From Acorus gramineus (lineage: Eukaryota > Streptophyta > Magnoliopsida > Acorales > Acoraceae), in contig CM060853.1 in assembly GCA_030737835.1 (NCBI GenBank), forward strand, positions 3,263,152 to 3,327,151: a stretch of DNA of 64,000 nucleotides. The letters are read 5' to 3'. Both the position numbers and the translations under genes were made by a program. Shown piece after piece: positions 1 to 64,000 of this stretch. Within the stretch, counting starts at the first letter, position 1; the number at the start of each line of letters is the position of its first letter. The notes under the pieces are model-generated. The model had not been told where the DNA came from. It saw only the letters and a list, made by a program, of their open reading frames with translations, and did not search any database.

Positions 1-1000
1 AATCTTAAGAATATAAATATATTAAAATAATAAATAATAATATGAAATAAATTTTGGATATGAATATTTTTTAAATCGGATATTCTGTCATATCTATATT
101 CGATTCAAATTATTACGAATATGGATATAGATTTTCGGATATTAAATAATTTTTCAAGTTTTGGGATATGAATTAAGATTAGGTACATATTTTTTTCTAA
201 ATAATTGACAGGTTTAGAGATAATCTTGTTAATTTCTTATCCTATCTTAAATTATTTAAATATTAATTTTTTGGATCTATTTTTTGGATGGAAATATTTT
301 TTTAGATAATTAACACTACATTTATTTGAATGATAGATTAGAAATATTTGATAATTAAAATCCAGGGATTTATGCTTAATCTTTCTTCTATATACTATAT
401 ATAGAAATATAATAATTATTTAATTTTTTATAATTGTGATTAATCATATAGAATAATAAAAAAATCTTTACTGACCCGTTGTTAGAATGACGAATAAGGA
501 TGGTATATCAGAATAACATAAATAAATTTAGACTTACATATTTTTTTGCATCAGATACATAAATATTTGTATATGCACATTTGCACGCCAGGCATATTTC
601 ATAATGTAATAAATATCAAGATAAAAGAATAATTAGCAAGGTTGTTTGACAAAAAAAACAATTTTTTTATGAATATAAGAAAAAACTAAGTAAAACAATT
701 ATCTCAATTTTAAAATAAAAATCAAGATCACTTGTTCCACCAAACTATCATAATACTATTTGTTCCCCCTCTGTCTCAATTTTAAAAAGACGTGAACGAG
801 AATTAACTTGATAGGCTTTTTATCTTCTAAAATTATGATAACTTTTTATTTCAATCTTGACAAAAAGAAACAAAGACAAAATAGATAACCATTCATCCTT
901 TGCAATTAGGATAACTAAGGCTCATAAGATCAACTGATTACAATTGACAAGTAACACACAACAGCTTGGTGTAATGGACAGGGGACAAAAGGTTTAAGAG
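1..1000. other. AT-rich intergenic DNA with repeat remnants
   Basis: I see no gene here. About 40-230 carries the 'ATCGGATATT...AATTGACAGGTTTA' signature of the TIR family also found at 16888-17491 and 17663-18143, so it looks like the end of one copy. About 762-870 has a 'CCCCCTCTGTCTCAATTTTAAA' type end resembling Stowaway MITE termini, but no partner end was found. The 3' UTR of calreticulin-3 probably reaches into about 960-1233. Confidence 0.4.
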
Positions 1001-1233
1001 ACAGTGAACTGAACTCTCATTCAAGAAGGTACATCTGTTACTGCAACAACTGCCCACCAATCAACATTACTGGAATCACTACATTCATGGACTAAACAGA
1101 AGCACAGATTGTGGCTTTAAAGCCTTCCAATATTAAAGTTATTAATGATGCATCACAATAACATAAATCAAAGATCATGAATGATCCTGGAATTAACAGA
1201 GCTCACGAAAATCGAACGATGAAATGAAGCTTT

Positions 1234-4200
1234 TCACAGCTCATCCTGCAAAAAGAATCAATGATAAGGAAGTTGTAGTGACTTAAATGAAGAATTTATT
1301 ATGAAATGGTTAAATGGTTTATGAGAAGAGTAAAGTTTTGCGCTGGGGCTTACATGATAGTCGTCCATGTAATCGCGACGCTGCAAGACGAGCATTAATT
1401 TGAGTCAGTGAAGAAGAGATAAACTAAATCAAAGATTTATTTTTATTCCACGTGATTACGGGGTTTGCAGGGTTTAGTAATGTCTCATGAGATAAATGGT
1501 GAAACGAATAGAGGTATTCAAATTTTCGAACACACGACTGGAATGCAATGATATGTTGCTTAACGATTTGGGATTCATAATTTTATATACTGCTTGGCCA
1601 ATTTGCATGGATAACAACACTTTTTTTTTTAATTTGTGACAAGGAATTCCAATATTCGTTGAAAAAAACCCTGAATCCATAGAATCACCCATAAAACTTG
1701 TGCATCGGGTAAATGCAAGGTGATTCGAGCTCAAGACATATGGAGTGAACACTAAAAGACACGTTGCTCTATGGGCACAGACCAAATTGCATATATAGGT
1801 GATTCAATATAGAAGAGATATCTTGAAATACTGGAATAGATACTTTCAGTAAATTCAAATAATTCAGTCCACTGAATGGGAGAGGCAATCAGTGAAAAGG
1901 CTTGGCATCACGGATGGAGAAATGCATGGATGTGGAAAAAATCATCAATGAAAAAAGACGCAAGAATGCTATGAATTTCTTAAGAGATTCGGGAAATGGA
2001 AAATGTATAGCACAAGGAAAAAATGAACTGAATTAAGAAGAGGAGACCAGGCGATATACCCTTCTGTATTTGTCCCTGTATCTTTCCCTATCCCGGTGAC
2101 GTCTATCATAGCCCCTGTCTCTCCTCCGGCGCTCCCCTTCCTCCCTTGCCTGTTGAGCTTCCTGTACAAAACAGAATGCAAGAATAGTCAGAAACAAACA
2201 GGCAGGCAAGAGAACAAACTCAATAAATAATAAATTTGTTTGTATATATCACCTCCTCTTCTCTAGCTTTTCTCACTTTCTCTGCTTCCTCAAAGGCTTC
2301 TTTCTCAGCCTGGAAATTTTGGTGAACAATATATATTAAAGCATATATGAAAGAGATATATTGAAGAGAAGAAACACAGCGAATTTTACAGTTGAAAAAA
2401 GTACACTCAGCATCCTCACCTCCTTATTTTTGGCCCATGTCTCTTCCACAACCTGCTTGGCATACTCTGGGTCATCACATATCAGAATATTATCAAAAAC
2501 TGATCCAGCCTTCACCTGCATCACACGAAATTAATCATTAGCATTTATGATTAAGGATGGGCACATATTAAATTTTGGCTACAAATATTTTTTTTTGTTA
2601 ATTTTTCAAGAAAATAAATTTACCTGCCAAACTTCAATGCCAACATATTTTATTGGTTTCATAACATAAAGGTCAGGGTCATCCTCAAACTCTGCAAAAC
2701 GAGAATCAAATGAGGCGATGTATTATTGCTCTAGACAGGCAGCATTACACAATATTAAAAGGACTAAAGAGAATATGGTAAGCTCAGACCCACAGGAGTT
2801 CTTAATCAGAATGCCATTCATGCGACACTTTACAGATACATGAAGAAGAAGCTTTCATGCTTAAAAATTTTAGACAAATTACCAGGGTTGTCAATCCATG
2901 GGGTTTTCCATTTCCCCTGGTAGTTCGGATTCTTGATTCTCTGCAATTGAAGCACACATGGGAAGGTTGGAAAAGGAAGGTCCATTAAAGTAAAGAAGTT
3001 TTATTTTTTAGGCAGGGAAATGTTAATTGAAAATTATGATCAACCCACCTTGGGCTTCCATGGGCCCTTGTATTTAGGATTTGGTTTCTTTGGAGGCTTC
3101 CATTTGCCATCTTCATCCTCGTCCCAGTCATCAGGCTGAAAAAGAAGCATATGATTTCATTAATCCTCATTAAAAAGGAAATGAAACATCTTGTTGTAAT
3201 TTTCAATTTCAAGTCCAAGCCTTCCTAGTGCAGAACATGAAGTTGAAATTATGGTCTCACAGGCAACAGAAGTACCTCTTTAGCTTTCGGATCAGGAATT
3301 TCGGCCGGAATTTTATCATATCCCTGAGTCATGTAGACAAGAATTAAAATGAAGCATGTCACTTGAAACAGTATGGTCATAAGATTTGTTGTATCAAAGA
3401 CATAATGATTAATGGATTACCTCTGGCTTGACATCATTGGGGTCATCAATGTATTCTCGGTCATCCCAGTCTTTTGGCTGTGAACGGAATACAAGTTAAT
3501 ATTTGGGCAACCAAAGTGAAACATGAAGCATTGGGTTCATGCCTTGCATTCTAGTTTTTGGATTCCGGAGGAGTAAATATTATTGCCACTACGAATGGTA
3601 GACGGTATTCAAATTTTTTGTGCACATGTATTTTACACGTTATGGCAGTTCTATAATTTTTGTGTGTGTGTGTGGGGGGGGGGGGGGGGGGGGGGTTATG
3701 GTGATGCATTCGGGCTATATATACTCCTCTACGTGTTAGGGTTTCTCATACCCATTGAGAGATATTTCTAAGATTTGACATGGAAAGTCAATTTTGTACT
3801 CCATCACACAAAGTCTATATTCCAGAAAGATAGAAGTCTATAATCCAGAAAGAGAGTAAATTGAGGGTAGATCCAGTCACAGACCTTTTTTGCATTGACA
3901 TCCTTAATTGTCCGAGGAGGTAGAATGTCCCAGTCGGTATACATGCTTCCAGATTCTCTTTCTCGATTGTCAACCAGGAGGCTATAAGATGCATCGGGAC
4001 GGAGAATAAAAGTATATACATGGGTTAATTTGTCAGTTTCACACTGCAAGTCCTTCTTGATAGGATAGTTCTGACCCTGGTAGGAAAGTATGAGATGGAT
4101 CTTCTTTGTCTGTGTACCACATATATCTGGTCCAAACATCAAACTGCATATGAAAAGATTACAAAGAGTCACGAGTGACACAAAGGGATAATGCTAATAA

Positions 4201-6352
4201 AAAATTGACAACATAAAATCATTATAATAGATTCAGTCATTCAGGTGCAACTTTTTTTTTTCAAGAGTCATGAAGTTGAAAAGTAAATGGAAACATGAAG
4301 TGTTTGCCTAATTAATTTATCCTTATTGTGCATGATAAATAGCTTATATCCCACATAATATTTCCTTCTATTTTATTTTATTCTGAATATGAAGCTATGC
4401 TGCGAGTTGCAGACTGCATGGATCTATTTGATAGGCTCCTCATAGGACACAAACTTTCACTGTGAAGCTTGCCCATCAGAAGTAGGATGTTGATAGTGAC
4501 ATCTCTTTTAGAAATATTAAAATTTTTTTTTTTTTGTAGAAGCTTAAGTATGCTTAAGAAGAGAGACAATTATAACCAATACAAACCAGCAGGACAAGAA
4601 TGATAACAAAAGGCAGTATCCATTTCACTACCAACCCCGAAAAGGCCAAAGAAAATAAAGTTACATCTATAAATGCAAACACGGAAATGTGAAAAGATAG
4701 ATAACCAAAATGGAGTCCAGTGAATTTTTTATTTTGATACGATACTAATCACTTCTACCCTCAACCACTCGCTAGTTGCAAAAATTTCCCCATCCTATCT
4801 AAATTAGTGGACATGGCAAATTTTTTTTAAAATAATACAAACAGTTAAAGAAATATGGAATACCTGTAAGGAGTATCACCACCAAATTTCTTCTGATTGA
4901 CGTATCCAGAGAGGAGCTTCATGTAACCCCCACCGCATTCAATGTCTTGTTCAAATTTTATGGAGTACTGGACTACCAGAGTCCTGCCCATGTTGCTCAA
5001 CTCCGGGATCTTTGCTGATATGGCATAGTGCTTTGCGTCGGGATATGTCTGTATACCTGAAATTAATACATAAAGTTGAAGCCAAAATCAAATTTTCATA
5101 AAAAAAAAGTGGAGAAAAACATACTAATTGGGTAATATACACTTTTACATGCCTTTGTCATCGGGGTCTCCAGCCCATTTCCCAGCTGTGTGCTTGAATG
5201 ACCCAGCTTTTCCTTCACTCTTTTTCCAATCCGATTTAACCCAACGGCTCTCCCACCCATCTTTATGCATTAATCAATTGTTATTGAAACATCAATTCGT
5301 CTAATGATTAGAACTAAACAAATTCAAAACAACTCTAAAGCAAAATCTATTTGATGATAAATGTCGGAAAATGGAATCGAGAATCAAATAGAGAAAAGGA
5401 AAATAACAATCACTCAAACACTAAAGAAGACATTTATGCGTTTGGCAAAAGATTGCCTACGTCCACTTAGAACTTAACAGAATCATACTTTTATTTTCTG
5501 GATTACACACTCTGTGGGAGCTACAGACTTCCATGTACAAGCACAAAAGAGTGTGTATATATAACATGGACATATTACCATACTAATCCACATAACACAG
5601 AAATTACAGAACTCTCATTAAAAACATGTATACACCTCCAATGATTAAACCCCATCACTTCCTCTTAAAAATGGATCCAAGACAATTTAAAATATCTCTA
5701 AAATAGAATCTTTTCCACATAATATAGAAATTACATAACTGACACTAAAAACATGTAAAAGAAAATTCGATTACAATTCTGGTGTTCGGTCACCAGAATG
5801 CAAAACAACCACCGAAAAATAAGAGCTAAAGGAACAAGCGGGCTTTCAAATCACGAATCAAAACTTAAAAAAAAAAAAATTAAAGTGAAAAAAATATGAG
5901 TTTCAAAGCAAAATTGAAATAGCAACCCCAACATATGTAATTATTAATTATTAATAGATCTCCAATAAATAAAACCCATAACTTCCCCTAATAAATGGAT
6001 CTAATTCAATCTAAAACATCTCTAAAAATAGAATCTTTTCCACATTAAAAGCAGAACAAAAAAAAATAGGTTCACCACTACTCCAAAATTCCAAAACAAA
6101 AACAAGTGAAACAGCAGACCCAACACTACCAACTGTTAATACACTCTAAACGAGCAAAACCCATAAATTGTTTCCATAAAATGAACCCGAATCAACCTCA
6201 AACACCTCCTAATATCAAAACGAGAGTGGGGGAAATGAAGATCTACCGTCGAATCTCTCTTCGAAGAAGACTTCGGAGGAGACGAGGGAGAGGACAGTGA
6301 AGTAGAGCAGCAGAAGCTGAAGAGGTGGAACTGTTAGGGCTCCTTCTGCCAT
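1234..6352 (-). CDS. CRT3: Calreticulin-3, ER lectin chaperone
   Basis: The 14 coding exons on the minus strand are 6352-6247, 5260-5153, 5056-4864, 4143-3885, 3477-3421, 3323-3276, 3135-3049, 2940-2883, 2691-2624, 2515-2420, 2309-2253, 2161-2060, 1380-1354 and 1245-1234. They join in frame to 425 aa, the usual length of the family. Residues 1-26 are a hydrophobic signal peptide. Both calreticulin signatures are visible ([25 protein letters not shown]), followed by the proline-rich P-domain repeats at about 223-310 ([14 protein letters not shown]). The C-terminal tail is basic (RRRR at about 390-393) rather than acidic, which marks the CRT3 subgroup, and it ends in HDEL. Family knowledge: CRT3 is a lumenal ER chaperone for monoglucosylated glycoproteins, and in Arabidopsis it acts in quality control of receptor kinases such as EFR and mutant BRI1. 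The HDEL is split between the last two small exons (H|DEL). Intron 2 needs a GC donor. Confidence 0.95.
3660..3695. repeat. (TG)n followed by a 24-bp poly-G run
   Basis: A short TG microsatellite runs directly into 24 consecutive G (3672-3695) inside intron 4 of calreticulin-3. On the transcribed sense strand it is a poly-C tract. Assembly or sequencing length error is likely at such a run. Confidence 0.9.
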
Positions 6353-6522
6353 TGATTTTCTTTTTTTACATAATTTTTTTATTATTATAAGATCTCCCGA
6401 AATTTTAGCTAGAGGGAATTTATAGGAAAAGCGGGGGCAGTTGTTGCCCTTAAGACACGTCGTTAAATTACGTTAATGCCACTGTATTTGTTGTGGATTT
6501 ATGAATGAATATATATTTGAAA

Positions 6523-7048
6523 GGTAGGGAAACTTCCATATGACCCCCTAAAACTGGCTGAAATGCATATAACCCCAAAACTTTTCCTGAAGTTTATATA
6601 ACCTCCTGAAAATACGTATATAAATATAAATAGCTCCTTCAATTAAATTTTGGTTTGACATATAATGAATATTATACGAATATTATGTCTGATTAACCTG
6701 ATTGAAAACATAATATATCAAAAATCCTATACAATATGTTAAAAATGTAAAAAATCATCTGTAAATAATGACTTTACTCTTCCAGAAGGGTTTTATAATC
6801 TATCTGAATGGGTAAAATCATTATTTACAGTGAGATTTTTGCATTTTCAATCAATTGTAAGATTTTTTGATATATTGTATTTTCAAATCAGAATATTCAT
6901 AGAATATTAATTATCTATTAACGAAGTTTAACTTTGAGGTTATTTGGATTTACATATGTATTTTCAGGAGGTGACATGTACTTTAGGAAATGTAAAGAGG
7001 TTATATGGATTTTAGACAGTTTACATAGGGTTATTTGGATTTTTCCTT
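6523..7048. mobile_element. Non-coding TIR element, family 1 ('CCATATAACCCCC')
   Basis: The left end reads GGGAAACTTCCATATGACCCCC and the right end carries the inverse GGGTTATTTGGATTTTTCC. Internal degenerate copies of the same 'ATATAACCCC / GGGGTTATAT' motif sit near both ends. There is no coding capacity. The same termini recur at 8214-15370, 25180-25684, 38821-39746 and 51795-52195, which makes this a multi-copy nonautonomous family. No clear target-site duplication was seen and the exact ends are uncertain. Confidence 0.6.
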
Positions 7049-7049
7049 A

Positions 7050-7474
7050 AGAGTAATAATTTGATATTTTAGAGAAATTGAAACATGACAATTTCTAGAT
7101 TATGAACATTGTCTCATGGATTTTTTTTTGCTAATAAAAAAATGTTTATTTTATGATATAAACGCGATGCACGTTTTTCAAGTTAAACTAATTTATAAAA
7201 AATTTAATAATTGGAAAAGCTGGATTATAACTGTGGCATGCAAAACTTTGAAAATCTTTGACAATAACAATAGTACTCAATTATATCCAAACACACGATC
7301 AATTTGTTAATTCACAATTTAAAATGATATTATTTATAATTACGTAATAAAAAAATTATTTTATAGTGTATTCTGACAAACGTCTACTGTAGCCATAATA
7401 AACATGCCCACAAACTATGATACATGATTTATAAATAAAAACAGTAACAAAGATGGTTGTATTCCAAATTTGAG

Positions 7475-7548
<74 letters not shown>

Positions 7549-8213
7549 TTGTGAAGCATATTTCTACTTTATAAACTAAGACAATTTACTCAAATTCTAT
7601 TTTTATCATATATTATTTTCGTAAATGGAACCTGGTAGTAAAACAAGATATAAGAAGAAGAAACATAATTCCAATGGTAATGAAATATTATCCGAGTTGA
7701 TTTTTTGTGATTATTTCAAAATTTTACTTTAAAAAATGTTAACACCATGACTTTTATCATTTTTTACACGTGAAGTGATGAACACGTTCATGACGAGTGG
7801 CGCATTCGTAATTCTCGGTCAATGTGAGGGTGGATTTGTCGACGCGGCAAAGACATGGTCGCGGCAGTGGCTCTCCTTGTCCGTTGACTCGTTTGCTTTC
7901 CAGTCCAAGTCGCCGATGAGAATTTCTATTGTCACACATTCTGGTTTTCTGCTTCACTCATTCTCACCAATCATAAAGTCAATCATCCATTAAAGTGGGT
8001 GTACTATAAACGAAAAGGAGTGACGATATAGAAAATTTCATTATAAGACGAAAATGCCCCTATGACACTCGACAATCAATAAAAACCAATATTTAATTGC
8101 CACGTGGCATGCTTTTTTATTGTTAACCAATCGCGAAGCGACAGATAGGATTGAGCCCATCATTGCAAGTTGGACACGGCGTATATTTACCTTTTTAATT
8201 TAAAAATTATATA
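7050..8213. other. Intergenic spacer, no gene seen
   Basis: This is AT-rich sequence between the calreticulin-3 promoter side and the LINE-bearing TIR element. It contains the (AT)n microsatellite. Open frames of 60-72 codons at 7116 and 7757-7993 show no family resemblance and overlap on opposite strands, so I do not call them genes. Confidence 0.6.
7477..7546. repeat. (AT)35 microsatellite
   Basis: An uninterrupted AT dinucleotide run of 70 bp, likely to vary in length between individuals. Confidence 0.97.
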
Positions 8214-8316
8214 GAGAAAAATGCATATAACCCCCTACAAATATATGAAAATCTATATGACCCCTTTCTTTTTGGATAATCCAAGTTACCTCTTACAAAC
8301 ATAACTATAAAAATCA

Positions 8317-8332
8317 AATCACCTCCGGTGTT
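8317..8332. repeat. LINE target-site duplication, 3' copy
   Basis: AATCACCTCCGGTGTT lies directly next to the LINE poly(A) tail (T-run on the plus strand from 8331). It matches 14575-14590 at 15 of 16 positions. Confidence 0.9.
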
Positions 8333-8735
8333 TTTTTTGTTTTTTTTTTTTTTTTAATAAAACAGTAGGCATACAATCTTATAAGAAGTGTAGGTCCAAA
8401 GCAGATACAAAGAAAATTAAACAAACAATTACACACAACCATGCACCACCACTCAATAAAAAAGGAGTCTACCGAAGGGTCATACAATACAACTGAACAT
8501 AGCTATTCCTGGATGCACAAACTACCTCCCACCAATCTAATCGAGCTCGCTCCAGCGCAACATTTCCCCAATCAAAAATATGACGAACCACTTCCTTCCA
8601 AATATTTTCCGCATAAGGGGGACAAGCCCTGAATAAAGCCATATTTCTGGAAATCCAGTTGAACTAAACGACTGCTGGAACAAACAATTGTGATATCTTT
8701 GCTTTCACACTTCTATCCCCCGGTGTACGTAGTCA

Positions 8736-11700
8736 TCATCGTGCCGCCCACATTCCCTCTAATGACTGGAAGTTCACATCCAACCCAGTGGCCGACTGGA
8801 GCCAATCCCACACCCTCCTGGCCATAGGACATAAAATGAACATATGTTCGATGGACTCCGAATCTGACCCACACATGATGCAAGTCCTATCCAAATCCGG
8901 CACCCACTTCACATGATATTCTTTGGTCAGAAATTTGCGAAGGTATACAAGCCAAGTGAAAGCCTTCATCTTCAAAGGGAATTTAAAAGACCAGATCTCC
9001 TTCCATTTCTGAGCAGCCCCAATAGCCACCGTTCTCTCTCTACGCATCCACTCATAGCAACTATGAAACAAGAAGCGCTCCCTAAGATTTGGCACCCAGC
9101 ATAAATTATCCCGGGCAATTTCCGACAATGCAATGGGCTGAAGGAGTTCCAAGAGGCTGAGATAGCTGTCAATCTCCTCCTCATGCAGATTACGACGGAC
9201 TTGTACCTCCCAAAACCCAGCCTCACCCCTTTGGCACCAGAATTGATGGACCAGCCCCACCTGATTAGAAGCAATGGCAAAGATCAGGGGGAAGGAAGCA
9301 CATAGCGGACGCTCGCCCAGCCACAGATCTTGCCAAAACCTAACCACCCTGCCTGACCCAATCTGCCACCTGATCCTCTCCACAAAGCCAGCAACACAGG
9401 CCATGATACCCTGCCAAAGTCAAGAGGATCTTGGATTATCCACGGAAGCAGAGAATCCCCAATTCCCTAATGCTCACGAACCACCCTAAACCACAGCAAC
9501 TCTGGACTATCAAGCCACCTCCACAACCACTTACCAAGAAGAGCACCATTCATATCATCAAGATTTAGAATACCAGCCCCCCTTGACTTCTTGCTACCAC
9601 ACACTATATTCCATTTCACCAGGTGGACCTTTTTAGCAAAAGAATCCACACCATTCCAAAGGAAACACCGACGAATCCCATCTAAGAGCCGGACCACCCC
9701 TTTCGGAATTCTAAACAACGAGAGGAAGAAGATTGGGAGGTTGGAAAGGACTGCCTGAAGAAGGGTGAGTTTTCCTCCAAGGCTGAGGAAGCGACTCTTC
9801 CACCCCTCCAATCTCTTGTCAAAGTTAGTTATCAAGGGGGACCAGACTCTCTTTGGTAGAACTCCTAGATGAAGAGGAAGCCCCAAGTGGGCTATGGGGA
9901 ACTGTTGGACAGAATAGGAGAGGATGGAAGCAAACCAAGCAAGCAATGTTTGCTCTACATTGATCCCTAGCAAAAGAGCTTTTTCCTGAAGTTTATACAG
10001 AGGCTTGACAACAGCTCGAAACAGCGACATACAAACTGAATTCCTCTCACTGATAGCTCATCTGCTTCACGAAGAACCACCGTGTCGTCTGCATATTGAA
10101 CATGAGACAAAGAAGAACCTCCCCTTTTGCATTGAAGACCCGAAATCCAACCATCAGCTTCGACCGACTTCATCATCCGACTAAATACATTTGCCACTAA
10201 AACAAAGAGGAGGGGCGAAAGCGGATCACTTTGACGCAAACCTTCATTTATTGGAAAGAACCCACAAGGCTTACCATTGACCAAGATAGAGGCCTTTGCC
10301 GTTGTAACATATGCAAGAATCATACAAATCCAATTGGGCTCAAAACCATAACAGCCGAGAAGGTGAAATGGGAAATCCCAATCTATGTTATCATAAGCTT
10401 TCGCAAAGTCCAATTTCAATATAAGCCCCTATCTGGGCTCTTGATGGACAGCAGATATACACTCTTGGGTAGCCATAAACCCATCTTGCAACAAGCGGCT
10501 TGGAATAAAGGTTGTCTGGTTCTCCTCCAGAAGGAAGTCCAACACTAACCGGAGCCTATTTGCCAGGACTTTGGAGATTAACTTGTAGCTGCCATTCACA
10601 AGACTAATTGGCCTGAAGTCTTCAATGTCCTGAGCACCATCTTTCTTAGGCACAAAAGCAATAAAAGTAGCATTCAAGCTACCAATGCCTTGAGAAGACC
10701 GAAAGAAGAGGTCAAACATTCCCATAACATCTTCTTTTACTAGAGGCCAAAACTTTTGATAGAAGCGAAGCCCAAACCCGTTAGGACCCGGTGCCTTATT
10801 TGCCTCCATCCCAAATACAACAGCTTGGACTTCCTCCTCCCAAAAATTTGATTCCAACCGCTGAAGGCAATGAGATGGGATGCGAAGAAGGTCCCCATCA
10901 AACCAAGGGGGGCGCCACATCCTCCTTTTCTGAAAGACATTGAAAAAATGATCGGCAAAAGCCTCTTCAATAGCCATCTGATCTGTCAATTTAGTCCCAC
11001 TGACGTTTAGCTTGATAATTGAATTGAGCCTACGCCTTTGATACGTTACCTTATGGAAAAACTTAGCATTGAGATCACCTTCTTTCAACCAAATAGCCCA
11101 AGATTTTTGCCTCCACTCAGCTTCTTTCTTCTTACTAATTAAAGTCATTCATCGTTCAGGTTGGAACGGGTCGCAGAATCATCCTCATCAAACAGACCCG
11201 CCTCCTCTAAGCCTTCAAGAATCCCCAGCTGATCAGCTATGAACTGTTTTTCGGCACGCTTCCGACGGGACTCAGCTCTGCTCCAACCTTTGAGAACCAA
11301 CTTGAGACGTTTGATTTTGAATGCTATCAACCTCACACCACACAAACCAAGGGCCTCCACACGCCAAGAGGATTCCACAATGCCACGAAAGTCCGGACAT
11401 AGGAGCCACCAATTTTCAAACCGAAAAGGCAGACAGGATGGAGGTACACTACCTCCCAACAAAGCCAAAGGGGAGTGGTTAGAGTAGGTACGTGGGAGCC
11501 CCTTCAAGAAGCAGTGAGGGAAGGTAGATTCCCACTCCAAATCGACCAAGACTCTGTCCAGTCTTGCTAAGGATGGAACCTCCCTAAGGCTACTCCAAGT
11601 GATAGAGTAGTTTGAAAGAGGAACATCAATTAGACCTTCCACCGCAATCCAGTCAGAAAATCTCCTCATCGCTTCTGATATCCCACCAACTCTGTTTCTG

Positions 11701-12151
11701 TCTACAGGAAAACGTGTAAAGTTAAAATCACCCAGAATACACCAGGGTACTTGCCACCGCTCTTTCTGTTGATTAAGCTCTGCCCAGGGAATGTCACGAT
11801 CAAGGTCCACATGAGAGCCATACACAAAGGAGCACATCCATCGCCAACGCGAAGCTTTGTTAATTAGCATAATAGAAACCGAATGCTCACCAATGGAACT
11901 ATCCTCCATTTCCCATATTCTACCATCCCAGAGGATGAGAATCCCTCCTGAAGCTGTGATAGAAGGCTTAAACAAGAACTCTTCTAGTCTCCCACCACCC
12001 AAAGCACGACATCACCCGAGGAGAAGCTATCCATTTTGGTCTCCTGAATACAAACCACATCAAACTTATGGGCCCTAATGAGATCCTTAATAGCAGCCTT
12101 TTTAATAGGGTCATTCACCCCTCTAATATTCCAACACGATACATTGATCAT
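8736..12151 (-). pseudogene. LINE ORF2: endonuclease-reverse transcriptase-zf-RVT, broken
   Basis: The start is at MINVSCWNIRG (12151). The apurinic-endonuclease-like domain shows the motifs IRGVND, CIQETK, ILGDFN and SNHSPL (the usual SDHSP position). The reverse transcriptase shows NKAPGPNGF, FRPISLV, KLDFAKAYD and the catalytic YADD, at about 10800-10060. A zinc-binding zf-RVT domain (TCIMCGSDS...HMFILCPMA) lies near 8830-8900. Lesions are a frameshift near 12000, another near 11150, an in-frame TAG at about 10430 between two reverse-transcriptase blocks, a frameshift near 10030, and another near 9450. In an intact relative this protein nicks the target DNA and copies LINE RNA from it. No RNase H domain was seen. 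Confidence 0.9.
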
Positions 12152-12699
12152 AACTAACTGTAAAGATCCCCTCCGCAACAAGGCAAAAACTTGACTCATC
12201 CCTCCTCTGCCCCCTCATCTTCATCATTAGTACTATCAAACTGAAATTTAGAAATGAAGTCCTTAAACTGACCACAGTTCGGCTTGATGATCAGCTGAAA
12301 CCCCACAATATGAACTTTAGAGCAGGTAGGGGACCCTACAAACCCCACCACTATTGAATCGGCTTCAGGGGCCATCTCCATGCTAAGACCGGATGCCACC
12401 GGGGTTGAATCAGCTCCACCACTTCATCTCCCCTTATAAGGGAAGGTGCCATAGAAGAGGAAGCAACAGCACCCCCATCATCTCTGCCAACTGCATGATC
12501 TTCCATCTCCTCCATACGCCCCAAATCACAATCTAGTAAACCCAACGAAGCATGTCCATAGCTGCCAACAATAATCGACTTCAACTGGGGACAAATGTCT
12601 GGAGACCAGCAAGCCAAGGCCTCTGAGGTGGAAGACCCCCCTTGCAGGATAGGAGATATAGCCGAAGAGCAACCCACTGATTAGGACGGGCTAAGGGGA

Positions 12700-14515
12700 C
12701 GAGAAGAGACTAGGCAAGGGTATGGATCCCAACGCCATCCAATCCTACCTTGATCATTCATATAGTTTGACCACAGACCTCCAGATCTCCTAGATGGAGA
12801 AGGCCCAGGATCTCGGCTAGTTGACGAAGCAAACCCATCATCCGACCTAGGAGGACCATGAAAGATGGGGGCCTCATATCTGTTTTTACATATGCACCCC
12901 AAATGCCCACATGGAGACCCATTAATCACACTAGGAGCCCATATATCAACTGGGTTCTGAATAGGTGATCCAACAAGATGAGGGTAATGGGCCAGACTAC
13001 ATCCAAAGCCCAAACCCGGACTTGAGTGCCCCCTGACACCTGGGCATGACGAGACTGGCATTAGGCAGTCACTTTCCCCCACGTGACCGGTCCTTCGAGA
13101 CCCTTCCATTTCAACACCATCCTCTCCAAATCTCCCCTTCAGATGCTGCTCTGCATTCCAGTCTGCAGAGTGCCCTCCTTGAGCCCAACGCCCCTTGACA
13201 AGCACCTCCAACAGGCAAGACCGTAGATCAGGAGAGGAAACAACAGGAGAGACGTGTTTAGTCACATTACCAGTCCTAGGTACAGACCCTGACCCGCCAA
13301 GCTTGCACGACATGCCAGCCTCTGCCACCTTTTTTTAACAAGTCTGAGACTAGGGCTTTCGTTGACCATCAAGGACCACCATCAGAACCGAAACCTCGTT
13401 GATCGGAGTGGGAGCAGCCTTGGTGGAACTTCCGACACCCTTCGACGACTTAGATTCACTAACCAGGGCATCATTGGACCTCTCCAACTCTACCCCTACC
13501 TCCTTTACCACCCCATCTAGGACAACCTCTGCAAAAGACCGAGGGGGTCTCATTGCTCTACCCTCAAGAATCTCCACCACGACCTGAACCTTCCATGCGC
13601 TTAGCTGGGCGTTAATGATCTCCGGTATCTCTTGGGCAGATAAAAGCTAGAGAGAAACCTTGATGGAAGGGAAGACCCCTGTACTCTCCATGGATTCCTC
13701 AACACCCACCAGAATACCAAAGGGAGAAACCAACCTCCGAATAACCTCTTCCATCCACCATAGAAGTGAAATACCCAAAAAGAGCAAGAACCACCTTCTC
13801 TCCCAAACCTCCTGCAGCACCAGTGGCCAAAGAGCACTCTTCAAAACCAACCACACTAGATAGAAGAGACAGTGATCCCTCCCGGAGGAGGACATCACGA
13901 ACAAAAATGCTGAGAAAGCAAATCAGAGCCCTCCACGGACCCAGGGACCAGTAGGAAAATGGAGGAAGGCCTCCCCATCTTCTTTTGATAGCATTTTCAA
14001 CTTCCAGCTAATCTGTAGGGTTGAGACCCTTCCAGACAAGCACCACACTTCAGCTAAACCTCTCCGAATGCAAAGCCAGCTCCTCAGACCGAGGAACAGA
14101 AAGAACCTCCATAATCTGACCCCTAGAGGCCCCATCAACAACAATGGGGATTGGAAGGGCCAGAGCAGGGACCGCTGGAATAACCTGATCAAGGAACTTC
14201 AAGCAACCCCAACTTCGATGTCCCACATGACCACAATTCCAACATTTTGGGGGATCCCGGCAAGAAATTGCGAGATGACCCACACCAAGACATCTGAAAC
14301 ATCTCCCAAGGAATTTCTCCGCTAAAGGACGACTACCAGATACTAGTCCCCCTCCAGTCCACTTCCTTTTCCTGTTAACCACCTACCAACCCCCCCATCT
14401 TGCTAGCTACCAGACCAGTCCCTCCACCGCCGTTCCTCGGAGCCCCGCTACACCCACTCTCATTGTCTTGAACACTTGCTCCGCCATGACCGCTCGCTCT
14501 GCCATGACCGCTCAT
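12700..14515 (-). pseudogene. LINE ORF1: RNA-binding zinc-knuckle protein, broken
   Basis: The probable start is ATG at 14515 (MSGHGRASGHGG), two bases after the 5S-derived segment. A stop near 14375 and a frame change lead into the frame with two CCHC knuckles, CFRCLGVGHLAISC and CWNCGHVGHRSWGC, at about 14240-14310. Downstream frames are fragmented down to about 12700 and rich in Ser, Pro and Gly. ORF1 proteins of plant LINEs bind the element's RNA. Here several frameshifts prevent a full product, and I could not place the ORF1 C-terminus exactly. Confidence 0.8.
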
Positions 14516-14517
14516 AT

Positions 14518-14574
14518 GTTTAACTTCGAAGTTCTGATGGGATCTGGTGCATTAATGCTAGAATAATTGCACCC
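14518..14574 (-). pseudogene. 5S rRNA 5' fragment (nt 1-57) fused to LINE
   Basis: Read on the minus strand from 14574, the sequence starts GGGTGCAATTATTCTAGCAT and continues through GATCCCATCAGAACT to GTTAAAC. This follows the plant 5S rRNA from its first nucleotide to about nt 57, as I recall the consensus, with roughly eight differences that are nearly all C-to-T or G-to-A. The 5S similarity stops there and LINE ORF1 begins two bases later. The fragment includes only the beginning of the internal promoter (box A region) and lacks the 3' half, so it is not a working 5S gene. Confidence 0.88.
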
Positions 14575-14590
14575 AATCACCTCCCGTGTT
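14575..14590. repeat. LINE target-site duplication, 5' copy
   Basis: AATCACCTCCCGTGTT, directly next to the 5S-derived LINE start at 14574. It differs from the 3' copy at one base. Confidence 0.9.
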
Positions 14591-14892
14591 AGATAAACAT
14601 TGACAGAGAATATACATGAAATATTCTGTTATCCTAACCCAGGTAAAATGTAATAATTCAAATAACCCCTTAAACTAAAAAAAAAACGCAAATACCTCTT
14701 AACAATTACGTTTTTAGCCCTTCTCTCTAACAAAACATTTTATTTTCCCTTAAATCCCCAAATCTAACTGAAATCATTTCAAACCATGATTTTTATCTTT
14801 ACCTAATCAATCCAAATTAAAAACTATGATTTTTATTTGTACCTAATCAACCTAAATTAAAAAAATTTAAATTCATAATTTAATATAAGAGG

Positions 14893-15200
14893 GGGGCGGG
14901 AATCAAGAGAGGAGAAGAAAAACAAGTAGAGGAAGAGAAGAAGGGAAAGAGGAAGAAGATTAGAAGAGGCAGCGGTAGAGGGTCCAAGAAGAAGAAGAAG
15001 AGGAAGATGAAGCGGAGGATTGAAGAAGAAGAAGATTAAGAAGAAGTAGAAGAGGAGTAAGAAGTAGACGATGAAGAAGAAGAAGAAGAGGGAGCTCGGG
15101 AGGAGGATCCATGGACACGAAGGAGACGAGGCTCGAGAGGAGGAGGAGCGCCGCCAGTGGATGAATATCAGCAGAGGAGGAGAAACGAACGGAGGGGAAT
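14893..15200. repeat. Purine-rich GAA/GAG tract
   Basis: About 300 bp of nearly pure A/G on the plus strand (GAAGAAGAAG, GAGGAGGAG runs). It sits inside the right half of the family-1 TIR element and has no coherent reading frame. Confidence 0.8.
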
Positions 15201-15370
15201 ATTAGAAATAGGTTGTAATGGATTGAGGGGCATTTTCATAACTCTATACATTATAGGTTAACTAAATTGACAGAATGGGTTATTTGTTTTTTTGTTTATG
15301 TTTACAAGGAGTTATTAGCGGGTTATATAGATTTTTATACGTTTACAGGGGGTTATATGGATTTGTCTTA

Positions 15371-16887
15371 ATTATAGATTATGGTTTGGGGAAATTAATT
15401 ACTAGTCCTTCATGCTGCCCTTTATTATTTTTAGGTTCCTGACATTTTTAGAGTTTTCTTTAGATCCCTAAATCAGTGAAGATACTTTTTATAAGTTTTT
15501 CCATCTACTTGAGGTTATCTTTTACCCTTTTTTTCCATTTTACCATTGCCTTCTCATTTTGTTTGTCCTCTCTCTCTTCCCCTTTCAGACACTTGGTCCA
15601 TTTGGAAATACGCTTGAAAATTAAAATTTTGAATAAAGTGGCGTGAATAGACTTTGATTCTTGAAAAGTGCATTTTTCTGTGCTTTTAAAAAAAATAACA
15701 TTTTGCATTAAAATGTATAAGTAATTTTTTAATTAAGCTTGCTTCCTGAAACCCGTAATTTTTTAAACAACCATAATTTAAACCATTCGACAAACTCTAT
15801 GTGAACCTTCTTTTAGAACATTCAAGAGTTGGTCTGTCGACCTGAGATGACCATTTAAATTTGTTCAGCTTTGTTATTATTTGCATTTGGTGTTGGTTAA
15901 TTGGTTGGGCTTTGTATAGAGAACTTTTGGTATGAAAAAATCACATGTGTATTGTAATTTGGATTTGGAGCTGTGATGGATTTTGGGTGCGAATTTGTGT
16001 ATGGTATGACGAATGAATTGTTGCATTGAGTATTTCAATTTCCTTTGTTGTTTGCATAATACGTGAAGTTGGATTTAGGGTTATTAGTGTTTAAGAATGG
16101 CAAATTTGGATAGATTCATATGATGATTGGCTATCAATTGAATATGATTTTGTTAGATTTTTTAAGTTGCATAACTAACCTCCTGGTCTTGAATCAAATA
16201 TGATTTTTTTAAATTTTTTAGGTGCATGACTAGCTTTTTTTTCTCAAGTAATGGTAGTTTTGATTTGTCTAATATTTAATTTAACTGAAATGCCTGGTTG
16301 TGATACCTTTGGAGTTTACTTTGTTGCAATTATGTTCATGTTTTTTTTTTAATGTGTTAAGAGTTGAGTGAATATATTATAAATGTTGAATGAAATGTGA
16401 ATTTGAATGTGATTGTGAATGCGTTTATATCTTAATGTATATGGAATGTTGAATGTGGTTGAATGTGTCTCAGGTCGACAGGAAACTGTTGAAGGTTTTA
16501 AAAGAAGATTGACAGAGCGTCTGTCGAATATTTTAAATGGTGGTTGACAAACTTACTCTTGATAGTTCTAAATGAATGTTGACAGGAAAATTGTCGAATG
16601 GTTGGTAGAAATAGTGTTGTTCAAATTATGATTTTTTTATATTTTTTGGTTGGTGAAATTAATTAATTGGTTGGTGGAAATAGAGATGCCCATGACAAAA
16701 TATATCAACACCATAATCAAATATAATAACAAAAAAAAAAAGAACTGACCAAAACAATTCATCAGCATAAAAATGTATTCACTACCAAAACCACAACCAC
16801 CACCGCAGCCGCTCCTCCTTCTCCATCCCCACCAACCCCCACCCCTCCATTTACAAAGATTTACGCCTTTGCATACTCCTATCCAAC
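15371..16887. other. Intergenic spacer holding a long-TIR element
   Basis: No gene was seen. Most of the stretch is the TIR element described at 15776-16538. About 16790-16887 begins a C-rich, coding-like segment continued at 17492 (see the gene relic entry). Confidence 0.5.
15776..16538. mobile_element. TIR element with about 75-bp inverted repeats
   Basis: The left arm at 15776-15851 (ATTTAAACCATTCGACA ... CTGTCGACCTGAGA) is matched by the reverse complement of about 16468-16538 across roughly 75 bp, with the shared blocks ATTCGACA, TTCTTTTA and CTGTCGACCTGAGA. A further degenerate copy of the arm follows to about 16605. There is no coding capacity, so it is a nonautonomous DNA element. 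Confidence 0.7.
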
Positions 16888-17610
16888 TAAGCCTGTCAAT
16901 TATCTGAAAAAATATTCGTATCGATTCGAATCCGTATCCAAAAATCCAAAAAATATTTGATATCCGAAAAATCTGAATCTGTATTTGTATCTGAAAAAAT
17001 TATCCGTATCCGAAAATTTTCAGATCAGATACAGATATGCCCGTATCCGATCCGAAAAATATCATAATCCGAAAATATTATTATACTATTATTCATTTAA
17101 TTATGTATTTCTATTTTTAGAACTAGTATGAGTTTTTTATTTTTATTTTTATTTTTACTTTAAAATATGTAATGTTTTATGTATATACTTATAATTTTAT
17201 GTTTTATACTAGGTAATTATTATATTTTTTTACAAATTTCAAATATTATATATATGATTTTTATTTTTGAATATTGGAACTTTGGATATTTTAGTCATTT
17301 CATATTTATTTTGAATTTTTAGATATTTCGGATAATTATCCATATCCGAATCCGGATTTTCAGATCGGATACGGATATTTACTTTTAATATCCGTCGGAT
17401 ATCGGATACGGATATTTTTTTAGATATCTAGTTCGGATACAGATACGGATATGGGCTTATTCGATCCATATCCGTCCGATTGACAAGCTTACGGGCAACA
17501 CCTGCTCCGCCACCGCCCCCTACGCCTTCGACTACGTCTCCAACCCCCTTAAGGCACCACCTTATTCCATAAACCCACCAACCACTACTCCGACGACCAC
17601 CTCTTCCTCG
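16820..17610 (+). pseudogene. Unidentified gene relic split by a TIR element
   Basis: Around the element at 16888-17491, the plus-strand flanks read like protein-coding sequence. The left flank gives KIYAFAYSYP (16856-16885). The right flank gives GNTCSATAPYAFDYVSNPLK (from about 17493), then after a one-base frame change KPTNHYSDDHLFLVTP. I do not recognise the family. Codon-like GC content and frame continuity up to the frameshift suggest a broken gene or retrocopy rather than chance. Confidence 0.4.
16888..17491. mobile_element. TIR element, family 2 ('AAGCCTGTCAATTATC')
   Basis: Starts TAAGCCTGTCAATTATC and ends GATTGACAAGCTTA, an imperfect terminal inverted repeat. The inside is full of degenerate 'TATCCGAATCCGGAT'-like repeats in both orientations. 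A clear second copy follows at 17663-18143. No ORF is present. Confidence 0.7.
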
Positions 17611-17662
17611 TAACACCTATATGTGGTGAGGTAAACTAAGCGGTGAGGGGTGATGGAGACAA

Positions 17663-18143
17663 CTAAACCTGTCAATTATCCAGAAAAAAATTCAAATCAA
17701 ATCCAAATCCGTATCCAAAAAATTAAAAATATCCGACATTTGAATATTTGGATTACGATTATAGATAATAGTGTATCTGATCCAAAAATATCTGTATCCG
17801 ACATAAATTATAAAAATATATATATTTGTATTATATATTGTTCATATTTGTTATCTTGTATAATTAATCATAATCATGATATATTATATTACTATTAAAT
17901 TTTCAATGTATGATATCTAAAAGAGATAATAAATCTTAAAATCTCAATTTTAATTTTCACATCTCTCTAATATATTATCCAACTTAATGTTAATATTTAA
18001 ACATATCAAATATCCAAAAAATATCTGTATACGATCGTATTCGAATAGATCTGAATCCAAAAATTAATATTCGTATTCGAATCTGAAAGTTAAGATATTG
18101 ATATTAACGTATCCAATTCGTATTTGTCCGTTTAACAGGCTTA
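17663..18143. mobile_element. TIR element, family 2, second copy
   Basis: Starts TAAACCTGTCAATTATCC and ends TTTAACAGGCTTA, with the same internal 'ATATCCGAA'-like repeats. Flanking ACAAC on both sides may be part of a target-site duplication. Confidence 0.65.
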
Positions 18144-18681
18144 AAAACAACAGGTGGTGAAGGGAAACCGAGCAGTGATGGAGACCGGTGGTGGGGGTTT
18201 CGTGCGGGAGATGAATAGGTGGAGAGAGACGGGAGAGAGAGGTTTTGGTGTGAGAGAGGCGTGTTCATTGTTTAAATATGGAGTTAATATATGAAGAGAC
18301 TCCATATATGAAGGGTTTGTACAATAAGTGATCAAAATGTAAACGCCTTTACTTACGGTTTAAAGGAGTTCAAATAGAATCACCCTCATCAGACCCTGCA
18401 AGTTAACAAAGAATTTAAACATCAACTGCAATATTTGAATTTGATTCAAAGAGTTCCAAAAAAACAAAATCCAAAGATGAGAGTTCAAGTTCACTGTAAT
18501 CTCTATAAACACTCACCTATGCCTCCCTATGAATCTTTATTGTAAATCCCAACCCAAAATTAATTTTTTTTTCTTCACGCAACAATCATAAGATAATCAC
18601 TCACAAACCTTGTGCATCAGATAAGCCCAAAAAATTCAAACCTTCTATATACACAAAAACAATCTTTAGCAACCAAAACAA

Positions 18682-21600
18682 TCAACGGCTCACCCTCACC
18701 CCCGCTGGTTGAACCGACGGTGACGATTGCTCGCACCCACCACCACCCAATGCGACCGCCGCGGACTCTGCGTGCGTCAGCATATACTCATAAATCTTCT
18801 TCTTCACCCGCTCCACGGTCTCCGCAACCGCCCCACACCCATCGCCACTGTCGGTTTTTGCGGCCCCGCCTATCTCGTCAAGCCAACAGTCGACCCTCTT
18901 GAGCTGCGTGAGCATCGACTCGTCTGTGTCGGAGTCCAGGAACCTCTCCACGTACCCCAGGAACCAGTCCCGGGATTCGGCCCGCACGGCCTGGGCGAGC
19001 TCGGACGCCTCTTCGAGGCCCGAGCCACGGACCCATTCGTGAGGATGCACACACGGGGCAGCCTTGGACCCGGTCGGTGGATTCCGGGCTCTCGCCTGGC
19101 CCGCCTTGGCTGGTTTTGTCAACTCATCGAGGACCCGAATGAAAGCTGGACTGGGCCGGTGCTTGCGGTGGTACACGGAGAACGGGGAGAGGTCTGCAGA
19201 GAGCGCGGCCTGGACCCACGACGAGGCGTGCTTGCGCCTCTCCGAGGAGAGGCTCTGCACGTCTTGCGAGGGTTCCGATGGTGGGGATGTCCTCGGCAGG
19301 GAGTCCGCGATGAGCCCGGCCCGGGTCAGATGTGTATGGAAGTTCAGGAATTGCTCGACTGTCGAGTTTGGGTTGTCGTCTTTGGCAGACGAAGAGAGAT
19401 CGGCATAGAAGCTGCAAATGAAGATTGGAAAACACATTTAGGGTCTGTTTGGAAACACAGATTGAAAAGTAGCTTTTGGAATAAAGCTGTTTTTTAAGAT
19501 GATTTTAAACCTTGACTTTTATTGGGATGTTTTTTTTTAATTCAGGAATCAATATTTGAAAGCAGTTAATGTTTGGCAGAGAAAGTTGCTTTTCAATTCA
19601 AAAAATCGATTCCGACCAAAAAACGTTCTTTTTTGTGCTTTTCAAAACTAAAAAATTTTGAGGGAAAAATTAAAAAAAATCCAGCTTCCGATTCTGAATA
19701 AAGCTGCCTCGTTTGGCTGCACGATTTTAGTTTTTCGGCTTTTCAAAAAACAAATGCTGCCCCAAACGTGCAATCAATCAGGGCCTAAAAAATTAACGAA
19801 GAAAACATGTCTCGCATTCAAGCATGAAATTTTAAGCGAAGGCATAGACATTCGCGCATGCATGTCTTGCATTCAAGTATGAAATTTCAATGTCAATCAA
19901 GACTGACAAGATATTAAGTGAAAACAAAGTCTCAGATTCACAAGTATGGCAGGTTACTTAACAAAAGAAATACATTGATCAAGTATTGAACAGTCAAATA
20001 TGAGTTTTCACTACATGAAATGAAAAAAAAAAAAAAAAATACATCTTTCAGGAGGACTAGTTGCACTACTGTTGATAATAAAAAAATGACCTTACATTAA
20101 GAGAGATATTTCCAACATCTTTATACCATGATTATACCAAAGCCAAATGGGTAAGGAAGTCTAAGGGCCAATTTGATAGCTTTAGTCTCTAGAAGGAAAA
20201 TTCATCTTTTTCAGGAATCCAGTTCTAATAGATTCCATAGAAGGAAAAAAATTGTTTGGAATGTCCTAGAATGAGCACAGGAATTGGATATTCTAAATGC
20301 AAGTTTCCTAGATGTTTTGTCAGAAGGAGAATGAGAATAAACGTGAAACTGCCCCCAAAATTAAATATAAAAAGACACATTTAATATAGCGTCTACATCG
20401 ATCCTTCGAGACAAATCATCCGTCAAAGTGCCAAACTAATAATCAGTTGAAACATGGTGTAACACACTGTCATAATTTCAATTGATATCCAGCGGATCTG
20501 TATAGCAGCTAGTTACAACAATGAAGTAAAAAAGCAGAATATGTGTAGGGAAAGGACACACAGCTTCTCATACAAATAAAATGAAAACATAACATAGCCT
20601 ACGAAAGCTGTGCATGAATGTATCTTTTGAAAAGCTGTCTAGTATTTATGTATTAAACAAATAAAAATAAAGCTTCATGTTCAGGTCATCTATTTAGATG
20701 AGATGTCTGATGAAGAAAACCATGCCAGCACAAGGAGTAAGGAATTCTGTAATCACTGAATCCATATGCAATGTCTGATAAACACTGCTAAAGGTTCAAT
20801 AGAATCCATTAGTAATAAGAATAGTTATGCAGCGAAATGTAACCGGCAAGTGCAAAACTGGATGACTACATGGAGAAAATGAATTATTTAACTAGAGATG
20901 AAGTCATCCTTATAACATAAAAATTGGATCAAAATTTTATTAAAACATTACAATCCTCCACATTTTATTTCAGCTTGAATGAAAATTTCAGTGCACAAAT
21001 AGTTTGATGTGAACATTTATAAAAAAGCTAATTTGTATATATAAAGCTAATTTGTATATATACCTTAAGCACCGAATTAAACTCTCCGCAGCAGAAGCCT
21101 CTTGCATAGCCTCAATAGCGGCCATTTGTGCTGTGTCTCTGTATTTGAAAACTTCCTGGAATAAAGATACTAAGGACTAATTAGTATCAGGATCAAACAA
21201 ACATAGTATGGGGACAGACTCACTAAATGTGTAATAATAGGGATATATATCATATATAAGCCATGTAAAGAAATTTAAACTAGACTTAAATATCCCTACC
21301 AATTGCCCTGAAAACCACGTCACAAAAATGCTCATGCACCCCATCACTCAAGATGACCATTAACCCATCTGGATTCAAGACTTACTCATGTTGATAGGAT
21401 AAGATTTTACCAGAAAATAAAACAAAACGCTTACCTACCAAAAACAATTACACTTTGCAATGACTAATAATTTTCTATATCTCAATAATTACAGCCCAGT
21501 TGTGTTGATCAGTTGGTAGAAATATATAGTAAAAATATTTGGATACATATAAAGAAATGAAATTATTCCTGTACTTTAAAAGATGTTTGTAAAAAATGTC

Positions 21601-24182
21601 TAACCAAATTGGTATATAAAAGAGCAAGAAAATTAGTCCAACATTCCATGAATATACCTTGCCAAGCTTTGTTAGAGATGGCGGAAGTGATGCCCACAAT
21701 GAACTTCCATTGGTGCATCTGTTGTTATTCAGGGAAACCTTGACCAAGTTGTTGGGGATTCCATTATTCACAACATTTGATGACTTCTTTATAGCAGGAA
21801 TTCGAAGCCTATTCGTTTTATCAGAATCGTCCAAAGCTCCATTTGTGATTATTTTCTTTAAAGGAGCTCCAATTTTGCTTTCCTCTTTAGGTGACAACTT
21901 TTTAGTTGTTGGTGGCTTTCTTGGAGGAACCTGCATAAGAAAGAGAACTAAAAAAAATATCACTATATATTATGTGGTACTCTTTTATTTTCAAAAGGAA
22001 AGGAAATCGTGCAATAAATTCAATGGAATATACAGTTTAGTATCATCAAGATGTGAGAAACCACCGTCATCATTTTAACATTTTTGGATTCCACGTATAT
22101 TTTACCGGCAAGGAAAGGACATGCTTGTAATTCAGTAAATTCATATATCCAACAATGCAACTTGACAATCAAATCAAAAGTAAACTAGATGGATTGATTA
22201 TTGAATAAAGAAGTGGAATTTTAAGTACAACTGTTACTGAAGATCCGATAATAAAAAAACTGTTACTGAAGATGAGGACTAAAGGTGAATTAAATTAAAA
22301 TCCTTATGAACAAATACATGTGTGCATCCAGCAAAATCCAAGTGACCAGTTCACAGCACCCTCACAATATGGTTCTTCAAAACATGATAGTCTATGTTTT
22401 CTGTACATAAACCACCATAAATTGATTTTATGGCCTCTGATACATATGCCAATTATCCACTGATCAAATCAATACCACTGTGGGGGAGATCTGAAATGTG
22501 GGGGCTGTAATACCTTAACCAAGAGATATTGTCTACATGTTTGCCTGTGAAAGTGCCCTCAGGATTTGGACATATGTTGAATTTTCTTAAAATCCATTAT
22601 TTAATAACATCAAGGCGTAGTTTGCCAGGGGAATAAGAATACGAGGATAAGTCATCCCAATTATAAGGGATAAGAAGTTTATCATGTTGTCTTTATTATT
22701 TATTCAAAATCAGAACAAAAGGAGGGGATAAATATATTCTAGCCTTTATGCAGAACCAAAAAAAATCCCCATTTTTTATTCAAAATTGCGACAATCCACA
22801 CTTTATCTCAATTTATTTTATAACAAACCAAGATAAAGATTAGTTGTTCTTTAACCATTTATCCCATTGCCATACGAGGCCCCTTTTTTTCGTTCCAAGT
22901 GGTTATATTTCCATCGTATACAAGATTGACATAACCAAAACAAAGGATATTCAAGAGGCAGTTCCATATCAAACCAAAGACCAAGCAAGCACAAGTATAA
23001 AAGGGAAAATGAAAGAACTCTCAGGCCCCGTTTGGAAAAACTTCAAAAATAATTGATGCTCTAAAATGGTTAAATAATGGATTACAGACAAAGCTATTCT
23101 CAACCATCTTTTTCCCATTTTGTCGACTTTTAATACATAAAAAACCAAAATCCGAAATCAAAAGTTGAAGTAAAAAAACATCCATTTAGAACCGATTATC
23201 CGAAAAACCAATTTAGCAAAAGTTGAATCATTTTGACAACTGGTTCCCAATGGGACCTTAATAGGGTAGGCAGGTTTTCCAATTCTAAGAATCAAGCATA
23301 ATTAGCATCACCATTAGAACTATACATCAGTATGAATTATAGAGTACAGAAAAAGAAACTCACCAAACTGCTTCGAATATCACTCTTCGCATCAAGCTTT
23401 GCTCCCCTAGAAACTGAATTCTCCCTCCCCTTCCTCTCCACACTCCCCTCCCAACTTCTCCTCAACGCTTTCTGTCCCAATTCAATCCCACCCAACGAAT
23501 CCGCTTTCTTCCCCGACTTGAAAACTGAACCCATTTTCTCCATCAATCCCAACCTATTCGAAGCCGAAGAGGTAACCTTTTGTTGTTTCCCAACACTACT
23601 AGAGAAATTCTCAAAAGAGGCGGGCAATGAATAACAACTCGGAGGAGAAGAAGGTGTCGACCTTGAATTCATTGATTTCAACCTCACCCCAACCTCTCTC
23701 TTCTTCTCCATCGAATTCTTCTTCTTAATCGCCTCCCCAACTTTAGCTCCATTCAATCTCACCGACTTCAGCTTATCCTTTGGACTATCCGAATTGAGGA
23801 AATTGAGAGGGCGAGTGGCGACAAGGTCTTCGGGGGTGCCAAGGCAAGGGTGCCTGCCCGGGACAGGACGGACCCCTATAAGGATTGGCACAGGCGAAGA
23901 CGATTCAAGACGGTCGACATGGATGAATTGGCCTAATTGGATCTTGTCATTCATCACAAGCTCATCTTGTCCATCAGGGAGCGAAACATAGGTGGCATGG
24001 GAAGAGTCAGAGACCTTCAGATAGAAACCATGTTTGGGGGAAAGATGGTCCCTTCCCCCAGCCAATGCGGGAACAATCCCAATGACTTGGAGGAGCGACG
24101 ACCGGTGCTCGCCCGCAACTTTGAAGTCCGTATCCATGTGTTGGAGGAGCTTCAAGAGAACGCCAGGGACCAATGCAGCCAT
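18682..24182 (-). CDS. DUF936 family protein
   Basis: Four exons (24182-23364, 21930-21658, 21155-21064, 19411-18682) join in frame to 637 aa. The start [16 protein letters not shown] is the conserved DUF936 N-terminus, and residues 1-120 carry the strongly conserved block ([49 protein letters not shown]). The middle (about 125-345) is Ser/Lys-rich and low in complexity. The C-terminal part is encoded by exons 3-4, starting with an alanine-rich helix ([15 protein letters not shown]) and ending in a helical region with a conserved tail. This is a plant-specific family. A relative in Arabidopsis has been described as a microtubule-binding protein, but I infer no function here. Exon 4 is GC-rich, unlike the introns, which produces long antisense open frames. 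Confidence 0.93.
19437..19790. mobile_element. hAT-like MITE next to DUF936 exon 4
   Basis: Starts TTTAGGGTCTGTTTGG and ends CAATCAGGGCCTAAA. The ends are a loose inverted repeat of the 'GGGCCTGTTTGG' type common in plant hAT-like MITEs. It lies only about 25 bp upstream of the exon 4 acceptor, within intron 3. Confidence 0.4.
23023..23265. mobile_element. hAT-like MITE in DUF936 intron 1
   Basis: The left end CAGGCCCCGTTTGGAAAA and the right end TTCCCAATGGGACCTTAA form a short imperfect TIR. No ORF is present. Confidence 0.45.
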
Positions 24183-25179
24183 TGTTGGTGGTGCTAACAA
24201 GCTTCTCTGACTGACTTGCGGGGAAGAAGAAAAGGAGATCCAATGCAATACCCAAAATGGATTTGATCGTGAAAATCGGAGTTTTGAAGGGTAACTTGGA
24301 TTGCAAGAGATGTTATGAGCTGTGGCATTTGATTTCTCTGAGACCCATGTTAAAAAATTTGATCTTTATCAAAAAATTTGATATTGGGTTTTAAATAAAT
24401 AGAGACTCATCAATTACAGATCATAAAACATGAAAAAAAAAATTGACCTTTTAGAGCGCCTGAAGAGAGAAACACAATAAACAACAATTCACAACCAATT
24501 GAAAAAAAAAATCAACAGTGACTGATTAACTGATTTTTAACTAGAAAAAAAAAAGTAAAAAACCAACCTTTTCGACTCTAATGAACGCAACTTGTCCAGC
24601 TCTGATCAAAGAAGAGGGAAAACAAAAGATTTTCGAAGACAAAATGTCATCTGAACCGAAAAAATGGAACTTTTTGAGAGACCCATTTGGAGTAATCCAA
24701 AACCCAGTGAAGATCACAAGCAGAAAACGCAACCCATCAATCCAAGATCGAAATTTTATCACTGGTTGGGTTGGATTTTCAATGACCCAGATGAAAAGAA
24801 GCAACAGAAACCATTTTTGTTCTTGGATTAGAAACCAAAAGAGAAGGAAACAAAGTAAAACAGTAAATATAGGAACAGCGACAGTAAATATAGGAACAGA
24901 GAATTATGAGGAACAATGAGAAGGGCCAGAGATCCTTCGAAATTCGATGATGGGTTCTCTTTTAATGAAAAAATTTAACCCATTATACCCGACAAACAAC
25001 AGACGATGATCTGACAACACACATTGGAGACTAATCTCTCTGAATTCTGAAACACAAAATAGTCTCTCACAGCAGAGCTGTTGCAAGGGGAGCCAGAGTC
25101 CGAGAGCTTAAATTGCTCCGCGAGTCACCCAAAAAAAAAATCCATACTTTATGGGAACATCCATCATCCATATAATAAC
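24183..25179 (-). other. DUF936 promoter / 5' UTR region
   Basis: About 1 kb upstream of the DUF936 start. No second gene is visible. A spliced 5' UTR is possible, but I cannot place its exons. Open frames of up to 112 codons on the opposite strand have no family resemblance. Confidence 0.4.
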
Positions 25180-25684
25180 CAGGTTAAAGTGGTCGAAAAC
25201 TTTTATTGAAATTCATATGACCTTTGGAAACATACATACAAGTTAAAATAATCTCTTCATTAATTTTTTAATGACAGATAAAAAATATTTTATTAATATT
25301 TTATTTAGTTAATCCTAACTAAAAACACAGTATATAAAAAATATCATGCATTGTGTTAAAAATGTAAAAAATTATCTATCAATGATGATTTTACATTTCT
25401 AGATAAGATTTTATAATCTATTCAGATAAATAAAATCATAATTTATAAAGAACTTTTCATATTTTTAATAAATTATAAAGGTTTTTGGTATATTGTGTAT
25501 TCAGTCAGAGTTAATCAAATGAAATATTTACAAAATATTCTTCATCTGTCAATATAAATTTAACTAAAAGGGTTATTTAGATTTGCATATGTGTTTTTAA
25601 GAGATTATATAGACTTCAGGAAAAATTAAGGGGTTATATGAATTTCATGTTGTTTCAGGGGGTTATTTGGATTTTTTCCCTTTA
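25180..25684. mobile_element. Non-coding TIR element, family 1
   Basis: The left part carries GAAATTCATATGACCTTTGG and the right end GGGGGTTATTTGGATTTTTTCCC. Internal 'GGGTTATATGAATTTC' repeats match the family at 6523-7048. Confidence 0.6.
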
Positions 25685-25807
25685 CTTTATGATGATTTGT
25701 AATGTGAAATAATGAGATTGAATGATGTGGGGGCACGTTTGGTTTGCCGGCCCTGTTGACGTGGAAAACACTTAAAATAACTCTCTTTATATTATCATGC
25801 ACATGGT

Positions 25808-26400
25808 CTTTTTTTTTTTTTTTTCAATGAAAATTTGACATGAACTTTAGATATAATCAGGATAGAGATGGTACAAACAAAACAAAAGGAAAAGATTCTC
25901 ACACCCAGATAGGTAGAAGAGGATTCTACTACCTAGGCTAAGAACAAAACAATTACAAGTTACATAGTTATATTGAATTTTTCCCTTACAATTGACATTG
26001 AGGAAGCCCCCGCACAATGAGTCCCCCACAGCTTGATAAACTGTATGACTCGCTCCCAGACATTTTCCACATATGCTCTAGCATTCCTGAATAGGAGATG
26101 ATTGCATTCTAACCACACCGCCCAACACACAACCGGAATAAAAGATTGCGATGCCTTGGCCACAATGCTTCAATCCCCCGGAATCTTCATTTTCCTCCCT
26201 GCTTCCCACATGCTCTGGAGGGAGGAGAAGGAGGTGTCCGTATCCGTGGCCTCCGATAGTAACCTCCAAATCTATCCCACGAACGAGCAAGAGTTCTATC
26301 TGCCTGAGGAACCCATTTGGCTCGGTGGGATTTTGTGAGCAATTTCTCTTGATACATCAGCCATAAAAAAAACTTTACTTTCAAGGAAAATTTTGGTTCG
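25808..26400 (-). mobile_element. 5'-truncated LINE fragment
   Basis: On the minus strand it ends in a poly(A) tail (T-run at about 25808-25826). It encodes the tail end of an ORF2 related to the large LINE: KVKFFLWLMYQEKLLTKSH and AKWVPQADRT resemble the AFTWLVYLRKFLTKEYH and VKWVPDLDRT block of the zf-RVT region. The following cysteines are not kept and frames shift repeatedly. Only about 0.6 kb was inserted, typical of incomplete reverse transcription. Confidence 0.8.
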
Positions 26401-26763
26401 CATATAGCCTTTGCTTTTGTTACTATGTTCGGCTGCTATGTTCGATTCCTCCACCCATCATAGCATGATTTCACCGATAAACCGCTACTTGGCTGTGGGC
26501 CCCAAACCATCTTATCCGGTTATACTAAAAGATTACAGAGTGTCAAATTAAACAATGTTATTCATCCCTTATACATTGTTATATATTAATCATGTATTTA
26601 TATATATCTTATATTTATAATGTTACATTTTGTATGATGTTAATCATCATTTATATCTATATATTACTGTCAAAAGTGTTTATACTATAATTTTGTCACG
26701 TTTTTGTTTTTGGGAGATGATATCTTTGTTGACCCTACCTTCAACCTACCAAAATCATTTACA

Positions 26764-26784
26764 CCCCCCCCCCCCCCCCCCCCC
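26764..26784. repeat. Poly-C run of 21 bp
   Basis: An uninterrupted C homopolymer in AT-rich intergenic DNA. Its length is probably unreliable. Confidence 0.9.
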
Positions 26785-27667
26785 TTCCGTTTGGGAAGTG
26801 ACATTGTCCTATTCAATCCTGATAGCTAACAGAGTTTAACAGAATATAATATCAATTTTACCCCTAGAATATAATGTTATATTTAGTGTAGTTGATTGAT
26901 ATAAATCAACTACACTAATTAAATCTGGACCGTCCATCTTATATAATAATTTATAAATAAGGTACGTATACATAAAATTAACCATTTAAGCTAATCAAAT
27001 ATGCATTGTTAATTATTTCAATAATGGTTCAATTTTCATTCATTACTCACTTAAATTTGCATTTTCGGACACAAAAAGAAAAAAAAAAAAAGTCTCATCC
27101 CCAAATCAAACCCTCACCCATTCGACCATGAAATTGAAATCCATTCCATGATTAAACACACACACACAAAACCATACAAACACACAATCAAAACAATATA
27201 AAAAGAAAGATAGACTTATAATTACTTTTATTGACTCGTCATCAAATACACACAGTAGATGTAGATCCAGAACCCCTTTCGCAGAACCACCGCTGGCCAT
27301 CTTCGATGCCTCGAGATTCGTGGCCCTCCTAAGAAAGCTCTAGTCATCCTCCTCCTCGAGTGGTGACGATGTCGACGCCCGAAGTTTTTTTTTAATTAAT
27401 GGAGTCGGCAACCCCGAGGGTGTGTAGGGTGGAGATCAAATCTCCTTTTTTATTTTAGAGGTTCAGATTGAATATGGGAAGCGTAAACAATCAATGGCTG
27501 TAATTATTTGTTATTTAATGTTTACAATAGATGGATGGACCAGAATTAATCTGGGTAGTAATTGGGTTGTGTAAAAGTAAGTGAGAGAAATTTTTTAGAA
27601 GAGAAAAATATTTTTATTTCCTCATATAAATAAGTACAGATAAACTATTCTCATTTTTCACTAGACT

Positions 27668-27800
27668 TAGATTTTTTTTTTTTTTTTTTTTTTGAATGGG
27701 TAAAGGTGGGTTCGAACCCGTGACCTCTCCTTTGGAGAGGGTACATCTCGATCATCCTGTTAGGGGTCCTTATCCTAGCTTATCCAGCAAGGCTTATGAA
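27668..27800 (-). mobile_element. Possible tRNA-derived SINE
   Basis: On the minus strand this has a hairpin (CCTCTCC AAA GGAGAGG), then a B-box-like GGTTCGAACCC, and after a short body a poly(A) tail (T-run on the plus strand, about 27671-27694). An A-box is not clear and no target-site duplication was found, so this could also be a fragment of another element with a tRNA-like motif. Confidence 0.4.
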
Positions 27801-28241
27801 AGCTCGTTATTTTATCATTCCACGTGAATTAAGTACAAAATCTATAGAATGCGAATAAGTTATCCTCAAAATAGAGACAGTAATAAACAGTGTAATGGAT
27901 GATTTAAACAGAATAACCAAGGGAAACAAAAAAAAAAAAAAAAAAAGTACCTCCCAAAGCCTTGAATCCATATACCAGAATCAAAGTAGATTTACGAAAA
28001 CCACAAAATACATTTAAAATATGTCCCTACCTTTCATTATTGTGGATTCATTAACCATTAACAAAAAAACAAAAAACTAAAAAAACAAAAAGGATTTTGA
28101 TAGGGTGATGATGGGTGGTGGTATTCTAATCCCAAGCTGTGTTTGAATCTCGGGGACTTTGCACCATTTTTGATAAAAGGGTCCTCAATTGGTCCTATTT
28201 GTGGTTGCTATCTTTGGCTGAAGATTAACCTGTTTCAACTC

Positions 28242-31200
28242 TCATGGTGTTTTCTTCTTCTGGTTGAAAAATAAACTCCATCCGTAAGTGTTGCCTTTAC
28301 GCGCCGCAGCTTCCACTCGATTGCCGCCGATCTAAAAGACAGTACAGTTGAGAAGAAGATGAGTGCAGTCATGATAAATAAATTTCATGATATGATTAGA
28401 AAGGAAAAACATATACCATCATAATAAAAGATTACAAAGTATTTAGAAAAAAAATTGTAAATCAAACATCTTCCTCTCATGTTTAACAGAAAACAAACAG
28501 ATTTTGTCTTCTACATGTCATGTGGGATGGTGATATAGTCCACATAGTATAAAAATGGATGGTTTATGCTTATATGTAAGGGTAATTCTTACACAGAAAG
28601 ATGTGTTTTTAAAGTCGTGAACACAAAGGGGGCAAGATAGACATCATCTTGCTGTGTAAACAGATACAATTGGATTGATGTCACACATAAAATGAAGGTT
28701 TTAGGTCTAATACCTCAAAAGAGAATTTCTTTAAACAAGTTCCAAAATAAACCATTGTCCAAAGGCTATGTATTAATGATCTTGATGGAGATAAAGCAAT
28801 GGTTTCAACAAGAGATTTTATTACATAAAATTAGGAGAAAAATATAAGCATCTAACTGAGAAGAGAATAAAACTTTTTTAACAATCAGGCATTGGTGAGC
28901 AATTAAATTTCATTATTTCAAGAAAATACTTATACATAAGAATGCTGGGAAAACTGAAACAAGCAGACACCTTAGCTCATTTTTTTTTAACATGCATATT
29001 GGTAATGTATGGGAAAATGAGCTTCTCATAAACTTCAATTTATTGATATTATTATTGTTTATCTTCTTATTAATGATTGTTATTTCTATTCTTATTCTTA
29101 TTGTTGTTGTTGCTAATCTTATTCTTCTTATTGTTATTATTATTGTTAATCTTATTCTTTGTGTATTCTTATTTTTATTATTGTTTATCTTCTTATTAAT
29201 GATTGTTATTTCTATTCTTATTCTTATTGTTGTTGTTGCTAATCTTATTCTTCTTATTGTTATTATTATTGTTAATCTTATTCTTTGTGTATTCTTATTT
29301 TTATTACTGTTATATGTTATTACTGTTATTGTTATTGCTATGTTATTCTAGTAGAATGAAAGGCGGCTGAAAAACTTCAGTGGACCACGACAGAAAAGAC
29401 ATACCTTGTCCATGAACCAATAGCCAATGGTTGGCATGTACTGTACCAGGTACATAACAAACAATACAGGCTGCACAAACAGCAAAAGTTTAGACAACAT
29501 TAGTGTTATAAGCATGCAAATCCGCAACAGCTGAATGTTGAAAAATAGTAAACACTTTAAAAATAATCTGCAAAAAAGTATGAACTGCTCCTGCAGTAAT
29601 ATTAGTGAAATTCATATCATAAAAATGTTCTCTACATCATGTGCTTAAGAATGACCTGATTGGATATCCAGACTTCTTTGAGTCCATGGGTAGCTGCAAC
29701 TATTGTCAACTCTGCACACCTTTCTGATGACACGCGTTTCTGCCAAGATGAGAAAACCAAAAGGTTCATAAATATGATTTATGCAGTTTTTGAAATTGTT
29801 CTGATGCCCGAGAAAATGATCACAAAGACCCACAAAAGTTTTATAAACAATTTTTCTCGCATGTGAATGACAATTTAAGGGAACTGACTACTTATGATAG
29901 TGCTCAAGAAAAATCAAAACTTTTTTACACGTCTTCAAGTTAATAAAAATTTAAAAATGTTGCAAGCATGGCTTACCTCTGAAGTAACACTTTGTCCGGA
30001 TGACTGTGGTTGAGAAACCTTTGATGTTTCTATTGGTCCAGGACAAACAACAGTAACTTTAATTCCCTTTTGACATAACTGCAACATGCATGAGGGAAAA
30101 TGTAATATGTAGAGAAGTAGAATATCAATCATTTGATGAAGTTGAAATTGCAATTGTTATGATTAATTTAGCACATTGCTTCAACTCCAGAAAGAATAAA
30201 AATTATGTCTCACAATGGAAAAAAAATTACTTAAAAGAAAAGTACAATAACATCAAAATGATTAGTATCACGCACATGTGATGCATCGTTTCACAGAAGA
30301 GAGGGCAACAGTGATGACAGAAATGTTACAATAGCGATGGAAAATAATTACATTGAGGAAAATTAAAATAGAAGCTCATAATAGCAGCTCATGGACCAGT
30401 TTTAGCTTGACGTTTGGAAGTTGGAAAGTCGCCTCAGTTTTTGTCACAAAGTGGAGTGGAAAAACCAAACCCCACAACCCAAAGCATCGAAGAACAAATA
30501 GAATTTGCTAAAAAGCACTAATATGGATATCAGACTAAGAGACAGACGATACTAGACGACTTTGTTCTAACCGAAGCAATACTGGTTTGTTTAAAAAAGA
30601 CAAAGACGGGCAACAGAAAGCTTTTGAAAGCATAGTGCACCTATGTAAATAAGCATTAACTCTATCTATACAATGTACCTCAGAACGAAAAGTATGAAAA
30701 AATCCATTTAAAGCATATTTAGAAGCAGAGTACACAGCTTGACCAGGGGCAGGAGACTTCCCCGCAGCACTGCTCATCTACAAATAAGAATCACTCGGAC
30801 AATGAGAACACCAACTGATGATACTGAAATGTAGCACATATGAAAATGAAGAACGAGGCACTAAAAACGGTGCAGTAACAGGATCTATAACATATTACCA
30901 CCACGAAATGGCCTTTCCCCCTCTTCAACATGTAAGGCGCTAGAAGTTGTGTAAGAGTTATAGTCCCAAGGACATTTATATTGAATGTAGCCTAATCACA
31001 AGAGATCACTGATAAATGTTAGCACAAGTTCAGGATGAAATAAGTATAACAAACTGGCAAATGATACCTGAAGGCCTTCTTCGCTGACATCCAAAACTGT
31101 CGTCTTCTGCAAGCCAAAACACATACCAGCAGCAATTATCATAAGAGATTTTTCAATAATTGATTCCCAATGTGAAGATTGATAATGAAAAAGAAAGATC

Positions 31201-32580
31201 GAGACCAATCACTCACAGGGCGTTCATAGGCTGCATTATGGACCATATAATCAACACCGGCAGCGGAAAAGAACGACTCGGCTTTCTCCACAGCTTCCTT
31301 TAGTTTCTCTTCACCTGATGCCAAATCTAAAGGCAAGATTTCTACCCCATGGGGTACGTGTTTACCTATGCACAATAAACATAACAAACCAACATCATCC
31401 ATACAAGAGTTATATTTTTGACTTCCGAGTTAACTTAAAGTGGTTCTAATTTGCTTAAACATGATTGTTTCACAACATACCAACTAGTTCACTTTTTACT
31501 CTCTCCAACTCAGCTACATTCCGCGCAGAAAGTATCAGTTTGGCACCCAGTTCAGCAAACTGCTTCGCAAGGATCTCCCCTGGAAATCAGATACCAAGAT
31601 GCAGAAAAAACCACTTTTAGAGCAGGAGCTCAACAATACACTTCATCTTGTGCATATGATGGAATCCTCTATGTTAGAGACACAAAGAATCCATGTATAG
31701 ACCAATCAAAAAATACCATATAGATGATATGTGACTATTTAAAATTGTGCATGTGTGGTTTTTCACGTAAACATATCAGTTAAAGTGGGGACATAAACAT
31801 TGAAAGTGGCTTTTGGCCACTTACGTGATGGTTTTTTTTATTGACCCACACAGTGATCATTTGTGTTTGTCATAGAAAAGACACTATGCATCTCTCTTTT
31901 TTTGTACTTCCAGTAAACTAAAAATCCTACAAAAAATTCTGACAATTGAAGACCATATACAAGGGATTTTCCACCACTATCTGATGCACAATGAACATAC
32001 AAAAACATCCATAATATGTATATATTCAAATAAATCTACTCAAATTCAACCAATGACCATTAGAGATGTTTTAAAAAAAATCAAAACCCAATTAAATAAA
32101 CAGAAGGATTTCACCATTTGGGGAGGGAAAATAAGTACAAAAAGAAAATCTCACTAAAACTTTATATGGTATGACTTCGGCCCCAATAAAATAAAACTAA
32201 AAAGATTCAATGACTAATAAAAATTTAAATTTTCGCTCACCAATTCCACGACTCGCTCCAGTGATCCACACAACCTGAAAAATTAAAAAGAAAAATTGAA
32301 TTTTGTAATTCAGAAAATCAAAATGTACGAGAAATAGAAGATCAAGACCTTATCTTCGACTTCTTCGCGCTTCGGACGCCCTTTGGACAGCAAAGTGAAA
32401 TCACCTTAACAGAACCCACAAAAAGAAAATCAATAATTAATTGATTATTTTTATAAAAAAAAATCTGTTCATCGTGAAATCATAGTGAAAAACGAAAAAC
32501 TCACCATCTGCAGTAGCGAATTTCGCGAGAAGAACGACAGCAGCAGATACTGAAACGCCGATCAAAAACAGTCCCAACAT
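28242..32580 (-). CDS. Short-chain dehydrogenase/reductase, DHRS7-like, ER membrane
   Basis: The twelve exons are 32580-32505, 32404-32349, 32274-32241, 31579-31481, 31365-31217, 31106-31068, 30991-30899, 30777-30679, 30078-29977, 29739-29656, 29470-29405 and 28331-28242. They join in frame to 328 aa. Residues 2-23 form an N-terminal hydrophobic segment. The cofactor motif is TGASRGIG (about 49-56). HNAA at 131-134 replaces the usual NNAG. The catalytic Ser185, Tyr198 and Lys202 (YSASK) are present, and CPGPIET follows. The C-terminus is KKKTP, which fits a KKxx ER-retrieval signal. It is a classical NAD(P)-dependent SDR of the plant DHRS7-like group. The substrate cannot be read from sequence; lipid or steroid substrates are typical of membrane SDRs (inference). 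Intron 11 holds a 126-bp tandem duplication. Confidence 0.92.
29052..29303. repeat. Tandem duplication, 2 x 126 bp, in SDR intron 11
   Basis: The T-rich unit starting near 29055 (TTGTTTATCTTCTTATTAAT) repeats from 29181 with essentially no differences. The unit length is a multiple of three, which creates a spurious hydrophobic 119-codon open frame on the plus strand. Confidence 0.92.
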
Positions 32581-33405
32581 ATCTTTCGATCTTTAAAAAT
32601 GTTTTTATTTTTTCGATTCAAAAGGGTGTTTTTTTTTTTTTTTTGGGATTGTTTTAAAATCTCATCAACTCTTCAGATAAAGGTCATCGATGGCGTACTT
32701 CGCGGGTTACTGTAGTGGTTAAACAGCTCCAGTTGACTGAATGCACATCAGAACCGTTGATTAAACAATTACACGAAATCAGTGACTGGTAGGGGTTGTT
32801 CAGTCCAGGCAATGGACCCCATAATATCGAACGGGCCACTACCTGTCAATCTCCCACCCAGATCATTAAATGTTGGGTGGGAAGAGAGTGTGAAAGAGAG
32901 CACCATTGGATTTACATTGAAGAATATTTTGTTTTAGTTTGTGAAATCATATTTTTATTTTTAAATTTTTATAAATCATGTTATTTAATAATCAGCCTTC
33001 TATTATTTATATTTTATTTTAAATTGTCAATTTTAAATATCATTTTTTTATTAATCCATGGATAAAATGTTTATATAATTTTATAAATATTTTAATATTC
33101 AAAACTTCTATATAAAATGTCCAGGGAATTACACAATATGTGAAATGAATCTTTATGAAGGGGTAAATAAAAATAACTCTACAATCAATATAGGACACAA
33201 TTTACATACAAAAGAATCAACATCCCTCAAAATGATCCATAGTTATATCTCAAGCAAAAGACACCTTGTCTTGAATGATCATAATTCAAACACGGGAACC
33301 TGGATTGTTTGATAAGAACAATAGTTTCTTTTGTAATACCAAAATTAAATACATCAGATGGAGAAAATGAAATAAAACAGGGGAACTACTGTTTCATTAC
33401 AGGAT
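32581..33405. other. SDR promoter and RPN11 3' flank
   Basis: The region just above 32580 is the SDR 5' flank, with a T-run at 32627-32644. About 33150-33405 is probably the RPN11 3' UTR. No further gene was seen; the 89-codon frame at 32796 has no recognisable features. Confidence 0.45.
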
Positions 33406-37241
<3,836 letters not shown>

Positions 37242-37260
37242 TTTGAGTTCGATCGATCGA

Positions 37261-37270
37261 TTTAGGGTTT
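37261..37270 (-). promoter_or_regulatory. Telo-box-like motif upstream of RPN11
   Basis: AAACCCTAAA on the minus strand, about 20 bp upstream of the RPN11 ATG. Telo-boxes are common near the transcription start of plant ribosomal and proteasome genes. Confidence 0.55.
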
Positions 37271-37361
37271 TCAGTCGCGGTGAATATGAAACTTTGATAA
37301 AGGGGAAGGATCTTATTATTATTATTATTAAAAATAAAAATAAAAATATATTACTTGGACT

Positions 37362-37368
37362 TATATAA
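37362..37368 (-). promoter_or_regulatory. Candidate RPN11 TATA box
   Basis: TTATATA on the minus strand (in GGGGCTTATATAAGTCC), about 120 bp upstream of the RPN11 ATG and preceded by GC-richer sequence. The position fits a TATA box with a 90-bp leader. Confidence 0.5.
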
Positions 37369-37437
37369 GCCCCTCAAACAGACGGCAGATATCCCAACCC
37401 CGTTAGATTTAACAGATAAGTTGCTACACGTGTTTTT

Positions 37438-38530
37438 GGCCCCCGTTTGGTTGGGGGCAACAAGTGGTGGAATAAATAGAGATAGAGGTGGAATAGCTTA
37501 AAAATTGGTGTTCAAAAAGCTAGAATAAATGAGAATTTGTATATCAGAATCAGCTATATAAAATGGTATATGGATTCCAATAAACCCGTGGATTTAAGGT
37601 TTGGTTCGTGTCTTTTTTTTTGTGGAATTACTTTTTCAAGAATCTTTACCAGAAATTATTTTACCAGGAATCCTGATTCCATCATACTGTTTGGTTCCTT
37701 AGTGGATTTCTCCAAATAATCATTTTCAAGTGTTTGGTTCATACATGAAAAATGATAAGGAATTTGATTTAAATGTCTAAAATACCCTTACTATTATATA
37801 TATACTTGTAAAATTTATTTCTTTACCTATATCACAAATCACAATAATAAAAAATAAATAATTTTTTTTATAAATATGTATATATATATTTAATGAATGC
37901 AAATAAATAAAATAACCAATTATGTAATTAAAAATATAATAATAGTAAATTTTTTAAATCAGTTGAATATTATGAACTCCTTTAAAACTAAATAACCAAT
38001 TTTATTAGTTAGGATTCAGAGGTATTGCTTTAGGCTTAAACCCACATCACACATCACATATTATACCAATTATAATAATATCTAAACCCATCTACAAAAA
38101 TAAAAACTAAATTTAAAAATATAAATTAATATCTAATACACAGTTAAGATTTTTTACATCACATATAAAAATTATAACATAATTTTTAGTTAAAAAATCA
38201 AAATGATATATAAACCCATTATATGGGTGGAGAAAAACAGAAGAGGAGGCTATTTATTTTAGAAGGGATATACATAGTAATTTTATTAATTTGTAAATGG
38301 TATAATAGTAATCTAATTTAGGATTCCTGGTGGAATTTGAGATTACCACCACAAAGGGTGAGAATCTGATTCCACCTTATTTTCCAATATGGATGGATTT
38401 TAATTCCAGTAAGGCCCATAATTACAATCAAGATTACCACCAACCAAACATTGGATTATATACACTTTCCTCGTAATCTCACATAGAATCAAATTCCATC
38501 CAGAAATGACACAAACCAAATGGGGCCTTA
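37438..38530. mobile_element. hAT-like TIR element(s) upstream of RPN11
   Basis: The left end is GGCCCCCGTTTGGTT and the right end is AACCAAATGGGGCC. A second terminus (about 37600, GGTTTGGTTCGTGTC) also pairs with the right end, so two related copies may be nested. AT-rich with no coding capacity. Confidence 0.5.
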
Positions 38531-38820
38531 GTTATTCCAAGTTAGTTTAACTCATTTAAAATATATGGATTCACTGTCAAATCAATTGTCATCACCTCTT
38601 ATAAATAAATTGTCATCATTCTTTTCACTTTTTAAAAATCTTTATTCACATTTTATCTAAACAACATAAACTTTATTATTAAGTTTTCCAACTAGAATAA
38701 TTGCAAACACAATTAAACAAAAAAAAAATCAAATTATCCTTAATTATATTTATGTTTATGCGTATGGGACATGTGCACATGTAAGAAAATATATATATCC
38801 CTGTAAGTTATATACCATAT

Positions 38821-39746
38821 TTTTAGGAAAAAATCCATATGACCAACCCCATACAAACTGCTCAATTTTTTTAAGAAAAAAATCCATATAAGCAAACCTA
38901 CAAACCGCTCGATATCCGCACAACACCCTACATTTTCTTGAATTCTATATAACCACACTATGCAAACATGAGGTTAAATCCATGTGAATAGGGGTGGTAA
39001 ACGAGCCGAACGAGCCGAGCTTTGACCTGCTCAGGCTCGGCTCGTTTAGTATCAGGCTCGGCTCGGGCTCGGCTCAGCTCGGGAACGAGCTTCATTTTGT
39101 GTTCAAGCTCGGCTCGTTGGGCTCGTGAAAAGCTCGGTTAAAGCTCGGCTCGACTCGTTTGTTAAACAAGCCAAGCTGAAGCTCGAATCAAGGCTCGACT
39201 CGGGCTCGTTTAGCTAAAAAAAATCTTGTTTAGCATTTGAAAAGTCACATTTCATAAATCATAACACCTTATACATGTGAAAGTAACATAAGTTCGGGCT
39301 CGGGCTCGGCTCGGGCTCGGCTCGTTAACCTTTTTTCAGTTAAGTAAACGAGCTCGTCTAGGCTCGGGCTCGGCTCGTTTACAAATCGAGCTTTAAAAAT
39401 TGTTCAAGCTCGGCTCGTTTGTCTAATCGAACGAGCCTGAGCGAGCTTTAACCGAGCCGAGCCCGAGCTGCTCGGCTCGTTTACCAGCCCTATGTGAAGG
39501 GTAAAATTGTTATTTAAAAGGATGTATTTAAATTTTTTAAAATAAAGGGGTACAATGGTAATATTTTTAAAACATAAATTAACATAATAAAATATTCTTA
39601 GAATAATCTAGTTTTAATAGCATATTTTAACTTGGTGGTTTATTTGGATTTACCTGTACGTTTACCGGGGGGTTATATGGAATTTATGAAGCTACCGGGT
39701 GTGAATATAGAACAGTTTGTAGGGGGTTGTACGAATTTTTTCTCCG
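38821..39746. mobile_element. Family-1 TIR element carrying a nested element
   Basis: The left end repeats GAAAAAATCCATATGACC, and the right side has GGGGGGTTATATGGAATTT and GGGGGTTGTACGAATTTTTTC. The CGAG-rich element at 38989-39492 is inserted inside it. The original element was about 420 bp. Confidence 0.65.
38983..39498. mobile_element. CGAG-rich TIR element with target-site duplication
   Basis: The TIRs are TAGGGGTGGTAAACGAGCC (from 38989) and GGCTCGTTTACCAGCCCTA (to 39492), flanked by TGTGAA on both sides (38983-38988, 39493-39498). The interior is built from repeated GGCTCGGCTCG / CGAGCCGAGC motifs in both orientations. Its GC content stands far above the surroundings. Ends and short duplication resemble hAT-type nonautonomous elements. 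Confidence 0.85.
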
Positions 39747-40082
39747 TTTTTTAAAATATCCTTCCCAAATCAAGTTCTTCTCAATCCCGTGTAACTATTT
39801 CATGCCTAAATAAGTTATCCACAAATGGAAGTGTTAAAAATTCATGTTGACAATCAATGCATAAACAATATACAGATAAATGATGCAGTAGCCAAAATAC
39901 ACATCTGCAAAATTCCACATCATCATTCAAATAGATGCCTGAGTAGCAGAAGCATCAATTAGCTTCATCAATTCAATTTTTTTTCCTACAAAGAATCAGT
40001 AACAATTACAACACAAACAATGCATTCACAAATCACTCACAATTCAGTTTCCAAAATTCGAAAAAAAAAAAAAACACTATAT

Positions 40083-43000
40083 CTAAAACGCAATCTTGTT
40101 CACCATGGTTCCTAGAATCTGCAGTGTGTTAAATGAGTAAAGGGTCAATAAGAGCTCTTCCAATCGCTTCTTCGGATCGGGCCTCCCCACATTCAACCTA
40201 CACAGATCTTCTTGTTGCACTTTGTTCTCATCCTCGATCACTTCCTTATATTTGTCGAGCAGACACCGCATTTCCTGCTCATCATTCAACAAACAATGTG
40301 ATAGAAAAAGAGGTTTAAAAAGATAATCAACCCACATTTGAGAAGAAAAGGAAATATGGAAGCATGGTATAATGGCGTATCGCCACTGACAACTCGTATC
40401 GTTAATCACAGTTACAAAAACCTTTCACTTTGATTTCAATGCTACTCTAATTTCATAAATCTTGTTTGTCAGAAATTCCATTTTACTTGCTACAGATATT
40501 CGATAATAGAAATGATTTTTAATAAAATGTAATTCACTACACTTATAAGAAAGAATATTTTCCTCCCCTTTAGAAAATGTGTGTAAACTTCCAAACCTTC
40601 CATTGTCGAATCAAACCATATCATGAAATGACCTAAACAAAAAAATATATTTATGAGCACACATGATTCAAGGGCATGCCCTTTCTCTGGACATGGGTGA
40701 CAGTGAAAAGAAAATACATGAGGTTTCACTTACCTTGACTGTTCGCTCATTAGTTTTAGAGAGTGTATCAAACCGCTGAAGTGCAAAGCCATGAGCCCAG
40801 TGCTTCTTTCCTATACACCGCAACATGTTCTTCTCAAGCATATTGTATTTGTGTCTGATGGGTATTTTACAGTACAATTTACCCGACTCATACATCGCCT
40901 TCTGATAAGAAGAAAAAAAAAGGTTATCAAGGGAAAAAATAAAAAAAATTACTCAAATAACCAATTCAATTATTTCAAGCGCATCTCACATCTTTTCTTT
41001 GGTCTTGGGATACATTCACTTGGGATGTGGTCTCATATGTCCATCCTCGTTGTATTGCAACATGGTCAAAATAACGGTATGCAAACATGTGTACCTTCCC
41101 ATAGCAAGGAAATGGATCTAACACAATGTCAATGAACCTTCGAACATCACCTATATAATCCTGCAAGACCCAATTGGCGTGATCGGCCCCTTAAAGCATC
41201 AGGTAAGAGATAGAGCATAGAAAGATCTTGACAGAAAACATAACTGGATCTACCACAACGACAATTGACCATTTATTTTGATCTTTATATTTCTGCAAGA
41301 CCCAATTGGCCTTTATAATAATATAACATTCAAGCTCCAATCTTTCTTCAAAATTTTTTTTTTGGTGTTCAATAGTTTAATTGAAAACCCCATGGAAATA
41401 GCATTTTTATGCTAAGTTGAGGCATTTTTTTTAAAAAAAAACCATATCAAAGAAAATAAAAAGTGCACAAGTAAAGGTTGTTACTCATCAAAAAATTAAT
41501 TTGGAAAATCTTTACAACTCATAATTAGTTTGGTAAACAGTTTTTTGGTTATTTTGGAAAATCAGCCCCAGCCCCAGCCCCACCACACAAAAAAACCTCT
41601 TATTCTTTTTCATTTTTCTTTCCTCTCGCTCTTTTTTGAGAGGACAATGCCTAAATCCTATAAGGATACTAGGAGGAATAAAGCAACATTGACAATGAAA
41701 AAAAAAACACATAAATCAGAGCCACTAATAAACAGACCTCCATCATAGGAAACTTGTACTCTTTGTCAAGGCCTGCATTTGTGGTGTACGAACCCACCAC
41801 ATACTCATCGCTATAAAATTACAACAAATGCAATCTGTTAACAACAATTGTTTAATAACGATGCGCTTCTGGACAAATTAAAATTCAACTACGAGAATCC
41901 CTTGTACTTTTTTTTTTTATAAACGGTGGGAATTTAATCTATGACATCATGGTTTCAAATTTGCTGTCAACCATGAGCTATTTGTCCAACCCCAAATTCA
42001 TGATTTCTTGTTTATACTAAGTACCCAAAAAGGCATCTCCCATCTTCACTAAAAAAATGCTGAAAATATATTTAAATAAATATAATAGGAACCAAGCAAT
42101 CACACAGAATGCATTAACTGTATCAATAAAACAGGATCCAGCAAAGTAGAGACTGCCCATGTTTACAAAGCAATGAATCAATGTATAACCAATGTATATA
42201 TACCTTATGATGGTCTGGGATAGCAATTTGAGCATTGTATCTGGGAACTCATCATATGGAACCACATCCTGCGGCAACTGAACCACGTCCACCACCTCCA
42301 CTGCGTACTCGCTCAAAATGGTTCCATATAGGATCCCAAACACTGGCGCGGGAGAGAATGCCCTCACTGGCCCCCTCAACACCAACAATCAACATCATCA
42401 ACAAAGGCACAACACCTCCAACAGGAATAAAAAATTCTCCTATTGCAACATAACTCTACAACAGAATGTCTTCCAATAAAACCATCAAAATATCAAATGC
42501 AGGGATGAAGAGAGAAATCATTTTTAATAGAAACACAGCAAGGAACATAGACAAACGCAGTAATATAAAGAGATCAAACACACATTACACAGACCCCAAA
42601 AAAAACTAATTTCCCCCTCTAAAGCCATCAATGGTCTAAAAAGAAGCTAAAAATTTCCTCCATCAAATGTATTTAAGATCGATTCTTTTGTAAAAGAAAC
42701 ATATCAAGGAATGCACTACATCCGTTCAAGAACCGAATTCTTTCAAATGAACATCTCTTCCGTATGAAAGATATCAAGAAATCTTATTAGCCTCAGCTGA
42801 AGCCACTAAAAATCGATTTTATGAAAGAAACCCGAACACAAAAAGCTCATCAAACAATAGAATTTTGTACGGGAGACATCAAGAAACCCTGATTCGACCC
42901 CTTTGTCAAAGATCGAATTTTTGAACAAATTACGTGAAGAGAGTGAGAGTGTGAGTGAGTGAGACGTCAAGAAACCCTAATATGAACAGAACAAACTCCA

Positions 43001-43289
43001 ATTTGACTCCACAGAAGCTCATCAAACGATCCAAATTTGCCTCCGTTGAAAGCCCATCAAAAGATCGATTTTTTTTTATCAAAACACGTCAAGACATCCT
43101 GATTTGACTCCATTGTAGACAACCAAAGATCAAAATCGAGAAAGGGAGAGAGAGAGAGAGAGAACCGTGGGTCCAGATCTTGAGGAAGGCGAGGGGGGAC
43201 ATGAACACTTGTTCGGATGAGTCGAAAAACGGGTCATTGACTTGGAGATCGTCCGGTTCGGTCGGCCCACTTCGCAGTATCTCCTCCAT
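40083..43289 (-). CDS. RPN11-like protein lacking the JAMM catalytic residues
   Basis: Six exons (43289-43166, 42366-42204, 41810-41738, 41160-40990, 40901-40734, 40274-40083) join in frame to 296 aa. Intron phases (1,2,0,0,0) and the lengths of exons 5 and 6 (168 and 192 nt) are identical to RPN11, so this is a tandem duplicate of it. By hand alignment exon 6 is 27/63 and exon 5 21/56 identical. The MPN core is badly changed: [10 protein letters not shown] is GSYTTNAGLD (His to Thr105 and Asn107), the Ser/Asp pair is missing, and the Glu position is Pro49. No stop or frameshift interrupts any exon. An in-frame upstream ATG (43304) would add five residues. Inferred: a pseudo-MPN protein, perhaps a lid-binding decoy or regulator, or a decaying gene still open. 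Confidence 0.82.
41194..41292 (-). pseudogene. Relic duplicate of exon 4 in the RPN11-like gene
   Basis: Between exons 3 and 4 the acceptor context GCCAATTGGGTCTTGCAG of exon 4 is repeated exactly. The sequence after it reads KYKDQNKWSIVVVVDPVMFS, clearly like RPN11 exon 4 ([19 protein letters not shown]). It runs to a stop with no usable donor. It resembles RPN11 more closely than the exon 4 now in frame. Confidence 0.75.
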
Positions 43290-43323
43290 CTCTCGCTCAC
43301 TCACTCACACACACTCCACAGAA

Positions 43324-43329
43324 CACGTG
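43324..43329. promoter_or_regulatory. G-box CACGTG
   Basis: A palindromic CACGTG between the TATA box and the ATG of the RPN11-like gene, a typical bZIP/bHLH site. This is motif evidence only. Confidence 0.45.
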
Positions 43330-43358
43330 TAATCTTCATCAATGGCTACAAATCTCTC

Positions 43359-43368
43359 CTATTTATAG
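43359..43368 (-). promoter_or_regulatory. Candidate TATA box of the RPN11-like gene
   Basis: CTATAAATAG on the minus strand, 70 bp upstream of the start codon: a consensus plant TATA box at a plausible distance. It suggests the gene has its own promoter. Confidence 0.6.
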
Positions 43369-44252
43369 TCACTTTTACTGTATCAATACAATTTTTCATA
43401 TACCTCAATTGCTCATTCTATTCACCAAAATACGTATCTTATTAAAAAAATTAAAATTTTGAATAAATGATTAAGTTTTATTCTGATTGAAAAAGATAAA
43501 AAAGGGTTAATTTTTTATTTTTTTTTAATGATGTAAAAATAAATATCTTATTGTAGTCGTATAAAAATAAATAATTTTTATTTATTTATTTATGATAAAA
43601 AAAAAACTTTATTTTATATTAAAAATATCAAATTGAGGTTTTTAATAAAAAAAAAAGAGGACCCCTACGTAAAGAAGGCTAGTTTATTAGACAATTTTTT
43701 AATAACAATCTAAGCTGAATAAACAACTTTTTGTTTAGTTGTTTTTTTTTTGTTATTCTCATTGGAAAATGTAAAAATGACTTTTTGGTTGTTTTGTTCA
43801 CCTTGAATAAAGTGATGATAAATGGTTGATAAGGGATGAATAAGAGTTTAATTTTTTAAATGACAATTATACCCCATGGGAATAGTGTGAGAGATATATG
43901 ATTAATTTGATAGATGTGAAAGTTTTTGGAATCTGTGTTACTCTGTTAGGTGAGATAAATTTTTTAAAATGACAGATAAGAGTATTTTTATCCATTGGTA
44001 TAGATAAGTCTTGATAAGCAATTCCACCATTTCTTTAGAATAGTTATCAGACTTTACCCTAATTTATCCAGATATAACTATCAAAGTTTATTCTATCAAA
44101 ATAAACAATTTTTTTTAACTATTCTCATTTATTCTTCGTTATTCTTGCCTTATGTTCCACTCCATACGGGGTTGAGTAATATTTGGCGATAACGAGGAGA
44201 TTAGTTAAACCCGCCCCACTAGTCTTCTCCGGAATAACTTCAGCGACGGGGG

Positions 44253-47200
44253 ATGACGTCACTATCGACGCCGCCGTCGCCAGGACTTCCGCCGGTCGAT
44301 ATCTCCGGCGAACTCGTCGAGGGTCTCCTCCGCTTCACCATCTCTTCCGCCATGGGCGGGAACCTTGAAGAAGTGGATCTAGGGTTCTCGAAGCAGTACC
44401 TCTCCGATCTCCTCCGCGAAGACGATCGAGGTGGTCTCTCCAATGGAGGATCGGATGGAGGGTTCCCTAATCGTCCCCTCTACAAACGTCTGGCGTCGGC
44501 CATTCACGGAAGGGTTTCGGCTGCTTCGAAGGGCTTGCTCGGAACGGAAGAGTGGGACCAGTCGATCGTCAATGGAGTTTCAGAACTGGTGAATGTAAGT
44601 TCTCTTAATCGTTCGCTTTTTGAAGCTCTGATGGCTTCGATAATTGATTAAAGTTTTTTTTTTTTTTTTTAATTGATTGAGCAGATGTTGAGGGCGGTCG
44701 ATTTCGAGATCCACGTTCAAGAACCCTACTTTTCGCTTTTGAAAGGTAAGCCTTCAATGGATCCAATTCAGATATTTATTTTTTTGGATTTAGAGCGGGA
44801 ACAAATATTTTAAATTATTTTTTTTCTATTTTAAATTAATTTGGAGCGGGAACACTAAAAATAAGAGATGATGTTTTTATACAAAAACTGAGGGTTGAAT
44901 TCGTGACTTCAACTTTTATAAGATATTTTGGAAAGGAAGATGTTAAATTGTAAGTATTTATTAATTATATAAGATTAATAAATTCAAATGATATGTAATA
45001 CAAATGCATATATAATTTAAAACCACCTCTTGACAGGTTGGAAGAGAGGTTGAGTAGATTTGAGTTTGACCAGGGAAAGAAAAAGGAAAAATGTATTTGA
45101 TTTTATTATATTTAAGATTTAGATCTCTTCGGAACAGATATCTTGCTATCTGTATTTATATTAAATAATTTCAGCTATTTGAATATAAAATAGCTTTTAT
45201 TTTTCCATATGAAGATATGTATATTTTAGATAATTGACAGGCTCACTGAAAGGTGAAAAAAGTTTTGATTTGTAGATTATTTCATAATTGCATTCACTGA
45301 ATTGCTGATTTTCTTGGACCATTGATAAGACCAAAGGAAGACGATCGAGGGGCGGTGTGCGGTTGGTGATTACAATCGGTAATCTTTCTTTGTATATATA
45401 ATTTCGCTGTTTGGGCTTTCATGTTGAGTATATCTAGTTATTTTTATGACATCGAATTTGGTTGTTGTTTTTTTTGAGTTTTTGTTTGTGCTATGTGTTT
45501 GAATGATTTCCCTGTGTTTTCTCTTCCAGAATTGCAGCTGGGTCAGTTCTTCTCGTCAACAAGTGCATGCTGCTTGAAGTGCAGGTGATTAGACTCATAA
45601 TTTGATGTGAAGTAATCTTTATCCCTTGAGACCTCAATAAACTATTCATTTATGTAAATATGTGATTTGCCTGTGTTCTACATTGTCATAACATTTGACA
45701 AAACAAATAAGTTTGGTAACCCATAATGGTTGTGTGCCTTGTCATTGTCCTGTGAGTTTTTGAAAATGTAGGAGTTCTTTATGCATCTATGAGTATACAA
45801 GAGAAAGTAACTCATTGATGCTAAAAAGAATTCATTAATATACAAAAACTGATTGGAGTTCAAAATCACCTGAAATATCAGGACTTTGGTTGAATAGATT
45901 GGCGGTGACATCAAAGAAAACTTAATTTATTGTAGTGACTTGCCCTTTGTGAACGTTTTTGTGGGTTTTTTTTTCAATCGTCACCATCCACTCAATGTTC
46001 TTTGTTTACAGCATGTGAAGAAGTATGATTCATTTTTCGAAATGCTTGAAGTTGAGAACCTCAATAACGTTCTCCCCGGTATTGAATCAATCGATGAAGG
46101 TACACCAATCATCTGCAGACATTGAATTGGTTTTTCCGTATGTATATTTCTTAAAGCGATCACTTGAAATGAATCATGTTTGATAGAGGGATACTTTGGG
46201 AGCATCACTTTATGTAAGGGTGGAATACCATTGTTATTTCTCAGATTTTATAGAAGACATCATGTGCTTCAGATAAATCTGCTCAAAATTTTGTGTGTAT
46301 AGTTTTCATATTCTATTGCTTGAAATTTATTTTGGGTCCTCTTCTTCCTCTGTTCCTAATCTCCTACTCGAAAAAGTCCTCGTGAATGACCAGCAATTTT
46401 GTAATAAGTACTGTTATTTGATTTATAAATTTTATCACAAATGGTTGAACCGTCCATTTTCTAATTTCATCCAATATTTCCAGGGGTGCAAATCTATCGT
46501 AAGTTCTACATGGAAGAGAAGGAGAAGTCCAATGGTGTCCTTGCAATATGTGTCTCGAAACCAGTTTTGCAGCCATACTTTGCTATGGCCACTATACTCT
46601 CCGTAAGTGCATTCATTTACTATTACAGTGTGTTGATTTGCTAACCTTACAATAGTTATTATTGAAAAATTTACAACATCGTCCCCATAAGTGTCACATG
46701 TCCATGCTATGTCCATACTATGTCCAATGCGTGCCCAAAATTGAGAAAATTATTTTTGAACTTTGAACATGTATGAGAAATGTTCAACAGATGTCATGTC
46801 ATGTCTTGTCATATCCTATATCTGATATGTGTTGGACATGGACACACCATTTTCATTGAAATGTTTGTAGCATAACTGATGATTCTTGGACTCTTGCAGG
46901 GATTAGGGTATGATGGTGTGGGCGGTCTTCTTGGTATGAAACGCACTCCAGGGACAATTCTTGATGCTCTGCCTCCTCCAAGATCAGCTCTTCTATCATC
47001 ATTTACAGCACCACATAGGCCAAATGTAAGATTTCCATTCTTCAACAATCAAAACAATATTGTTTGCATTTCCCAATGTCTAAAGTTACAATACAACCAA
47101 CCAAGTTTCACTATAATAGTATCAGTTACTATATTTTATTACAATGAAGAATGCTAATGACATATTTGCAGATGCCATGAATCATATTTTACCTTGCACT

Positions 47201-48807
47201 GTTTGCTTGTTTGGGTGGAGGTCAAAGGTAGTACCTTGACTGATGGGGCGAGGGCCTTGGCCAAGCATGTCAACAGGAGCAAGGATGGATGGTGGGGTAG
47301 TTTTAGAGGGAGTGGTGAGTCTTTTCTGGCTTCTTTTCTATTTTCTTATAGTATGTTAACATTGATATGTTATATGTATACAAAGGAAAAAATTATTTGT
47401 TTTTTCAAGGTTGTTTTTCTTCCAATGTCATCTTTTTGGTGTTTAGAAATAATATGAATGGAGTTTGATTTGCTGCTACTACAGATGCTGATAAAAACAA
47501 GCATGCCTTGGAAGTCATCAACTACTTGTTAGTCAATTGTTGCTGGATGAATGTGCATATGATTCAACCCTATGGAGCTGTCTTCGAGATAAGGGTCACC
47601 GAAGGCTATGGCGCTCGATGGTCTATAGATGGTTCATCGGTAATTATTGTTTGGGTGATTGTTTTCTGACATGACCTGTTATTTCATAAACACATTTTTT
47701 CAGATATGGCCTAGGCAACTACAAGTAACTAAGCCCCCGTTTGGATTGAGGAATTGAGTTATTCTGGATAGATAACTATGCCAGTATAGATAGCAATTGT
47801 ACAAGAATAAGAGATTTTCTATTTGGTTGTGTTTTTTTATTCTCATTGGAAAACGTAAGAATAAATGTTGAGTTGTTTGGTTGATGAATAATAAAATATA
47901 AATAAAGTGTAAACAGTTGATTTGCCATGTGAGTCATATTGATGTGTAAGAGGTGTTGATAGGTGATTTGATGTGATGAGATGTGTTTTTTTTTATTTGT
48001 AGGTGAGCCCCACTTATCCATGGGAATAAATAAACTGAGTATAGTTTATCATAGGGGTTACTTAGAATTATTATACTCTCTTATACTCATTTAAACTGGC
48101 TTAGTAATACCAAGTTATACTCTGTAAACAAACAGCCATTTTCCCTGTCCATTCTTATATCACCCTTATACCCCCCTTATACTCCCTTAACCCGTGATCC
48201 AAACGGGGGGTAAGTGTTTATAAGATCTAGTACCCATATATTTAGGCAACTTAATCACAGAAAGAGAATTACCTAATTTGCATTGTGGAAAAGAAAGAGA
48301 ACTACATACCAGTCATTCAAATCAAATTTGCTTAATGGTTCCATTCTCATGCCTTCTTCTGGCTTGAACTTTGGACAAGTTTGGTAACTTAGTTCATAAG
48401 GAGAATTTTCCTTCGACATGAATCTTGTTTTGATATATATTCATGGAAAGGAGAATTCAAGGAAAATTTTGCTTGGGACACTTAACAACAGGTCACATGA
48501 ATGAGAGATTCCAAACGCCATTTACTTGTGCTCCAGCCAGGAGAATGATAATGATTATCAAACTGGCCCTTAGCACCTGAAACTTGAAAAGATTTAGGAA
48601 TTGGAGACCTGTGGCCATTTTTATATCATCTTCATAATTATTGATGATTTTTTATGTTATTTGGTATGCAAATGAGAGCACCTCATCTCCCCCCCCCCCC
48701 CCCCCTTCCCCCCTTGCAAGTCAGCTATGCTAATTATGGTGTTTCAGTTCATAGGGTTTCTGGAGCCATATATGGTGGAAGGACATTTGAAGAGATGGAG
48801 GCATTAG
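44253..48807 (+). CDS. ASCH-domain protein, putative RNA-binding
   Basis: Ten exons (44253-44594, 44685-44745, 45330-45378, 45530-45584, 46012-46099, 46484-46602, 46900-47025, 47221-47314, 47485-47639, 48748-48807) join in frame to 382 aa. The ASCH fold, a beta-barrel related to the PUA RNA-binding domain, spans about residues 118-235. It includes the typical KTIEGRCAVGDYN (cf. K-x-x-E-x-R of the family), GSVLLVNK, and a later beta-strand block. The region from about 281 is a second conserved part (DGWWGSF, LLVNCCWMNVHMIQPYG, VTEGYGARWS), and the protein ends FIGFLEPYMVEGHLKRWRH. The N-terminal 110 residues are helical and conserved in plant homologues. The exact role is unknown. The terminal exon sits 42 bp after a 17-bp poly-C run. 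Confidence 0.9.
47735..48213. mobile_element. hAT-like MITE in ASCH intron 9
   Basis: The left end CCCCCGTTTGGATTGAGG and the right end GATCCAAACGGGGGG are a clear inverted repeat, with TAAG on both outer sides. No ORF is present. Internal GTTTTTTTATTCTCATTGGAAAA is shared with 43740-43780. Confidence 0.75.
48689..48705. repeat. Poly-C run of 17 bp near the ASCH last exon
   Basis: Homopolymer C in the polypyrimidine region before the acceptor at 48747. Confidence 0.9.
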
Positions 48808-49198
48808 GAATGCTTGGTATCCTCCAAATATTGTCATTGAATATATGAATTTGGTGACCATTGGTAAATTTAAAGGTTGTCTTATAAGTTTTAATAATAG
48901 CTTCTCAGCTCGTTGTGTGCCCCCTAAAGTAAAAAAGAGTGTATTATGTTTTTTTTTTTTTGTAAGTTGCCCAAACTATAACTATCAAGCCTTTGGTGGG
49001 CAGACAATTTAATTCTCTTAGGTATGTCTCCTCTTTGGGTAGTGGCATAAGTTATTTTAGAATAAATAATTATTCAAATATATATATATCAATGAGATAA
49101 GTAATTTCTTGTTTAGTTGTATTCTTGGTTATTCTTGTTGGAAATTGTAATCATCTAATTATCCCATAATGTGACTAGAGTATACTCTAATATGTTGT

Positions 49199-49850
49199 TG
49201 AGCATCTCCAATCCTATATCTAAACTTTGATCCAAATTTAAATTTGAGTAAAAGTCACTCAAAACCCTCTCCAACCATTTACTCATATACATGCTAAATT
49301 AAGTTTTTATTCAAATCTTTATTCAAATTAAGTTGAATTCAAATCTTTATTTAAATTTTCAACATTTCTTTTTTTCCCTTTGTTTTCACATTTTCTTCCA
49401 ATGTGATATTTTTTTTTTCAACTCCATCTTTAATTGAATTATATTAGATGCTTTTTCACCCTCCCCCCCTCCCATAATTTTCACTATCTCTTGAAACCCA
49501 AAAAAAATAAGAGTTTTCTTTATTAAATCTTTATCTTTTTTTTTTAACTTCTTATTTTTACTAATAAAAAATATTATTTTTATTTAAAAAAAATAAATTG
49601 GATGATTATAATTTTTAAATTTAAATATCTTAAAGGGAAAAAAAATTGAGTAGTAAAATTTTTTAGGAAGAGGACTTTGAAAATGTTTATAGGAAATGAC
49701 TAAAAGAAAATGTGAATTTTTAAAAAGATTTGAGTAAAACACAAAATGATAGTTGGAGATACATTATATCAAATCAAGTTTTTACTTAAATTTTAAGTGA
49801 AATTTAAATATAAGTTTAAGTAAGGGCTGGAGATGGTTAGCAATGCAAAA
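49199..49850. mobile_element. TIR element, family 4 ('GAGCATCTCCAA')
   Basis: Starts TTGAGCATCTCCAATCC and ends GGGCTGGAGATGGTTAG. The inner part has matching inverted segments (AATTTGAGTAAAAGTCAC near the left, CAAGTTTTTACTTAAATTTT near the right). A second copy of its right part begins at 63907 in the opposite orientation. Confidence 0.65.
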
Positions 49851-50111
49851 AATATGTTATTTACCTATAATGTAGATTTATTTAAAGTTATTGGAATGGA
49901 TGCGTATGAATAATTCATATACCTACATAGCCATTAAGTGATGTATATATCTCCTTAGGTGATGGAAATATCTCATTAATTTTTTATTTTTTTAAAAAAA
50001 AATGAGTTCATTTAATTCATTACATGGAGTGATGTATACTTTTCATCAATTTCATCACATTAAAACTAATATATCAATAAATGTTTTAGAAGTTGTATTG
50101 GTTATAATTAT

Positions 50112-51566
50112 ATTGAATATAGATTTTTAATTTAAAAGCATAAAATGTACTAGATATTATGGATGTGACAAAACACATGATCCAACATTTCAGGTTATAC
50201 ATATACAAATAAAACAATAACATGATACAAAAACTCAAAATCATTGATTAAATCAATATATACACACATGCCCATATTTAAAATGCTTTATTTAAATTTA
50301 ATTTCATTGTTAAAGAATAAATATTATTTATTTTAATGAAAAAGTTAATAGTTTTTTTTTGTTAAGGGATAAATTAAGAATGGACATCCTAGATTATATT
50401 AAGAGGGTGGTTATTTTAACCTCACTTTTTTCCAATCCCACCCCGGTAGATGATTTACCCATTTAAAATTTATGAATTGCAAACCCACCCCTATATACGT
50501 ATCACACATTACACCATTGAACCCCAAACCCCCATATTTTTCATCTCCTTTCTTCCCCTCTCTCCCTTAGCCAGTCCCACTCTTTCCCTCCATCGGTATT
50601 CGCCTCCTCCCCGGGTGACAGCTTGGATGACTGATCCTTTTATCAAAGGCATAATTCGGAGGACACGTTGAAAAAAAGAGTACAACTTGACCAATGGCAA
50701 CTCGAGAAGGATAGAGACTTGTTACTTGGTCGAACCTCCTCTAAAGCTTGGCCATTAAAGCATTTCTGAAACCAATCAGTCAAACCTAGGTCCAGACCTA
50801 GTCTTAGTTACAGGTAGAGGCAGACCACTGAAACCCTAGGGCGAGGTCGGGACCACTCTGCCTAACAGAACTGGTAGAGGCGTGCCCTGGACATAACAAA
50901 CAATCTGCCATAGCCCACCGCAATCATAGTTGGCGTGAATGAAGCGATGTCACGTAGTTACAATATCATAATGAACTTCCAGTGTTGTACCTTGCGAAAT
51001 CTTCTATATCAAAAGATATTCATTGAGACAAAAGAATGATTGGGTGGGAAAATGTGGTGACTCACTTGGTTCAAAAGGGGACGGAGGAGAGGAAAAAAAG
51101 TATACTTTGAAGTAAGCATTTTCTATTTGTCCACCATTTTTTAGACTTTTGGTTCTTCTCCTCTGACTTGAGAGTGTCGGAGGTCCCTTAGCCGACACCA
51201 CACAGGTTCATCATCAGCAGTACTCGGATCTTCACCCGAAGTGGAGCTCCGACATCTCAATTTTTATTGAGGGTATTCACCACCTTCACTATAGAATATA
51301 GATTTTTAATTTAAAATGTACTAGATATTATGCTTGTGACAAAACACATTATCCACCAATTCAGGTTATACATATAAAAACAAAACAATAACATGACAAA
51401 AAAAAGCTCAAAATCATTAAAAACACACACACACATAACCTTATTTAAAAATAGTTATAATTTTATTGTTAAAGAATAAATATTAATTCTGTGAATGAAT
51501 AAGTTAATGATTTTTTTTTTGTTAAGGGATAAATTAAGAATGTAAAATTAGACATCCTAGATTATT
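50112..51566. repeat. Direct repeat pair (about 280 bp each) flanking an LTR-like segment
   Basis: 50112-50398 and 51291-51566 share the same order of blocks: GAATATAGATTTTTAATTTA, CAGGTTATACATAT, GTTAAAGAATAAATATT, GTTAAGGGATAAATTAAGAA, GACATCCTAGATTAT. Scattered indels separate them. Between them, 50900-51290 resembles a Gypsy LTR (CTGACTTGAGAGTGTCGGAG, GCCGACACCACACAGGTTC). The repeats lack TG...CA ends, so they are probably a local duplication or two copies of another repeat, not the LTRs themselves. Confidence 0.7.
50900..51290 (+). mobile_element. Probable solo/partial LTR of a Gypsy-type element
   Basis: Contains the wording TCTGACTTGAGAGTGTCGG followed by CCGACACCACACAGGTTCATC, a motif combination I know from the 3' part of many plant Gypsy LTRs. 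No internal gag or pol is present. Boundaries were not determined. Confidence 0.5.
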
Positions 51567-51611
51567 TATTAGTAATCATAGTGTACACAGACAAACAACA
51601 TAGACAGTGAA

Positions 51612-51627
51612 GGGGGGGGGGGGGGGG
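51612..51627. repeat. Poly-G run of 16 bp
   Basis: Homopolymer G in intergenic DNA. Confidence 0.9.
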
Positions 51628-51794
51628 AGAATAGAAAATATAACAATAGACTTAACCGTGTTTAAATAGAAGGACTCAGAAATAATATATAGTGGGTTTG
51701 AAGACTTAAAAATAAATCTAAATATTTCCATGATTTAAAAATAATCCATATGTTTCTCAAAGGATCCGGAATTAATTTTTCTAATAAATAAATA

Positions 51795-52195
51795 AAAGAA
51801 AAAATCCATATAACCCCCTTTATACTGTTTGAAATTCATACATCCCTCTAACCACTCTTAAAGTCCATATACTTTAAAAAGAACTATGTAAATACAAATA
51901 GTCTCATGAGTTAAACTTTCATAAACAAATATGAAACGTTCTGTAAATATACCATTTGATTAACCCTGTCTCAAAACACAGCATATTAAAAAAAATCATA
52001 CAATGTGTTAAAAATATAAAAAAAAAATTATGTAAATGGTGATTTTACCCCCAGTAAAGTCTGCAAATAAAAGTTTAATTCAGGGGTTATAGAGATTTAG
52101 ATAGGTGTTTCTGTGGGTAACATGGACTTTAGGAAACGTCAGGGGGTTATATGGATTTCAGGCACTTTACAGGGGGTTGCGTGGATTTTTCCCTG
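51795..52195. mobile_element. Family-1 TIR element next to RPL38 promoter
   Basis: The left end GAAAAAATCCATATAACCCCC and the right end GGGGGTTGCGTGGATTTTTCCC are inverted copies, about 400 bp apart. The element ends about 105 bp upstream of the RPL38 ATG. Confidence 0.75.
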
Positions 52196-52254
52196 AATAA
52201 AATGCGGCGGCGTCACTAAAGCCTCTCTCTCTCGCTGCCTCCAGAGAAAGATTT

Positions 52255-52264
52255 TTAGGGTTTT
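52255..52264 (+). promoter_or_regulatory. Telo-box in the RPL38 leader
   Basis: TTAGGGTTTT (complement AAAACCCTAA) lies 36 bp before the ATG, after a CT-rich stretch. Both are hallmarks of plant ribosomal protein promoters or leaders. Confidence 0.65.
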
Positions 52265-52299
52265 GTGGAGGCGCCGTCTCTGTGAGAAGTCCGACGAAA

Positions 52300-54646
<2,347 letters not shown>

Positions 54647-55875
54647 CTTGTTGGAGAGTGAACAATCAGGAGATGGTTTTTTGCCGGGGGGAAGTTTAGA
54701 GCACCATAAAACTATGTAGTATTTATTTTTCCTGAAATATGTTCTGAATCTGTTTTTTTTTATATTGGACCTCATCTTTTGGTTTTAGGGATGGAGCCTT
54801 TGGTTTTGCATTTGGCCTTGTTAATGTCAGCTCATCTGAAAAGTTTGGTGTTCTGCCTTGATGGGTCCTTGATATATGCAGACCTCAAATTATAACAATT
54901 GTCTTCCTATAATGAGACTTCAATATCTGCGAAAATGGACTTTGATGAGCAAAAGGAATTTTACACTGGAATAATATGATTGACACAAAATATGTAATCT
55001 CTGTAAATAATTTTCCTTCATTCATGAAGCAGCATAAGCAGTCCATGATTTTTTTCCATCTTTCATGCACCCATTCACTCTTTCCCTTGGAGAATAGAAA
55101 TTGAAATCTAGTCACTGAAATTGTGTTTTTTTTCTTTAAAAGCTCTATAATTTTATTTTGTTATACATTTTTTTTTTAAATATAAATGTTACAATGTTAC
55201 CCCGAATAAAATGTGTGGTAATACAGAGGGAAGAGTAGTTTTACTTCAGAATAATGTGAGGAACAGTTCCGTGGATAGTTTCAGAAGTTTATACATGTTT
55301 TAATTTTTTTAAAATAATAAAAATATTGTTGCATCTCATTTGAATTGAATGTAAACATTAACAAGATGGAGGTATATGGATTGTGACTGCACTGTGATTG
55401 CTTGTAACAACACTTTTTTGTTTATCCATACCATGGAGTTAAATTTTCTTTATAAAAAGTGATCCATTCTTAGTTAAATCATTGTTTGAGGATGAAAATG
55501 ATTTTAATAACAATGTTATTTTCAACACCTTTGTGATCAAATGAATCAGAATATCTTAACTTTACATTGCATGGTATGCCCATCACTGCATACCAAAAAG
55601 GGTGTAAAAAATTTGTAATTGTCCTGTATATTTTTTACCTTTTTGCGTCTATTCCTGTCATCCTTTATTCGGACATAGTCTGTTTTGTTAATATTTCAAA
55701 ATAGATATGCCCATATTTTGTTCAAAAATAAAAAATAAGCTTCCATGTCTTTCCTTCACTGCACAGAAGAGCAAACTATATACAAAAAGACTACTACTGC
55801 TACCCATCAATGAATCAATCCAAAGGGACCTACATAGACATAGAAACAATGGGCCTGAAGAAGGGATATAATCTA
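54647..55875. other. Convergent intergenic region, RPL38 and SANT gene
   Basis: Contains the 3' ends of RPL38 (plus) and the SANT/DUF3755 gene (minus). AT-rich and without a visible gene. A 76-codon minus-strand frame at 54885 shows no family. Confidence 0.5.
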
Positions 55876-58800
55876 TTAATGGTTTTCTTCGCGACCGGCA
55901 CCTCCATTGAAACCACCGACCACAGATGAATGACCGAACAATGGAAGGTTTGGCTTCCGAAGGATGGCGTTCGCGATCTCTTCATTCAGCTTCACCGGCA
56001 GCGGAGGCATCTTCATCATTATCTCAGGCGACACACCGTTCACGCTGCAATGAAAATTCCAATGTCATCAATATATATATTGAAATCATATTCTCAGCAA
56101 TACTCCTCAAAAGGGAGATGAGATTCAATCAAAGCATTGTTTTGTATGTAAAATTGTCACATGTTATTCTCCAGCAATACCTAACTGACCGGATTCTATT
56201 CCCTCAAAAGGGCATTTCACACAACTTAGGATATATATATGTTATGATGGAATTAAATTCGTGCACATCTTAAATCTTTATGGGATATTTATGCAGATAC
56301 TAATATAAATTCTTGAAGCAACTTCATGAAAGTGAGGGAGATGATTCACATACTCATTCTGAAGGGAGAGGAGGACGAGGACATTCTCGCGAGCTTGGGA
56401 TAACAGCTCGATGTTTTCCAGAGTCTACATGAAGGCGAAATCAAAGGTTAACAATCTAAATTTCACGACGTTTTGTCGTGTTGATGTATAGTTATTTATG
56501 TGGAGTGATTGAATGATTACCATTTCTTCTGAAGGGCGTGTCTGAAGAGATGATAAGTTTGCTGAAACCCGACTGAAGGCCTGCATATTGTGCTTGAAAA
56601 TTTGTCCTGTTGGGCCTCCATTATCTGCAGAAAACATTTACACGTTCAAGTTTGGAAAAAAGTCTTACATTTGCAATTCCTTAACATGAAATTTTGATTT
56701 GAAAATCATGTGTGAAAAAATAATCAAAATCATCTACATACAGAGGTCAAAGAATAGGAAACCAATATGGATGAACTCTTGATTTGGGTGTTTGAGCATC
56801 ATATGTCATATAGAAGTATAAGTTTGTCCACTAGAAAGGGATACTTATTTGCATCATTTTATTTTTTTGGGCAAATGATACCTCAATTACATATTTAAAT
56901 TTGGTTAAAAATTTAGGGCCCAATTTGGGACCAATTCTCATAAACAACTTTGTCAAAAAAGTTACTCTCAACCAGCAGCTTTTTTTCAAAAAAAAATAAA
57001 GGGTTATTCTCAACCAGCTTCTTCATAAAAGCTGTTCTAGTGACTTAAATACACAATACCAAAAATCCAAAATCAAAAGTTAGAATTTTTGAAACCGATA
57101 ATATTAAAATTGATATCATAGAAGCAAATTCAGTTTGATAATCAGTTCAAAAGAATTGAGAACTCTGTAAGAAAAAAATACCATTAAAATTCCCATCATC
57201 AATGTCATCGATACTCGCTTGTAGAATATATGAAGGAACATTTTGCTGAGCTGATGATTCTACAAAACGATCTACATTTTTTTCCTGAGCCCCCAAAAAA
57301 ATATATCTTTCATCATATATCAAAATAAGGCGAATAAAAAAAAATCACACATAAAACTTCATAGACGAGTTTTGGGTTAGTTTCTCGATAACTCATGACA
57401 AGTTCGTAATGGATGATAGTAAGATACAACAGATCTATTGAGCATAAATAACAAAATGAGGAAGGTTTGGTTTTTCTCAAGCTCATCTAATTATTATTAA
57501 CTTAAAATACAATTTTTTTGAAAAAATGAAAAGAAATATGCGTTATATGTGTGTGTGTATATACACACACACACATATATATATAACATCCACTGAACCA
57601 CATCTCTTCCCCTAATTGCGATCCCTTTTTTTCTCTACATAATTCCCTTCTTTCTTGGGTGATTTTTTTTTCATGGATCATCTCCTCACCATCTGAGTCA
57701 ATGGACTTTAATCAGATGATGATGAGATGGTGACCGCATATAAGGTTCGAGGTATTGTGTCGGCACCATATCATTCCTCTGTGTGTATATATCAAGAAAT
57801 ATATTCAACAAAGGAATTACCTAATTATCCAGTAAACCAGTAAATCATTACGAAAAGTCCCTTACCTTCTTCGCTTTTCTTTTCTTTGACAGATTCTGAT
57901 CTTCCTTCTTTCTCTTGTCCCCCCTCTGTTTAAAAGAAAAAAAAATGAAGCTCATGAGATCACTTATATTTTCTTATTTTGTGAAATAAAGGTTTTTGCT
58001 TTCGCAAAAATCAAAAATATCAAATGTGTTTCTGAAATGTCCCGGAATAACATGTTTAATTAAAAAATTTATTTCAGTTTTTAGTACAAAATATATAAAT
58101 ATTTATTCAAAGCAAAGAAATTGGATTTTCAATAAATCAAGTTTCATTAACTTATTTTATACAAAATCATGCTTTTCAGACGAGTTTTCAATGTCAAATA
58201 TTATCTAATAAGACTTTCAAAATTCGAAAAAAGAATGAGAGGCTTGCATTAGACATCCATCTGACACGGTATGCAACGTCAACGACTGACATTCTTCCTA
58301 TGTCTCGAGCAATCTTACTATAGCGGACTGAGAGTTTTGACACTGAGGCGTATCTGCAAATGAGAAAACAATAATTTAAAACATAAAAAAAAATTTAGAA
58401 ACACAAAATTCTTGAAAACTAGTTTTCCCTTTATTATTAAGAAAAACTCAACAAAATTGAGCAAGAACCACATGTAATTCTGTGATTCAAACAAACTAAG
58501 AGTGCGTTTGAATCTGCGATTGGGCGAATTTTGGGTTTAAGCAACTGAAAATTTTCAAACATGGTTCCATGTTTTCATCTTTTCCTTCATAAAATTTGTC
58601 GAGTTTTACTAGCTGTGTTTTTCCAGCTTTAAAAAAAACAATGTTAAGGAACCTGGGATTTTGAGAATCACATCTTCTCAATCCAATTCCAAACAGACCC
58701 CAAGTTATAAAAAATTTAAAGCATTAACTGTTAAACAAAAATGTCTCACTGATTGAATAGAGGAAAAATAGAAGAACATAGATTCAACATGACCCATGCA

Positions 58801-60154
58801 GCATTGAAGTTGATGAAATAATATGCAAGATAAAATTAAAAAACTTGAAAGAAAAAAAAAACCCATAGAAACATGATTTTCCAGAACAAATTAAACTGCA
58901 CCTTTGAATCCACGATGAAGAAACACAAAACAGAGAATAGTTTTATTGATTCCAAAAGTTATCAACACTCCTTTTATAGGTCATAAAAATTAATTTCTGA
59001 CTTTCTAAAAATAGTAAAGATAAACCTTGATGACATAATTATCTAAATTTTTTATATGTCACACTATATACAGACTGCTAAAATGATAAAAGATACTAAT
59101 AATGATAACTATCGAAACTACTAAAAATAATATAAAAAGTCAAATGAAAATCCTAAAAAGATCCTATAAATCATAAATTCATTATGACTTGTCACAAATT
59201 GAATATTATGATGTAAAATTCTCCAAATATATACATATATTCAAAGTATGTGTTTGGATCAAACATCCTCTAATTTTTTTCTCCAAATCTCTCATACATC
59301 AAGAAGTTAATAAAATTTCAAACAAATAAATTCAATTAATAAAAAGGCAAAAAAATCATAAATCCACAAAAACAACAAAATAAAACCTCCCATGATTCCA
59401 ACAAATAAATTGTGAATCAATTGGGGACAGTCTAGGGAGTGGAGTAGGAGGGAATAGAAGGAGAATAAGCCAAAAAAACTATTTGCTTAAAAGGAATAGA
59501 TGGGTATAGATATCCAGAATAAGTGAGACTGATATTTGTAATCCAAGCCCCTGTGTTATTCTACTAAATCTATTCTACTGGTACAAGAGGGTCAACATGT
59601 CACCTATCAATGAGTTAAATTTTTTTTTTTTATCTTTTATAAATTTTTATTCACATCTATTCATCTTTTTATTTACACCTTATCCATAGTTAACAAAACA
59701 ACAAAAACTTTGTTATTACTCATCCAAACAGCAAAAACTTTGTTATTAAGTTTCCTGATTAGAATAACTAAAAACACAATCATACAAAAAAAAAATCAAT
59801 TATCCCGCTATTATAATTATCTATTTCCATAATAGTCATACATCCTAAAATAACTTCTATTTCTATCCAATTTTCCAAACATCACCCTGTAGATTCAAGA
59901 AAATATATCCACTACTGAAAAAAAAAATCCCAAAATAAAAAAATACATAAAACTCACCTGGTGAGTCCTTCTTCCAAGAGGGACTGCTCCTCCGGCGTCC
60001 AAATCAAGGTCGGCGGCCTCGACGACTTCACCACCGCCACTTCCTCCGTCACCGTCGACCGACCACTGCCTCCAACTCCGGCGCGGGCACCGGCCGCCGC
60101 CGCCCTCTGGCGACCCCCCGCCCGTTTCACAGGTGGGTTCACGCCGGCGGCCAT
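55876..60154 (-). CDS. SANT/Myb-like protein with DUF3755
   Basis: Seven exons (60154-59958, 58353-58255, 57923-57866, 57284-57182, 56624-56521, 56424-56354, 56044-55876) join in frame to 266 aa. After an Ala/Gly-rich N-terminus, a SANT/Myb-like domain spans about residues 50-99 (WTPEEQSLLEEGL ... ARDIGRMSVVDVAYRVRWM). A Lys/Arg-rich stretch at 101-118 is a likely nuclear signal. The DUF3755 region spans about 155-240 (IFKHNMQAFSRVSANL, ENIELLSQARENVLVLLSL, MPPLPVKLNEEIANAIL). It is probably a nuclear, chromatin- or transcription-associated protein of unknown role. Intron 2 has an unusual donor (GTCTAA) and its acceptor is the second AG of a CAGAG; this is the only choice that keeps frame. 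Confidence 0.88.
56905..57175. mobile_element. MITE-like insertion in SANT gene intron 4
   Basis: Begins GGGCCCAATTTGGGACCAAT and contains AACAGCTTTTATGAAGAAGCTG-like inverted pieces (ACTCTCAACCAGCAGC / TTCTCAACCAGCTTC repeated). Boundaries are uncertain. Confidence 0.35.
58499..58705. mobile_element. Short hAT-like MITE in SANT gene intron 1
   Basis: The left end AGAGTGCGTTTGAATCTGCG and the right end CAATTCCAAACAGACCCCAAG form an imperfect inverted repeat about 205 bp apart. Confidence 0.5.
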
Positions 60155-61786
60155 TTCAGAGCAAGACCCACTTCTCAAATCCACAAAATATTGATTGGGT
60201 ATTGATTGGATCGTCGCCGGATTTTGGATTTGAAGCAATCCAAGTTCAAATTCAAGTTTAATAAGTGGAGGGGATCGATGAAGATTGGATTCGAATAGGG
60301 CGAAATATTGGGGGATCTTATCTGTTTGAAGATTTTCTTGATTTTTTTTTTTTTTTTTGTTTTAATATTGGTTTTGATTGATTGAGGTTTATTTGTTTAA
60401 ATATTGTATTTTTTAAAGGATTTTTTATTAGTGAATTTATTTTGGCCGTTTGATCTAATTCTGATTTGGCCGGTTGGAGGGTTCATATTTTTCTTCAATG
60501 ATTACTCGTTTTATATATAAAAAAAATCGTTATTTAATTTTATTTATAAAACTATTGAACCCACTGCCCTAAACTCTTTATAATTAGTACTAACTACTTA
60601 TAACTTAATATAAATTTTTATATTTTTGTAACTCTTTATAACTCCTCTTGTAACTTCTTCTTAGATTTATGTTGTAATAGGGTCTAATTCGAATATGACA
60701 GGTCGAACCTGATTTTTATATGGATTAGATCGTAAAAATTGAGTTTGAGTCGATAAATTTGAGTTCAGTTATAAATCAGATTAAGTTTGAGATGGTATCA
60801 CTTACAATCTCACCCAACCCGAACAGATAACTAATAATAAATCTAAAAAGATCTTGGTCATTCCATCATTCTTAAAATATTTTGTCAAAGTATGTGAGGT
60901 TATTTTTATTATTAAGTATGTTGATTTTGATTATTTTATATTTGTTTTCACATTAATTTGAACTATTAATTTATGTTTTTTTTTTATCATCATCATCATT
61001 GAACATGTTCAAGGAATTTGACAGGTTAGAAAATCGGGTTCTTCATGTTAGATCGGGTAGGTTTTTCTTACTACAGGTTAAGTTTGAGTTAGAATAACCG
61101 GGTTGACAATCAAATTGAGTCGAGTTAAGGTTAAAGAGCTGGGTTCAGTTTAGAGTCAATCTAAACTTAACCCGTCCGAGTTGCAGCCGGATAATGAAAG
61201 AGAGAGGTGAGGTGGAGGTGGTGGTGATGTGTATGCGACGACAGCCGAGGAAGGAGAGAGGGAAGAGATGATGGTTAGTGGGGGTGGTTAATAACGTGGT
61301 GGGAACAATAAATTGATTAGTTGAGCTATTCATTCCCTTACTCATTTGTCCTTGAATTTAGGTGATAATCGCATATAAACTAACTCTGTGTTGTCCAATA
61401 AAAATATATAATATAACATTAAAATAACAACTCCACAAAAATGACATCAATGGTGATTTTTTTTTTTTTACAATAAAACAAGTGTATGCAATCTTTAATT
61501 TCTTTTGAATTATCTACCTGGCACTTATTGGTTGGTCAACATAGAATTTTTCAGTGTTTGAAAAAATAGAGGATCTCATTTTGAAAAAAAAAGAAGAGAA
61601 TCCTATCAACTCAACTTGTTTCGACCTTGGATAATAAAGGACAATCCATACATACGTCTTACACCAACTCGCTGATTTTGTTATTTGTCTAACATAATAT
61701 ATATTTTACTATCTCATTCCTTTACGCAACACATAAAAAAATCTGCATGCAATTCGTATGAGTACAAGCGTTATTTTAATTTAAAA
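60155..61786. other. SANT gene 5' flank and repeat-like intergenic DNA
   Basis: The first 150 bp are the promoter/leader of the SANT gene, with a T-run at 60341-60358. About 60680-61170 has scattered GGGTTCGG / AACCCGA-like words in both orientations, suggesting a degraded TIR element. No gene was seen. Confidence 0.4.
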
Positions 61787-62062
61787 GGGATTTTTAGTTT
61801 TAAGTCCCCACAAACTATCATATTTAGTGATCGATCCCTCCCTTCTTCGTATTTAGGTTTTAGTCCCCCAATTTAAAGGATAATTCATGGATAGATCCCT
61901 CACAGGGACTAAAAAATAAATTAAATAATTTATGGATAGGTCCCTCTCAAGGACTAAAAAGGAACTATCATTTAAATCTGGAGACTAAAACCTAAATACG
62001 AAGAAAGGAGGGATCGATCACTAAATGTGATGATTTGAGGGGACTTAAAACTAAAAATCTCT
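61787..62062. mobile_element. Foldback MITE, near-perfect palindrome
   Basis: The left arm starts GGGATTTTTAGTTTTAAGTC and the right arm is its inverse, ending GACTTAAAACTAAAAATCTC. Pairing continues inward for about 80 bp through GTGATCGATCCCTCC and TTCGTATTTAGGTTTTAGTC on each side. A transcript would fold into a long hairpin. Confidence 0.85.
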
Positions 62063-62502
62063 AAAAAATATATACTTTATTAACGGAGTTTATTTTTTAT
62101 TTTTTAAATATCTAAACATGTGTGAAACGTTTCATTTTTTCTTTTCTAATAAATGAAATGAAAGCGCACACATGAACTAATGAGTGATGATTAGTTTCAC
62201 TAAAGCCACCTATCTTCTTTAATTCCATCAATTTATACAAATTGACAATTAAGTGAATTCTCAACCTATATGATTCTTCATTTCTTCTCACAATCATTGT
62301 TCTTAATCAAATATAGGATATCTATGAAACATGGACATTAACATAGGACAGAGACACCTTAACTCATCAAATCTTGATAATCTAGGACAAGTACATAGTG
62401 AAGATTTGATAAATGTTATATTTCCTATATATTATGATTATTTGAAAAATAGAGAATGCATCCATATGCTATAAAAATATGATATAACTAAACGACATAT
62501 TA

Positions 62503-63254
62503 AATAGGGTGGGTTTTTTTGCATGTATACCATAAAAAAATATGGTATTTATTTTTATATCACCACAAATAGTATATTTAATTTTATACCATTAGAATTT
62601 TTCTTAATGTAAAAATGTTTCCCTCTTTTATCTTTTTAACTAAAATGAACCTTAACTATAATTAGTTTCTTAATCAAGAGGTAAAAATGATAAAAATAAC
62701 CCTAATATATAATATTTATCATAATGTAAATAATTAAACATAATAACCTAATTAATTTTATGTTCTTTCCAAATTAATCATGAGTCATTCAACTTTATCC
62801 CTTCTTTCATTTTCTTCCAATTAAGATCTAATTTTTTTTAAAGTTTATCATTTTATAATATATATGATTAATTGTTCTTAAAATAATTTTATTTTATTTT
62901 TATTAATGTAAGTATTAATAATTATTATATCTTTGCTAATAAATAGTGTGTATGATTAATTTTTATGTTTTTGGATTTTAGAAGGAATTTATCATTTTCA
63001 TGTTAAAATTAAAAAATTTTGTTTTTATATATATTGAATTTGGTAAGGTTAAATATTCCAAAAAAATATGGGTAAGCTAGTCATTTCTCCTAGACTTTAA
63101 CGGTTTTAATGAAAATTTGGATGAAAGTTAACTAGGATGGTAAATATGCATGAGTTCTACATATTTCAATGGTATAAAAATAAATAATTTATTTAGAGTA
63201 GTATAAAATTAAATAACACTTTTTTTATGGTATTAATACAAAAAAAAACCTATT
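62503..63254. mobile_element. AT-rich TIR element of about 750 bp
   Basis: The left end is AGGGTGGGTTTTTTTGCATG with ATACCATAAAAAAA; the right end is the inverse TTTTTTTATGGTATTAATAC with AAAAACCT. ATTAAAT flanks both ends as a probable target-site duplication. No ORF is present. Confidence 0.7.
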
Positions 63255-63906
63255 AAATATCACCTTCTTTAATATTTTAACATCATTGGACTTTATGCGG
63301 CCTTATATTATTATAATGGTTAAAGTTTTAATATTGTTGTATTTATCTTACAAGGGTCCATTTGTATTATGAAAATGTTTTGAATGATTTTTTTATATAT
63401 AATAAAAGTAACTTTATCATGAATTCATATTCTATCAAACCGGTCTAACATTGGATTCGTTTTTAATTTCATTTCTTTCTAGTTACTTTTACCAACAGTC
63501 TTGTATGCAAACTTAAAAATCTAACTTTTTATATATATATATATATATCAAAATAGTAAAAAGTGAATAATATTGATACATCTTAGAATACCATCAATCA
63601 AATACGACATTAATATTACGTATGTATTTGACGTATCATGTGCAACACGTGTCATGCCTCTGTCTTGTGTCATCCATGCTTCTTATCTTAGCTATACATG
63701 AAATTCAGTACATTTCATCCGCTAATATTCGATTGAGGATTAATTAGTTAGGTGAAGATTAATTAGAGATTAATTAATCATTTTTAAAATAATAAATATA
63801 ATATTATAAAATAATAACAAAGTAACAACAAAACAAATTGAGAATATAAATATAATAGGAATAACATAAAAAAATTAATTAATAAATATATAATATATAA
63901 AATAAC
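63255..63906. other. AT-rich intergenic DNA
   Basis: No gene or distinct repeat structure was seen, apart from a short (AT)n at 63532-63549. Confidence 0.5.
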
Positions 63907-64000
63907 TTAGACCATCTCCGGTTCTTCCTTAAACCTAAACTCAAATTTCACTTGAAATTTGAGTAAAAGCTTGATTTGATATGATGCATCTCCAACCATG
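63907..64000. mobile_element. Family-4 TIR element, cut by the window end
   Basis: Reads ACCATCTCCGGTTCTTCC and continues with TTGAGTAAAAGCTTGATTTG and ATGATGCATCTCCAAC. This matches the reverse complement of 49760-49850. The rest lies beyond the window. Confidence 0.65.

Follow-up and report, generated by a model that had tools for sequence, protein, structure and literature searches.

What is an open RPN11-like frame, stripped of every catalytic residue, doing next to an ordinary RPN11 gene in Acorus gramineus, and is it still a gene? We addressed this in a stretch of 64,000 nucleotides (the window), where an earlier note, made from the sequence alone, had proposed that the frame is kept by selection for a non-catalytic product. 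The question matters since RPN11 is nearly invariant, the two intact copies of this genome differing at one of 308 residues, which makes a divergent copy that was kept for long notable. The explanation we favour, with a cautious preference and on the sequence evidence set out below, is that the paralogue is an old tandem RPN11 duplicate, now an MPN-minus pseudoenzyme, that is, or was until recently, a working protein-coding gene.

Gene structure and loss of the catalytic site

The paralogue lies at 40083-43289 on the minus strand, 2.8 kb upstream of the canonical RPN11 (RPN11a, 33406-37241, minus strand), a parent-type neighbour with a complete JAMM motif that encodes 308 aa in six exons (37112-37241, 36718-36895, 35242-35323, 34600-34776, 34293-34460 and 33406-33597) joined over GT-AG introns of phases 1,2,0,0,0. 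As the earlier note had described, the paralogue also has six exons, its five introns are all GT-AG with the very same phases, and the exons join to an open frame of 296 codons plus a stop (296 aa). On the minus strand, exon 1 (43166-43289) carries the start codon, the N-terminus and the first part of the MPN domain in an open frame, and ends at a donor CCCACG|gt in phase 1 as in RPN11; exon 2 (42204-42366) continues the MPN domain with the catalytic Glu replaced by Pro and an Ins-1 loop five residues shorter; exon 3 (41738-41810) is the zinc-site exon, in which HSH reads TTN, SxxD is gone and three codons are missing relative to RPN11; exon 4 (40990-41160) holds the remaining MPN domain and the Ins-2 region; exon 5 (40734-40901) encodes a C-terminal part, and exon 6 (40083-40274) the end of the RPN11_C domain and the stop codon. 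The exon lengths differ from those of RPN11 by 6, 15, 9, 6, 0 and 0 nt, respectively, all multiples of three, and the shared lengths of exons 5 and 6 (168 and 192 nt) and their identity of about 40% (48/119 residues) were as first reported.

The start, the frame and all ten splice dinucleotides are intact, and the stops, frameshifts and lost splice sites that a pseudogene would show in proportion to its divergence are not seen. One qualification has to be added to this otherwise accurate part of the note: exon 2 stays in frame solely from the acceptor CAG|TG before 42366, which is homologous to the RPN11 acceptor, and a competing AG 8 nt 5′ of it would shift the frame and lead to a stop at codon 45. 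This alternative acceptor leaves some room for an artefact of the gene model or of the assembly, in which the exons are spliced otherwise or the sequence is wrong; with RPN11 boundaries and phases at all five introns, a single continuous frame, and the paralogue sitting on a genomic contig of 24.7 Mb, we regard such an artefact as very unlikely. The promoter claim fared less well. A TATA-like box, TATAAATA, does stand at 43360-43367 on the minus strand, 78 nt 5′ of the paralogue ATG, but it is weak evidence for a promoter of its own, because a similar match precedes the RPN11 ATG by 126 nt and two occur within 43290-44200 on the minus strand.

In Pfam searches, the paralogue protein matched RPN11_C (PF23594) with 61.1 bits (cut-off 27, E=1e-16) and JAB (PF01398) with 31.8 bits (cut-off 22.5), UPF0172 remaining below its cut-off, so that the JAB/MPN plus RPN11_C architecture is that of RPN11. 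A PDB search with an E limit of 10 gave 16 matches: 14 RPN11 chains with E <= 5e-4, led by 8amz_V (E=6.3e-40), plus an RPN11-like chain (E=0.065) and a portal protein (E=1.3), and not a single RPN8 chain. These RPN11_C and RPN11-chain E-values exclude a chance resemblance, and by homology the paralogue is RPN11-derived, with 108 of 295 aligned residues (37%) identical to the neighbouring RPN11.

Its MPN homology is free of zinc ligands, as in MPN-minus proteins. In RPN11 numbering the JAMM replacements are E51P, H112T, H114N, S122K and D125K, and P, TTN, K and K therefore stand in place of the complete E, HxH, S and D motif. The three catalytic losses named in the earlier note all held up on alignment: TTN occupies paralogue positions 105-107 (Thr105/Asn107), RPN11 Glu51 aligns to Pro, and the downstream Ser/Asp pair is absent, Ser122 and Asp125 both aligning to Lys, although the exact homology at these two positions is uncertain because a 3-residue indel adjoins them; none of the 15 residues following TTN is a Ser. 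Ins-1 is not of full length, with five residues missing. According to the available part of a structural study, this loop is needed for catalysis in Rpn11, and a role in placing the C-terminus of ubiquitin has been put forward for it (PMC4749569). Lacking every zinc ligand of the motif and part of Ins-1, the paralogue would be unable to act as an RPN11-type isopeptidase, and it probably encodes a non-catalytic protein.

Copies of RPN11 and the age of the duplication

The 398.6 Mb assembly, in which the window lies on contig C7, contains at least three RPN11_C loci: the RPN11 of the window, the paralogue, and a second, intact RPN11 (RPN11b) on contig C5 (L019:3822-6144), whose six exon lengths equal those of RPN11a and which accounts for the single protein difference mentioned above. 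A search of the genome with the paralogue protein returned 11 matches, six of them to the paralogue itself and five to exons of RPN11a or RPN11b, and a search of a collection of viral contigs for relatives of the paralogue returned none. The gene at 53284-54586 of the window has a translated match on C5 (26237632-26239427), on the same side of RPN11b, whose best piece is 90% identical across 70 residues; we take this piece to be RPL38. A segmental or whole-genome duplication linking the window and C5 is thus likely, short of shown because most other translated matches between the two are scattered and may be repeats. In the 19.8 kb of C5 around RPN11b (L019, L020), no copy of the paralogue was found at E up to 10, only RPN11b exons matching, and a more sensitive search of the 10.8 kb upstream of RPN11b gave only matches with E >= 0.5. 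If a duplicate of the paralogue ever existed on C5, it was dispensable, since none is found near RPN11b.

By NG86 and LWL85, RPN11a and RPN11b are separated by a pairwise synonymous distance of 0.42-0.49, and each of them is 0.90-1.53 away from the paralogue. When a synonymous clock is imposed and the paralogue branches off first, the tandem duplication dates to 0.62 or 0.66 neutral substitutions per site, compared with 0.22 for the RPN11a/b split, and under this clock it appears to be the older of the two events. The introns point in the same direction: in blastn comparisons (E up to 0.01) RPN11a and RPN11b are similar in four of five introns, while the paralogue and RPN11a share solely a CT-rich stretch in intron 1, and the older duplication is favoured for that reason. 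The alternative order, with the paralogue as sister of RPN11a after the RPN11a/b split, was not adopted on the strength of the introns. A fit with free branches counts against the older duplication, since it draws the paralogue closer to RPN11a (tRa 0.05-0.07, tRb 0.38-0.39); this pull probably stems from the higher GC3 of RPN11b (0.715, compared with 0.660 in RPN11a and 0.549 in the paralogue). At the 73 sites that differ between RPN11a and RPN11b, the paralogue matches the former 31 times, the latter 18 times and neither 24 times (p=0.085), and at those falling in codons with a kept amino acid the counts are 12, 9 and 6, respectively (p=0.66).

A protein phylogeny of five sequences rejected none of the five placements of the paralogue (AU p 0.16-0.91). 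The paralogue shows the plant state at 14 and the human state at 6 of 48 sites, and these, together with the tandem position, the shared intron phases and the unsaturated synonymous distance, indicate that it originated within the plant lineage. A Biopython ML distance between the paralogue and RPN11 (dN 1.46, dS 9.8) was discarded as saturated.

Selection on the open frame

Could a frame this divergent have stayed open by luck in a neutrally decaying duplicate? In neutral simulations at T=0.53, the mean number of stops was 9.0 with a flat base composition and 13.5 with the intron composition, and none of 300 runs was stop-free in either case; at T=0.6 the stop-free runs were 0/300 and 1/300 for the two compositions. 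Over these four settings, 9.0-14.4 stops are expected on average and none is observed, and over all eight settings (T 0.3-0.6) only 2 of 2400 runs were stop-free, both with the flat composition. Neutral decay is thereby rejected for the whole branch, and the variation of constraint among sites (below), the in-frame changes of exon length and the ten intact splice dinucleotides also speak against it. What it has in its favour is a dN/dS statistically indistinguishable from 1 under the synonymous clock; we consider it extremely unlikely.

That ratio deserves attention, since RPN11 itself evolves at a dN/dS of 0.003. For the paralogue, two alignments gave 1.03 and 0.91 under the clock (profile interval roughly 0.6-1.4), and the pairwise value was 1.16. 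With free branch lengths it was 0.63 and 0.55, on a branch that may include an RPN11-like stem, and there a fixed dN/dS of 1, which costs 3.0 and 4.8 log units of fit, is rejected. The paralogue's own mean dN/dS is probably near neutral. The earlier note had named a ratio near 1 combined with broken orthologues in sister species as the signature of a decaying pseudogene, and the clock estimates do show the first half of it.

The mean does not describe all sites equally, as two site classes on the paralogue branch fit better than a single dN/dS (2dlnL 22.7 and 21.8 for the two alignments). Substitutions were also more conservative than in the neutral model, though weakly so and possibly helped by the alignment (BLOSUM z 1.7-2.1, hydrophobic retention z 1.7-2.7). 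Taken with the heterogeneity among sites, the absence of stops where 9-14 are expected indicates that the frame and some of the protein were preserved by selection, the rest being free or adaptive. Since dN/dS is close to 1 despite the kept frame, the paralogue would be either loosely constrained throughout, or constrained in one part and positively selected in another. The proposal of selection for a non-catalytic product is thus upheld by the missing stops, the site-varying constraint and the in-frame length changes, but the ratio near 1 counts against it.

A gene that was selected for most of its history and was silenced too lately to have gathered lesions would leave much the same record. 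Once selection ends, a lesion of a stop, splice site or start is expected within T 0.04-0.05 (95%) and a stop alone within T 0.06-0.08 (95%), compared with a duplication age of 0.62-0.66, so that silence of up to about 0.04-0.08 substitutions per site is compatible with the sequence. The near-neutral ratio and the lack of a paralogue copy in the C5 regions searched near RPN11b are what one would expect of such a recent death; however, it has to fall in roughly the last tenth of the paralogue's history, and start, frame and splice dinucleotides are all still in place. We hold a recent death to be unlikely, although it is a serious contender, and if the paralogue is dead or dying it represents an unusually clean early stage of pseudogenisation. 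Either way, selection is likely to have maintained the frame over about nine tenths of the paralogue's existence.

Part of the divergence might be adaptive. With three sequences under the synonymous clock, a class of sites with a dN/dS of 3.5 or 2.9 on the paralogue improves the fit (LRT 10.0 and 6.7). In a pairwise clock model, the LRT for a class above 1 was 11.3 and 7.4, and none of 400 null bootstrap replicates, all from one of the two alignments, reached 7.4; over six masked and unmasked alignments it ranged from 7.4 to 11.8, values of 7.4 and 8.2 for identical data reflecting optimiser differences. The pairwise one-class fit of the genafpair alignment seems to be stuck at 1.00, and some fits gave a class with an implausible dN/dS of 33. 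These clock-based signals would suit a protein that has adaptively acquired a new function away from the proteasome, such as acting as a decoy for an RPN11-exploiting pathogen or serving in reproduction, and the available part of one article reports that a plant virus co-opts Rpn11 (PMC8260003). However, the signal is gone in the three-sequence model with free branches (LRT 1.27 and 0.51) and shrinks when slower synonymous change is permitted in RPN11 (down to 0.88 and 0.14), and we consider such a new role improbable. Positive selection as a firm claim was dropped, as it hinges on equal synonymous rates: absent with free branches, it is back under the clock.

Retained regions and possible role

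The preferred reading, that of an MPN-minus pseudoenzyme derived from RPN11, raises the question of which surfaces were kept. In RPN11 positions, identity between the paralogue and RPN11 is 6/22 in the N-tail, 21/44 at 25-68, 5/14 at 91-104, 6/29 at 105-136, 7/19 at 137-156, 7/39 at 157-196 (the least conserved stretch), 11/30 at 197-226 and 37/82 in RPN11_C. Within Ins-1 (69-90), 8 of the 16 aligned positions are identical, its flanks being well kept and level with the core. RPN11_C is more conserved than residues 69-196 (37/82 vs 33/117, Fisher p=0.016), these regions having been picked post hoc from the alignment, and in the N-half of the MPN domain, a region likewise picked post hoc, 21 of 22 hydrophobic positions are kept (binomial p 0.002-0.009 vs simulated retention). 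Whether identities cluster along the protein depends on the measure: window variance indicates that they do (permutation p=0.009), whereas runs of at least four identities do not reach significance (p=0.20). Close to the C-terminus, the paralogue and RPN11 share the motif LGTM.

Residues that are invariant in four RPN11s tell how much has been shed: 64 of 175 are kept over the whole protein, with 15/23 in RPN11_C, 14/35 at 30-68, where the MPN core is thus poorly kept, 7/20 in Ins-1 (6/20 in gaps) and 5/22 at 105-130 (8 in gaps).

If translated, the protein would be expected to fold like RPN11, with an MPN domain and C-terminal helices, to bind no zinc and cleave no isopeptide bond, and to act through surfaces retained from RPN11. 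The study cited above, in its available portion, describes RPN8, an MPN protein without activity, as the partner of RPN11 in the lid, where the two jointly touch every other subunit of the helical bundle (PMC4749569). Because RPN11_C and the hydrophobic positions of the MPN N-half are kept best and RPN11 and RPN8 contact the lid bundle, the likeliest role would be that of a partner, competitor or alternative subunit near RPN8. The MPN domain would most likely pair with RPN8, and the C-terminal helices may enter or compete for the lid helical bundle, in addition or instead; the paralogue could then serve as a non-catalytic subunit, an assembly regulator or a competitor of RPN11, perhaps only in some tissues or under some conditions. 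It is thus probably a fast-evolving pseudoenzyme acting via protein contacts, with RPN8 or the lid bundle as candidates. A role unrelated to RPN8 and the lid is also conceivable and binding to either could be lost, since only 64 of the 175 invariant residues survive.

A bolder version, in which some cells build a specialised lid with the dead pseudo-RPN11 in the place of RPN11 next to RPN8, is a long shot; if true, proteasomes without ubiquitin-chain removal by RPN11 would alter the choice of degraded substrates. More generally, a working paralogue would show the scaffold role of RPN11 separated by nature from its enzyme role, the active site and a portion of the loop that grips ubiquitin having been shed and the C-terminal region being best kept, and it would suggest non-canonical lids or lid-assembly regulators in some plants.

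Compared with known systems, the paralogue resembles RPN11/PSMD14, the MPN-plus JAMM deubiquitinase of the 26S proteasome lid, in its six-exon plan, intron phases, domains and LGTM motif, and departs from it in lacking the JAMM residues, in its shorter Ins-1 and in its low overall identity. The closest functional model, for a non-catalytic lid role, is RPN8/PSMD7, the natural MPN-minus partner of RPN11, which likewise has an MPN domain without a catalytic site; the paralogue, however, carries RPN11_C and matched no RPN8 chain, and its loss of catalysis is, from these comparisons, independent of that in RPN8. CSN6, eIF3f and Abraxas/Abro1 are catalytically dead MPN proteins as well, but they are old families in their own right, whereas here RPN11 itself was duplicated in tandem, in a single plant genome.

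MPN-minus proteins (RPN8, CSN6, eIF3f, Abraxas and Abro1) are a known class that act as scaffolds, as stated in the available part of one article (PMC9313428). Judged by titles and abstract openings, none of the open-access papers that our searches returned describes a plant RPN11 pseudoenzyme or inactive duplicate; the accessible part of a Populus deubiquitinase survey lists two RPN11 genes and makes no mention of an inactive copy (PMC8281628), and RPN11 was omitted from a Brassicaceae and Poaceae survey, as far as its accessible part tells (PMC6651606).

Elsewhere in the window, a GGCTCG-rich element at 38990-39491, between RPN11a and the paralogue, has terminal inverted repeats (AGGGGTGGTAAACGAG.. 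/ AGGGCTGGTAAACGAG..) and the direct repeat ATGTGAA at both ends, and presumably resembles a non-autonomous hAT-type transposon. Fragments of a LINE-type retrotransposon lie at 8736-11148 on the minus strand, where zf-RVT gives a match and RVT_1 falls just short of its cut-off. Also on the minus strand are ORFs with a DUF6857 domain (18682-19437, 193.9 bits) and with a plant DUF936 domain (23337-24365, 183.2 bits), and at 28899-29351 two long ORFs on opposite strands cover an internally repeated low-complexity stretch that is probably non-genic.
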